From a virus, in IMG/VR virus record IMGVR_UViG_3300034980_000395, positions 1 through 45,484 of that record: a stretch of DNA of 45,484 bases; one strand, given 5' to 3'. This document shows, in pieces, positions 1 through 45,484 of the stretch. Every line of letters starts with the position of its first letter. Within the stretch, counting starts at the first letter, position 1. Below the pieces are notes generated by a model. That model searched no databases. It had not been told where the DNA came from and saw nothing but the letters and a program-made list of their open reading frames with translations. The translations under genes and the position numbers were made by a program.

Positions 1-107
1 GGTCTATATAGGTACCTATCCCTCGGTTTTCGTGTCATCTTCAGGATATGCGACAATAAGGTTCCGTTTTCTGGAAAAAACCTGTAAAGTCACAGAAGGA
101 GGCGTGT

Positions 108-284
108 ATGCACAAAAAAGACGCACCGACAATCTCTATTCTCAGCTTCGAGCCCAGCCTTGGCGCGCTGGCGGAGCCCGTTGATCCCCATGCCGGGAAA
201 GCCCCGAACGAGACAATGAAGCCGGTGGTTGAAGCGGCCACGGGTGAGCAGAAGATTGATCTCTGGGACATTCTCGGACACTAG
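108..284 (+). CDS. Hypothetical 58-residue protein
   Basis: This short ORF begins at an ATG preceded by a textbook ribosome binding site (AAGGAGG, five bases before the start). It encodes a small, mildly acidic protein that starts MHKKDAPTIS and ends in a short hydrophobic tail, LWDILGH. I do not recognise a family. Its stop lies two bases before the GTG of the next gene, so it probably heads the packaging operon or belongs to one that begins to the left of the window with the small terminase. The strong RBS is the main reason for calling it. Confidence 0.6.
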   Translation: MHKKDAPTISILSFEPSLGALAEPVDPHAGKAPNETMKPVVEAATGEQKIDLWDILGH

Positions 285-286
285 GC

Positions 287-580
287 GTGGGTCCGTACGA
301 CGAGGCGCTCACAGCGGACGGCTTTGACGAGGCGCTCCTGGGATTTGGGCACCAGTTTACCCATGCCGTCGCCATCTATGACCGGTCGAAATGCCTGGAT
401 ATCCTCATCGCCCGTGACGGCATGACGCCTGAGGAGGCGGAGGAGCATTTTTCCTTCAATGTCGCAGGGGCGTATGTCGGGGATCACACCCCGGTCTTTC
501 TGGAAGTGACGGGATGGCGTGCGCTGGAAGAGACCGCGTATGAGCAGGATGCTATCGCCGACGAGGACCACGCGCGGTGA
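287..580 (+). CDS. Conserved phage hypothetical protein (97 aa)
   Basis: The start is a GTG two bases after the previous stop. The protein is acidic, with a central stretch (about residues 30-65) of the form YDRSKCLDILIARDGMTPEE followed by FSFNVAGAYVG. As I recall, this pattern recurs in many phage proteins of unknown function that regulate or accompany early or packaging genes, but no activity is established. Its TGA overlaps the GTG start of the large-terminase N-terminal ORF (GTGA), which suggests translational coupling. No transmembrane segment is visible. Identification as a real gene is fairly sure; the role is unknown. Confidence 0.7.
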   Translation: MGPYDEALTADGFDEALLGFGHQFTHAVAIYDRSKCLDILIARDGMTPEEAEEHFSFNVAGAYVGDHTPVFLEVTGWRALEETAYEQDAIADEDHAR

Positions 581-1353
581 ATACACCGGACGAAGCGTTA
601 AACGCGATTACGGCCCTCCGCGCAGATCGGGAGTCTGGGAAGTTCTTCCAGTATTTTCCGGACTGCACGTCGGGCTGTCGCACGACCTCGTCGCATCCTG
701 AGGATCACGAGGGCATGTGTCGGGTGCTGTACCGGAAGCACATGGCGTTTTTTGCGTCTCGGGACCGGGAGCGTCTGATGATTGCGGCGAACCGGATTGG
801 GAAGACCCAGGCGGGAGCATATGAGACGACGGCGCATCTGACGGGACTGTATCCGTCGTGGTGGGAGGGTCGTCGCTTTGAGCATCCGGTGTCATTCTGG
901 GCGGTGGGGGATACCTCGAAGACGGTGCGGGATATCGGGCAGTTGGAGTTGATGGGACCGATGAACGCGATTGGGTCGGGGTTTATTCCGCGCCATCTGA
1001 TTGAGCATTTTAGTCGGAAGCCGGGGGTGACGGACGCGATTGAGACGGTATGGGTGAAACATGCCGAGCGGGAGCATGGCGCGCCCTGCCTGTCAGAACT
1101 GGGGCTCAAGAGTTATGACCAGCGGCGGGAAGCCTTTCAGGGGACGCGGAAGCACGGGGTCTGGTTGGATGAAGAGCCGCCAGAGGATATCTATGTGGAG
1201 TGTCTCCTGCGTACGGCCCAGACCTCGGATTTTGCGGGAGGGATGCTGATGCTGACCTTTACGCCCTTGCAGGGGCTGACGCCGCTGGTGCTGGAATTTT
1301 TACCTGGCGGAAAATTGCCGAAGGCGGAGCAGGAGGTTCCCGTCATTGCATAG
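577..1353 (+). CDS. terL: Large terminase, N-terminal ATPase part (split gene)
   Basis: This ORF carries the motor half of a phage large terminase, the enzyme that pumps DNA into the prohead through the portal. A deviant Walker A (ANRIGKT, residues 71-77) is followed by a Walker B with its catalytic glutamate (GVWLDEE, 194-200) and a coupling motif (LTFTPLQG, 226-233). The translation stays homologous-looking up to about EFLPGGKLPKAEQEV and then stops at TAG after five residues. The nuclease half is absent here but starts at 2482 in the same reading frame, so the gene is split by about 1.1 kb. The GTG start overlaps the previous stop. The family call is firm. Whether the two parts work as separate chains or are joined at RNA level cannot be seen. 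Confidence 0.9.
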   Translation: MNTPDEALNAITALRADRESGKFFQYFPDCTSGCRTTSSHPEDHEGMCRVLYRKHMAFFASRDRERLMIAANRIGKTQAGAYETTAHLTGLYPSWWEGRRFEHPVSFWAVGDTSKTVRDIGQLELMGPMNAIGSGFIPRHLIEHFSRKPGVTDAIETVWVKHAEREHGAPCLSELGLKSYDQRREAFQGTRKHGVWLDEEPPEDIYVECLLRTAQTSDFAGGMLMLTFTPLQGLTPLVLEFLPGGKLPKAEQEVPVIA

Positions 1354-1365
1354 CGGCGGGGTGCA

Positions 1366-1404
1366 GGAAGGTACATACCGTAACTTTCGAGGTATATACC
1401 TTCC
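1366..1404 (+). other. Strong hairpin just after the terL N-terminal ORF
   Basis: Positions 1366-1379 pair with 1391-1404 over 14 bp with a single C-A mismatch, leaving an 11-base loop. The hairpin begins 13 bases after the TAG of the ATPase ORF. The bases that follow (CGGTCTTCTTTG) are only moderately T-rich, so this is a doubtful rho-independent terminator. It could equally be an RNA-processing or attenuation element, or the edge of the inserted cassette. Confidence 0.5.
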
Positions 1405-1461
1405 CGGTCTTCTTTGCGACGGCGCGAGAGAAAGACAGACCTGGGGCTGGAGGACACACGT

Positions 1462-1827
1462 ATGGTAGGGCTGACATTTGTGCGTGATTACATAGATGAG
1501 ACAACGATTGACCGGTCGGACTTACCTCACCCCCTTCTTCAGTATGAGGTTATTCGAGTCGTAGATCGGGAGCTCCACCACACAAGGTGTGAACCGACCG
1601 ACCGCTTCGAAGAAGACACGGCCACTCTCGAAACACATGACTACAGGCTGCATTGTATCTGCCGGAGAAACGTGACGCCGAGCGCGATGCCAATAGATGC
1701 CCGTACGAATGTTCACGCCGGAGACGAGTATCGTATTATTCCCGAAAGCCAACTGGAGGAAGAAATTGCACGGGGTCTCTATTCGCTGGCCTTCGGCTGT
1801 TTTGAGGTTTTCCCCGAAAGAGCCTGA
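1462..1827 (+). CDS. Hypothetical 121-residue protein inside the split terminase
   Basis: The frame stays open back to 1414, but the ATG at 1462 has a clear GGAGG eight bases upstream and is the likely start. The product begins MVGLTFVRDYIDE, contains three cysteines and many charged residues, and shows no membrane segment. I do not recognise a family. It is the first gene of the cassette that separates the two terminase halves. Its G+C content and codon look do not differ obviously from its neighbours. It could be a passenger gene, possibly the one that brought the cassette in, but no nuclease motif (GIY-YIG, HNH or LAGLIDADG) is visible. Confidence 0.6.
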   Translation: MVGLTFVRDYIDETTIDRSDLPHPLLQYEVIRVVDRELHHTRCEPTDRFEEDTATLETHDYRLHCICRRNVTPSAMPIDARTNVHAGDEYRIIPESQLEEEIARGLYSLAFGCFEVFPERA

Positions 1828-1928
1828 CGGACCCTAAGGGGATGAATCTGGAACCCGTCACCGAATTGACACGAAACACCGTGTTACAGCACGGAAAATG
1901 ACAGAAAAAGGACCGGAGGACGCAAATT

Positions 1929-2042
1929 ATGCCAAAAGTGGGAAAGAAAACATATAAGAGTGTCACGGCGGCGAAGTCTGCCGCAAAGAAGACCGGGAAG
2001 AAACTCACCTACACCAAGCCAAAGTCAGCTTATTCAAAGTAA
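1929..2042 (+). CDS. Small lysine-rich protein (37 aa), MPKVGKK type
   Basis: This very short ORF has a good ribosome binding site (GGAGG seven to eight bases before ATG). It encodes an extremely basic protein that starts MPKVGKKTYK and is rich in lysine and alanine (KSAAKKTGKK). As I recall, small basic proteins beginning MPKVG occur in many podovirus genomes near structural genes, usually without a known function. Binding to DNA or RNA is a reasonable inference from the charge but is not shown. The next gene starts nine bases after its stop, so they are probably co-translated. Confidence 0.65.
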   Translation: MPKVGKKTYKSVTAAKSAAKKTGKKLTYTKPKSAYSK

Positions 2043-2050
2043 GGAGCGTT

Positions 2051-2305
2051 ATGGGATTTGTTGCAATTGGACTGAAGTTGCTCCCCTACATTGTCTCTGC
2101 CGTAGAAGCGGTCGAGCGGTTAATCCGGACGAAGGGGGAGGAGAAGGAAAATGCGGCGGTGGGCATGGTTCACGCCATTCTGCAAACGGTGGAAGCGGGG
2201 ACCGATCGCGACCTCCTCAATGACGAGGACGTGAATCGCGCCACACGCGACGTGATGCGCGCCGTGGTGGCGTTGCAGAATGTGATTAAGAGCAAGAGTG
2301 TGTGA
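2051..2305 (+). CDS. Conserved phage hypothetical protein (84 aa)
   Basis: The gene has an AAGGAG site four bases before its ATG. The first 20 residues are hydrophobic (MGFVAIGLKLLPYIVSAVEA) and could be an amphipathic or membrane-contacting helix. The rest is a charged helical region that includes VEAGTDRDLLNDEDV and a final ALQNVIKSKSV. Similar small proteins are common in phages but their role is unknown. The TGA overlaps the GTG of the next small ORF. A holin role is conceivable but weakly supported, because there is only one hydrophobic stretch and the lysis genes lie elsewhere. Confidence 0.65.
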   Translation: MGFVAIGLKLLPYIVSAVEAVERLIRTKGEEKENAAVGMVHAILQTVEAGTDRDLLNDEDVNRATRDVMRAVVALQNVIKSKSV

Positions 2306-2472
2306 AGAAACATATTCGGCTTGGGATTCGCCACGCACAAAAGATACAGCACATTGGGCCATGTCCCGTTTGTCGCGGCACCAGTCGTAAACTAAACGGT
2401 GACTGGTGTGATGCGTGTGGCGTTACGGGGCGGTATGATGTGTATGCGAAGCGCAAACTCCAGAAGGAGTAA
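2302..2472 (+). CDS. Small zinc-ribbon protein (56 aa)
   Basis: The GTG start at 2302 overlaps the previous stop (GTGA). The product begins VKKHIRLGIRH and contains two CxxC knuckles, CPVC and CDAC, about 15 residues apart, the signature of a small zinc ribbon. Such ribbons often bind nucleic acid or stabilise small adaptor proteins; the function here is unknown. Its last codons (CAG AAG GAG) supply the GGAG that could serve as ribosome binding site for the terminase nuclease ORF 12 bases downstream, so the two are probably translationally linked. Confidence 0.6.
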   Translation: MKKHIRLGIRHAQKIQHIGPCPVCRGTSRKLNGDWCDACGVTGRYDVYAKRKLQKE

Positions 2473-2481
2473 CTAGCGACT

Positions 2482-3222
2482 ATGTCGAAATTCGTGTGCA
2501 TGGCGGATTGGGACGATGTGCCCCATCTGTCAGAATCGGAAAAAGCTGAACTGATTGAGTCGATTCCTCCGCACCAGCGAGAAGCGCGGACGAAGGGCGT
2601 CCCGCAGTTGGGGTCGGGGGCGATTTTTCCGGTACCCGAAACAGACATTCTCATCGACGACTTTGAGCTTCCGGCGCATTACGCGCGTGGCTATGGCCTT
2701 GACGTCGGCTGGAACTGCACGGCAGCGGTCTGGGTGGCGCATGATCGGGATACGAACATGCGGTATATCTATGCGGTCCATAAGCGCGGTGAAGCGGAAC
2801 CGAGTGTCCATGCGGACGCGATTCGCTCACGCGGAGCGTGGATTCCGGGACGGATTGATCCGGCGTCACGCGGACGCAGTCAGGGTGACGGACGACAGCT
2901 GATTCAGGACTATGTGGATATGGGCCTCTTTTTAGACGTGGCTCCGAATGCCGTGGAGTCGGGACTCCTGGAGGTCTGGCGGTTGCTCTCGACGGGGCAG
3001 CTGAAGGTCTTTGCGTCCTGTAAGACGTGGCTGGAAGAGTTCCGTCTCTACCGGCGGGATCTCAAGGGGCGCGTCGTGAAGCAGAATGATCACTTGATGG
3101 ATGCGACGCGGTATGCGATTGTGTCTGGGGCGACGTGGCTCACGCAGGAACCGGTCACGCAGGAGAAACCGATGTCGCGCTATATGTTTGGATCCACAGA
3201 TCCGTCAGGGTGGATGCACTAA
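2482..3222 (+). CDS. terL: Large terminase, C-terminal nuclease part (split gene)
   Basis: This ORF is the second half of the large terminase. It opens with SKFVCMADWDDVPHLS, the block that normally follows the ATPase coupling region, and continues into an RNase H-like nuclease that cuts concatemeric DNA. The likely catalytic aspartates are D74 (GLDVGW), D126 (RIDPAS) and D207 (NDHLMDATRY). It lies in the same frame as the N-terminal ORF at 577-1353, and the upstream frame is closed by TAA at 2470. The ATG at 2482 follows a rather distant GGAG. Nothing is missing apart from the join, so the two ORFs could together form a complete terminase. Confidence 0.88.
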   Translation: MSKFVCMADWDDVPHLSESEKAELIESIPPHQREARTKGVPQLGSGAIFPVPETDILIDDFELPAHYARGYGLDVGWNCTAAVWVAHDRDTNMRYIYAVHKRGEAEPSVHADAIRSRGAWIPGRIDPASRGRSQGDGRQLIQDYVDMGLFLDVAPNAVESGLLEVWRLLSTGQLKVFASCKTWLEEFRLYRRDLKGRVVKQNDHLMDATRYAIVSGATWLTQEPVTQEKPMSRYMFGSTDPSGWMH

Positions 3223-4109
3223 TGGCCTATCAGACAGGCAGACGACGAATGGGTGGGCTGAATCCCGCCCCGTGGGACGAGGTTCGACAGGGGCAATCGC
3301 CTCCGCCGGTGGATAGTCCGTTAAATACGGAACGCTATCAGTCGAGAGCGGACATGCTGCGCGAACGGGGCTTTACCAATCAGGTGCAAAGCACGGGCGA
3401 TCCGGCGCAGGATGCCGCACAGGTGTCCGAGGCACAGGAAGAGGTCTATCGGGCGTTTCCCATGTTCCGCAATTTTGGGATTCAGGTGAAGGACTTCAGA
3501 CGCGATGACGCGATGAATCAGTTATTGCAAGAGAATAATAGGTATGGGGGGCTTGAATTTCAGGGGCAATTTGAAACAGGGCCGCCGTGGAAACAGAGAA
3601 GCGATGCGGATAAGCGACACGCTGGTCCCTATCGTGAGCGGACAGAGCGCAAAGGGGAGTATGTGCCGACAATTGAGTTATATGGCGCATTGGACAACAT
3701 AGATCCAGAGACGGGGAGGGCGACGAGTCTAGCGGGGGCGATCTTTGGAGACATGCTGCACCAGTTAAGTAGCAAAGACCCGGACGGGAACTATATTGAA
3801 GAGCGGTCTGGAGCGCCACAATTTCAGGCGCTGTTAGAGCAGTTTGACGAGACGATTCGGACCACGCCGTCCAAGTCCGATCCTGAGATCACGCAACTCG
3901 AGAAGGAACGCGAGTTGTGGGAGGGACGTAAGTCAGAGGATGAGAAGGGGTCATTTGACGACTATTGGAATTATTCTGGGCGAGATGCGTGGGTGCGTGC
4001 GTATTTATCACCTGACGAGCGTGATGAATGGCGGCGTCAGGATCTGTATACCGATGAGCAGATCGGCCTTCTCGATCGAATGCTCTCGCTGTTGAGGGGG
4101 CAGGAGTAA
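3222..4109 (+). CDS. Conserved hypothetical protein between terminase and portal (295 aa)
   Basis: The frame is open upstream, but the ATG at 3222 overlaps the terminase stop (TAATG) and is the natural coupled start. The protein is hydrophilic, without a signal or membrane segment. Its C-terminal third has a pattern I associate with an uncharacterised phage family: LAGAIFGDMLHQL, then SFDDYWNYSGRDAWVRAYL, then DEWRRQDLYTDEQIGLLDRM. The position between terL and portal suggests a role in packaging or head assembly, but this is inference from neighbours only. Confidence 0.7.
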   Translation: MAYQTGRRRMGGLNPAPWDEVRQGQSPPPVDSPLNTERYQSRADMLRERGFTNQVQSTGDPAQDAAQVSEAQEEVYRAFPMFRNFGIQVKDFRRDDAMNQLLQENNRYGGLEFQGQFETGPPWKQRSDADKRHAGPYRERTERKGEYVPTIELYGALDNIDPETGRATSLAGAIFGDMLHQLSSKDPDGNYIEERSGAPQFQALLEQFDETIRTTPSKSDPEITQLEKERELWEGRKSEDEKGSFDDYWNYSGRDAWVRAYLSPDERDEWRRQDLYTDEQIGLLDRMLSLLRGQE

Positions 4110-4112
4110 GGT

Positions 4113-4352
4113 ATGGGCAATGAAACGCTCCTAGAAGAGCGACAATTGATGGTGGAGTCGGCAGTGATGACGCTGTTGCAGCAGGTGGATCTCCCGATTT
4201 TGTTGTCAATGGTCGCGGGAGGCCGGGATCAGTTTGTGGCGCACGCGAAGCGCCATTGGGTTGGACACGGGTTTACCGACGAAGAATTTCGGAACGCCTT
4301 TCGGTTGGTTGAAGATCGGGCGGCAGAAGTGATGCCCACGGAGACGCAGTAA
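4113..4352 (+). CDS. Hypothetical 79-residue protein
   Basis: A small, mostly helical, acidic protein beginning MGNETLLEERQ. The ATG is preceded by GGAG at a suitable distance. It starts three bases after the previous stop, and its TAA overlaps the portal ATG (TAATG), so it is embedded in the head operon. I recognise no family. A short helper of portal or packaging assembly is possible from position alone. Confidence 0.65.
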   Translation: MGNETLLEERQLMVESAVMTLLQQVDLPILLSMVAGGRDQFVAHAKRHWVGHGFTDEEFRNAFRLVEDRAAEVMPTETQ

Positions 4353-6721
4353 TGGCAGATCCCACAGGTGGTGGCTATCAGCGCGTTGCGGAAGAAGTCG
4401 AAGTTGAGGAAACGGTGGATGCCGACACAGCGCAGCGGGAAACAGTCGATGCGTTTCTACGGCTGGCGCATGAGCGGTTTCGGACGGTCAACGATGCCGA
4501 ATCGGAACTGCGCGCCAAGATGCTCGAGGACTTAAAGTTCAGGGCGTCCGACCAATGGCCCGATCACATCCGCTCTGATCGAGAGAAAGACAACCGGCCC
4601 TGTTTAACGATTAACCGCCTCCCGCAGTTTATTCGGCAGGTCACGAATAATCAGCGGGCGTCTCGCCCAGCGGTGGCGGTCAGTCCCACCGGGGATGACG
4701 GCGATCCGGAAATTGCTGAAGTCTTTCAGGGGATCGTGCGTCACATTGAGAATCGCAGTGACGCGGATGTCGCGTATAGCACGGCGGGTGAGCATCAGGT
4801 CACGATGGGGCGCGGGTATGTGCGTGTCATCACGGACTACATTGACGATGACCCGACGCGCCTGGATCAGGAGGTCAAGATCGAGCGCGTGCAGAATCCG
4901 TTCTCAGTGTACGTGGATCCGTCCTCACAAAAACCGGATGGGGCCGATGCGCGGTATGCCTTTATCGTAGAAGACCTTCCCAAAGAAGAGTATCGCGCCC
5001 GATTTCCGGCGTCGCAGATGGCCGCACTCAGCGAATTCACCTCCGCAGGCAACCAGGAGCAGGAGTGGATGCCGGAAGGAAGTATCCGTATCGCGGAATA
5101 CTTCTATATCGAGGAAGAGCGTGAGCAGATGGCGCTTGTGGAGACCATGGAAGGCGTGCGCGTGCGCGTGCCTCGGTCAGCCCTCCCCACAAATGAAGAG
5201 GAGCTCGAATCGTTGACGATTGTGGCCGAACGCGAGGTGGTGCATCGCACGGTCAAGTGGGCGATGATCAATGCGGTGGAAATTCTCGAGGGCGATGACG
5301 AGAAAACGGACGGCACGATCTGGCCCGGACGCTATATTCCGATTGTGCCGGTGCTGGGGGACGAAATTAACGTCAATGGCGTGAAAGATTATCGCGGGAT
5401 CGTGCGTGATTCGCAGGATCCTCAGCGGATGTATAACTATTGGGTCTCGGCGGAGACGGAAATGATTGCACTGGCTCCGCGCGCGCCGTTTGTCGGCGCA
5501 GAGGGGCAGTTTGAGGGACATAGCGAAAAGTGGAAGACGGCAAATGTTCGAAATTACCCCTATTTAGAGTACAAGCCGACAAGTTTGAGCGGTCAAATGG
5601 TGCCGCCGCCCCAGCGACAAAGCTGGGAGCCCCCGATTCAGGCCATGACCATGGCGATTCGCCAGTCGGACAACGATTTGAAGGCGACCGGCGGCTTTAA
5701 TGACGCCAGTTTGGGGGTTCGTGGAGCACAGGAGTCCGGTCGCGCCATTCAGAACCGTCAACAGCAGGATGAGATGGCGAATAGTCATTATCTCGACAAT
5801 CTCGGGCGTGCAGTGCGGCAGGTGGGGCGCATTCTGGTGGATTTGATCCCGAAAATTTACGATACCTCGCGTGTCTTGCGTATTTTGGGCGATGATGACC
5901 AGTCACGCAGCGTGATGGTCTTTGCGGGGGAAGAAAATCAACCGCCTCAACAGCCACAACTCCCCCCCGGCGTCGAGGGCATTTATAACTTGGGCGTTGG
6001 GCGCTACGACGTCACGGTGTCGGTGGGACCGAGTTTCCAGACGCGCCGTCAGGCGGGACTCGATGCGATGGTGCAGTTTGTGCAGGCGTATCCGAATGCC
6101 TTCCCGATGATTGGGGATCTTCTGGCGGACAACATGGATTTTCCTGGCGCGAAACAGCTTGCAGCGCGACTCAAGAAGATGTTGCCAGAGCAATTGCAGG
6201 ACGAGATAGATCCGTCGCAGATTTCACCAGAAGTACAGCAGCATCTCCAGCAGATGGAGGCGCAGTTGAAACAGGTCATGCAGGCGTATGAACAGGCGCA
6301 GCAGACCATTGAAACCGATCGCGTGAAGGAAGGCGCGAAGGTGAAGGTGAAGGAGATGGAGCTTGCGGCGAATGCCGCATCGCAGGAACGTGATACGCAG
6401 GCGCGCATTCAGCTGGAGCAGATTCGGCAGCAGGGTGAAAATGCGCGCGCGTTAGCTAAGGTGGAGCAGCAGCGTGCCAGCGAAGTGCTTCAGGCTGAAA
6501 TTGGCCGCTTAGAGCAGATGATCGGCCAGGATCTCGATGAATCGAATCGGGAACAGGACCGGTATGAGCGGCAACTAGAGCGTCAAGAAGATGCGCAACA
6601 GGCGGCAGCGTCGCAACCGGGAGGACCGCCTCCGCAGGGAGGGCCCCCACAGGGGGGGCCGCAAGGGCCGCCTATGGGGCCGCCTATGGGGCCACCGCCT
6701 GGGGGCGGATTCCCAGAATAG
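4352..6721 (+). CDS. Portal protein, P22 type (789 aa)
   Basis: The portal forms the dodecameric ring at the unique head vertex through which the terminase pumps DNA. The sequence has the hallmarks of the P22-type portal family: an N-terminal DAFLRLAHERFRTV region, KDNRPCLTINRLPQFIRQV at about residues 80-98, and an NPFSVYVDP segment. Length (789) is close to P22 portal (725). Residues from about 615 to 750 form a long Gln/Glu-rich helix that in the P22 family would be the barrel. The last 40 residues are a low-complexity Pro/Gly tail with PPMG and PPQGG repeats, which is unusual. Its ATG overlaps the previous stop. Confidence 0.9.
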   Translation: MADPTGGGYQRVAEEVEVEETVDADTAQRETVDAFLRLAHERFRTVNDAESELRAKMLEDLKFRASDQWPDHIRSDREKDNRPCLTINRLPQFIRQVTNNQRASRPAVAVSPTGDDGDPEIAEVFQGIVRHIENRSDADVAYSTAGEHQVTMGRGYVRVITDYIDDDPTRLDQEVKIERVQNPFSVYVDPSSQKPDGADARYAFIVEDLPKEEYRARFPASQMAALSEFTSAGNQEQEWMPEGSIRIAEYFYIEEEREQMALVETMEGVRVRVPRSALPTNEEELESLTIVAEREVVHRTVKWAMINAVEILEGDDEKTDGTIWPGRYIPIVPVLGDEINVNGVKDYRGIVRDSQDPQRMYNYWVSAETEMIALAPRAPFVGAEGQFEGHSEKWKTANVRNYPYLEYKPTSLSGQMVPPPQRQSWEPPIQAMTMAIRQSDNDLKATGGFNDASLGVRGAQESGRAIQNRQQQDEMANSHYLDNLGRAVRQVGRILVDLIPKIYDTSRVLRILGDDDQSRSVMVFAGEENQPPQQPQLPPGVEGIYNLGVGRYDVTVSVGPSFQTRRQAGLDAMVQFVQAYPNAFPMIGDLLADNMDFPGAKQLAARLKKMLPEQLQDEIDPSQISPEVQQHLQQMEAQLKQVMQAYEQAQQTIETDRVKEGAKVKVKEMELAANAASQERDTQARIQLEQIRQQGENARALAKVEQQRASEVLQAEIGRLEQMIGQDLDESNREQDRYERQLERQEDAQQAAASQPGGPPPQGGPPQGGPQGPPMGPPMGPPPGGGFPE

Positions 6722-6777
6722 TATTTACGAGCGAGGCTCTTTTCTGGCAGACTAGGGTGAAAGGATAGCGAGAAGTT

Positions 6778-7887
6778 ATGACTGTGACCATTAGCAGCAC
6801 GACTGATACGGAAGCGGACGTCCGCGCAGCGGTAGGACATACGGCCACGGAGCCTGACCCTGCACCTGTGCCTGAGGACACTGCGCCCGTTGAAGAAGCG
6901 GTGGAGACCGCTCCTGAAGCGGACGCGATCGAGGAGACGCCTGGTGAGGATGAGGCGCCTCCTGAACCCGTTGAAGCTGCTGGTGAATTAGTCGAGAACG
7001 ATGACGACACGGAACCGGCGGAACCGGCGGTGGCCGCGACAGACGAGCCTGAAGAGGACGTTGACGTTGACGCTGCGCCTGAGGAACCGCCCAAGAAAAA
7101 GCGTCGTCGTCGTGGGCGATCCTACAAAGATCGGGCCAGTCAGCTTGCGCGTGAAAAAGCGAGTGAGGTTGCGCGCGCGGATGCGCTGGAAGCTCGGTTG
7201 GCTGATATTGAAAGACAGCGACAGGTGGCACCGGTGCCCAACGAGGTGCCTGATCCGAATGTCGGCCCGGTTGAGGTTGCGCCGGATGCAGGGCGTCCGG
7301 ATCAGTCGCAGTTTGAAACGTATGAGGCATTTCAGGAAGCCCTGGTTGATTGGAAGGTTTCTCAGCGCATTGATGCGCATGAGAGAGAACGTGCAGTACG
7401 CATGGAGTCGGATCAGAAACACCAGCGCCAACGGGAGGTCGTCGCTGCGCATGTCGCACGAATCGACGTCTTTCGTGAGACGCATCCAGACTTCGATGCC
7501 GTGGTGGAGAAGGCAAAAGATTTGCCGGTCACCGCGCCTATGCATGATGCGGTCCTAAACTCCGAGCATGGAGCGGCAGTAATGTATCACTTGTGCCAGA
7601 ATCCGGAAGAGTGTGATCGGATTGCACAGATGCATCCACTGTCGGCCATCAAGGAAATTGGACGACTTGAAGCGCGATTGGACGTCGCTCGTTCGACCAC
7701 TGGCCCGACGCCAAAAGCGGAACCCGTAACTAAAGCACCTCGACCGATCAAGCCGGTGGGGGGAGGTGTGACAGCGTCAACGGTACCGCTGGATCAGATG
7801 AACTATCAGGACTACAAGCGTGCGCGAGAGCGAGAAATTGCCCTTGCCCAAGGCTTACCTGACCCGTTTGCGGGAGTTCATCGCTAG
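6778..7887 (+). CDS. Scaffolding protein (369 aa)
   Basis: The gene lies between portal and coat, the usual place for the scaffold in P22-type phages. The first 110 residues are strongly acidic and rich in Ala, Pro and Glu. They are followed by a basic cluster (KKKRRRRGRS at about 105) and a helical, coiled-coil-like middle. The C-terminal quarter contains basic patches that in this class contact coat protein. There is no similarity strong enough to assign by sequence alone, so position, composition and length drive the call. The protein would direct prohead assembly and then leave or be recycled. Confidence 0.78.
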   Translation: MTVTISSTTDTEADVRAAVGHTATEPDPAPVPEDTAPVEEAVETAPEADAIEETPGEDEAPPEPVEAAGELVENDDDTEPAEPAVAATDEPEEDVDVDAAPEEPPKKKRRRRGRSYKDRASQLAREKASEVARADALEARLADIERQRQVAPVPNEVPDPNVGPVEVAPDAGRPDQSQFETYEAFQEALVDWKVSQRIDAHERERAVRMESDQKHQRQREVVAAHVARIDVFRETHPDFDAVVEKAKDLPVTAPMHDAVLNSEHGAAVMYHLCQNPEECDRIAQMHPLSAIKEIGRLEARLDVARSTTGPTPKAEPVTKAPRPIKPVGGGVTASTVPLDQMNYQDYKRAREREIALAQGLPDPFAGVHR

Positions 7888-7904
7888 GCCAGATGTGCCG
7901 TGAC

Positions 7905-7925
7905 GCACTAGCGAAAGCATAGTGC
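7905..7925 (+). promoter_or_regulatory. Hairpin abutting the coat protein start
   Basis: GCACTA (7905-7910) pairs perfectly with TAGTGC (7920-7925) around a nine-base loop GCGAAAGCA, ending one base before the coat ATG at 7927. No ordinary Shine-Dalgarno sequence stands at the usual distance; only the loop has a weak GAAAG. The hairpin may control or enhance initiation of what should be the most heavily made protein. This is inference from position. Confidence 0.45.
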
Positions 7926-7926
7926 T

Positions 7927-9138
7927 ATGGCAAATACACTGTTAACTATCTCGATGATCACGCGGGAAGCCCTGCGTGTCCTCGAGAACAACCTCACCTT
8001 TACCAAAGGTGTGAATCGTCAGTACGATAGTCGATTTGGCGTTGAAGGAGCCAAGATCGGGACCGTGCTGAACGTCAGAAAACCCCCACGGTATGTGGGT
8101 CGTACGGGAACCGCGATTTCAATTGAAGACGCGACAGAAACGCAGGTCGCCGTGACGCTTGACACGCAGTTTGGTGTTGACATCACGTTTACCTCGGAAG
8201 ACCTCGCGTTGAAGATTGACGACTTCAGCAAGCGGTTCATTTCCCCGGCGGTAGCGACGGTGGCGAACAAGATCGATCATGCGGGACTCGCGCTGTATAA
8301 GAAGGTGTATAACAGCGTAGGTACCCCCGTGACGGTCCCGAACGCGCTGTTGACCTATCTCCAGGCTGGCGTGAAGTTGGACAACAACGCTGCGCCGATG
8401 GACGGACAGCGGTCGATCTGCATTACGCCAATTATGCAGGCGACGATTGTGGACGCGCTGAAGGGTCTCTTTCAGCAGTCGGCTGCGATTGCGTCACAGT
8501 ATCGGCGTGGACAGATGGGCACGGCGATTGGGCTGGACTGGTTCATGGATCAGAACTGTAATACCCATACGGTGGGTCCGTTGGGTGGGACACCGCTTGT
8601 CAACGGCAGCACCTCCAGTGGCGCAACCACGTTGGTCACGGATGGCTGGACGGCATCAGCGGCAGCGCGACTCAAGGAAGGTGACGTGTTCACCATTGCT
8701 AATGTGAATTCTGTCAATCCACAGTCGCGGCAGTCTACTGGTTCGTTGCAGCAGTTTGTGGTCACCGCTGATGTAAGCTCGGATGGATCGGGCAACCTGA
8801 CAGCGGCGATCAGCCCAGCGATCACTAGTTCTGGAGCGTTCCAGACGGTCGATGCGTTGCCAGCGGATAACGCGGCGTTGACGATCGTAGGCACGTCGGC
8901 CCAGCAATCGCCACAAGGTCTCCTGCATCACAAAGATGCGTTTACCTTAGCGATGGCTGATCTGCCGTTGCCGCAGGGCACAGACATGGCGGCTCGTGTG
9001 AGCGATCCTCAACTGGGGATGTCGATTCGCATGATCCGTGATTACGACATCACGACGGATAAATTTCCATGCCGTCTTGACGTCCTCTTTGGATGGGCTG
9101 CACTGCGTCCAGAGTTGGCGTGTCGTATTCAGTCCTAA
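7927..9138 (+). CDS. Major capsid (coat) protein, P22 gp5 family (403 aa)
   Basis: The coat protein builds the icosahedral shell. The N-terminus NTLLTISMITREALRVLENN, followed by FTKGVNRQYD, and the block VDITFTSEDLALKIDDF (about residues 82-98) are characteristic of the P22 coat family. Residues from about 225 to 330 form an inserted Ser/Thr/Val-rich beta region (LKEGDVFTIANVN, FVVTADVS) that corresponds in position to the accessory insertion domain of this family. Length 403 compares with 430 in P22. A strong terminator follows the gene, so coat is probably the end of a transcription unit or a point of partial termination. Confidence 0.92.
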   Translation: MANTLLTISMITREALRVLENNLTFTKGVNRQYDSRFGVEGAKIGTVLNVRKPPRYVGRTGTAISIEDATETQVAVTLDTQFGVDITFTSEDLALKIDDFSKRFISPAVATVANKIDHAGLALYKKVYNSVGTPVTVPNALLTYLQAGVKLDNNAAPMDGQRSICITPIMQATIVDALKGLFQQSAAIASQYRRGQMGTAIGLDWFMDQNCNTHTVGPLGGTPLVNGSTSSGATTLVTDGWTASAAARLKEGDVFTIANVNSVNPQSRQSTGSLQQFVVTADVSSDGSGNLTAAISPAITSSGAFQTVDALPADNAALTIVGTSAQQSPQGLLHHKDAFTLAMADLPLPQGTDMAARVSDPQLGMSIRMIRDYDITTDKFPCRLDVLFGWAALRPELACRIQS

Positions 9139-9161
9139 CCAGTCGGTTAGTAGAGAACTAA

Positions 9162-9199
9162 CCGGGAGGGGAGTTCGCTCCCCTCTCGGTCTCTTTTTT
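9162..9199 (+). terminator. Rho-independent terminator after the coat gene
   Basis: Positions 9162-9173 pair with 9178-9189 over 12 bp (one G-T wobble) closed by a TTCG tetraloop, followed by TCTCTTTTTT. This is a textbook intrinsic terminator 23 bases after the coat stop. A smaller hairpin, CTAACC-AGTC-GGTTAG, lies just upstream at 9135-9150, overlapping the coat stop. Confidence 0.93.
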
Positions 9200-9216
9200 A
9201 CACGGGAAGGACAGTG

Positions 9217-9417
9217 ATGGCACAAGTACACGGATCGTACCCGAAATGGGTCTATTATCGAACGCGGTCAGGCGAGATCGAAGGTCGTATTATACAAACG
9301 CCTGCCGACCTTAAAACACTTCCAGCAGGATGGGCTGAGTCTCCAGCTGACGTGTCAAGCGGATCGCCGAAGTCGGACGACAAATCAAAGCGCGTCACAC
9401 GAACACCACGGAGGTAA
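9217..9417 (+). CDS. Hypothetical 66-residue protein after the coat gene
   Basis: GTG (9214) and ATG (9217) are both possible starts; the ATG lies six bases after GGAAGG and is preferred. The product begins MAQVHGSYPKWVYY and ends in a basic, Ser/Lys/Arg-rich tail (KRVTRTPRR). Similar short proteins after coat genes in phages have unknown function. The gene sits between the coat terminator and the gp4-like gene and would be expressed by read-through or from a promoter I cannot see. Confidence 0.65.
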   Translation: MAQVHGSYPKWVYYRTRSGEIEGRIIQTPADLKTLPAGWAESPADVSSGSPKSDDKSKRVTRTPRR

Positions 9418-9420
9418 GCG

Positions 9421-10155
9421 GTGACTGCGAACGACTTGATTGGGCGCACCTTGCGGTCGATTGGGGTCTTGGCGTCCGGTGAAACCGCGACCAGTGATGA
9501 GGTGTCAGATGCGCTGACGATCCTCAATAATATGGTCGATACGTGGGGCACGGAGCGCCTCACGATCTACACCGTTGCACGCACAGCCTTTAACCTGACG
9601 GCCTCAACGCAGGACTATACGATTGGGACGGGGGGCACGTTTAATATCGTGCGTCCGGTCTGGATTATTGCCGCAAGTATTATTCCAGACCGAGGAGCCG
9701 CAAGCGCCCAGCTGATTGAGCTCCCCATTGAGAACGCCATGACGGTCCAGGAATGGCAACAGGTGGGAATTAAGGGCACGACCAGCACCTATCCCACAGC
9801 CTTTTATTACGACAAGACGTGGACGGCGGGACTCGGGAAGATTAGTGTCTGGCCGGTGCCGGACAACAGCAATGCGCAGATCGTGCTGTATACCCCCACC
9901 GCGCTGACACAGTTTGCTGACTTAACGACGGCGTATACGTTTCCACCGGGATACGAAGAGGCGCTGCGGTATCAGTTGGCGTTGCGACTTGCGCCTGAAT
10001 TTGGCGTCAATCTCTCGCCCGACATTCGCCTTTTGGCATCGCAGACGTTTGCGAACATCAAGCGGGCGAATACCAGTCCCGACGTTCTGGGGATCGATCC
10101 GGCGTTACGGGCAGGAGGAGGACGTTATAACTGGCGAACGGATGGGTTTGGGTAA
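9421..10155 (+). CDS. Head-completion / tail accessory protein, P22 gp4-like (244 aa)
   Basis: The start is a GTG with GGAGG six bases upstream. The N-terminal helix region TANDLIGRTLRSIGVL, followed by DEVSDALTILNNMVDTW, is typical of the gp4-like adaptor proteins that bind beneath the portal after packaging and begin the short tail. The middle has beta strands with DYTIGTGG and a conserved YPTAFYYD, and the end has a helix, YEEALRYQLALRLAPEFG. It is longer than P22 gp4 (166 aa), as in several related podoviruses. It sits directly before the gp10-like gene, matching P22 order. Confidence 0.75.
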   Translation: MTANDLIGRTLRSIGVLASGETATSDEVSDALTILNNMVDTWGTERLTIYTVARTAFNLTASTQDYTIGTGGTFNIVRPVWIIAASIIPDRGAASAQLIELPIENAMTVQEWQQVGIKGTTSTYPTAFYYDKTWTAGLGKISVWPVPDNSNAQIVLYTPTALTQFADLTTAYTFPPGYEEALRYQLALRLAPEFGVNLSPDIRLLASQTFANIKRANTSPDVLGIDPALRAGGGRYNWRTDGFG

Positions 10156-11604
10156 ATGCTGAGATTCCCTGGATTTGTCGGCCCGAGCTATGTGTCGCAG
10201 AATCTGCGTGCTGCCGACCAGGTGTGCATGAATTGGTATGTTGAAAACCTTGAAGTTCCGAATGAACCCTTTGGATCGACGTTGTATCCCACGCCGGGAT
10301 GTTCGACGCTGGTGTCTGCTGATGAGTCACCCGTACGGGGATTAACCGAACAAAAAGGCCGGTGTTTTACCGTGATTGGGCAAACCTTTTACGAAGTCAA
10401 TACAGACTTTGCCTTCATTGGCTCCGGGTACGGAGCGGTGGCCCGAGACGCAAACCCAGCCAGTTTCGCGGGAATCGACCTCACAGGCAGTCAGTTGTTT
10501 TTTACGTCTGGCGATAAGGGCTATATCTATGCCCTTGGGGGGACATCGATCAGTGAAGTCATTGCGTCCGGTGCGACGCAGGGCGCATTTCTTGATGGAT
10601 TTTTTCTAGCACTGGACAGCACGACATCGACGCTGAAAGTGTCAGCCTTAAACGATGGAACGACCTGGGAAGGGGCACAGGTCGCGCAACGAACAGCGGG
10701 ATCGGATCCATGGAAGGCCATGGTGGTTGTCCATCGCGACATCTGGCTGTTTGGCGAGAAGACCTCTGAGGTCTGGTATAACGCGGGAACGTCACCGTTT
10801 CCATTTGCCGCTATTCCGGGAGCCTTTCTCGAGCAGGGGATTGTGGCTCCGTTTTCTGCGAAAGCGATTGGCAACACGGTGATGTGGCTCGGGAGCAGCG
10901 ATGACGGTGTTGGAGTGGTGTATCGGGCCGATGGCTATAAAGGGCAGCGTGTCAGCACGCACGCGGTGGAGTTTGCTATTCAGGGGTATACCCGAAAAGG
11001 GTTGCCAATCTCCGATGCGGTCGCGTGGTCGTATCAGGAAGATGGGCACACGTTTTACGGGTTGAACTTTCCTGAGGCGAAGGCGACATGGGTTTATGAC
11101 CTCGCCACGCAGTTATGGCACGAGCGCGGGACATGGGACATTGAGAAAACGATCTTCACTGCATGGCGTCCTCAGTATCATGCCTACTTTAACAAGAAGC
11201 ATATTGTTGGCGATCGGGCGCTGGGCACGCTCTACGAGATGTCGATTGACAAGTTTACGGATGCCGGGGGTGGACCGGTGCGTCGCGTGCGTCGCACCCC
11301 GCACCTGAATATGGACAACGCCTATATCGTATATGACGAGTTTCAGATTGAAATGGAAACTGGTCTGGGCTTGTCGTCCGGGCAGGGCAGTGACCCGCAG
11401 GCGATGCTGCGGTGGAGCGATGACGGGGGCGAGACCTGGGGGAACGAACATTGGGTGTCAGCCGGGGCGCGAGGGAATTACGGCACGCGTGCGATTTGGC
11501 GTCGCTTGGGACGCGGGTATGACCGCGTGTTTGAGCTTGCAGTGTCGGATCCAGTGCCATGGCGGTTGATTGGGGCATACATAGGAGCGCGTAGACAGCA
11601 GTAA
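10156..11604 (+). CDS. Packaged-DNA stabilisation / tail hub protein, P22 gp10-like (482 aa)
   Basis: The ATG follows directly on the previous stop (TAAATG). The protein begins FPGFVGPSYVSQN and has the block CMNWYVENLE, typical of the gp10 DNA-stabilisation family, then a beta-propeller-like series of strands with GDKGYIYAL, DIWLFGEKTSEVWYN and GSSDDGVGVVYR. Length 482 is close to P22 gp10 (472). It would plug the portal after packaging and give the attachment point for tail appendages. Order portal-scaffold-coat-gp4-gp10 supports this. Confidence 0.85.
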   Translation: MLRFPGFVGPSYVSQNLRAADQVCMNWYVENLEVPNEPFGSTLYPTPGCSTLVSADESPVRGLTEQKGRCFTVIGQTFYEVNTDFAFIGSGYGAVARDANPASFAGIDLTGSQLFFTSGDKGYIYALGGTSISEVIASGATQGAFLDGFFLALDSTTSTLKVSALNDGTTWEGAQVAQRTAGSDPWKAMVVVHRDIWLFGEKTSEVWYNAGTSPFPFAAIPGAFLEQGIVAPFSAKAIGNTVMWLGSSDDGVGVVYRADGYKGQRVSTHAVEFAIQGYTRKGLPISDAVAWSYQEDGHTFYGLNFPEAKATWVYDLATQLWHERGTWDIEKTIFTAWRPQYHAYFNKKHIVGDRALGTLYEMSIDKFTDAGGGPVRRVRRTPHLNMDNAYIVYDEFQIEMETGLGLSSGQGSDPQAMLRWSDDGGETWGNEHWVSAGARGNYGTRAIWRRLGRGYDRVFELAVSDPVPWRLIGAYIGARRQQ

Positions 11605-12074
11605 TGGCCTTAGCCGAAGTTCCGTTTCGCTCGATGCTCCTGACGGATGTGCGTAATTTAATTACGCGTGAGTGGGTGCGGTATTTACAGTCGATTGTGG
11701 ATGTGGTCAATCTGTCCGCGCGTCAATTAGCGACGGTGACCAAAACAGCGCAGTCTGCGAGTTTGAGTGCGACGGCGCTGGATACCGGCACACTCGACCC
11801 CGGTGTATATCGGGTGAGCTATGCGGCCCGTGTGACGACTGCCGCAAGCACCAGTTCGAGTTTGACAGTGACCGTGGCATGGACAGACGGATCCGTGGGG
11901 CAGACGCAGAGTGGATCAGCGATGACGGGGAATTCGACAACGACGCAACAGAACGACACATGGCTCGTGCATATTGATAAAGCTACAACGATCACATATG
12001 CGACGACCTATGCGTCATCAGGTGGCACGGCGATGCAATACAGCTTGTATGTTATTGCCGAACAAATTGGCTAA
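11604..12074 (+). CDS. Putative virion or tail appendage protein (156 aa)
   Basis: The start overlaps the previous stop (TAATG). The N-terminal 40 residues look like an attachment segment (VRNLITREWVRYLQSIVDVV). The rest is a Ser/Thr-rich beta region that resembles the beta-sandwich modules found in phage surface proteins (DPGVYRVSYAARVT). No catalytic motif is visible. Position just after the gp10-like gene suggests a minor head or tail decoration protein. The family is not certain. Confidence 0.6.
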   Translation: MALAEVPFRSMLLTDVRNLITREWVRYLQSIVDVVNLSARQLATVTKTAQSASLSATALDTGTLDPGVYRVSYAARVTTAASTSSSLTVTVAWTDGSVGQTQSGSAMTGNSTTTQQNDTWLVHIDKATTITYATTYASSGGTAMQYSLYVIAEQIG

Positions 12075-12091
12075 GTCGCGAGGGTAGAGAT

Positions 12092-13612
12092 ATGGCAAAT
12101 GGAGTGAAACCAAATCTGTCTTCTATGTACTCCTTTAGCAAAAACGCATGGCAGCCAGCGGTGCCGTGGGGTAGTGCCGTAGGTAGTGTAGGCTCGGGAG
12201 CAGCGTCGAAGGTTGGGGGATCCGCCCTTGGGAAGGCTGCTGGTTTTCTCGGGTCAGCCGGGGCTGTTCCCGTCGTCGGAGGCATTGTCAGCGGCGTTAC
12301 TGGGTGGCTGAAGGCACGAGCGATGAAGCAGGCAGAAGAAGTCAAGGCGAGGGCCGCAAGGCGCGCTGCGGATATCGAGGCCCAGGATGAGCTCTTTAAT
12401 CGCCAAATGGTTGCGCAGGAGCAGGAACGAGTTAACCCGCGACAGATGCTGGCGAACAACGCCTTGCAGTGGATGGTGAAAGACACAGGAGCCCTTGGCG
12501 ACGATCAGACCTATTTTGATTACGGTGAGTCCACATGGGATCCTAGCTACGTGCTGACAGCGGACGAAGGTCGTCTCGCGCGACGGGCGGAGGCGGCAGA
12601 TCGTCGGCAAAGCACCGCTGACGGATATAAGGACACGTATATGTCCCCTCCTCCTCGCGACGCCTTTATGAGTCCACAAGGTGGCGGGGCGGCTCAATCC
12701 TGGCAAAAAAGTTACAACCCAACACAGCATAAGGAAATTCAGGGATTTCTAGACAGGAATCCCGGTGATGAGTCTCGGATTGGATCGGCATTAGGCTTTA
12801 AGAAACTTGGAGGAGCCTCAGGAAACGCTCCTGCCGCTCCAGGCAACATTGGCAGATCGAACTCATTAAACATGGGGTCGTTGGTGGCTGGGAATAGAAA
12901 TAACAGCGACCTCGTCAGGCGTCCCCAAGTCGACCCTCGCCCCGAATCGTATCGGCCCCAGATGGCTACGCCGTCGCCCCGAAGAGAGACAGCGGCTGCG
13001 CCAGGTCTAGCGCAACAGGATGTGGTCAGGAACATTAGAGCTCAACAACAAAATCGCGACCAAGAGTATCGTAATGCTGCTGCTCCTGATCCCCTTCCTT
13101 GGAATAAGCCTTCTGCGGATGAGTGGCGAGAGTTTCGTGCCTCTCAAAATAACACAACCACTAGGATTCCTGAGGAGGCTCTCTCATCGGTGTGGCGCAA
13201 CCGTGAAGCTGAACGTCAGGCCATGATGGCACGCGGAGATCGTCAGTTTCAAAACTCGGTCAGCAATTATCGCAATATGGGCCAGATTCCGATAGAGGCT
13301 GGCATGACGGAGGAGAGCACCGCGATTGGGCTCGGTGGTCATGGGCGGGCTTATGGAGTACCGAAAAAGACCCTTTCTTGGGACAGGGCTTCTCCTGAAC
13401 AAATACAAGAGATGCAACAGATGCGAGACCGACAGATGAGAGAGCAACAGATACGAGGCGCTTCTCCTCAACAGATACAACAGATGCAACGGATGCGAGA
13501 CGAACAGATGCGAGAGCAACAGATGCGAGGCGGACAGTTTAGGGGGTCTCTTCCACAGGTTCCACGCGGGTTAAGTATGGCTGGATTAGCGAATCCACGG
13601 TGGAGGGCATAA
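12092..13612 (+). CDS. Putative internal virion / DNA ejection protein (506 aa)
   Basis: The protein has a glycine-rich hydrophobic segment at residues 46-73 (GKAAGFLGSAGAVPVVGGIV), a short charged helix (KARAMKQAEEVKARAARRAA) and then a long polar, Gln/Arg/Pro-rich region. The C-terminus carries repeats of QMRxxQMREQQ. Hydrophobic Gly-rich stretches followed by helices are typical of ejection proteins that form a channel through the cell envelope, and the neighbours downstream are also ejection-like. No sequence family is identified, so this is inference from composition and place. Confidence 0.55.
   Translation: MANGVKPNLSSMYSFSKNAWQPAVPWGSAVGSVGSGAASKVGGSALGKAAGFLGSAGAVPVVGGIVSGVTGWLKARAMKQAEEVKARAARRAADIEAQDELFNRQMVAQEQERVNPRQMLANNALQWMVKDTGALGDDQTYFDYGESTWDPSYVLTADEGRLARRAEAADRRQSTADGYKDTYMSPPPRDAFMSPQGGGAAQSWQKSYNPTQHKEIQGFLDRNPGDESRIGSALGFKKLGGASGNAPAAPGNIGRSNSLNMGSLVAGNRNNSDLVRRPQVDPRPESYRPQMATPSPRRETAAAPGLAQQDVVRNIRAQQQNRDQEYRNAAAPDPLPWNKPSADEWREFRASQNNTTTRIPEEALSSVWRNREAERQAMMARGDRQFQNSVSNYRNMGQIPIEAGMTEESTAIGLGGHGRAYGVPKKTLSWDRASPEQIQEMQQMRDRQMREQQIRGASPQQIQQMQRMRDEQMREQQMRGGQFRGSLPQVPRGLSMAGLANPRWRA
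13387..13545 (+). repeat. Tandem repeat coding for Gln/Met/Arg-rich units
   Basis: Within the 506-aa gene, units reading CAACAGATGCGAGA and close variants recur about eight times. They code for QMRDRQMREQQIRG, then QQMQRMRDEQMREQQMRGG. The pattern suggests recent unit duplication and would give a flexible or coiled tail on the protein. Confidence 0.7.
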
Positions 13613-14715
13613 TGGCGTTCGATCCGATGGGAAATCCGGGAAACGAAAAACCTGTTGAGTACGAATATGATCCATTTGTTGCCCCTGAACCAAAGGGGAA
13701 GAATCGCCAGACAACTCTGGATTGGGACAAAGCGTTTGGGATGCAGCGGAATCCCTACGCCCACGCGTTTAAAGGGCCGGAAGATCCGGGAGGATTTGGA
13801 TCGGTCTCGAGTGGGGGCGCAGGCGGGAAGGATACCGTGGCAGATGTCGGGGAATTCGAATACGACAAGATCCAGTGGGATAAGCCGGATATCGAAGCGC
13901 AGGAGTATGAATATACGCCCTTCGGGGATGAATATAGCTATGACGCGTTTACGCCGGTTGATCAGTTTCAAGCGCCGGTCGAGGCGGTTGACTTTCGAGA
14001 GTTTCAAGCGCCCACCACTGAAGAGGCGGCCACCGATCCGGGGTATCAATTTCGACTGGCAGAGGGGCGTCGCGCGTTGGAGAACGCGGCGGCAGCGAAG
14101 GGAATGCTGCGCACGGGCAATACGTGGAAAGACCTGCTGCGCTATGGGCAGGGGGCAGCGAGCAGTGAATACGACAAGGTTTACGGGCGTCGTCTTGGTG
14201 AGCATGGGTTGGCCTATCAGCAGGCATTACAGGCCAATCAGGATCGATACGGGCGCGCTTTAGGTGAGCAGCAACTCGCATTCGGACAGGGCGCACAAGC
14301 CTACGGTCTCAACCGACAGAACCAGATGGATATGTATGATCGTGGGTTCCAGCGCCATCAAGCAAATCAGATGGGGCTTCAGGGCGCGCAGCAGCTTGGG
14401 GAAGCGTCTGGCCTCGGAGCCCAGCAGGCGAACTTTGGCGTGATGGCCGGACTGTATGACCGAGGATATGCGGGTCAGCAGGCGGCCTATGAATACGATC
14501 TCCAGCGCGCGATGCAGGAAGCGGCCATGCAGGAGTCGGCAGCGGGTCGGGCGGCGTCGGCGTCGGCGGCCAATATGGGAGCGCGAGAGCGACAGTATGA
14601 AAGACAGTATGACCGCGCTGCTGATGAATGGGCGCGGAATTATGATGTCTGGAATCAGGAGCACGCGCGACGGGCGCGTGCGATGGCTGGCTATTCCGGC
14701 ACGGATATCGGGTAA
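13612..14715 (+). CDS. Putative internal virion / ejection protein (367 aa)
   Basis: The frame opens at GTG 13600, but ATG 13612 overlaps the previous stop (TAATG) and has GGAGG upstream, so it is preferred. After an acidic Tyr/Glu-rich N-terminus comes the block DPGYQFRLAEGRRALENAAA, then GMLRTGNTWKDLLRYGQG and SSEYDKVYGR. As I recall, this signature is widespread in phage internal virion or tail proteins of otherwise unknown role. The rest is an Ala/Gln/Tyr-rich helical region. It lies between another ejection-like gene and the transglycosylase-bearing protein, which supports a virion role. Confidence 0.68.
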   Translation: MAFDPMGNPGNEKPVEYEYDPFVAPEPKGKNRQTTLDWDKAFGMQRNPYAHAFKGPEDPGGFGSVSSGGAGGKDTVADVGEFEYDKIQWDKPDIEAQEYEYTPFGDEYSYDAFTPVDQFQAPVEAVDFREFQAPTTEEAATDPGYQFRLAEGRRALENAAAAKGMLRTGNTWKDLLRYGQGAASSEYDKVYGRRLGEHGLAYQQALQANQDRYGRALGEQQLAFGQGAQAYGLNRQNQMDMYDRGFQRHQANQMGLQGAQQLGEASGLGAQQANFGVMAGLYDRGYAGQQAAYEYDLQRAMQEAAMQESAAGRAASASAANMGARERQYERQYDRAADEWARNYDVWNQEHARRARAMAGYSGTDIG

Positions 14716-14721
14716 CGACTT

Positions 14722-17700
14722 ATGGCATACCAGTCTGGATACGGCAGTCGGATGGCGAACCTGCATATGCGCCGTGGTGAGCAGGCGGCCCAGGATGCGA
14801 TGGGTCGGGGGCAGATGTGGGCAGAGATAGCTAATGTCCCACTGCAAACAATGCAGGGCATGGTCGAGGCGGAAGATTTAATGCGTCGACGTCAGTATCA
14901 GGAGGAGAATCGCGAGTACTTGCAGTCGCTGCGTCAGGATCAGGATCTGAGGCGTGCGCAAGCGTCACGCGCACAGGCGCGCACAGGCGCGTGGAATAAG
15001 CATGTGCTGGGATCGATAAGCCCCGAGAGTGGTCGCTTGGACTACGACCGTCTTGGCGACACAAGTGGGTGGGGAGGATATAACTTTTCCACTGAGGTGG
15101 CGAAGCAGATTCACAACGACAGCCAGAGTCAAATAAATCAATACAGACTCGGCGCGGAGGATGCGAGGAGAGGGATCAGATCGCTAGTGGCGGATATGGG
15201 AAACCTAGGGTCACTAAACGACAAACAGTTTATTGACACTTATGATGCTCTTTATGGGCCGATAAATGAGGGACTAGCCACTCTCCGAGACGAGGAGGTG
15301 ATCGACCGAAATGTTATGGGAGGGCGGTCGCTTTTGCCCACGTCAGAGTTAGTAGAGCAGTCGACCAAGCTGGGTCGAACGCCTAAGGATGTCCTTTTTA
15401 ACGATTATGTGAAGCCATTGATTACGTCAGTGTCAGAGACCGACGCAAGTTTTAAGGAACTGACCGATATTGCGGATAGGTTGTATGCGAGGTCTGGTCG
15501 CGGGGGCATCGATTACGATCTCATGCCAGACGCGAACAAAAGCCTGATGAGCGTAATGAGGCACCATTCTGAGTTATTTCTGGAAGATGGCGAAGAATTT
15601 GACTATACAAATCCCACCCCGGATCAGTTGAATAGGTTTCACGAGGCGACTCGTAGCGGCGGCTATCTTTCGGAGTTCGGCCCCCTCGTTCGGGCAGGAG
15701 TTGCGACCGGGTTCTTTACGCCGGGGGATGTGGGGGGGAAATCATGGTATCAGCGCATGACGGAGGCGCCGGGTATTCCGGACAACAGGGCTGGATTTCT
15801 CTACGGTGCCGATCTGAACAGCCTTTATGCTGAAGGGGTGCGTCTTGGCTATATTGAGAAAGGTATTTCTCGAGAGGATGGGATCGCGAGTCTTCAAAGA
15901 GATCAACCTGTGTGGGCAGCGGCGCATATGGATAAGTTGAGCGATGACCGAGATAGCGCCGGTGGCGGAGGCACAAGTCGGAGAGGCGGCAGCAACGCTG
16001 ATGGGTGGTCAGAGACGCAACTTAGCCAACTGCTAAAAGATCCAGAAGATGTAATGCAGACGGTATCGGTAACAGTAAGGGGGGGCCTCATGGGTGAGGA
16101 ACTTATAGTTCAAAATATAAATATTCCGAGAGTGGTAGTTTTTGATCGTCCAGATCTAACAGAGGAAGAGAAGGTGACGGTAGCGCAGCGTCATTTCAGT
16201 AACCATCTGGGCATTGAGTTCGATGATGACGGAAATCTGAAGCCGCTGGCTGCCCCAACGGGAGATAGATGGGATCAGAAGTATTTTCGTAGGGATGTGC
16301 TGATGCCAGCATTTTCTGGACTTTCTCCACAGTCGGTACTGGGAAGCATTCCGCAGGGACCATCTTTAGATCCCGAGATGTCATCAGCTGATTTTGAAGA
16401 GATCTTCGCGGGAAGTCCTGGAAACGATCCAGTGAGACTTGACAAGATATTCAGGGAGATATACGGAACACGCTTCGGTGACCCAGAAGACATAATGGAC
16501 GAGACTCGAATAGGTATAGGCGCGATGAGCTCGAATGCGAAAAGAGACTCACAGGATGCTCTTATGGCAAACGCTATGGGAGATCCAAGACTTGGCAACC
16601 TTGGGGACATATCGTTGAGTGAGAGCCTTGGTGGTGCGTGGGACAAGTATCGTGCTCGTCTTAATCTTCCCCCCATGACCCTCGAAAGGGCACGCTCCGA
16701 ATGGTCCCCGGCAGTAACGAACCCATACTCTCAGAATCAATATGCAGGTTTTTGGGATTCCCCAGAGATGAAAGAGGCGGCAAGAACCATTGACAAAGTA
16801 TTGATGTCTGATATTTTTCCGAACGTGCTGAATGAGTATGTGGACGGAGATCTGACTTCGGCATTTGAGCTTATGACAGAGACGCGGGAGTCGATGTCTG
16901 GATCGCCGTTGCTGAATGCGCAGCGGTGGGCGGAGGACTTGCGCCTCAATGGCGTTGATGGCTGGAGGGAAGCCGCAGGGGCGTTGCGAAAGATGCCTGG
17001 TGGCGAAGGATACAGAAGGCTCTACGAGGCGCTCACATTCGATGAATTGGTCCCAGGGGTAGAAGACAGATCGATGGGTGGCGCACCGAGGGGAGGATCT
17101 GTTCCTGGAGATGTAGCGCGAGGTGACGTTCCTCTACCATCCAGGACTCTCGAGCGTGACACGCCGAGTACTTATGGAGCGCATGGAATGGCGCCTGAAG
17201 TGAGGGCAAGAGGAGCTACGCCATATTTACCACAAGGGAATCCTCCTCCCGTCCCTCCGGGCTTTACTCCTGGATTTCCAGGGGCAGGCATAGATCGAGG
17301 GGGTCGCCCTACCAGAACTCTCGAGCGTGACACCCCGAGTACCTATGGAATGCATGGGCTGGCGCCTGAGGTAAGAACAAGAGGGGTTGATCCTCTTCCG
17401 CCAACAATGGGCTCTCTGACAGAGGATGCGTTTCCTGGTCCGCCGCTCACGATGGGAATAGATCAACCCGTGGGCACGACACAGCGTCCTGAGGTTCTTG
17501 CTCCTCCAGGGTTTAATTTCCGGTGGGGAAGAGGAGCGTCGTCGGGTCCGGGAGGGGGCGAACCGTTTGAAGGCTACCGGCCTGGGGAGGCAGGGTTAAG
17601 GCCAGATTCGGGGCCAACAACTGGAAGTGTGCCCGGTGTTGACGTGCCGCGAACGGAGCGCGAGGAAATTGATGTCGCTGTCGCGCGGGCGGCAGAGCAT

Positions 17701-18054
17701 TACAATGTGCCGCGAGAGTTGATGCTGGCTATTATCGATATGGAGTCGAGCTTCCGCCCAGGCGTTGAAGGCAAAGACGGGGAACTTGGACTCATGCAGT
17801 TGATGCCAGAAATCGTAAAGAATTACAACATCTCCAACCCATTAGACATTAACGAGAATGTCATGGGTGGCGCTAGGTTATTGCGTGAGCTTTTAGACGC
17901 ATTTGGCGCAGACTGGAATGCTGTTATTGCCGCATACAATGCGGGGCAGGGGCGAATCCAGGGTCAAATGAGAGAGGGAAGGTCGAGGTTCAACAACCAA
18001 CCCTACGCAGACGACGTAATGGAGAGGTGGAACAAGCTCAGGCCGGAGATGTAG
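14722..18054 (+). CDS. Large virion protein with C-terminal lytic transglycosylase (1110 aa)
   Basis: Residues from about 980 to 1105 form a Slt-type lytic transglycosylase. The catalytic glutamate is probably E1008 in the MESSFRP motif; GLMQLMP (1023-1029) and AAYNAG (about 1070-1075) are the other two family motifs. Such domains in virion proteins cut peptidoglycan locally during DNA entry. The N-terminal 100 residues are Gln/Arg-rich helix, the middle is unassigned, and residues from about 790 to 970 are a Pro/Gly-rich linker with a duplicated block. No signal peptide is visible, consistent with delivery inside the particle. It precedes the giant 2951-aa gene, and both probably enter the host. 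Confidence 0.85.
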   Translation: MAYQSGYGSRMANLHMRRGEQAAQDAMGRGQMWAEIANVPLQTMQGMVEAEDLMRRRQYQEENREYLQSLRQDQDLRRAQASRAQARTGAWNKHVLGSISPESGRLDYDRLGDTSGWGGYNFSTEVAKQIHNDSQSQINQYRLGAEDARRGIRSLVADMGNLGSLNDKQFIDTYDALYGPINEGLATLRDEEVIDRNVMGGRSLLPTSELVEQSTKLGRTPKDVLFNDYVKPLITSVSETDASFKELTDIADRLYARSGRGGIDYDLMPDANKSLMSVMRHHSELFLEDGEEFDYTNPTPDQLNRFHEATRSGGYLSEFGPLVRAGVATGFFTPGDVGGKSWYQRMTEAPGIPDNRAGFLYGADLNSLYAEGVRLGYIEKGISREDGIASLQRDQPVWAAAHMDKLSDDRDSAGGGGTSRRGGSNADGWSETQLSQLLKDPEDVMQTVSVTVRGGLMGEELIVQNINIPRVVVFDRPDLTEEEKVTVAQRHFSNHLGIEFDDDGNLKPLAAPTGDRWDQKYFRRDVLMPAFSGLSPQSVLGSIPQGPSLDPEMSSADFEEIFAGSPGNDPVRLDKIFREIYGTRFGDPEDIMDETRIGIGAMSSNAKRDSQDALMANAMGDPRLGNLGDISLSESLGGAWDKYRARLNLPPMTLERARSEWSPAVTNPYSQNQYAGFWDSPEMKEAARTIDKVLMSDIFPNVLNEYVDGDLTSAFELMTETRESMSGSPLLNAQRWAEDLRLNGVDGWREAAGALRKMPGGEGYRRLYEALTFDELVPGVEDRSMGGAPRGGSVPGDVARGDVPLPSRTLERDTPSTYGAHGMAPEVRARGATPYLPQGNPPPVPPGFTPGFPGAGIDRGGRPTRTLERDTPSTYGMHGLAPEVRTRGVDPLPPTMGSLTEDAFPGPPLTMGIDQPVGTTQRPEVLAPPGFNFRWGRGASSGPGGGEPFEGYRPGEAGLRPDSGPTTGSVPGVDVPRTEREEIDVAVARAAEHYNVPRELMLAIIDMESSFRPGVEGKDGELGLMQLMPEIVKNYNISNPLDINENVMGGARLLRELLDAFGADWNAVIAAYNAGQGRIQGQMREGRSRFNNQPYADDVMERWNKLRPEM
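17144..17381 (+). repeat. Imperfect direct repeat in the 1110-aa gene
   Basis: Two copies of about 69 bases (17144-17212 and 17313-17381), 169 bases apart, code for RTLERDTPSTYGxHGxAPEV followed by RxRG. They sit in the proline-rich linker before the transglycosylase domain. This is an internal duplication with substitutions at several third positions. Confidence 0.8.
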
Positions 18055-18073
18055 ATCGCAGTTCCCCATAAAC

Positions 18074-18091
18074 GCTTCTTTGAAAAGAAGC
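18074..18091. other. Small hairpin between the two giant virion genes
   Basis: GCTTCTTT (18074-18081) is the exact reverse complement of AAAGAAGC (18084-18091). It has only a two-base centre and no T-run after it, so it is not a normal terminator. It could be an mRNA stability or attenuation element in the 62-base gap. Confidence 0.3.
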
Positions 18092-18116
18092 ATTCCGTAG
18101 GTCTTTGGAGACATGA

Positions 18117-21100
18117 GTGCCTTTTAGCACCATTGATGCATGGTTTAAGCGTCGCAGGAATCGAGGGTATCTCTCAGCCGTTGAGTCGTTTAATGCTCTA
18201 CGGAATCAGAGATCGTCTCGATCCGGATCACCGGCGCAAACGGGGCGAGATCCCGTTTTCTCCGTTACAACAGAAACGCCTCAGTTTCATGTAGACCCAG
18301 AGGTGTATCGGTCTCGTCAACGACAATACGAGACTTCGTTCTTTCCAAAGCACGATCCTCCTCCTCCATCGCGTTTCGACATGTTGAGTTGGCGTGACGA
18401 GATGCGCCAGCAGGATCCTGAGGTACTCGCAGCACAGCAAGGAGAGCTCGGGGTTGGTCAAAGTGTTGGTGGCTGGGCCAATCCATTTCAGCTTCAGCGC
18501 GGGCCTGGTTTTCCTTTCGTTCATCAAATACAACATATTGACAATAGTGCTATTCCGTTTGAATACGGAACGCCCGAGCGGATTGCCCCAAGAGACACGA
18601 GATGGCCCGACTTTCTCTCGCGTCACCCAGAGATAAATCCTGGCGAGATGTACAGCGCGCTTGAGGGGGCTGGAAATGCGCGGGAGGCGCGGGCTGATCA
18701 GCTAGCCGGAAAGGAAGGGGGATGGGCGTGGCTCGAGGAGAGAATAGAAGATCGTGTTCGTAGCGAACAGGGGCGCAGAGGCAGCGCGCGACGTGGGTAT
18801 AACCGCGACAAAGAGTTTGCGCGCATCGAGGAAAGAGTGCGCAATACGTGGAGGAACTGGCTCGACCCTACAACCCTGAGCGTGTCGCAACTTGAAGACG
18901 TGCAACAGTTCTGGCAGTTAGATCCCGAGTCTGGTAATGCGTTTATGATGCCGCCTAAACCGGGAGCACTTTACCGCACTGATCCCTTTTACAAGGAATT
19001 TCTTCATCGCACACGTCCTGATTTAGTGCGGGAGAGCGGGATATATGATGAAGACGGTCCCATGGGTCGATGGGCGACCTCATCGCCCGGAGAGGCTGCT
19101 GGAGAGGCTTACTATGACAAGTTTCAACAGGATCTCAAAAGTGAATATGAGAAAGCGCTCAAGGATCCGACAAGTCGAGAATTCCTCCAAGAGCAGCAAC
19201 GGCTACAGCGCGTAAACTTCGAGGAGCAGGCGCGGAACCCCGTGATGAATGCCGAGGTTGAGACGTTCGTCCGAGGAAAGTACAAAGAGGCGCGCGACTA
19301 CTTAGGCCGGGGCAAGCCGAAAGAGGCGTTGGCTGCTCTCGAAGAAATTTTCGAGGTGCGTCCCTATGAAGGCGAGGCTCATGCGCTTGAACAACGGGCA
19401 CTGGCCGATCTGCGGCCAGAATGGGAGAAGGGCGGGTGGCTAGGGAGTGGACGTCGAGACAAAAAGGTGCTCGACTGGGCTAAGGATGTCACTATGTGGT
19501 CTCCATGGTGGGAGCGATCGGATCCGTGGACGTCGACAAGAACAGCGACAGTCCCAAAGTCTGAGTTCTTTAGCGTCTTTGACCCAAAGGATGCACCTCG
19601 AAAAATTCTTCAAGGGGAATCGCTAATAAGAAAGTCGCCTGGTTATTCCCAGGAACGGAGAGAAACCGGAGAGGCTCCCAGTCGAGGATATATTCGACCA
19701 GATCGATATGATGCCAAAACGACAGGCCCCCCTCTCTCCGTTGACGAGTTGATACGCTTGCCCGTAGGTGACCCGCTCTTGGTGAGCAAGCGTGAACTCG
19801 GATGGCTTGAGGGCTTCGTCGGCGATACGTCGCAAAACCTGATGGAAATGATATGGGACATTACCTCAGGCGTGGCTTCGATTCCAGAGCTACTGGGGGT
19901 TGGTAGGCTCCCTGTCGTCGGAGAGTCAACAATTAAGGGTTTAGCAAACTATAGGGATTATGCCGATTTCAACGCAGCGGTGATGGCGGAAGGCGTCTCC
20001 AATAACGAAAAGGCGTCTCGGCAGGAGTTGCGGGAGGCAGAGTCGCTAATTGATGTTATGTCGCTTCTTGGGAGAGAAGCTAAAGCGGGAAGCCCGAGAA
20101 CGCTCTGGCGGCTAGTTGTGGGGATGATGCCGTTTATGAAGGCTGCGGGACTCATTACATCGGGCACTCGATACGCGGGACAAGCTGTCGGGTTATCAGG
20201 ACTGAAAGGGGCTGCGGCAACGACAAAGGCAGCGACAAAGGCAGCGACAGCAAATGCAGCGCGTCTCGCACGGGCGCAACAGGCTATGGCATGGGCCGGT
20301 TCAAGCGTTGCCAAGCTCAGGCTGTCTCCCGGTGCTGCTTCGAAGGCGAGACAGTTTGCGTCTGACGCTGGGGCCAATCTGGATAATTGGCTCTTCGCTG
20401 GTTTTGGTGAGGGGGTAATCTCTGGTGGAATGGCGCTCAATCAGATGCGCGAAGCAGCAGGGGGCGAGACGACGCCTCAGGCGCTTAATTGGGCGCGTGC
20501 GTCTGGGTTTGGAGTAGGGGTTCTGGGCGGCGTATTTAATCGCCTGTCTCGAAAATGGGGCATCCACGACTGGGACGACTGGTCAAACACAATGAGCAAG
20601 GCGCGACCAGAAAAGGTGAAGAGCCTTGTTGATGACGCTGCCAGTTTGGGGGCCAGGGAATTTGCAAGACTGAATCCGCAATATGCACCAGCTAGCTTTG
20701 GTCCAGCCGTTGTGATGGGGGCCAAGTCGGCTGGAATGGAGGGAATGGAAGAGTTCGGACAGTCCCTCTGGGAGCAGCTGGCAGACAACATTGCTGGCGG
20801 AAGAGATATGTGGGAGGGCACTTCGCAGGCGGCATTTCTGGGCTTCGTTACGGGGGCGATTTCAGCTGGTGGGCGCACATTTGTGAATCGGGCCGGTCGC
20901 GATGGCCTTGAGGTGGCAGTCACTGATGATTTTGTACACATGAGTGACGATGAGCGGGTTGAGTTTTTGCGCGCATCAGAAAAGATAACTAGCGAACTTA
21001 GAGAAGCGTATAACAATCTAACGAAAGAGCCCGCCGACGTTCCTTCGCTTACAAGAGAAGACGCTGAAAAACTTGGACAAACGCGACTGGTAGACGTGTT

Positions 21101-24100
21101 GAAAGTATCAACACGAAACACTGGCCCAGACGGTCAGCGTGTGCCGATGCGTGCTCGTGTTGAGCAGGGGGTCTCGATTCTCACTGACACTTTGAGTGAA
21201 TTGCAGTCTCGAGTAGAGCAAGGGGGAACACAAGAGGATCGGGCGCTTAATGGAAACAACATTGAAATAGTCAAAGAGGCGCTTGCTTTCGGCAGGCAAC
21301 AGCTTGAACAACCGTTTCTCCCTGCGGGTGATGTTGTTCCTGACGCAGCGCTGACCGAAACCTTCTCCACGAAAGAAGAATCTGATAGGTTATGGAGTCT
21401 ACAGAAAGGCGATCAAGAGCGCCCAGTCGGGAACGCCACGCTTGCGTTTTCGCACGAAGACAGCGACGGCACTGTTCGCTCGTTTGTGCCAACGCCTGAG
21501 TATTTTGAGCAGCTTTTGCGGGAGAACCCCGATCAATTAAAAGAGACGTCGTATGCCGACGTGATGGCCCACGAAGCTGGATTTCACCACGTAGGCAACG
21601 TAACCCCTGGCGAGGGTGAGCGCCTCGTTCGTAACGTGCGTGATCTTGATGCGTCCGGAGAAGTTGATTCTGTAAAGGCCCAGCCAAGCACGGTCGCATA
21701 CTATCGCCTTCTTAAGGCGGACCCATCATTTAGCGAGGAAGAGATTGAGCGGGAATTAGTGGCGCATGAGATCGGAGCGCGTGCGGCTGCTATCCAGATC
21801 GTAAACCTTGAGGCGGGAGACGCTGCGCTTGAAGAGCAGATGGCGCGCGCTGAGGCGGGAAGCGACTTTGGCCAGAATCCCACGCTGATGGCGAAGGGCG
21901 CCCTCGGAATGCACGTCGTGGCGTCCGTGCCCCAAGGGTTCTTGCGGAGGCACAACACCAACGAACCGATCGACAACGTCAGCGGACTTGAGGTTGGCGA
22001 TACGGTGCGGTTTGATGGACGGGAGGCGAAAGTCCTTGATCGGCAGAGTCGCGTAGCAAGCGGCCCAGGACGCGTAAAGTCCACAGCGGACGGGTCCACA
22101 AAGCTCCAATTCAACACAACCATTCAGACGCGGCTTGAAATGATGGACTCCGGCGAGGAAGTTGTAGTCTTGGCATGGGATGATTCATTAAATCAAATAA
22201 ATTATGCAAATACTGGGGACGTTATTGAGCTAAGAGATCATCCAGGTCTCCGTGGTCAGGTTGTTAGTCGCGAGTTGATCGCCGACGTTGATGGCGTGAA
22301 AACGCTGACGCTCACAATAGCTACTGATGGCGGAAAAACCATTAACGTCATTTCCCACGATCGCGAGTCGGTTGCCACGGGGCGACCGCAGCCAGATGCT
22401 GAGGCACCAACACTTGACTCGCCTACTATTAGCGGCGTAGGGACGATGGAGCTTATTGAGTTATCTCGATACATCCTGACGGAAGCGCACCCAGAAGACA
22501 TTCTTGAACATTTTCCTCGCGTTGGTGGCCTCGAACCGGATTCAGTTGCGGAAATTGATCCCCAGCACAAGGAAGGAAAAGCGGCAAAGGATCGACTCAA
22601 GGGCATTCCAGAGGAGGCGATCCAGTCTGTAAAGCACATTCAGATGCCAAAGACGTTTTACGACTTGTTCATGAATGCTTTTGGAAAAAGAGGCGGAGAC
22701 CGATACGCCGCCTTTGTCCCCGTGGCAGGGGTGGAGAATGTCGCAAATGATTACGTCGCCCTTCCGTTTGAGGGATATGCAGAGACTGTCTGGGGGGGGA
22801 AGTATGACGATCATATTACGCCGCTGCAAATGATGATTCAGTTTGCCGAGGCCATTCAAAATCAGACGCTTCTCCAGACACACAGAGACTCCGAACTGGG
22901 CGGCCAGTCAGTTTCCATTCAGGACTTACTGGGAAAAGCAGTAGAACAGTCCGATATCAATGCCGCGTCTGTATTCCTAAGTGTTGTAGGTCGCCAGCTT
23001 CGACATGCGCAGACGGCTGAATTTAAGCTGTCGGCAGAATTGGCTGGAACTCGGTATACGACGCCAGATGGCACGACTGTTGTCGAAGAAACAGACCCCA
23101 TGGTCGTGGCATCCATCGTCGCACATGAACTCGGGCACGTCATTGACTGGATAAGCCACCGCAAGATTGAGCGCAATCAGCCCATGTTAAAGAAGCTGCA
23201 AGGGCTTGCCGGAGTTCAGCCATTTTTTGTTGAAAGAAACAAAATTAAGAATAAAAAGATCGAAGAGGAGCTCACTCAGCTAAGTATGCTGTGGACTCCG
23301 TGGAATCCTGCGACGTCTTCCGATGGCTACAATAGCTATCGGATGCGGGCCTCAGAGAGGTACGCCCAGGCGATGTCGGTAATGCTCGTGATGCCGGAAG
23401 TGGCCGAGACGGTGGCCCCGACATTTTTCAAAGAGTTTTTTAACACACTTGACAAAAAGAAGTCATTTAAGGACTCGTGGAACATTCTTCAGAACGTAAT
23501 ACACGGAGCCCCTCCGGGCCATCCGAGTGCGTTGAACGCGCAAGGGCGCCTCGATGAGAGGCAGATTGAATTAACGATTAAAGACTACGAAACTATTAGT
23601 GACAATTCTCGGAAGGTCTATGAGGAGTTAGCGAAACTGCGTCAGCTTTTTCCGGGAGACACAGTCTGGGAGAAACTTAAGGGTGCGGTTCGCAATCCGT
23701 GGATAGGTAGGGAGTTCTACGACCTGTTCGTTGACCGGCACGGTAAGATTATCCGAAATCACCTAGAGACTGAGAGAAGGCTGAAAAAGAAAGGGCGATC
23801 TATTCCAGATGAGATGAACCCGCTCTTTCTTTTGTCGAGCAAGCCCTATCTCTCTGGTGTTATCAAGGGCTACCTCCTGTCAAACTTCCAATCCATGGCG
23901 ACGCGTCTCGATCGCGCCGGGATCAGTTGGCATCTGTTTGGCGCAATTGTGCAGTACGAAGCAATTAGATCCGGGGGGCGAGAAGGGGTCTGGAGTCCGC
24001 GCGGAGCCACCATGGAACGAGCGGAGAGTCTCCTGAATACCGTGAACGAGGGCCTGACCCCCGATCAGCGAGAGGTGATCAAGGACGCACTGAGGCAATT

Positions 24101-26972
24101 TGACAAGGCAACATGGGAAGTGACCGAAAGAGCATACAACGAAGGGTTTTGGAGTCAGTCTTTTTACGACCTGCTCAAAGAACGAAGACAGCCGCCTGCT
24201 GAAGTAAGAACCATAAGTCCATTTTTGGACACAGATTCAGGGCAATTTTATGCGACGTTCAAGTCATATTATCACCAGTTTGAGGAAACTACGCCGCTCA
24301 TAGAGAGAACGCAAGGCATGATCGAGCCGTCGTCTAATGTTGCCACCGAAACAATGATTAAGATGGCGGTGACATTGCAGGCAATTGAGCGAAATAAAAT
24401 TAAACGCAATGTCGTGAATTACTTCGCCCAACATTTTCCGAATAGCGTAGTGGTTCCCTCGAAAGGTGACAGGCTCCCAGTTCTTGGTCAGAAAGTTAAA
24501 GAAGGCACGCCCATTGAACGTGAATACAATCCAACAAAAGAGGTCGCCGGAGAGATCGTTGGAACAAAAACAACGCTGAAGGCGATCGTCTTTAAGGAAA
24601 ATGGCTATTCGCAGGTTCGCTACGTTGAAGAGTACATCCATGCATCTCTCTCGGATATGCCGTCGAATCAGTTGAAGACGCTGTTCAAGATTCTAAGCAC
24701 GCCGAACAGTAAGGTGTTTCGTCCAGCCTTTACTGTTATGAATCCTGGGTTTATGTCGGTCAACCTTTTTCGAGATTTTTTCCGTGGATGGAAGGCTGAG
24801 TCTCGGAAGGGGCGAAACTTGAGCCTCTATCAGTGGTTTAGGTTTTATCTTAGAGGGCATGGGATTGCGCGCACGCGCGCGTTCGGGCAAAAGCAAAAGC
24901 GCGGAATCCCCTTTTTCGGGGTGTCTCGACTATTCAGCGGAAAGCTCACAGAGGCGCAACAGGAAAAGGCCGAACAAGATCTGAACGATCTCTATAAGGC
25001 GCTCAGTATTAAGGCGCTTGCAATAACCTACAACGATCAAATGCTCGGGGACGAAGGCGAGTATGACGCCAGTCTGCAAACTCTCCATCGGTTTGGCATT
25101 GACATAAATTCGGTTGAAGGCCGGAAAAAGATGTGGAGCGAAAAATTCTTTGGATCGTTTTTCAACATGCTGAAAAAGTCTGGAGATTACATCGAAACGC
25201 TTCCAAAGGCAGCAGCGTTACTGCACGCTGCTGAGTCGGTGAAAGGCGACATCTCTCAGATATCAGCTGAAGATGTGAATTACATTCGAACGCGCATTGG
25301 GAGTCCTGATTTTCTTGCGGGAGGGCTTGCAACGAGGTGGTCAAATCAAGTTCTTCTGTTTTCAAACGCGATGATCCAGGGGTGGCGAGGCGATCTTCAG
25401 ACCATGAAAGACCCAGAGACGCGCGCTGGCTATTGGATGAAAACCATCGGAGCCTCCATCATGCCCAAGGCCCTTATGCTTTTAGCCTATGGCGGAGCCT
25501 TTGGAACGGGCGGAGTTGAGGATGAGCCTGAGGAGCCAAGGTTTGCGGAGGGGCTGCGCCGATGGGGCGGTGGTCTGTGGAGAATGTATCAGTCAGTTCC
25601 GACGTTTGAGCTTTTAAACTTTTTTGTCGTCCCGTGGTATCGGAGTGAGAAAAGCGGCGACGTAGTATATCTGCGTATGCCGCAGGATGACGCTGGTCGC
25701 GTTATTAGCGGCGTGCTTTTTGCGACATTTAAAGCATTGCGCGACAGTTATGACGTGGAGTATCTCACCACGGCTGCCGATATGCGAGAAGACGCAGAGG
25801 GGGTAAGTCCGCTTGGGCAGATTGCCATTGACATGGCGTGGTCTACCCTCATTGGGATTAACTATGCAGGGCAGAGTCTTCCGACTCTCACCCCCTCAAT
25901 AGGCGTCCCGCTCGACATTTACAAGTATTCACAGGCGTCAAATGTTATGGGAGGAGAGGGTCCGGGTCCATATGATCCTTTTCGAGGGCGTCACGTATTA
26001 AGAGAGAGCCAGTTAGATGAAGGGGTCTTTGGCCCGGACGGGCTCTCGGCATGGGGGACTGACCGCTCTGGAGGATCGCTGGCTCCGTTTTTGGGATATG
26101 TATGGAATCAGGTCGGCGGAGGCATTTTCTATCGCTATATCAATCGCACGCAATACTCTAAGCTCGACAAGGATGGACTAGAGCGGTTTATTGAGCTTCC
26201 CGGTCTATCCAACATGAACCGATTCATACGCGCTGGACGGTATGGAGATATCGAAAAAATCAGGCAAGCCCAGGATGTTCCACGCCGATACTCCGCAGCC
26301 ATTCAACATCAAGAACGAGCAGTTTCGGTTGAGGAGGTTCGAAAAGCAATAGACGCAGCGAATAGCGGTGGGATGGGGCAGCGGGAGCGCATAGAGAATC
26401 ACGGTTTTATGATTGCGGAGATTGATGCAACTTTCGCCAATGTAATGGATAGGCTGTATCCCCTCAGTGGAAGTTTTGACTCACAGAACGAACCTCAGGA
26501 CTGGTTATCCGAGGATCGATATAACGTCTCACAGCGATTACAGTTCGGGAGTGCCGTAAAGGAGCTCATCGAGGGAGAGTTTCAGAAAGCCAATGGACAA
26601 GGCGACTGGATGAGGGCCGTCCTGAATGAACCAGTGGGCCGGGGCTTTACGCACGCCAATGCGTTCACGTCTCAAAAAGGAGTAGCGTTAAGCAAAATGT
26701 TCCAGCTGACGCCAGGGGATAGGGAGCGTGCAATTAATGTACTGGCGCTTACGCCATATCAGCAGACGTTTGTGGCTGGGTCTGGCGGTGTGTCTTTTCG
26801 CGCGATAGATTTATTAAATCGCGAAAACGCACAGAGTCTACACCGTGGAATGCGAATACTAGCCGACGAGGCAGAGGATTATGAGCGTAGCAGGCAGCTA
26901 AGATTCATTGAAGACAGCCTCAGAAATCAAATAGAGCAGAAAATTATATTTTATGGGGAGGCGTGGAAGTAA
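18117..26972 (+). CDS. Giant polyvalent-type virion protein (2951 aa)
   Basis: The GTG at 18117 has GGAG six bases upstream; the nearby ATG at 18113 is out of frame. The 8.9-kb ORF is one of the longest possible in a 45-kb phage. Visible parts: a basic N-terminus, a TPR-like pair of helices at about 385-430, hydrophobic Gly/Ala-rich stretches at about 562-603, 662-728 and 875-928, a HEAGFHH element at 1152-1158, a true HExxH zinc-peptidase motif HELGH at 1670-1674, and a C-terminal region from about 2200 with NPGFMSVNLFRDFFRGW, followed by FSNAMIQGW and a hydrophobic helix. The C-terminal part resembles the LPD38-type 'large polyvalent protein' domain. It is probably packaged and injected with the DNA, with peptidase activity possible. 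Confidence 0.75.
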   Translation: MPFSTIDAWFKRRRNRGYLSAVESFNALRNQRSSRSGSPAQTGRDPVFSVTTETPQFHVDPEVYRSRQRQYETSFFPKHDPPPPSRFDMLSWRDEMRQQDPEVLAAQQGELGVGQSVGGWANPFQLQRGPGFPFVHQIQHIDNSAIPFEYGTPERIAPRDTRWPDFLSRHPEINPGEMYSALEGAGNAREARADQLAGKEGGWAWLEERIEDRVRSEQGRRGSARRGYNRDKEFARIEERVRNTWRNWLDPTTLSVSQLEDVQQFWQLDPESGNAFMMPPKPGALYRTDPFYKEFLHRTRPDLVRESGIYDEDGPMGRWATSSPGEAAGEAYYDKFQQDLKSEYEKALKDPTSREFLQEQQRLQRVNFEEQARNPVMNAEVETFVRGKYKEARDYLGRGKPKEALAALEEIFEVRPYEGEAHALEQRALADLRPEWEKGGWLGSGRRDKKVLDWAKDVTMWSPWWERSDPWTSTRTATVPKSEFFSVFDPKDAPRKILQGESLIRKSPGYSQERRETGEAPSRGYIRPDRYDAKTTGPPLSVDELIRLPVGDPLLVSKRELGWLEGFVGDTSQNLMEMIWDITSGVASIPELLGVGRLPVVGESTIKGLANYRDYADFNAAVMAEGVSNNEKASRQELREAESLIDVMSLLGREAKAGSPRTLWRLVVGMMPFMKAAGLITSGTRYAGQAVGLSGLKGAAATTKAATKAATANAARLARAQQAMAWAGSSVAKLRLSPGAASKARQFASDAGANLDNWLFAGFGEGVISGGMALNQMREAAGGETTPQALNWARASGFGVGVLGGVFNRLSRKWGIHDWDDWSNTMSKARPEKVKSLVDDAASLGAREFARLNPQYAPASFGPAVVMGAKSAGMEGMEEFGQSLWEQLADNIAGGRDMWEGTSQAAFLGFVTGAISAGGRTFVNRAGRDGLEVAVTDDFVHMSDDERVEFLRASEKITSELREAYNNLTKEPADVPSLTREDAEKLGQTRLVDVLKVSTRNTGPDGQRVPMRARVEQGVSILTDTLSELQSRVEQGGTQEDRALNGNNIEIVKEALAFGRQQLEQPFLPAGDVVPDAALTETFSTKEESDRLWSLQKGDQERPVGNATLAFSHEDSDGTVRSFVPTPEYFEQLLRENPDQLKETSYADVMAHEAGFHHVGNVTPGEGERLVRNVRDLDASGEVDSVKAQPSTVAYYRLLKADPSFSEEEIERELVAHEIGARAAAIQIVNLEAGDAALEEQMARAEAGSDFGQNPTLMAKGALGMHVVASVPQGFLRRHNTNEPIDNVSGLEVGDTVRFDGREAKVLDRQSRVASGPGRVKSTADGSTKLQFNTTIQTRLEMMDSGEEVVVLAWDDSLNQINYANTGDVIELRDHPGLRGQVVSRELIADVDGVKTLTLTIATDGGKTINVISHDRESVATGRPQPDAEAPTLDSPTISGVGTMELIELSRYILTEAHPEDILEHFPRVGGLEPDSVAEIDPQHKEGKAAKDRLKGIPEEAIQSVKHIQMPKTFYDLFMNAFGKRGGDRYAAFVPVAGVENVANDYVALPFEGYAETVWGGKYDDHITPLQMMIQFAEAIQNQTLLQTHRDSELGGQSVSIQDLLGKAVEQSDINAASVFLSVVGRQLRHAQTAEFKLSAELAGTRYTTPDGTTVVEETDPMVVASIVAHELGHVIDWISHRKIERNQPMLKKLQGLAGVQPFFVERNKIKNKKIEEELTQLSMLWTPWNPATSSDGYNSYRMRASERYAQAMSVMLVMPEVAETVAPTFFKEFFNTLDKKKSFKDSWNILQNVIHGAPPGHPSALNAQGRLDERQIELTIKDYETISDNSRKVYEELAKLRQLFPGDTVWEKLKGAVRNPWIGREFYDLFVDRHGKIIRNHLETERRLKKKGRSIPDEMNPLFLLSSKPYLSGVIKGYLLSNFQSMATRLDRAGISWHLFGAIVQYEAIRSGGREGVWSPRGATMERAESLLNTVNEGLTPDQREVIKDALRQFDKATWEVTERAYNEGFWSQSFYDLLKERRQPPAEVRTISPFLDTDSGQFYATFKSYYHQFEETTPLIERTQGMIEPSSNVATETMIKMAVTLQAIERNKIKRNVVNYFAQHFPNSVVVPSKGDRLPVLGQKVKEGTPIEREYNPTKEVAGEIVGTKTTLKAIVFKENGYSQVRYVEEYIHASLSDMPSNQLKTLFKILSTPNSKVFRPAFTVMNPGFMSVNLFRDFFRGWKAESRKGRNLSLYQWFRFYLRGHGIARTRAFGQKQKRGIPFFGVSRLFSGKLTEAQQEKAEQDLNDLYKALSIKALAITYNDQMLGDEGEYDASLQTLHRFGIDINSVEGRKKMWSEKFFGSFFNMLKKSGDYIETLPKAAALLHAAESVKGDISQISAEDVNYIRTRIGSPDFLAGGLATRWSNQVLLFSNAMIQGWRGDLQTMKDPETRAGYWMKTIGASIMPKALMLLAYGGAFGTGGVEDEPEEPRFAEGLRRWGGGLWRMYQSVPTFELLNFFVVPWYRSEKSGDVVYLRMPQDDAGRVISGVLFATFKALRDSYDVEYLTTAADMREDAEGVSPLGQIAIDMAWSTLIGINYAGQSLPTLTPSIGVPLDIYKYSQASNVMGGEGPGPYDPFRGRHVLRESQLDEGVFGPDGLSAWGTDRSGGSLAPFLGYVWNQVGGGIFYRYINRTQYSKLDKDGLERFIELPGLSNMNRFIRAGRYGDIEKIRQAQDVPRRYSAAIQHQERAVSVEEVRKAIDAANSGGMGQRERIENHGFMIAEIDATFANVMDRLYPLSGSFDSQNEPQDWLSEDRYNVSQRLQFGSAVKELIEGEFQKANGQGDWMRAVLNEPVGRGFTHANAFTSQKGVALSKMFQLTPGDRERAINVLALTPYQQTFVAGSGGVSFRAIDLLNRENAQSLHRGMRILADEAEDYERSRQLRFIEDSLRNQIEQKIIFYGEAWK

Positions 26973-26989
26973 AAACTAAATATCTCCTA

Positions 26990-27018
26990 TTGGAGCCTTT
27001 TCCCTCATAATATATAAG
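26990..27018 (+). promoter_or_regulatory. Possible promoter before tail-appendage genes
   Basis: TTGGAG (26990-26995) stands 17 bases before TATAAG (27013-27018) in the AT-rich 63-base gap after the giant gene. The -10 matches five of six bases but the -35 only three. A small CTCC-TATT-GGAG hairpin overlaps the -35. This is weak evidence for a separate promoter of the appendage genes. Confidence 0.3.
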
Positions 27019-27035
27019 CTAGCGAGGATAAATGG

Positions 27036-27725
27036 ATGGCAACAGGCAACGTCATACCTGACCCGATCTTTACCGGGATAGATGCGAACGGAAACCCCCT
27101 CAGTGGGGGGAAGCTGTTTGCATACGCGGCAGGGACCACCACGCCGCAGGATATGTACACGTCGAGTGCGCTTACGACGCCGACTGCGAACCCTGTGGTT
27201 TTGGACTCAGCGGGTCGGGCCACGATATTTTTAAGTTCAGATTCATATAAGTTTATCTTGAAGACCAGCGCCGACGTGTTGGTCTGGGAGGTCGATAACG
27301 TCCAGGCCATTACATTGTCAGCCACGGTGATTGGTGAGAACCTCCCGTTCTTTGGCGATGCGAGTCAGTCTGTGAACGACACGTCTTATGCCAGCGGGGC
27401 TACCGCAGATAAGCTGTCCCCAGGCACGAAGATTCTTCCTCTCGACTCTGCTGATGTCTCTGGAGTGTGGGCGATCAGAGGGATGCTCCTCACTGAGTCC
27501 GGAAGCCATGCGGCGTCAGCGGCGTTGGTGAACCTGACAGACGGCAGTCCCGACACTGCGATTGTTACGATTACCAGCACCTCCACGACGGGAGCCGTCA
27601 TCACGAGCGGTGCTGTGACATTCGCTACATCTGGAGCCACGAAAAATTACGGCATCAAACTGAAGAGCGCGAATGCCGCATCGTATGTGCAGGGGTGGGG
27701 TTTCGAGTTAGTGAGGACTGAGTAA
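27036..27725 (+). CDS. Tail appendage protein with head-binding-like N-terminus (229 aa)
   Basis: Of two nearby ATGs, only 27036 is in frame; GAGG lies eight bases upstream. Residues 5-90 match the pattern of the P22-tailspike-type head-binding domain: NVIPDPIFTGIDANGNPLSG, GKLFAYAAGT, ANPVVLDSAGRA and YKFIL. The remainder is Ser/Thr-rich beta structure without a receptor-binding or enzymatic motif. It would attach to the tail hub and hold further appendage proteins. It lacks the long beta-helix of a tailspike, so adhesion probably depends on the genes that follow. Its stop overlaps the next start. Confidence 0.78.
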   Translation: MATGNVIPDPIFTGIDANGNPLSGGKLFAYAAGTTTPQDMYTSSALTTPTANPVVLDSAGRATIFLSSDSYKFILKTSADVLVWEVDNVQAITLSATVIGENLPFFGDASQSVNDTSYASGATADKLSPGTKILPLDSADVSGVWAIRGMLLTESGSHAASAALVNLTDGSPDTAIVTITSTSTTGAVITSGAVTFATSGATKNYGIKLKSANAASYVQGWGFELVRTE

Positions 27726-28153
27726 TGGCGAAAGCGACAAAGCTGAATACCGGATTGCGTATTGACGCAGGGACACCATACAGCCTGACGATGCCCTCGG
27801 CGGATGCCGTAGGCAGTCTCACCAGTAACGGCTCAGGTGTGCTGTCATTCACTTCGGCGGTCGTGACATATCTGGCGAAGACGGCTGACTATACGGTGAC
27901 CACTGGAGATGCCGGGACAGATTGTCAGATCACGGTCGATGCCAGTGGAGCGGGTCGAACCATTACCCTCTATGCGGCGTCAGGAAATTCTGGCCGACAG
28001 GTCAAGGTAAAGAAGATCGATTCGAGTGTGAACACTGTGACGATTGACGGCAATGCGTCTGAGACCATTGACGGCGCAACGACACAGGTGATCAGCGCTC
28101 AATATACATCCCTGTCGCTGGTCTGCGACGGCAGCAATTGGCACATCTTTTAA
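27725..28153 (+). CDS. Tail fibre or appendage protein (142 aa)
   Basis: ATG overlaps the preceding stop (TAATG). The C-terminal half contains GRQVKVKKIDSSVNTVTIDG, then ETIDGATTQVISAQYTSLSL and SNWHIF, a module common at the ends of phage tail fibre and appendage proteins. The N-terminal part is a short beta region (YSLTMPSADAVGSL). No enzyme motif is seen. It may trimerise with its neighbours. Confidence 0.7.
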   Translation: MAKATKLNTGLRIDAGTPYSLTMPSADAVGSLTSNGSGVLSFTSAVVTYLAKTADYTVTTGDAGTDCQITVDASGAGRTITLYAASGNSGRQVKVKKIDSSVNTVTIDGNASETIDGATTQVISAQYTSLSLVCDGSNWHIF

Positions 28154-28165
28154 GAGGTAATGACG

Positions 28166-28435
28166 ATGTCCTATGCAAGAAGTGTCATTAAGCAAATTCA
28201 GACGGGCGCAACGGCGATTTCAGCCGGAGCCACGAGTGCGACTGCCACGATTACATCGAGCAGCACGAGCAAGTCGCTTGCCTCATTGCGAGTAGCTGGC
28301 GCATACGCTGCTGGTGCATCAAATGGAGACCCGCCGTGGACCGTGACGTTGACGAATGCCACGACGGTGACGGTGAGTAAGGTGACCACCAATAACGCTG
28401 CCTCAGTGCCATGGACAGTCGTGGAGTATTACTAA
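28166..28435 (+). CDS. Small tail appendage protein (89 aa)
   Basis: The frame has ATG at 28160 and 28166; AGAGG is two bases from the first and eight from the second, so 28166 is chosen. The protein is Ala/Thr/Ser-rich beta structure (SYARSVIKQIQTGATAIS), resembling short phage surface proteins. The family is not identified. It is one of a series of short overlapping appendage genes. Confidence 0.6.
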   Translation: MSYARSVIKQIQTGATAISAGATSATATITSSSTSKSLASLRVAGAYAAGASNGDPPWTVTLTNATTVTVSKVTTNNAASVPWTVVEYY

Positions 28436-28653
28436 TGGCCCAACGAAGATTTGTGCAATTAAACGACGATAACATCGTGACCTCGACACTGCTGTCTGAC
28501 TCGACGCCTGGAGTAGACCCAGGTGTGATTCCAGAGGGCATCATCGAGGTAACGGACTATCCCGACGCAGAGACGATTGACTGGTTGCCGGGTGAGGTCA
28601 CGCAAAAACAATGGAACGGATCTACGTTCGTAGATGTTCCAGTGGAGGAATAG
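28435..28653 (+). CDS. Small appendage-region protein (72 aa)
   Basis: ATG overlaps the preceding stop (TAATG). The protein begins MAQRRFVQLNDDNIV and ends with WNGSTFVDVPVEE. The pattern of an N-terminal 'xxRFVxLNxDNIV' strand and a C-terminal 'W(D/N)GxxFxxV' resembles short phage proteins associated with tail fibres. Function unknown. Its stop abuts the next ATG. Confidence 0.6.
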   Translation: MAQRRFVQLNDDNIVTSTLLSDSTPGVDPGVIPEGIIEVTDYPDAETIDWLPGEVTQKQWNGSTFVDVPVEE

Positions 28654-29535
28654 ATGCCATCACAATTTCCTAATGACGCAACACCGCCATCACCGGGGAT
28701 CGTCGAAGGCCGACTCACTGCGACGAGTGGGACACCGGTCACCACGGCTGATGTCTCTGGTGCGACATCGATCTACTTCACGCCATACAAGGGAGACAAC
28801 ATCGCTCTCTATGATGGCTCGAAATGGGTGCTGGTCTCGTTCAGTGAAGTCACGATCAGCCTGTCTGGATACACAGCCATTAAACCCTACGATGTTTTTG
28901 GCTATTTGAGTTCTGGCGCACTGGCTATTGAAACGCTTATCTGGACGAACAATACGACGAGAGCCACCGCTTTAGCACTTCAGAATGGTGTACTTGTTAA
29001 GAGTGGAGCGACAACACGGCGCTATCTTGGAACTGTCTATATCAATGCAAGTGGAGGGCAGACTGAAGACACGATTCTCAAGAGATATATTTGGAACTAC
29101 TACAACCGGATCTCTCGCAACCTGCGCGTCATGGACACAACAAACACATGGACATACACCACAGCGACGGTGAGGCAGCAGCGAGGCAGCGCGGCTAATC
29201 AGGTTGATGTCGTTGTTGGTGTGGCCGAGGTTCCTATATCGCTGTCTCTGAGAATCGGCGCGGGGAATACAAATGTCGGCGTGAATGTGTGGGCTGGGAT
29301 CGGACAGAACGCAACCGCCGCGCCTGTCGCAACCGCACAGTCAAGCTATTCCACGATTGCTGTAGCTAATCACGTACAGATGATTGGCGCAGGGTTAACG
29401 GTATATCCAGCTATCGGGTTTAGCTATTTTCCGATGCTGGAGTGGTCTACGGCTGCTGGTACAACGACCTGGTATGGAAACAACACAGCTAGTACGCCAA
29501 TGCGATCTGGCATGTCTGGATGGATAGAAGGGTAA
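28654..29535 (+). CDS. Tail fibre/appendage protein, conserved phage domain (293 aa)
   Basis: The N-terminal half matches a conserved phage appendage module: GRLTATSGTPVTTADVSGAT, IYFTPYKGDNIALYDG, ETLIWTNNTTRATALALQNG, LVKSGATTRRYLGT, and WNYYNRISRNLRV followed by NQVDVVVGVAEV. I recognise this pattern from many phage tail-region proteins. The second half is beta-rich and more variable, as expected of a part facing the host. GGAGG stands upstream of the ATG. It is the longest of the appendage genes and the best receptor-binding candidate, although no enzyme activity is visible. Confidence 0.78.
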   Translation: MPSQFPNDATPPSPGIVEGRLTATSGTPVTTADVSGATSIYFTPYKGDNIALYDGSKWVLVSFSEVTISLSGYTAIKPYDVFGYLSSGALAIETLIWTNNTTRATALALQNGVLVKSGATTRRYLGTVYINASGGQTEDTILKRYIWNYYNRISRNLRVMDTTNTWTYTTATVRQQRGSAANQVDVVVGVAEVPISLSLRIGAGNTNVGVNVWAGIGQNATAAPVATAQSSYSTIAVANHVQMIGAGLTVYPAIGFSYFPMLEWSTAAGTTTWYGNNTASTPMRSGMSGWIEG

Positions 29536-29539
29536 AAAC

Positions 29540-29953
29540 ATGGAACTACGACTACGCAGTATCTTACTTGGACTTGTCTTCACCGTTGGCCTTGCAGTCC
29601 CGGTCTCGGCGCAGGATCTGGAAAACAGAAGCTGGGCGGTGACATGGCTGTCGGCAGTTAGCACCGATGAGACCACGTCAACGCCCATGCCAGTGAACTC
29701 TGCGATAGACCTTGGCGTCTATGTCGAATGGAGCTCGGGTACAAGTGCGGGCCAGCTTGTCGTGGAAGAAGCGTGGGACTCCAGTTACACCGGAACGTGG
29801 AGTACGATTGGGACGATCAACTGGTCAGCCGCAAGCTCGACTGATGTCTATCACCAGACCGGTTCGTTTCGCGCCTTACGTGTGCGCGTGAATACGGCGA
29901 TTGCTGGTGGGACCATTACGGTGCGCGGTATAGGTAGACCGGCGGCTCAGTAA
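29540..29953 (+). CDS. Signal-peptide-bearing beta protein (137 aa)
   Basis: The N-terminus has a classic secretion signal: basic start (MELRLR), hydrophobic core (ILLGLVFTVGLAV) and a likely cleavage site after VSA-Q at about residue 24. The mature part has beta motifs VVEEAWDSSYTGTWSTIGTI and RALRVRVNTAIAGGTITV, seen in phage surface modules. A signal peptide on a virion-type domain is odd. It might be a periplasmic or outer-surface protein made by infected cells rather than an assembled fibre. Its TAA overlaps the next ATG. Confidence 0.65.
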   Translation: MELRLRSILLGLVFTVGLAVPVSAQDLENRSWAVTWLSAVSTDETTSTPMPVNSAIDLGVYVEWSSGTSAGQLVVEEAWDSSYTGTWSTIGTINWSAASSTDVYHQTGSFRALRVRVNTAIAGGTITVRGIGRPAAQ

Positions 29954-30195
29954 TGGCTCCCACGAACGGAAACGGTGGGCCGTGGTATACCAAGTTCATC
30001 GCGCAGGTCGGAGTGCCGTCAGCTATCGCACTCTTCCTGGTGTATTTTCTTTCGTCGCAAGTCATGATTGCGATTGAAGAACACGCATCGTCAAGTGATC
30101 GGTTGATGCAGGAACTCCTCTCCGTTTCACGCCAAATCTGTCTCAATACCGCAAGCACAGACTCAGCACGATCAGGCTGCATTGGTTCCCGATGA
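29953..30195 (+). CDS. Small single-span membrane protein (80 aa), holin or spanin candidate
   Basis: One clear membrane segment (about residues 20-40, VGVPSAIALFLVYFLSSQVM) is followed by a hydrophilic helical C-terminus with two cysteines. This layout fits class III-like holins or small inner-membrane partners, but the sequence does not prove it, and the endolysin lies far away on the other strand. The ATG overlaps the preceding stop. Confidence 0.55.
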   Translation: MAPTNGNGGPWYTKFIAQVGVPSAIALFLVYFLSSQVMIAIEEHASSSDRLMQELLSVSRQICLNTASTDSARSGCIGSR

Positions 30196-30201
30196 TTGCC
30201 T

Positions 30202-31341
30202 ATGCCGAAGTCCAAGCCGCTGCTTTGTCCCGTTTGTAAAATAAACACTGTTTCCACACCGAAAGTGCAGCGATGCCGATCGTGCTATTACGCACGTACC
30301 GGTATTCAGTCTGTTGCCAGGGTGAATGCGTGTGCTGATTGTGGCGCCGCGTTGCCAAGCCCTAACGCCAAGCGGTGTCGAACCTGCCACTTTAAGTATC
30401 TTTCTGATGAGCGCGAAGAGCGCCAAGCCGTCAAGCAGGCTGAGGTCGCTGCCGCAGCGCCTCAAATCAAGGAACCCCTTGCCTCATACGAAGAAGCGCA
30501 GCAGCAGTGGGATCGCTGTGTTGGGCGCATGAAGAAGCGCAAGGAAAGCGTTCCAGCGAAACCAAAGGGACGCGAACGCGTCGTGGTGATCCCTGATGTT
30601 CACGCCCCATTCCACGAGCCTGATATGCTGGCCTATATTTGTGAAACTGAAGGCGAGAAGTGCGCAAAGGCTATTTGCATTGGAGATATCAGCGATGCGT
30701 ATGCGTTTTCCACGTTTACCAAGTATGAGCGCGTGAGTTTTTCTGAGGAGTGGGCGGCGGTTACGCAGGTGATCGACGCCCTCAGTCGCAGTTTTCACGA
30801 GGTGGAGATTATTATTGGGAATCACGATGCCCGCCTTGAAAAGCGCCTCATGGAACGCCTGACACCAGACATGATTGATGCCATCAGGTATATGAGCGGC
30901 GGCCTGCTGTGCCCTCTCACGGCCCTCGCGAAACAATATAGCAACGTGTCGATCGCCAGACACGAAACGCCCTCAGGGCATTTTGTGGATTGGTTTATTA
31001 CCGATGGCGATGTCTGGCTCGGCCATCCTGAGAAGTTCAGTAAAGTGCCAGGGGCCAGCTTGAGAGCGGTGGAGGATTGGCTCCTGGACAACGAACTCGC
31101 GCTCGGTCTCGACAAGTATCGACTGATTGTCATGGGTCACACACATCAACTCTCCAGTCTGCCATGGCGAGGGAACCAGCTGCTCGTGGAGTGTGGGTGC
31201 ATCTGTCAGACACAGGGATATCAGACGAAGCCGCGTATTGGAGGGCGACCGCAAAAACGGGGGTTCATCGCATACGAGAAGACTGACGGAAAAGTTGACA
31301 TCAATTCAGTCTCCATGCATTGGTTCGATGTCGAGCAGTAA
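30202..31341 (+). CDS. Metallophosphoesterase with two N-terminal zinc ribbons (379 aa)
   Basis: The C-terminal 250 residues carry the metallophosphoesterase signature: IPDVHAPF (D131, H133), IGDISD (D161), GNHD (205-208) and GHTH (about 312-315), which bind two metal ions and cleave phosphoester bonds. The first 65 residues hold two CxxC..CxxC ribbons (C9/C12/C25/C28 and C44/C47/C59/C62). The start could be TTG 30196 or ATG 30202; the ATG is chosen. The fusion of ribbons to the phosphoesterase suggests binding to nucleic acid or protein. The substrate is unknown; DNA, RNA, cyclic nucleotide or phosphoprotein are all possible. Confidence 0.8.
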   Translation: MPKSKPLLCPVCKINTVSTPKVQRCRSCYYARTGIQSVARVNACADCGAALPSPNAKRCRTCHFKYLSDEREERQAVKQAEVAAAAPQIKEPLASYEEAQQQWDRCVGRMKKRKESVPAKPKGRERVVVIPDVHAPFHEPDMLAYICETEGEKCAKAICIGDISDAYAFSTFTKYERVSFSEEWAAVTQVIDALSRSFHEVEIIIGNHDARLEKRLMERLTPDMIDAIRYMSGGLLCPLTALAKQYSNVSIARHETPSGHFVDWFITDGDVWLGHPEKFSKVPGASLRAVEDWLLDNELALGLDKYRLIVMGHTHQLSSLPWRGNQLLVECGCICQTQGYQTKPRIGGRPQKRGFIAYEKTDGKVDINSVSMHWFDVEQ

Positions 31342-31648
31342 ACGGAATCCACTGTTAGTTGATATCCTTGCCGCTCTTGGGGATGTCACCATCAAGCAAC
31401 GCTACCTGATTGACCCATCCAGAAAAGAAAACTACTTTTTACACGGGACGCAACAGGACTCAGAGATTACCATCAACGAAGCCCCGGCGATTGTATCGAC
31501 ATTAATTCATGAGTTGTGTCATTATGTGCGTCCTGACTGGTCGGAGCGCACCGTGCGTCGCCAGACCACGATGTTGCTACGGCAACTGGGACATGCTGAA
31601 GTCCAGGCTATCTACGCGCAATATCAAGAGAGAAAGGTGGATGAGTGA
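31328..31648 (+). CDS. Small HExxH metallopeptidase-like protein (106 aa)
   Basis: The ORF is longer upstream in this frame, but that part overlaps the phosphoesterase gene. The ATG at 31328 (MSSSKRNPLL) overlaps its last 14 bases and is the likely start. The motif LIHELCHYV (H61, E62, H65) is a minimal zinc-peptidase core, and a helix with a conserved LGHAEVQAIY follows. The small size and a single motif make it a stand-alone gluzincin-like or SprT-like protein. A peptidase role is inferred from HExxH only. Confidence 0.6.
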   Translation: MSSSKRNPLLVDILAALGDVTIKQRYLIDPSRKENYFLHGTQQDSEITINEAPAIVSTLIHELCHYVRPDWSERTVRRQTTMLLRQLGHAEVQAIYAQYQERKVDE

Positions 31649-31911
31649 CTGACCGAAATTACGTGACATTCTGTAATGATGTTGAGGGCTTGCTTACGCA
31701 AACTGCGGCCTCGAAGGGGTATAACAATACGGGAACTGATGGCGAAAATCAGGTATACGAATTCATTCGAAGCGTTAATGGTAATGACGGCCACTCAATT
31801 GGCGAGGTGATTTATAAATTACTCCGCTGGAGTCGAAAGGGGAATCCTGAGGATCTCCTTAAAGCGTGTGCGTGGATTTTTTTAATCTGGAAGCATCAAC
31901 GCAATGGCTGA
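31645..31911 (+). CDS. Conserved phage hypothetical protein (88 aa)
   Basis: The GTG start overlaps the preceding TGA. The product MTDRNYVTFCNDVEG ends with GHSIGEVIYKLLRWSRKGN, then EDLLKACAWIFLIWKHQ, a motif I recall from small phage proteins of unknown function. The final helix is hydrophobic and could touch a membrane. It overlaps the start of the next gene by eight bases. Confidence 0.6.
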   Translation: MTDRNYVTFCNDVEGLLTQTAASKGYNNTGTDGENQVYEFIRSVNGNDGHSIGEVIYKLLRWSRKGNPEDLLKACAWIFLIWKHQRNG

Positions 31912-32149
31912 CGGGCTGCTTTTGTTTCTTCGTGGGTTTGTCATGGTCGGCCTTGTCTCGTGGCAAACTCGCGCTCTCCAGATCGGCGAACTCAAGCGGA
32001 TTGCGCTCGGCAGTTTTTTAATTGGCTGCTTCTGGTACACCAACGTGATTGCGACGGTTGAACAGGTTCCGTGGGGCTTTGTGCCCTACGCTAGCGGCTC
32101 GATGGTCGGCGCGCTCCTTGCAGTGCGCCTAAGCCCACCGCCGCGTTAA
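31904..32149 (+). CDS. Small multi-span membrane protein (81 aa), holin-like
   Basis: Three hydrophobic stretches (about residues 5-20, 33-48 and 57-76) suggest a two- or three-span inner-membrane protein, with a short basic C-terminus. The form, SWQTRAL in the first span and VPYASGSMVGALLAVRL in the last, fits small phage membrane proteins seen near late genes. A holin role is possible; superinfection exclusion is an alternative. Its TAA shares bases with the stop of the convergent minus-strand gene. Confidence 0.55.
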   Translation: MADGLLLFLRGFVMVGLVSWQTRALQIGELKRIALGSFLIGCFWYTNVIATVEQVPWGFVPYASGSMVGALLAVRLSPPPR

Positions 32150-32511
32150 ATCGCCTCGTCTGGCGCCGGGATACGAATACCAAAATCCGTCAACGCCCAC
32201 GCCCGAATGCGCTCGAGGTAGTCTTCGAACTGCCCTGTCTCCAGCGTGGCGGTTGAGCGAATTCCAAACTCTCGCTTGAGGTCGCGATGTACGTCTGCTG
32301 GGGTAGCGCCCCACTCAGTTGACAACACCTGCACTACCACTCCGTGGTAATAATTATTCTGGGAATGACTTCGAATGTCTCGAGGTTCACGCACGATGAC
32401 AACGACGTCTCGCCCTGCCATCTCCTTGAGGTGTTGGCGATAAAGCGATGGGCGCTTGAATTCCACTACCCCCGCGCTCGTGATGTGGGCGGCGAAGACA
32501 GGCGTTGGCAT
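32146..32511 (-). CDS. NinB-like or QNxYY-type recombination-associated protein (121 aa)
   Basis: The sequence has the order KRPSLYRQHLKEMAGRDVVV, then RDIRSHSQNNYYHGVVVQVL, then VHRDLKREFGI and a C-terminal FEDYLERIRAW..GIRIPAPDE. I know this pattern from phage proteins often annotated as NinB-like or as a hypothetical DNA-metabolism protein. The RSxxQNxYYxGVVV core is the diagnostic part. A role in phage recombination is a family guess. It is the last gene of the long minus-strand operon and ends against the plus-strand arm with shared stop bases. Its ATG directly follows the stop of the upstream gene. Confidence 0.65.
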   Translation of the reverse strand: MPTPVFAAHITSAGVVEFKRPSLYRQHLKEMAGRDVVVIVREPRDIRSHSQNNYYHGVVVQVLSTEWGATPADVHRDLKREFGIRSTATLETGQFEDYLERIRAWALTDFGIRIPAPDEAI

Positions 32512-32652
32512 TTACTTGGGCCGCTTTGGTTTGGACTTGAAGTGCTCCACCTGGGCTAATCGCTTCTGCGCAGCGCCCCGTGTCGGGTAGGAGCCAAGGT
32601 TCTTTCCCGCTTTCGACACAACGCGGTATCCGCTTTTTGTTTTTCTGATCAT
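32512..32652 (-). CDS. Small basic phage protein (46 aa)
   Basis: This short ORF starts MIRKTKSGYRVVSKAG and continues NLGSYPTRGAAQKRLAQVE with a Lys/Pro-rich tail. The pattern 'KGGYRVVSKAGKNLGTYxTRxxAxKRLxQVE' is common among very short phage proteins of unknown role. AGGAG stands four to five bases before the ATG, and the ATG overlaps the upstream TGA (ATGA), so it is translationally coupled. Confidence 0.7.
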   Translation of the reverse strand: MIRKTKSGYRVVSKAGKNLGSYPTRGAAQKRLAQVEHFKSKPKRPK

Positions 32653-32837
32653 AGGTCTCCTCTCGATCGCACCATCCGGTGCTGAATATATGCAACCTGT
32701 AGCTGGTGAACAAGGCGTTCTCGCTCTTTCGGATCAAGCGGCACAATGTGAAACGCTTTCGGCTCCCACCCGGATCTCTCTAGTAACGCTTGGTAAGTTT
32801 TTAGGCGCTCAAGCGAGAGGTCTTCAGAAATTATCAC
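32649..32837 (-). CDS. Hypothetical 62-residue protein
   Basis: The likely start is GTG at 32837, overlapping the end of the methyltransferase gene by 14 bases. The product is helical and charged (SLERLKTYQALLERSGWEPK, then PKERERLVHQLQVAY). No family is recognised. No clear Shine-Dalgarno is seen, so expression would depend on coupling to the upstream gene. Confidence 0.55.
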   Translation of the reverse strand: MIISEDLSLERLKTYQALLERSGWEPKAFHIVPLDPKERERLVHQLQVAYIQHRMVRSRGDL

Positions 32838-33297
32838 GTTTCAACACCGCGATCATTGACGGGAATGGGGCGCTTGATTTTGCCCCGTGAAACCGTAGTC
32901 GTCCCACAAGAAGCTGGAGCTCTACGCCTGTGCGAGGATGGTGAGACACGCTATCCCAGATGTGCTCATGAAACCACTTGGTGTCCGTGCGTGCTGGCAG
33001 TAGAAACACAACGCTACTCGCATTGTTGAGCTCAATCTCTACACGGGCTTTTTTGAGCCACTGTCCCACGACTCGACCGTAAGGAGGGTTGCACCAGACC
33101 GATCCATTCCATGGCCTCGCTAATCCGTCGTCGCCCCTGGTGTAATACGTTTCGCACTTTGCGTTCTCCGGGGTCGCGCAGACGTCAAGATCAAAAGCAT
33201 AGCGTGCGTTCAAGGTCTGAAAAAGATCGTGTGGGGTTTCCCACTCCGTAGTCTCGTGACTAAACACGGCGGTGAGCGAGGATGTCGTCATGGTCAC
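32824..33297 (-). CDS. Phage N6-adenine DNA methyltransferase, Dam family (157 aa)
   Basis: The protein has the pattern of the phage DNA N-6-adenine-methyltransferase family: EWETPHDLFQTLNARYAFDL at about 19-38, DVCATPEN, and a catalytic CNPPYG motif at 69-74. It would transfer a methyl group from S-adenosylmethionine to adenine, often to protect phage DNA from restriction. No partner nuclease is adjacent. A second internal ATG (MTTSSL) lies two codons downstream. It overlaps the genes on both sides by a few bases. Confidence 0.85.
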   Translation of the reverse strand: MTMTTSSLTAVFSHETTEWETPHDLFQTLNARYAFDLDVCATPENAKCETYYTRGDDGLARPWNGSVWCNPPYGRVVGQWLKKARVEIELNNASSVVFLLPARTDTKWFHEHIWDSVSHHPRTGVELQLLVGRLRFHGAKSSAPFPSMIAVLKRDNF

Positions 33298-33554
33298 TTC
33301 ATCGATCGATAGGCTGGGATCGGCACCCCTGTAATGCCTTCGAGGATGGCCCCCATCGACGGAAACGTATCCTGCTCGAAGCAGGCTCGGTAGGTCGCCT
33401 GATTCACGACGTCTTGCACGTCTGTCCGTCCCAGCTTCTTCGCCTTCGCTTCGACCAGATGGACAAAGTATTCATGGCTCTGCATTAGGGTGAGATATGC
33501 ACTGTCTGTGTGGGCATATTTAATCCACCAGTCATAGTCAGGCACGTTACCCAT
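33294..33554 (-). CDS. Hypothetical 86-residue protein
   Basis: The protein begins MGNVPDYDWWIKYAHTDSAY and contains TDVQDVVNQATYRACFEQDT. It is hydrophilic and without known motifs. It overlaps the upstream gene by eight bases and the downstream methyltransferase by four, as expected in a tight operon. No family recognised. Confidence 0.6.
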   Translation of the reverse strand: MGNVPDYDWWIKYAHTDSAYLTLMQSHEYFVHLVEAKAKKLGRTDVQDVVNQATYRACFEQDTFPSMGAILEGITGVPIPAYRSMK

Positions 33555-33813
33555 GTCGTCCCTCCCGAATCAGCGCGTCCGTCGCTTCCTGCACCTTGTG
33601 GGGGTCGACCTTAAGCCACGCACACCAGAGGTTGAGCTTCTTGTTTGTTGGATCAGAGAGGAATTCCCGTGCAGTCTTCTGAAAATACGCCTGCTGCATC
33701 TTACTCACGCCTCCCACCTTGCTGACGTCCTTGACCGCCCGAATGACCACGCTCGTTGCCAGTCGCGCATACCCCGCCCGATCCAGTTTCGGACTGCCAT
33801 AAACAAGACCCAT
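33547..33813 (-). CDS. Hypothetical 88-residue protein
   Basis: A GGAAAGGAG ribosome site precedes the ATG. The protein begins MGLVYGSPKLDRAGYARLAT and is mostly helical, with KKLNLWCAWLKVDPHKVQEA near the end. It has no known motifs. It sits between the nuclease-like gene and another hypothetical gene, and its role is unknown. Confidence 0.6.
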   Translation of the reverse strand: MGLVYGSPKLDRAGYARLATSVVIRAVKDVSKVGGVSKMQQAYFQKTAREFLSDPTNKKLNLWCAWLKVDPHKVQEATDALIREGRHG

Positions 33814-33818
33814 ACGCC

Positions 33819-34118
33819 TTAACTCCTTTCCCTCGCCCAGGCCACGGCTTCCTCTGCGTCACGTAAGATCACTACGGGGGAGCCAGTCCATCGTGCGATA
33901 AAATCTTCCTGGTCCGGCGTGAGCTTTTGACGGGACAAGGATTTGGCTCCATCCTTAACTTCAATAAGGAAAGTCACACCCGAAATCCCGCACAACAGGT
34001 CAGGAATGCCCTGACCCTGCCCAGCCAGTGACCGGACGGAGACATGGGGGCCGACTGAGCGTAATGCCTGAATGATCTCACTTTGATTCCGGTCCACTTT
34101 CGCTCGATATCTCGGCAT
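33819..34118 (-). CDS. VRR-NUC-like endonuclease (99 aa)
   Basis: The frame is open upstream, but the ATG at 34118 (MPRYRAKVDRNQ) is the likely start and lies 41 bases inside the preceding gene. The core reads GQGIPDLLCG (D40), then FLIEVKDG (E53, K55) and SRQKLTPDQEDF. This order of a PD motif and an ExK motif with a downstream Gln is that of the small VRR-NUC / PD-(D/E)XK nucleases, common in phages and often linked to replication or recombination. It would cut branched DNA. Neighbours are replication genes. Confidence 0.75.
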   Translation of the reverse strand: MPRYRAKVDRNQSEIIQALRSVGPHVSVRSLAGQGQGIPDLLCGISGVTFLIEVKDGAKSLSRQKLTPDQEDFIARWTGSPVVILRDAEEAVAWARERS

Positions 34119-34488
34119 CTTCAGACACCAGTTTAAACACATGATCTGGTGTAACAAAGCAATACTCTGAGATCGTGCGACGTCGTTCTCGGCGTTGGCG
34201 ATTCTCAATCTCCATCCCGAGTTGGGTGCGACATTCACTCACGCGCGTCCGCCACGCGTAGCGCCCACCCAAGCCTTGTAGCACCGAGGCGTCAATCCAT
34301 GTGTTCGGACGCGCCCGAAAGTAGTCCGCAAGGATGTCGCGAAACGCTGCCGGTGATGGGGTGTTAGGGACAACTGGGGCGTCGCCCTCTGACCCATCTT
34401 TTGTGCGCCACTCGCCAAGCTCGTGGTCATAGACTTGTCCCGGTCGCCCAAAGGCGTCGACTGGATTAAACGGAGGCACCTCAACCAT
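34078..34488 (-). CDS. Winged-helix-like phage protein (136 aa)
   Basis: The natural start is ATG 34488 (MVEVPPFNPVDAFG); the longer frame upstream overlaps another gene. Residues from about 50 to 110 read AAFRDILADYFRARPNTWID, then ASVLQGLGGRYAW and RVSECRTQLGMEIENRQ, with strands ISEYCFV. This looks like a winged-helix domain used for DNA binding. It could be a repressor, replication factor or adaptor. Position between a nuclease and the anchor-type protein does not settle the role. It overlaps the next nuclease gene by 41 bases. Confidence 0.6.
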   Translation of the reverse strand: MVEVPPFNPVDAFGRPGQVYDHELGEWRTKDGSEGDAPVVPNTPSPAAFRDILADYFRARPNTWIDASVLQGLGGRYAWRTRVSECRTQLGMEIENRQRRERRRTISEYCFVTPDHVFKLVSEDAEISSESGPESK

Positions 34489-35521
34489 CGACAATTGCCC
34501 CAGACGACAGATCGAATGCCGCGCCAGCATCAAGTAGAACGTGCCCCCGCGCAATGGCCTCAATGATTGTCCGCGTCGGCCCCCAGGTCTGCCCCGCATA
34601 CACTTGCGGAAGGCTGTGTTCCCCCACCGCATTCGTGTGGCGTTCCATCCGACCCTTCTCCTGCCAGTCGGCCATCCTCCTGGCGCTTTGCTCAACAAAC
34701 CCAGCGGCGCCGTCGTAGGTGTGCCCCCCGTGTTCGACGCGGTCGACTGACCGGTTCTGTCCGCCCGTAGGAGTATCAAAGCCTGTCTGAAGCAGGCTGA
34801 TGACATCACCACTGACCCCGGCGAAATCGTCCACGGGAATCTGTTCCATGGCCCGTTCGTGACAAGCTAACGGGAGGTTTGGAGCGCCAGTGCGCATCGC
34901 CCGAAACATATCATTCCGCTTTGGGAGTTCGGACCCCCCGTAGATGTCTCCGATCTCGCGGAACGGGACGGCCATCTGCGACAAGTCGTGCAAGAGCGCG
35001 CATGTCTCCATGAGGTGATCAATGAGACGTCCGTGGTTGCGGCTCAGATTCTGAATAAAGAATTCTTGGCTCATGCACCAGAGAATAGGCGCGAAGTCAG
35101 CAGCAATTACCTGCTCAAAAACAGCGCGTGCGTGGCGACTATTCGCCTCGCTCCCCAACGCATTAAACGGTTCTTCGTACGTCGCTGATCGCCGACCGGT
35201 GTTGGGACAAATAATAATGTGCGTTGTCCCCTCGAGGTCAGGCTGGGCGAGGTAATTGGCGATCTTTTCCTCAGTCCACCCCATCATCCGATGACTTGCA
35301 ATCCAGTAGGCTGGGTCACCAGGATAGAGCCACGCCGCGCTCGCGGTATGCCAGTCATGGCGCAGACCGTTCGCGACGGGAACTGGATCTTCGATCGGCC
35401 CTTCGAGCGTTTCAAAGTCGGGCTCTGGTGAAATGTCGATGTCTGGTTCACAGACTGGAGCGGGAGGCGGCGGGGTGGTGCGTCGAAACAAAGATAAGAA
35501 CCAACGAAGTAGTCCAAGCAT
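34481..35521 (-). CDS. Unknown 346-residue protein with hydrophobic N-terminus
   Basis: AGGAGG precedes the ATG. The first 14 residues (MLGLLRWFLSLFRR) form a hydrophobic or amphipathic anchor followed by a Pro-rich spacer (TTPPPPAPV). The body has ASAAWLYPGDPAYWIASHRM, GTTHIIICPNTG, ADFAPILWCMSQEFF, MAVPFREIGDIYGG and a later Asp/Gly-rich region. Alternating strands and helices with acidic and aromatic patches are reminiscent of a TIM-barrel glycoside-hydrolase-like fold, but I cannot name a family. It lies just downstream of the DnaB-like helicase, an unexpected place for a surface-type protein. It overlaps the next gene by eight bases. Confidence 0.6.
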   Translation of the reverse strand: MLGLLRWFLSLFRRTTPPPPAPVCEPDIDISPEPDFETLEGPIEDPVPVANGLRHDWHTASAAWLYPGDPAYWIASHRMMGWTEEKIANYLAQPDLEGTTHIIICPNTGRRSATYEEPFNALGSEANSRHARAVFEQVIAADFAPILWCMSQEFFIQNLSRNHGRLIDHLMETCALLHDLSQMAVPFREIGDIYGGSELPKRNDMFRAMRTGAPNLPLACHERAMEQIPVDDFAGVSGDVISLLQTGFDTPTGGQNRSVDRVEHGGHTYDGAAGFVEQSARRMADWQEKGRMERHTNAVGEHSLPQVYAGQTWGPTRTIIEAIARGHVLLDAGAAFDLSSGAIVDG

Positions 35522-35530
35522 GATGTCCTC

Positions 35531-36844
35531 CTAAAAACGAGATTTCATTTTACGATCGTCACTGCTTTCTGCAGCCGGTTGTGGATCTGATGGGAGTCGA
35601 ACTCGGAACAGCTGTTTGCGCACGTCAAAGACAAGCTCGACGCGACCCAAGGGTCCGTTGCGATGCTTGCTGACCTTGATGATGCATCGGTCTGGAAGTT
35701 CAGACTCATTAAAGAGATAGGGACGCGTGATCAAAAGAATTCTGTCAGCGTCCTGTTCGAGGTCACCGCTCTCCTTTAGGTCCGAGCTCTGTGGTTCGCC
35801 AGATCGATACTCGACTTGGCGGTTTAACTGGCTGAGTGCTAACACGCTGCACTTTAAGTCGTGGGCAATAGCCTTGAGGCCCCGAGATAAAGCGCCGACT
35901 TGTTGCACGCGATTTTGAGACGCAGTTCCCGGCGGCGGGGGCAGGAGTTGCACGTAATCCACGATCAGAAGCCCAGGCTGGGCGACCATCGCCCGTCGAA
36001 GATCCGCAAGGTTCACCGAGGCGTGATCGTCAATCGTAATCGGCAATGCGCCCAACGTCTCTAGCGACCGAGCGACTGCCGTGTATTCCGTTTGACTGAG
36101 CGCACTTTCCCGTAGCGCCCCGAAAGCCACTTTCGCATCGGCGGCCAAACAGCGAAGTGCGAGTGCGTCCTTCGTCATTTCGAGACTCGCGATATAAACG
36201 GGGACTTTATGTGCGGCAGCGCGTGCAAGATGCAGCGCCAGCGCCGTCTTTCCGTGCGAAGGTCGACCCGCGAGAATGGTGAATTCACCCGCTCGAAAAC
36301 CACAGCCTAGTCGGTCCAGTGCCTCGATGCCTGTGGTTGTTACTTCTTCTTTCTCGTCCAGCGCGGCCATCGCGCTCGTGAGGATGTCTCCTAGGCGGTC
36401 TCCGGCTGCTCCACGCACCCGTACAGCCCCTCGAATCGACTCAACCATGCGCGAGGCCACAGACTCAGGGGCGTCGTCTGGGAGCGCCTGAATCGCCTCC
36501 TGACAGAGCGCCATTAACTTGCGTCGATCGGCATGGTCTGTCACGACCTGTGCGTATGCGGTCACATTGGTGCTCTTGGGGACGCCATCTGTCAAGCCAG
36601 AGAGGTAGGCCATCCCCACTGATTCGACGGTGTTGTTCTGTTCGAGAACGTCTTTGATCGTGATGAAGTCAATCGGAGAACGCTTCTTCGCCAGCAAACA
36701 CATGGTTTGATACACGACCTGGTTCGCTTGTCGAAAGAAGTCGTCGGGCGCCAGCAGGTCGACCACTTCACGAAACGCTGAGGGACGCACTAAGATCGCC
36801 CCGAGGACGGCTCTCTCAGCTTCGAGGTCGTGCGGCGTGCTCAT
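35531..36844 (-). CDS. dnaB: DnaB-like replicative helicase (437 aa)
   Basis: The ATG at 36844 overlaps the upstream TGA (ATGA); the open frame beyond it is not used. An N-terminal helical domain (DLEAERAVLGAIL, then FFRQANQVVYQTM) is followed by a RecA-like ATPase: Walker A GRPSHGKT (193-200), Walker B LLIVDYVQLL (292-301), and a later LSQLNRQVE element. This is the DnaB family that unwinds DNA at the replication fork. It is a little shorter than E. coli DnaB (471 aa), typical for phage copies. The co-transcribed upstream gene is its probable loader or initiator. Confidence 0.9.
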   Translation of the reverse strand: MSTPHDLEAERAVLGAILVRPSAFREVVDLLAPDDFFRQANQVVYQTMCLLAKKRSPIDFITIKDVLEQNNTVESVGMAYLSGLTDGVPKSTNVTAYAQVVTDHADRRKLMALCQEAIQALPDDAPESVASRMVESIRGAVRVRGAAGDRLGDILTSAMAALDEKEEVTTTGIEALDRLGCGFRAGEFTILAGRPSHGKTALALHLARAAAHKVPVYIASLEMTKDALALRCLAADAKVAFGALRESALSQTEYTAVARSLETLGALPITIDDHASVNLADLRRAMVAQPGLLIVDYVQLLPPPPGTASQNRVQQVGALSRGLKAIAHDLKCSVLALSQLNRQVEYRSGEPQSSDLKESGDLEQDADRILLITRPYLFNESELPDRCIIKVSKHRNGPLGRVELVFDVRKQLFRVRLPSDPQPAAESSDDRKMKSRF

Positions 36845-37554
36845 GTGGTCGACCCCTGAATCTCGAGGGTCTCCGCGATTTCTGCGGCCTGCGTGAGAAG
36901 CGTGGGGATCGTGCGCTGCCCCCCCTTGAGAAACTTGAGCTTGGGATGATCGTTGGGGAGACGGAGGTATTGCGTGATAATCCGCGTCACATCTTCGTTT
37001 TGGTATGCCATGCATAATTGCTTGGCCGCATCGAAATCTTTTTCTTCCTGCATTCGGTGTTGCAGGTAGGGCTTCTTGCGTTCAGTCAAGTATTGCGTCT
37101 TGTAGGATTCCACGACTTGCCGTGAGCGACTCACGATGTCATCGCTGTTTGGTGGCGCTGCTACATCACTGCGCGATGCCCGCCTCCGCTTCGTCGGCGG
37201 ATCCGGAAAGGCGCTTTTCGTGCGCTTGTGTAACCCCTGCTGGTGGTCGAAGAAGTTCACCACTTCAACGATCTGTTTCTCCTGCACCTGATACCACACA
37301 ATCAATCCGGCCTTATGTAGCGCCTGCAAGGCGGAGGCGAAGTCAGTCTCTGGGCGAGTACTCACGGGGAACACACGGTGCTTGATGGTAAACGCGTCCC
37401 CCTCTAGGCGCCCGAAATCGTCAGCGTGACTCACGATGAGCACAAACAGTAGTTGAGCAAAGAGACTCTGGTCGGACGAAGACGACGCTCCGTCAACCAT
37501 CTGGAAGCGGCGGCTACTGCCAAGCGTCTTTGATATCATGCGTCCGCGTGCCAT
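36841..37554 (-). CDS. Phage replication initiation protein, gpO/DnaD-like (237 aa)
   Basis: The ATG at 37554 has a strong AAGGAGAG site five bases upstream. The first 100 residues look like the N-terminal winged-helix part of phage replication proteins: MISKTLGSSRRFQMV, SLFAQLLFVLIVSHADDFGR, and ALQALHKAGLIVWYQVQEKQ. Then comes a basic linker (PPTKRRRASRSD) and a helical C-terminal region with QEEKDFDAAKQLCMAYQN that probably contacts the helicase. It would recognise the origin and recruit the DnaB-like helicase encoded by the next gene. No iteron set was noticed inside the gene. Confidence 0.72.
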   Translation of the reverse strand: MARGRMISKTLGSSRRFQMVDGASSSSDQSLFAQLLFVLIVSHADDFGRLEGDAFTIKHRVFPVSTRPETDFASALQALHKAGLIVWYQVQEKQIVEVVNFFDHQQGLHKRTKSAFPDPPTKRRRASRSDVAAPPNSDDIVSRSRQVVESYKTQYLTERKKPYLQHRMQEEKDFDAAKQLCMAYQNEDVTRIITQYLRLPNDHPKLKFLKGGQRTIPTLLTQAAEIAETLEIQGSTT

Positions 37555-37575
37555 GCAATCTCTCCTTAATAAGGT

Positions 37576-37600
37576 GGCCCGATGCCCCACCGCTCGGGCC
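37576..37600 (-). ncRNA. Minihelix-like hairpin upstream of the replication gene
   Basis: Read on the minus strand, GGCCCGA pairs with TCGGGCC over seven base pairs around an 11-base loop, and ACC follows at once. The shape is that of a tRNA acceptor minihelix reduced to stem and loop. It lies 22 bases before the ATG of the replication gene. A second imperfect hairpin (GCCGGGAGG / CCTCCCGAC on the plus strand) lies further upstream in the same 117-base gap. Function unknown. Confidence 0.4.
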
Positions 37601-37671
37601 AACACGGCAAGGTGCAACGCCGGGAGGGAAGAAAGCAGAGAACCTCCCGACTCGCATGGGGTTTTCGGCCT

Positions 37672-38004
37672 TTAGAACGGGATGTCGTCCTCAGTCATCT
37701 CCGCGACCTTCGCTCCAGGCGCAGGGCGTGACTCTTCCTCGGGCTTGTAGGGCGGTTCAAGAGTGAGGTTCATGTCCGGAGAACGCTCGTTGAACTTCTC
37801 GGCATTCACCCACGCCTTCAAGGTGACCTGTGCTTGATCTGTTGGCACCTTCGAACCGTTGTCCGACAGTAGGACACCTGTTGTTCGCACAGCCTCCTGC
37901 AATTGGGCGACGGTGATTTTCCCGGTAAAGTAGATTTTTCCAGTAGACGTTTCCTTCTTCCACAATCCTGAAACTTTCCCGGTTTTACTGTTATCGTGTG
38001 GCAT
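37672..38004 (-). CDS. ssb: Single-stranded-DNA-binding-like protein with DDIPF tail (110 aa)
   Basis: The protein is short, with GLWKKETSTGKIYFTGKI in the first half, a pattern of OB-fold-like strands, and an acidic C-terminus ending MTEDDIPF. That last motif is the same as the tip of bacterial SSB, which docks partner proteins at replication forks. No clear family match is made for the core. The neighbours (nuclease, annealing protein, replication genes) support ssDNA binding. GGAG stands upstream of the ATG. Confidence 0.7.
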   Translation of the reverse strand: MPHDNSKTGKVSGLWKKETSTGKIYFTGKITVAQLQEAVRTTGVLLSDNGSKVPTDQAQVTLKAWVNAEKFNERSPDMNLTLEPPYKPEEESRPAPGAKVAEMTEDDIPF

Positions 38005-38012
38005 TTTCTCTC

Positions 38013-38684
38013 CTAGCGTTTGAGTAACTTATGTTCTTCTTTCCAGAGGACCAGCGTGCGTGCGGCCATAAAAACGGCGATGTCCGCGACGTCTGAAAAC
38101 TTTTTGAGACTATATGTGCCACGCTTGGTGATATACACGGCGTAGCGATCGACCAGCGGTTTCGACGTGTGCTGCTTCGCTGCCCCAGAAAGCTGCAAAT
38201 GCCGAGAGACAAGGTGCGCATAGCAGGCCAGCTGAATGGCGTGATACGGGGCCGTGCTCCCGCTCTTGATATCAAGGACGACCTTAACGCGCGTCTTGCT
38301 CTTGGGTGGTTTGATGGTTCCCCACCGGTCGATAGTCCCAGCAATGCGCAGCGCGGGGTCGCTCAATGCAACCTCTATCCCCTGCCACTTTGGCTTGCAG
38401 TCCGCGACAAACTTTTTATAGCCCTCCAGGTAGGGGACAATGCCGGGGTCGAGGTCGCTCTCGTCAAGGTCGACGTCGGGGCGATCGTAGTATTCGGTCG
38501 CTTGGTGGACAAACGTCCCGCGCTCCGCATATTTAGGCTGAAACCACGTCGTATCAACAAGGCCACTGAGGCTTCCAATCTGCGTTGACGAGAACAGCAA
38601 CGTGCCCACGTCTGGCTCACCGAGCCAGTAGGTGTGGTCAGACTCACGAAAGACGAGCGGAGACTGCTGCGTGGAATCAGGCAT
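38013..38684 (-). CDS. RecB/Cas4-like PD-(D/E)XK exonuclease (223 aa)
   Basis: The sequence has the set of motifs of the RecB-like nuclease family used in phage recombination: H60 in GTFVH, E104, GTID (D119), VLDIKSG (D138, K140) and QLACYAH (Q151, Y155). It would resect DNA ends so that the ERF protein can anneal them. It overlaps the end of the ERF gene by one base and precedes the SSB-like gene, a common exonuclease-annealase-SSB trio. Confidence 0.8.
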   Translation of the reverse strand: MPDSTQQSPLVFRESDHTYWLGEPDVGTLLFSSTQIGSLSGLVDTTWFQPKYAERGTFVHQATEYYDRPDVDLDESDLDPGIVPYLEGYKKFVADCKPKWQGIEVALSDPALRIAGTIDRWGTIKPPKSKTRVKVVLDIKSGSTAPYHAIQLACYAHLVSRHLQLSGAAKQHTSKPLVDRYAVYITKRGTYSLKKFSDVADIAVFMAARTLVLWKEEHKLLKR

Positions 38685-39355
38685 TAGAATAGCTCGTCAG
38701 TGATCGGCGGCGTGGGCTGCGACTGCGGCTTCGAAGTGGTTGGTGTCGGGACAACAGCCTTCTTCGCTGATGCCTTTTTCTTTGACAGCTTCTTTGGCTT
38801 GGACGTCGGTTTTTTCATGCCGCTGGGGTTGTCATTTGGACTCCTGTTGGCCGACTCCGCATCGTCATCTTCCGGAATTCCGGAGGCTGTTTCTGAGGCT
38901 ACTTGGCGCGTCATTGAGGCAAGCGCATAGCGCTTTGCATAGGTCGTGGCGCTGCCCACCGCTTGCGGACCAGGCTTATCAGGCTGAATCTGCATCGAAC
39001 TCTGAATGAATTCTCCGCTCTTGTGGAGCAGTATCGTGGTGACCTCGACCGTGCCATTCGGGCCGCGATCGGGATCAAAGCTGGGACACTGCACGACAGA
39101 CAGGCCGTTGGCTGCAAACGACTTTCTCATGCCTTCAACGTAGGCAAGGAGATCGCCATACTGTGAGTCGTAGAAGCCGCTCTTCTTCTCAGCCTTGACC
39201 GGCATCGTCGCACCCTGCGCCTTGGCGAGGTCTGGGGCCATCTGCTCCAACGTCGGAGAGGTATAAATCAACCCCGCTTTCGTCACCGGCATAAACTCCG
39301 GGGGTAGTATCGGAAATGTGTTTGGATCTGTAGGACTGCTTTCTTTGTCAGACAT
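38684..39355 (-). CDS. erf: ERF-family single-strand annealing protein (223 aa)
   Basis: Residues from about 30 to 150 carry the ERF family core, with GFYDSQYGDLLAYVEGMRKS, TILLHKSGEFIQSSMQIQ and GSATTYAKRYALASM. P22 Erf works with host nucleases to recombine phage DNA ends. The C-terminal 60 residues are a Lys/Ser/Pro/Thr-rich flexible tail ending in TDELF. GGAGG precedes the ATG. The gene lies two genes downstream of the endolysin, with the HTH regulator in between. Confidence 0.82.
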   Translation of the reverse strand: MSDKESSPTDPNTFPILPPEFMPVTKAGLIYTSPTLEQMAPDLAKAQGATMPVKAEKKSGFYDSQYGDLLAYVEGMRKSFAANGLSVVQCPSFDPDRGPNGTVEVTTILLHKSGEFIQSSMQIQPDKPGPQAVGSATTYAKRYALASMTRQVASETASGIPEDDDAESANRSPNDNPSGMKKPTSKPKKLSKKKASAKKAVVPTPTTSKPQSQPTPPITDELF

Positions 39356-39376
39356 CTTCCCTCCTTAGAGAAGTAA

Positions 39377-39428
39377 TGAGTAAAAGTGACCGAATGTTTG
39401 GCAGAGCATCGGTCTACCGCTCTACTCA
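39377..39428 (-). ncRNA. Possible remnant of a tRNA-Gly(GCC)-like element
   Basis: On the minus strand TGAGTA and TACTCA close a 52-base element. Inside it a segment reads GTAGACCGATGCTCTGCCAAAC followed by ATTCGGTC, close to the D-arm end, anticodon arm (loop CTGCCAA, anticodon GCC) and variable region of a glycine tRNA. One base of the anticodon stem and the whole T-arm are missing. An alternative stem GACCGATG / CATTCGGTC is stable. It is probably a degraded tRNA or a mimic. Confidence 0.4.
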
Positions 39429-39455
39429 CGGGCGGGGAGGCCCGAGCCAATTCAA

Positions 39456-39749
39456 TTACGAGTAGCTTATACTGCTGGGACTTGGTTGCTCCTTGCGTCG
39501 CGCGTGGCGGCACTCAGGCGGAAACAATACCTCAACCCCACACCCAAAGTAGGTGCTGAACACGTAAGCGTTTTCCAAAGTGATAGTCTTGAATCGCTCT
39601 CGCACAACATCGCTAATGTATGTTTGCGTCAGGCCCAGGTCTTGGGCAATCGCGGTTTGCGTAACGCCTCCAAGCTCAATGGCCTTCGCCACGCGATTTC
39701 GCTTGCTGGGCATCCGACTTAATGTTTGAATGTGTGTTTTAGTCAACAT
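39456..39749 (-). CDS. Small HTH transcriptional regulator, Cro/CI-like (97 aa)
   Basis: The ATG at 39749 lies ten bases after a -10 element, with no Shine-Dalgarno site, which fits a leaderless mRNA such as that of lambda cI. A helix-turn-helix at about residues 30-50 (TQTAIAQDLGLTQTYISDVV) is of the Xre family. The C-terminus is basic and flexible, and there is no LexA-type cleavage domain. It probably represses its own promoter and possibly other early promoters through the palindrome at 39790-39808. It is the only obvious regulator here, and no integrase is present. Confidence 0.78.
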   Translation of the reverse strand: MLTKTHIQTLSRMPSKRNRVAKAIELGGVTQTAIAQDLGLTQTYISDVVRERFKTITLENAYVFSTYFGCGVEVLFPPECRHARRKEQPSPSSISYS

Positions 39750-39758
39750 AGTTTTATA

Positions 39759-39787
39759 ACGATAGCATCTCTCTGGCTGTGTGTCAA
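39759..39787 (-). promoter_or_regulatory. Promoter for the HTH regulator (sigma70-like)
   Basis: Read on the minus strand, TTGACA (39787-39782) and TATCGT (39764-39759) are 17 bases apart, and an extended TG stands before the -10. Transcription would begin within about zero to three bases of the regulator's ATG. The -35 is perfect. Confidence 0.75.
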
Positions 39788-39789
39788 CG

Positions 39790-39808
39790 TGCATACAATA
39801 AGTATGCA
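39790..39808. promoter_or_regulatory. Perfect palindrome, likely regulator operator
   Basis: TGCATAC-AATAA-GTATGCA is a perfect seven-base inverted repeat with a five-base centre, two bases upstream of the -35 of the regulator's promoter. This is the usual position and form of an Xre-type repressor operator. Confidence 0.65.
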
Positions 39809-39809
39809 G

Positions 39810-40256
39810 TCACGATATCCATTTCCCCGTACGCATCATCGTGGTGAGATCGTCAAGGCGTCGCGAACCAATCTGGCGCGCCCACTTCGAATCTTTCATT
39901 TGCGCGACCGCTTCACCCCAATTCTTGACGGCAATGGCTGCGCGCATTTTTACAAAGCTGTCGATTGACCCCATGTTGAATACCATGGACACAATGACAG
40001 CTTGACGGACGGGGTTTAATGTCGAGAACCACTTATACCGCTTGGCCTGCGCCGTCGCTTTCTCGACGTCAGCCTTCAGCAGGAGTCGCGCTTCGTCGCG
40101 ACTGATCCCCACGCTTGTGAGGTTGCGACCGATGCCAATCGTGAGGAACCCCTCGATCGGGCCGTTACCAGGCGGCTTCCCGGTCGCGTCATCATAGGGC
40201 TTCAATCGAAGCCCCTCATGTCGCTCAAGCAGAGCGTAAAGTGTCTTGGCAGTCAT
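39810..40256 (-). CDS. Endolysin, T4-type lysozyme (GH24), 148 aa
   Basis: The protein has the catalytic layout of GH24 lysozyme: E14 in ERHEGLRLKPYDD, an Asp at 22 or 23, and T39 in GFLTIGIGRNL. It would cleave cell-wall glycan during lysis. There is no signal peptide, so export would need a holin. It lies on the minus strand next to the regulator gene and far from the virion genes, which is unusual. Length is close to T4 lysozyme (164). Confidence 0.88.
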   Translation of the reverse strand: MTAKTLYALLERHEGLRLKPYDDATGKPPGNGPIEGFLTIGIGRNLTSVGISRDEARLLLKADVEKATAQAKRYKWFSTLNPVRQAVIVSMVFNMGSIDSFVKMRAAIAVKNWGEAVAQMKDSKWARQIGSRRLDDLTTMMRTGKWIS

Positions 40257-40259
40257 GCG

Positions 40260-40529
40260 TTAGCTGGGAGGGGCATCTGGAAAGGTTTCCTCGATCCAGC
40301 GGATTGACACATCGCCGAGATCCCCGTCCCTGTCGACGGTGTGCCACTCGTCAGTAACAAGCTCGGGCGGCTCACGATCTAAGTTTAGTGGCGCGATAAT
40401 ATCGTGCATGTCGGCCCACGCGTAGGTCTGTCTGTTGCCTGCCGTGATGCGCCGGTAAATGGTCTGGTAGTCCTCGTCTACCCAATAGGCCACATGGGGA
40501 GAGAGCCGGGGGTCTGGGACTTTCCACAT
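40260..40529 (-). CDS. Hypothetical 89-residue protein
   Basis: A TTG stands one codon earlier, but ATG 40529 overlaps the upstream TGA and is chosen. The product MWKVPDPRLSPHVAYW is acidic, with many Trp and Asp residues and GDLGDVSIRWIEETFPD near the end. No family is recognised. Its stop lies four bases before the endolysin start. It could be a lysis-associated or early accessory protein. Confidence 0.55.
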   Translation of the reverse strand: MWKVPDPRLSPHVAYWVDEDYQTIYRRITAGNRQTYAWADMHDIIAPLNLDREPPELVTDEWHTVDRDGDLGDVSIRWIEETFPDAPPS

Positions 40530-40822
40530 CAATGCACCGTCTTTGGTGTGGCCGGAGAAAAGAGGAGTCCCTTAAGTTCCGCAGTCAATGGAGACGTCGT
40601 GTCCCCGACCCGTTCTTCCACGACCTCGTAGAGCACCTTGCGTCGGTCAGCGGGTGTCTTGGTGATAGTTAAGAGGTAAGACATTGCCAAGGCGACAGCC
40701 GCAAGGCCAAGCTGTGGGTCGCCTTCGAAATGTTTCTCGAGTTCATTCAATGTGTCGACGGCGCCATGCATCACGACGTCCCACATTTCCTCGTCGCTTT
40801 TAGTAAACCCATCGTCATCCAC
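40529..40822 (-). CDS. Hypothetical 97-residue protein
   Basis: The start is GTG with GGAGG nine bases upstream. The protein is acidic and helical (DNA-mimic proteins can look like this, but nothing specific is seen). It includes HGAVDTLNELEKHFEGD and YLLTITKTPADRRKVLYEVV. Its TGA shares a base with the next ATG. No family recognised. Confidence 0.6.
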   Translation of the reverse strand: MDDDGFTKSDEEMWDVVMHGAVDTLNELEKHFEGDPQLGLAAVALAMSYLLTITKTPADRRKVLYEVVEERVGDTTSPLTAELKGLLFSPATPKTVH

Positions 40823-40850
40823 GGATGCTTGCCTCCTGCTTTATAGTAGC

Positions 40851-41129
40851 CTACTTATGACGACAAGGCCCCTGAATAACCGTGGGCGGAAACTTGTCGA
40901 CCGGAAAGCTGACGAGGCGATTAAGCCCCAATAGCGGCACCAACCCGAGCGATTCCCCTGTCAATGGGTCACACACGTAACAGCACGGGATATTTCCGCG
41001 CGGCACAGCTGCTTCCTGATACACCTGCACCTTGTCTCCATGTGTCGGGACTGGAGCATCGCGATGGAGGTTGAAGTAGACGTCGTGGTAGACGTAGATA
41101 GACCCTGGAGCCACTTGCGAGGGAGGCAT
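40851..41129 (-). CDS. Hypothetical 92-residue protein
   Basis: The ATG immediately follows the stop of the upstream gene, so coupling is likely. The protein is beta-rich, with GSIYVYHDVYFNLH and PCCYVCDPLTG, which contains a cysteine cluster but not a complete zinc site. It has no membrane segment and no recognised family. Confidence 0.55.
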   Translation of the reverse strand: MPPSQVAPGSIYVYHDVYFNLHRDAPVPTHGDKVQVYQEAAVPRGNIPCCYVCDPLTGESLGLVPLLGLNRLVSFPVDKFPPTVIQGPCRHK

Positions 41130-41411
41130 CTAGTTGTCCCGCCCCAGCGCCGTGCCGCTAGTCGCTCCCGTGTTCCATCCTAGAATCTCGCCCACCCTGC
41201 GTCCCTCAGACTCACGAATGCCATCTGCTACCTCGTCGTGCCAGCGAGAGAGCTTCTGGCATCTCTGACTGTCGTTCTTCGCGTCCAGCATCTCGTGAAT
41301 CTTTAAGTAGACTTCGAGCGCATTGATCTGCCCCTTACACACTGGATTTATTGGGGAATCAACTGGGCCTTCTGCGCCTTCAAGAAGACGCTCTGTGGAA
41401 AACTTACTCAT
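41130..41411 (-). CDS. Hypothetical 93-residue protein
   Basis: The correct start is ATG 41411 (MSKFSTERLLEGAEG) with AAGGAGG six bases upstream; the longer frame is not used. The protein has INPVCKGQINALEVYLKIHE and RWHDEVADGIRESEGRRVGE, mostly helical. No family is recognised. Its ATG overlaps the stop of the next upstream small ORF (ATGA). Confidence 0.6.
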   Translation of the reverse strand: MSKFSTERLLEGAEGPVDSPINPVCKGQINALEVYLKIHEMLDAKNDSQRCQKLSRWHDEVADGIRESEGRRVGEILGWNTGATSGTALGRDN

Positions 41412-41566
41412 GGTCTGCCTCCTTCGTGTGTTTTTTGCCACCGCGCTTTGAGCGTGCGGTATCGCGTCCTCCCCTTTGGGGTATCTCGATAGTGGTCGCA
41501 CCCGCCCTTGCACCAGCTTGACGGGTTTCCCTCATCTCCCTTCGGCATGTCTTCGTTGCTATCCAT
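41408..41566 (-). CDS. Small Cys-containing protein (52 aa)
   Basis: This ORF begins MDSNEDMPKGDEGNPS and contains SWCKGGCDHYRDTPKGRTR, with a CxxxC pair. Its TGA overlaps the ATG of the 93-aa gene. A perfect six-base-pair hairpin (41569-41585) ends two bases before the ATG, and there is no good Shine-Dalgarno. Its amino acid pattern is more natural than that of the alternative frame (41404-41589), so I call it with moderate confidence. Confidence 0.5.
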   Translation of the reverse strand: MDSNEDMPKGDEGNPSSWCKGGCDHYRDTPKGRTRYRTLKARWQKTHEGGRP

Positions 41567-41568
41567 TG

Positions 41569-41585
41569 CCGCTCGACCCGAGCGG
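41569..41585 (-). other. Perfect hairpin before the 52-aa ORF
   Basis: CCGCTC-GACCC-GAGCGG forms a perfect six-pair stem with a five-base loop, two bases upstream of the ATG at 41566. There is no U-run, so it is not a terminator. It may block or position ribosomes, or be a processing site. Confidence 0.4.
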
Positions 41586-41673
41586 TCACCCGTCAGGGTG
41601 TGATTCAGTTTTCACAATGGCCGTAGGCAGCGAAAACACCGCCTGAACTGTTCGCCTGGAAACTTCGCCGAAT

Positions 41674-42156
41674 TCAAAGGCATTGGGCCGTTGCGTCCAT
41701 CCGGCTGGACAGCACCCAGCACATCAAAAGTGAAGACGAGCACATGTCCGAGAACGTCGACATCGGAGCCGCCCAGTAGTAGGCGCATCCATTGGGGTGC
41801 AGCCAGACGAGTGGGGCGCTGTGCAGGGGCATCAGATAGTGGGTCATAAACGACCCTGCATCAAACGGATTGTAGTGGGCTTGGCGCCAGTTCGGTGACG
41901 CGAGGTCGAAGAGGGGGTCGCTGAAGTCAATCGCAACGTGAGGCAGCGCCTCTCCGCGCACGACGGCGTGAACATTCTTTTGTCCCTCGCGCAAGACCCG
42001 CGCACGTCCGGCTTGGCTCACCACAAACGTGACGTCCTTAACCAGCGTGCCAGCCTCACGGGCAATGACGCGCCCATAGGAGGCCCGCTCTCGACTGCGG
42101 CCTGACCACTTGACTGCGTGCTTGCCGTGCAAATTGCGATACCAGTCTGTCCTCAT
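41674..42156 (-). CDS. Conserved phage hypothetical protein (160 aa)
   Basis: A GAGG site precedes the ATG. The N-terminal part MRTDWYRNLHGKHAVKWS, then YGRVIAREAG, then VTFVVSQAGRARVLREGQKN, matches a family of small phage proteins of unknown function. The block HYNPFDAGSFMT at the end of the conserved part recurs in the same family. The C-terminal 40 residues are more hydrophobic, with several Met, Ser and Cys residues. Role unknown, probably an early host-interaction protein. Confidence 0.65.
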   Translation of the reverse strand: MRTDWYRNLHGKHAVKWSGRSRERASYGRVIAREAGTLVKDVTFVVSQAGRARVLREGQKNVHAVVRGEALPHVAIDFSDPLFDLASPNWRQAHYNPFDAGSFMTHYLMPLHSAPLVWLHPNGCAYYWAAPMSTFSDMCSSSLLMCWVLSSRMDATAQCL

Positions 42157-42407
42157 GTTGTCCTCTTTCGCCAGATCCCTTTGCCGTGCTCAAGTTCCCA
42201 GACCCAGCCTGCGGCCTCGAGTGCCTCTATCTCCTTCTCACGTTGAATCGTGGCGCGCTCAATCGCTCCCTCACGTTCGGCGGCATATTCGTCCGCCATG
42301 CGATCAGCGTCTGCGGGTGTGGGGTCAGGGATAGGTTGCGGTTCATCACGCTGGTCCCAGTCCACGCGCACCTCATCTTCGTGTCCGGGAACATCACGGT
42401 CGAGCAT
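42153..42407 (-). CDS. Hypothetical acidic 84-residue protein
   Basis: The ATG lies near GGAGG (spacing about 11). The protein has an acidic, Asp/Glu/Pro-rich N-terminus and a helical Glu/Ala-rich middle, ending WELEHGKGIWRKRTT. The acidic profile can be found in DNA-mimic anti-restriction proteins, but no family is recognised. It overlaps the next gene by four bases. Confidence 0.55.
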   Translation of the reverse strand: MLDRDVPGHEDEVRVDWDQRDEPQPIPDPTPADADRMADEYAAEREGAIERATIQREKEIEALEAAGWVWELEHGKGIWRKRTT

Positions 42408-42409
42408 GT

Positions 42410-42646
42410 CTAGTTGTCCTCCTCAATCCTGCTGGACTCCAATGCGCCACTCAGGTCGATGGTGTGTGTCGGGTCTTCTTCGTTAATGTCAGACCAAATA
42501 ATGATCCGTGGTGTGCCGTTGTAAATCTCAATCAGCACCGGCCAGCCATGTCCTGCCGGTGAAGGCATATCGCCCGTGCCTTCTGGTCGCACCAGAACGC
42601 ATGGGCCTTCATCAGTCTGCCCGTGTGTCACGGTAATAGTCTTCAT
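42410..42646 (-). CDS. Hypothetical 78-residue protein
   Basis: The start is ATG 42646 (MKTITVTHGQTDEG), preceded by a GAGAGGA site; the longer frame is not used. The protein is small, beta-rich, with PVLIEIYNGTPRIIIWSDI. No family is recognised. It overlaps the end of the SprT-like gene by four bases. Confidence 0.6.
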   Translation of the reverse strand: MKTITVTHGQTDEGPCVLVRPEGTGDMPSPAGHGWPVLIEIYNGTPRIIIWSDINEEDPTHTIDLSGALESSRIEEDN

Positions 42647-43149
42647 TCGCTGTCCTCTCTCCGGATCCAGTGGATCTGGTAGTGCGTCAATGTGTCCACA
42701 GGAGTCTTTCGCGAAAGCCGAATGCCGTTCTTCTTTGCACACCGTGTGCAGTAGGCCCTCCGCATTCGTCGGTGGCGCTCATACCCCTGACAGCCAGGGG
42801 TCGCGCACTGTCCCACCCATGCCGGAGTAGGGGTGTTGATCAGGCCCGAGTCATAGCATCGCTCTCCCGTACACCCAATAGCCTGCGCGGCCTGTTTCCA
42901 GACCGCGTCGTGATGATGCCCTCTCCCGACCAGTGCGTGCGCAATCTCATGCAGAAGAGTATCGCGTGCGGCCTCGAGAGGATTCGCGCGCACCAGCGCC
43001 CGTGACAGACTGATCACTCGTGAGCGGTAGCTGCAGCACCCGAATCTCACCTTGGCGTTGTCGAAAGCAAACGACCATCCCCGTCGACGGAGTCCGTGCT
43101 CTCGCATCAGCGTTGTTGCCAGTTGCTGTACATCACGCAGTGCGGCCAT
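42643..43149 (-). CDS. SprT-like zinc metallopeptidase (168 aa)
   Basis: The ATG at 43149 overlaps the upstream stop (TAATG). The SprT core reads LLHEIAHALVG (H67, E68, H71) with GHHHDAVW as probable third ligand, then a C-terminal four-cysteine zinc ribbon (C115, C120, C134, C137). The SprT family includes the eukaryotic SPRTN protease that removes DNA-protein cross-links; phage copies are common but their substrate is unknown. It is co-expressed with the DPPY methyltransferase. Confidence 0.85.
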   Translation of the reverse strand: MAALRDVQQLATTLMREHGLRRRGWSFAFDNAKVRFGCCSYRSRVISLSRALVRANPLEAARDTLLHEIAHALVGRGHHHDAVWKQAAQAIGCTGERCYDSGLINTPTPAWVGQCATPGCQGYERHRRMRRAYCTRCAKKNGIRLSRKTPVDTLTHYQIHWIRREDSE

Positions 43150-43733
43150 TAGCGACCCTCTCCGTAGTGCGGATAGTCTTCCCACTTAATCTCAAGGTTT
43201 TCAAACGGAACGTCGGTGCGCGTCTCGACCACGCAGATAGTGTCGTTGTGTGATCCGCCATGTGGAACCATGAGAATTTCGGTGATGGCGAATCCATACT
43301 TTTTCCCAATGCCGCCCGAGTTCCACCCAAAGGACAGCACGGTGCCACCGGGCTTACAGGTGCGTGCAATCGCCACCTTGGCATCGGCGTAGAATTTGGC
43401 CTGTGTGTCTTTCCCCGTCGCGGTGCGCCCAAAGCTCTTGTAGCATTCGGACACCTGCCGTGGTGAGTAGGGTGGGTCAAAGAGTATCGTGTCTGCGCTG
43501 GCTTCTGGTTGTCGATCCAGAAAGACGCAGGCATCGAGGGTGTAGTCGCACGCCATGTCCGGGTTCAGGTCGTTGGTGATCGTCGCGACCCGTGCGGTAT
43601 TCGCGAAGGGGTCAAGACTGTGGCCCGACACATGGCGCTCGAGGAGTTCCCGAATTGGCTTCACACTGAACGTGTGATGGTTGGGCATGGCCCATGCACG
43701 GGAGATCCGTATCTCTGCTTTTGGTGCGCTCAT
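43149..43733 (-). CDS. DPPY-type DNA adenine methyltransferase (194 aa)
   Basis: The protein has a SAM-binding region with DPFANTA (41-47) and a catalytic DPPY at residues 86-89, followed by SPRQVSECYKSFG and FGWNSGGIGKKYGF. This is the pattern of small phage adenine-specific methyltransferases. It could protect phage DNA from restriction. GGAGG precedes the ATG. No restriction endonuclease gene is adjacent. It is the first gene after the long gene-free stretch and probably depends on the promoter at 44290-44318. Confidence 0.82.
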   Translation of the reverse strand: MSAPKAEIRISRAWAMPNHHTFSVKPIRELLERHVSGHSLDPFANTARVATITNDLNPDMACDYTLDACVFLDRQPEASADTILFDPPYSPRQVSECYKSFGRTATGKDTQAKFYADAKVAIARTCKPGGTVLSFGWNSGGIGKKYGFAITEILMVPHGGSHNDTICVVETRTDVPFENLEIKWEDYPHYGEGR

Positions 43734-44314
43734 CTTACTTCCTCCTTACAGAAGTAATGGCTGGCGGAGGGAGGAATCAAACCCCCGACCCTGCGGTGTC
43801 ACCCGCCACTCGCTGCTACGAGTGCTCGAAGCGTGACCATTGATAGCGCCGGTAGCGAACCGGATACCGCTGGTGTCGACTCCGAGAGTGCTCTCTCGAC
43901 TGAGCTACTCCGCCACATCTCTACAACTCAAGTGAAGCACTGTCTCGTGAGACGATTACCTCAACTTGAAGGGCCGCCTTTGCACGCCAACTCCCGAGTG
44001 GACTGGACTCGGTCGCACTGATGCTGCTGTGCCTTTGTCCGTTCGCCAGAGGGTGTCCTTGCCGTCTTATGCTTAAGCCATCTTCCTAGCAACCACCCTG
44101 ACTACTTCTCGCTGTCCCTCAACTGTCACCAGTTATATTGGGTGTGCGCGCGCTCCCTTACGGTAATTCGAACTTGCATCTTCTCTACGACTCCGCCCGT
44201 GACGTCGACAACGCTCCGGGTTTGGACAATGCTTCGCTCGAGGTGTAGAACTGTTTATTCTGTTGTCAAAGACCATCAACTTAACTACGATCATACACTA
44301 TGCTTATGTATCTG
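43734..44314 (-). ncRNA. Gene-free, structured stretch downstream of a strong promoter
   Basis: About 580 bases without a convincing ORF. Many hairpins can be read on the minus strand, for example GCAC/GTGC and CCGAGT/ACTCGG around 43985-44030, AGGGTG/CACCCT and TTGC/GCAA around 44045-44100, and GTCTC/GAGAC near 43950. With a good promoter at its start, this looks like a long 5' leader or a structured RNA. I cannot assign it to a known RNA family. An interrupted tRNA-like element occupies its downstream end. Confidence 0.45.
43762..43914 (-). tRNA. Interrupted tRNA-like element
   Basis: On the minus strand GGCGGAG (from 43914) pairs exactly over seven bases with CTCCGCC (43769-43763). A D-arm, GCTC-AGTCGAGA-GAGC, follows the first strand after TA. 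A T-arm, GGGGG-TTTGATT-CCTCC, precedes the second strand, with A as discriminator and GCC in place of CCA. The ends match a tRNA, but 103 bases lie between D-arm and T-arm, far too many even for a long variable arm, and no canonical anticodon arm is visible. T-loop position 56 is T rather than C. It could be a tRNA pseudogene, a tRNA with a small insertion, or a tRNA mimic. Confidence 0.4.
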
Positions 44315-44318
44315 TCAA
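44290..44318 (-). promoter_or_regulatory. Strong leftward sigma70 promoter
   Basis: On the minus strand TTGACA (44318-44313) and TATGAT (44295-44290) are separated by exactly 17 bases. The -35 overlaps the stop of the 59-aa gene. It points into the gene-free stretch and onward to the methyltransferase operon. Confidence 0.85.
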
Positions 44319-44494
44319 GCACGATGCTGATCTGCGATTTCCCTGCATAGCTCGATCAGTTCGGTAATGTAGGGCTTCTCGGACTCGTTCGCTTCTTCGA
44401 CAAGACGTGTCACCCCATGATCCCGTAGAGCGTCCCGGCACTCGATAAGATCGTTCGCGGTATTCTCGAACCGGCAATAAGACATGTTCGGCAT
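44315..44494 (-). CDS. Conserved small phage protein, SYCRFENT type (59 aa)
   Basis: The start has GGAGGGG three to four bases upstream. The sequence MPNMSYCRFENTANDLIECR, then EKPYITELIELCREIA, is the pattern of a small protein widespread in phages (M-SYCRFENTxxDLxxC ... LIxLCxxIA). Its function is unknown. A second ATG (codon 4) is also possible. It is preceded by an mRNA leader with competing hairpins. Confidence 0.8.
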   Translation of the reverse strand: MPNMSYCRFENTANDLIECRDALRDHGVTRLVEEANESEKPYITELIELCREIADQHRA

Positions 44495-44513
44495 TTCCCC
44501 TCCTGGAGTTTCT

Positions 44514-44575
44514 CTGCTCTCACTCAGGCCACTCGGCGAATGGACTCAGTGAGAGCAGGGAGTGTCTCTCCCTGC
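44514..44575 (-). promoter_or_regulatory. Leader with two mutually exclusive hairpins
   Basis: CTGCTCTCACT (44514-44524) is the exact 11-base reverse complement of AGTGAGAGCAG (44548-44558). GCAGGGAG (44555-44562) is the exact complement of CTCCCTGC (44568-44575). They share bases 44555-44558, so both cannot form at once. They lie between the 148-aa and 59-aa genes. The layout resembles a switch or attenuator, although no U-run follows. Confidence 0.5.
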
Positions 44576-44599
44576 CCTCTGCTGCTTTCTTTCCTCCTT

Positions 44600-45046
44600 T
44601 TATACGATGTGTCCGTCTCCGGGGTCCGGGAACTCAAGTGAGGTCAGCCACGGCTCTCGGTCTAATCGAGCAATGCCCTCTTCAATGAGTTCTTTGTTTC
44701 TTTTTTCGTTAGTGCATCCCTCTCGCTTGAGGTAGTAGTTGAGCCACCTTTTTGCCTTATCAAGCTGGTTGCTTAGATCCCCCACCTCTTGGCCCTTCCC
44801 CGCTGCTGCGACCGCGCTGTCTTCGAATGACTGCCAGAGTTCCTTGTATTCCGGTGTCTCTTCGAGATCACGCACGTAGCATTGGTGGATGTCGTAGACG
44901 ATGTCCCCATCGAAGGCCAATGACCCATGCATGTCTCTCATGGTATTTCTGGCCTTCTCCGCGCCCATCTTTGTAAAGAATGCTTCGCGATGCACGGTGG
45001 TTTTGTTGCCGTGCGCGAGTGTTGCTGTGACGATGAATGTTTGCAT
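44600..45046 (-). CDS. Hypothetical 148-residue protein, first of the early operon
   Basis: A strong AAGGAGG site lies before the ATG, and a sigma70 promoter lies upstream. The protein begins MQTFIVTATLAHGN and has a charged, mostly helical second half with DLSNQLDKAKRWLNYYLKRE, then LIEEGIARLD. No family is recognised. First position after a strong promoter suggests an immediate-early role such as host takeover, but this is inference. Confidence 0.65.
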   Translation of the reverse strand: MQTFIVTATLAHGNKTTVHREAFFTKMGAEKARNTMRDMHGSLAFDGDIVYDIHQCYVRDLEETPEYKELWQSFEDSAVAAAGKGQEVGDLSNQLDKAKRWLNYYLKREGCTNEKRNKELIEEGIARLDREPWLTSLEFPDPGDGHIV

Positions 45047-45072
45047 GTCCCCTCCTTGAGTATGGTATGTAC

Positions 45073-45101
45073 ACTATACAGATCACACGAGGGGTAGTCA
45101 A
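45073..45101 (-). promoter_or_regulatory. Leftward early promoter (sigma70-like)
   Basis: On the minus strand TTGACT (45101-45096) and TATAGT (45078-45073) are 17 bases apart. It drives the 148-aa gene and the early operon. Two tandem GTATG motifs (45060-45069, plus strand) lie just downstream, like half-sites of the palindrome at 39790-39808. Confidence 0.82.
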
Positions 45102-45129
45102 GGGGTTTTTTCTGGGGTAGACTTTTTTT

Positions 45130-45484
45130 ATGAGCGCAGACCTGACGCCCAAGCAAGAGCGGTTTTGTAGGGAATATGTGGTCGACCTGCACATCGGGAA
45201 AGCCGCACTGAGGGCTGGATACAGTGTGAATAATGCCGCGCAACAGGGTTCGCGCCTGTTGAAAAAGCCAGCTGCGGCTGCGCTCGTAGCGAAGCTCCAC
45301 AGGGAGAAAATGCAGCGGTTTAACATCCGCGCAGAGAATGTGTTGAGTGAGTTAGCTCGGATCGCGTTCGGGGATGTCCGGGAACTTCTCGACAATTCCG
45401 GGAATCTCCGGGAATTGGCAGACATGTCCGATGATGCTGCGGCGTCTATCGCGAGCTTCGAAGTGGCCGCGAATAGCGACGGGA
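45130..45484 (+). CDS. terS: Small terminase subunit, 3' end cut off by the window
   Basis: The sequence begins MSADLTPKQERFCREYVVD, then KAALRAGYSVNNAAQQGSRL and LSELARIAFGDVREL, the typical start of the small terminase family. An N-terminal helix-turn-helix recognises the packaging site and hands DNA to the large subunit. The reading frame runs off the right edge after 118 residues; these proteins usually have about 150-190. Joining to the left end of the window would give a stop three residues later and no typical C-terminus, so a short stretch is missing. It is divergent from the early promoter at 45073-45101. Confidence 0.85.
   Translation, partial: MSADLTPKQERFCREYVVDLHIGKAALRAGYSVNNAAQQGSRLLKKPAAAALVAKLHREKMQRFNIRAENVLSELARIAFGDVRELLDNSGNLRELADMSDDAAASIASFEVAANSDG

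Follow-up and report, generated by a model that had tools for sequence, protein, structure and literature searches.

Background

The terL gene, which encodes the large terminase, is a hallmark gene of tailed phages, and classification, motor models and gene calling all treat its product as a single chain. The P22-type large terminases, namely P22 gp2 (nuclease, 4DKW), D6E TerL (5OE8), P74-26 TerL (ATPase domain) and Sf6 gp2, are likewise one chain. Published models disagree on the way in which movement of the lid links ATP hydrolysis to DNA translocation (PMC5727402). Phage terL genes interrupted by introns have been reported in Bastillevirinae (PMC11878797), ICP1 (PMC10448857) and Campylobacter phage IBB_35 (PMC3322345). 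Other phage genes are divided in the genome: Aeh1 nrdA (with mobE inside), the T4 topoisomerase (mobA) and Aeromonas phage gene 43A/43B; of these, the Aeh1 NrdA has full activity, and the 43A and 43B chains purify together as an active enzyme (PMC2988022).

The window analysed here is the whole 45,484-nucleotide stretch of the virus record IMGVR_UViG_3300034980_000395. Its phage has a P22-type portal, and its large terminase very probably consists of two polypeptides, produced from independently started genes and reassembling in trans. The two genes are conserved, each has its own start, the catalytic residues are retained, the break point recurs among relatives and an intron is absent; assembly in trans and motor function are inferred. 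No description of a two-gene TerL of this kind was found in the open-access literature, which is weak evidence of absence.

The two terminase genes

The locus comprises the following features:
287..580, + strand: upstream ORF, phrog_13182
577..1353, + strand: TerL chain A, 258 aa, GTG start; ASCE core of the ATPase domain, with a short tail at the end
2482..3222, + strand: TerL chain B, 246 aa, ATG start; last ATPase strand and helical lid, followed by an RNase H-like nuclease
4352..6721, + strand: P22-type portal protein, the docking partner of the motor (E 2e-172)

The earlier note had described terL as split into two ORFs, 577-1353 and 2482-3222, lying in the same frame with no part apparently missing, and comparison with fused relatives, in which the same two points are joined by a short variable linker, bears this out. 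From the stop of chain A to the start of chain B there are 1,128 bp. The GTG start of chain A overlaps the stop of the upstream ORF by 4 bp, and chain B starts 9 nt past the preceding stop with AAGGAG upstream; this Shine-Dalgarno sequence lies 12 nt from the start in the window, a distant spacing that counts against the two-chain reading.

Chain A matches Pfam Terminase_6N (7e-11), while chain B matches Terminase_6C (2e-13) and the P22 gp2 nuclease (4dkw, 4e-26). However, Terminase_6N is not confined to the first gene: its positions 2-151 lie in chain A and 167-212 in chain B. Chain A carries the Walker A motif NRIGKT (72-77), Walker B DEE (198-200) and the coupling motif TFTP (227-230), whereas residues 1-42 of chain B form the last ATPase strand and the lid, and the nuclease acids are D74, E159 and D203. 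The break is thus inside the ATPase domain, before the lid, and not in the interdomain linker that joins ATPase and nuclease, where the initial reading had placed it; that reading also counted five residues between EQEV and the stop of chain A, where there are four (PVIA).

Single-chain AlphaFold models agree with this position. In the model of a fused relative, L015 (pLDDT 88.5), the break corresponds to a lower-confidence loop at about residues 229-241, and the ATPase domain extends to about residue 283. Structural comparison gave a Z of 25 between the nuclease and that of P22, and of about 20 between the ATPase and that of P74-26. The locus therefore has the ASCE ATPase motifs and the RNase H-like nuclease with catalytic acids of a P22-type TerL, but on two separately started ORFs instead of one polypeptide, and it is probably a TerL variant that works like TerL as two chains.

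Relation between the two chains

The same-point split was found in 121 of 291 related loci, as the earlier note had proposed to check; in the remaining 170 terL is fused. All close relatives examined with both halves share the break point of the window. One case from a first match list, EBPR podovirus 1, was rejected, as its gp39 is one fused TerL. An intein lies in the terL of one relative (L013), and insertions are present in three others (L040, L043 and L049).

It is conceivable, though very unlikely, that chains A and B function apart, as a separate ATPase and a separate nuclease with no composite subunit. The genes are indeed separate, and chain A of the window is predicted to fold by itself, at pLDDT 89. 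However, chain A lacks the end of its ATPase domain, and the lid needed by the ATPase sits on chain B. The two chains always co-occur, many loci have the portal gene next to them, and the fused state is frequent. In addition, among split loci, lid identity follows that of the ATPase, encoded by the other gene (r 0.58, partial 0.55), much more closely than that of the nuclease in the same chain as the lid (r 0.26, partial 0.13), with a bootstrap difference between the two correlations of 0.17-0.44. Part of this co-variation may come from linkage combined with a recombination hot spot where lid and nuclease meet, instead of from physical contact. A freer exchange of ATPase and nuclease after splitting was also considered and is not claimed; the raw correlations are 0.38 for split and 0.67 for fused loci, but nearest-neighbour pairs show no difference (p 0.32).

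In the favoured two-chain arrangement, chain A would provide the ASCE core through the helix after the TFTP motif, and chain B the last ATPase strand, lid, linker and nuclease. The first 42 residues of chain B would dock on chain A in trans to rebuild one TerL subunit, and five such subunits would assemble on the portal, translocating and cutting DNA as usual. The split may be tolerated because it is located in a variable surface loop. Once opened, the junction would behave as an ordinary gene boundary, where small passenger genes come and go.

Evidence against an intron

The earlier note had left two readings open, a two-chain terminase or a gap removed from the RNA, and the first of these is supported. 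In the second, the gap would be an unrecognised self-splicing intron with genes inside, giving a spliced mRNA and one chain, as in the terL of Bastillevirinae or ICP1. Such introns are known in terL of other phages (PMC11878797, PMC10448857, PMC3322345), and in the window the two halves can formally be joined in phase. This reading is nevertheless very improbable. The reader of the sequence had seen no intron core, and the search with Rfam intron models was likewise negative: no group I or II ribozyme core was matched in the window at gathering thresholds, at E<=5 over 1250-2600, or in 20 split relatives, the only hit being a tRNA outside the gap. The in-phase junction and the shared frame, which had seemed neat, are a coincidence, since the frame between the halves, taken from the listed starts, is not kept in the close relatives L002 and L006.

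The arrangement of the genes in relatives also opposes splicing. Among split loci the two genes may overlap by as much as 35 bp or lie up to 3.9 kb apart, and in a non-redundant set of 91 split and 123 fused loci the chain A and B genes are back-to-back or overlapping in 48 of the 91 splits, so that an intron could not fit in about half of the split relatives. A 4-bp overlap occurs in 19 of these 48, and the commonest overlap is ATGA. Split prophages of Kushneria aurantia (L231) and Acidovorax (L189) are examples of back-to-back genes. Unlike a downstream exon, chain B has its own start codon: a start stands exactly at its position 1 in 59/91 split but only 2/123 fused loci, and within -2 to +5 aa of it in 84/91 and 27/123, respectively. 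Finally, the chain A tail and the gap content are non-homologous between relatives with 79-86% TerL identity, and passenger genes of the gap are found elsewhere in relatives.

Conservation of both halves

The window comes from a metagenomic virus record, which might favour a defective terminase (pseudogene) or an error in contig assembly, but this possibility is effectively refuted already. The split is found in 121 loci from independent data; 21 of these are on RefSeq isolate contigs of up to 1.8 Mb, and the complete circular phage MW202785 has two genes, each annotated as large terminase, which excludes assembly error. The expectation that relatives with a continuous terL would reveal such an error was only partly realised, as fused relatives exist but many others, including cultured isolates, are split. 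Residues N72, G75, D198, E199, T229 and P230 are invariant in all 91 non-redundant split loci, as is the nuclease acid D74, with E159 (or D) retained in 88/91 and D203 in 89/91; catalytic residues are nearly invariant in split and fused loci alike. In both halves, changes at third codon positions are about 3 times as frequent as at first positions and 4-6 times as frequent as at second positions, a pattern of purifying selection.

Ligation of translated halves in trans by a split intein, to which the inteins elsewhere in terL relatives (L013, and the insertions in L040, L043 and L049) might lend some colour, is the least likely of all, as the tail past the conserved end of chain A has a median of 0 and at most 36 residues and in most loci the conserved strand is the very beginning of chain B, leaving no room for intein halves.

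Content of the gap

At least three small genes had been reported in the gap; four were called by inspection, together with a hairpin:
1366..1404: 39-bp hairpin just past the chain A stop
1462..1827, + strand: passenger ORF, 121 aa (137 aa from a TTG at 1414), with GGAGG about 8 nt upstream of the ATG
1929..2042, + strand: passenger ORF, 37 aa, very basic (MPKVGKKTYKSV...)
2051..2305, + strand: passenger ORF, 84 aa, conserved
2302..2472, + strand: passenger ORF, 56 aa, two CxxC pairs, zinc-ribbon-like; weak phrog_11137 match

These genes are passengers that move in and out of the gap and are no part of the motor. A homolog of 2051..2305 lies within the gap of L002, L003, L004, L005, L007, L008 and L011, and upstream of terL in L010. 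The presence of a homolog of the upstream ORF 287..580 inside the gap of L006 shows that genes pass between flank and gap. A near copy of the hairpin occurs in the L003 gap, inverted and 18 bp ahead of the L003 chain B start. The share of amino-acid-altering changes is greater in 2051..2305 than in terL; a holin identity for this gene had a match at only E 0.06 and is not claimed. Family searches gave no match for 1462..1827, and the gene at 2302..2472 overlaps the preceding one by 4 bp. No homing endonuclease gene was recognised by family searches in the gap of the window. Across all split loci, few of the 68 gap ORFs match Endonuclease VII or HNH-like families, and a homing endonuclease was therefore rejected as the general cause of the split.

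Recurrence and significance of the split

A single origin of the split was rejected (AU test, 100 rows, p 1.65e-6). Counting nodes with SH support of at least 0.9, the minimum number of state changes is 24 in the concatenated, 17 in the ATPase and 21 in the nuclease trees, but only 4, 2 and 3, respectively, at SH support of at least 0.99, so the exact number is soft. Gains or losses of the split were apparently numerous in the terminase family; the tests do not distinguish fission from re-fusion. A more speculative proposal is that two-chain terminases might be a standing alternative motor design, repeatedly selected at one loop, in which lid and nuclease, as one chain, bind the ATPase core reversibly; the amounts of the lid (stroke coupling) and of the nuclease (cutting) could then be set, or these parts exchanged, independently of the ATPase.

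With a recurrent natural cut in the ATPase domain ahead of the lid, the motor comes already dissected: chain A can be compared in the presence and absence of the lid, and chain B in the presence and absence of the core, as a direct test of how movement of the lid couples ATP hydrolysis to DNA translocation. Surveys based on terL will miss or miscall phages with the split gene; PHROGs, for instance, lists the ATPase half as a family without assigned function (phrog_31467).

Comparison with known systems

The window TerL resembles the P22-type large terminases in domains, motifs and fold, but its chain is interrupted after the ASCE core, ahead of the lid, and not at the lid/nuclease linker. In the interrupted terL genes of Bastillevirinae, ICP1 and IBB_35, about 1 kb of other sequence likewise intervenes; however, these genes are spliced or contain an intein, whereas the window terL has no ribozyme and its parts start independently. 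In herpesvirus UL15 (PMC3079670) the coding sequence of the terminase large subunit is similarly divided in two by other genes, which vary from lineage to lineage, but its mRNA is spliced at GT-AG sites, while the phage genes are probably translated separately. The split DNA polymerase of the OM43 phages MEP401/402 (PMC10580990) also comprises two ORFs with a small ORF of no assigned function between; it is another enzyme, known from two phages, and the mechanism was left open by the authors. Also comparable are Aeh1 nrdA, the T4 topoisomerase and 43A/43B, in which a divided gene with other sequence between its parts likewise yields an essential enzyme in two chains. Each of those cases concerns one lineage and is linked to either a homing endonuclease or a spacer that is not translated, whereas the division of terL recurs at one point over many lineages, half of them without an insert, and the gap in the window has no recognised endonuclease.

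Two terminase genes and the position of the break

The window, a 45,484-bp virus contig in which no end repeats were found, encodes the large terminase (TerL) as two ORFs in an identical frame separated by 1,128 bp, and their positions agree with those read in the earlier note. Four small ORFs, termed passengers, lie in the gap between them.

577-1353, chain A, 258 aa
1462-1827, passenger ORF, found by inspection
1929-2042, passenger ORF, found by inspection
2051-2305, passenger ORF of 84 aa, found by inspection
2302-2472, passenger ORF, found by inspection
2482-3222, chain B, 246 aa

Chain A is similar to positions 2-151 of the Pfam profile Terminase_6N, while chain B matches positions 167-212 of the same profile, followed by Terminase_6C, and is similar to the solved P22 gp2 nuclease (4dkw, 4e-26). 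Chain B is followed by two small genes, a P22-type portal, a scaffold and the major head protein. Elsewhere in this podovirus-like genome of 45 kb, a single ORF of 2,951 aa (18117-26972) occupies about one-fifth of the window.

The break had been placed at the boundary between ATPase and nuclease; since the Terminase_6N match is divided between both ORFs, it lies instead inside the ATPase domain. A fused (one-chain) relative, L015, was modelled using an alignment that combined fused proteins with split halves. In this model (mean pLDDT 88.5), residues 25-283/290 resemble the P74-26 ATPase domain and residues 283-466 the P22 nuclease. The split point corresponds to a loop of lower confidence (approximately 229-241), which joins the helix after the TFTP strand to strand 242-247. 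Because this loop precedes the strand, chain B comprises strand 242-247 (L015 numbering), two helices named the "lid", as in D6E (PMC5727402), and the entire nuclease. Chain A of the window, modelled alone, gave a pLDDT of 89 with a disordered tail.

Distribution of the split

Relatives were drawn from viral contigs, prokaryote genomes and annotated phages. Both halves could be read at 291 loci, of which 121 are split, all at the same point, and 170 are fused; for the 214 loci differing by at least 10%, the numbers are 91 and 123. The split occurs in every close relative (79-86% identity) that has both halves; their gaps measure 132-1,472 bp and differ in gene content. Over the whole set, the two genes overlap by up to 35 bp or lie up to 3,885 bp apart; the gap is at most 20 bp in 48 of the 91 split loci, the commonest overlaps of the two genes being 4 bp (19 loci) and 8 bp (10 loci). 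An assembly error is ruled out because 21 split loci lie in RefSeq isolate contigs, including those of Azospirillum cavernae (1.79 Mb contig), Sphingomonas melonis, Halomonas and Litchfieldella, and the complete circular phage MW202785, whose annotation lists two large terminase proteins, is split too.

Several related terL loci carry other irregularities. An intein-like insertion (LMDA/CLVGE...VVHN/TRY) is present in the nuclease domain of L013 (731-3181), and large ones within the ATPase half of L040 (5020-6639), L043 (4660-6516) and L049 (3067-4962), the latter two being also split. Contig L038 has two terL loci (688-2192 and 4929-6391), the second with its nuclease broken over two frames.

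The gap and its genes

The earlier note had also considered removal of the gap from the RNA, but no Rfam family was matched there, intron models included, and the gene traffic fits a gene boundary. The gap genes of the window have only weak family matches; those of other split loci are mixed, with single members similar to the HipA, GroES, endonuclease VII or HNH families. Most close relatives have the 84-aa gene (2051-2305 in the window) inside the gap, but L010 has it upstream of terL, while gene 287-580, upstream of terL in the window, is inside the gap in L006. Because its genes are assorted and occur in or outside it depending on the relative, the gap resembles an ordinary phage gene boundary, not an intron. 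The HipA match was one of 68 scanned gap ORFs and is not assigned to a locus; in L135 the halves of the terminase are separated by a 2.8-kb gap (4594-7354) in which two genes, encoding 168 and 512 aa, lie on the minus strand.

A 39-bp hairpin (1366-1404) is located shortly 3' of the stop codon of chain A. L003 has a near copy, inverted, at the opposite end of its gap (3498-3536), and no further viral contig was found to contain the exact 19-base core. The element may be a mobile palindrome or act as an RNA signal.

Conservation of the two genes

A start codon occurs at chain B model position 1 in 59 of 91 split loci versus 2 of 123 fused ones, and within -2 to +5 residues of it in 84 of 91 versus 27 of 123. 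In 31 of the 43 loci with passengers, chain B starts within -20 to +25 nt of the preceding stop, as expected for operon genes, and the 9 nt in the window fits this. Chain A tails vary in length and sequence among close relatives. In both halves, substitutions at third codon positions are about 3-fold those at first and 4- to 6-fold those at second positions. Split and fused loci conserve the ATPase motif residues (Walker A, Walker B, TFTP) and the nuclease residues D74, E159 and D203 equally well.

When all split loci are compared, identity in the lid is correlated with that in the ATPase (r 0.58, partial 0.55), and its correlation with the nuclease on the same chain is weak (r 0.26, partial 0.13; bootstrap difference between the two, 0.17-0.44); equal-length control windows in the nuclease domain showed the opposite pattern. 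Because of this, the gene border is not the modular border, and the lid evolves with its partner on the other chain, a pattern compatible with docking in trans. Linkage, combined with a recombination hot spot where lid and nuclease meet, could contribute to the lid-ATPase correlation. Relatives have swapped nuclease types, leaving the lid behind: L120 and L028 share 75% identity in the ATPase, 76% in the lid and 37% in the nuclease. Nuclease types (DHP and NTA signatures) are replaced, with lid and ATPase unchanged, in this pair, in L181 versus L170 and in others, the recombination border being the lid/nuclease boundary.

Evolutionary history

By parsimony, the fused and split states interchange 29 times on the concatenated tree, 28 times on the ATPase tree and 37 times on the nuclease tree, against about 69 times with shuffled labels. 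Collapsing nodes below 0.9 SH support left at least 24, 17 and 21 changes, respectively, and below 0.99 only 4, 2 and 3. For 100 diverse rows, the tree built with IQ-TREE needed 24 changes, and a single clade of split loci was rejected on these rows (p-AU 1.65e-6). TerL is usually fused, as are the most distant of the relatives found, so fission was likely the first step; later changes may have gone in either direction.

Mechanism and comparison with known systems

It is highly probable that terL operates here as a two-chain enzyme, whose assembly and activity we infer: chains A and B would be translated separately, and the lid segment would mediate their reassembly into one TerL subunit. No account of a two-chain TerL was found in the open-access papers searched. 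Interruption of terL by introns and inteins is known (PMC11878797, PMC10448857, PMC3322345), and in herpesvirus UL15 genes are located between its two spliced exons (PMC3079670). Aeh1 NrdA and 43A/43B are, like terL here, each one phage enzyme divided, and these divided enzymes work (PMC2988022).
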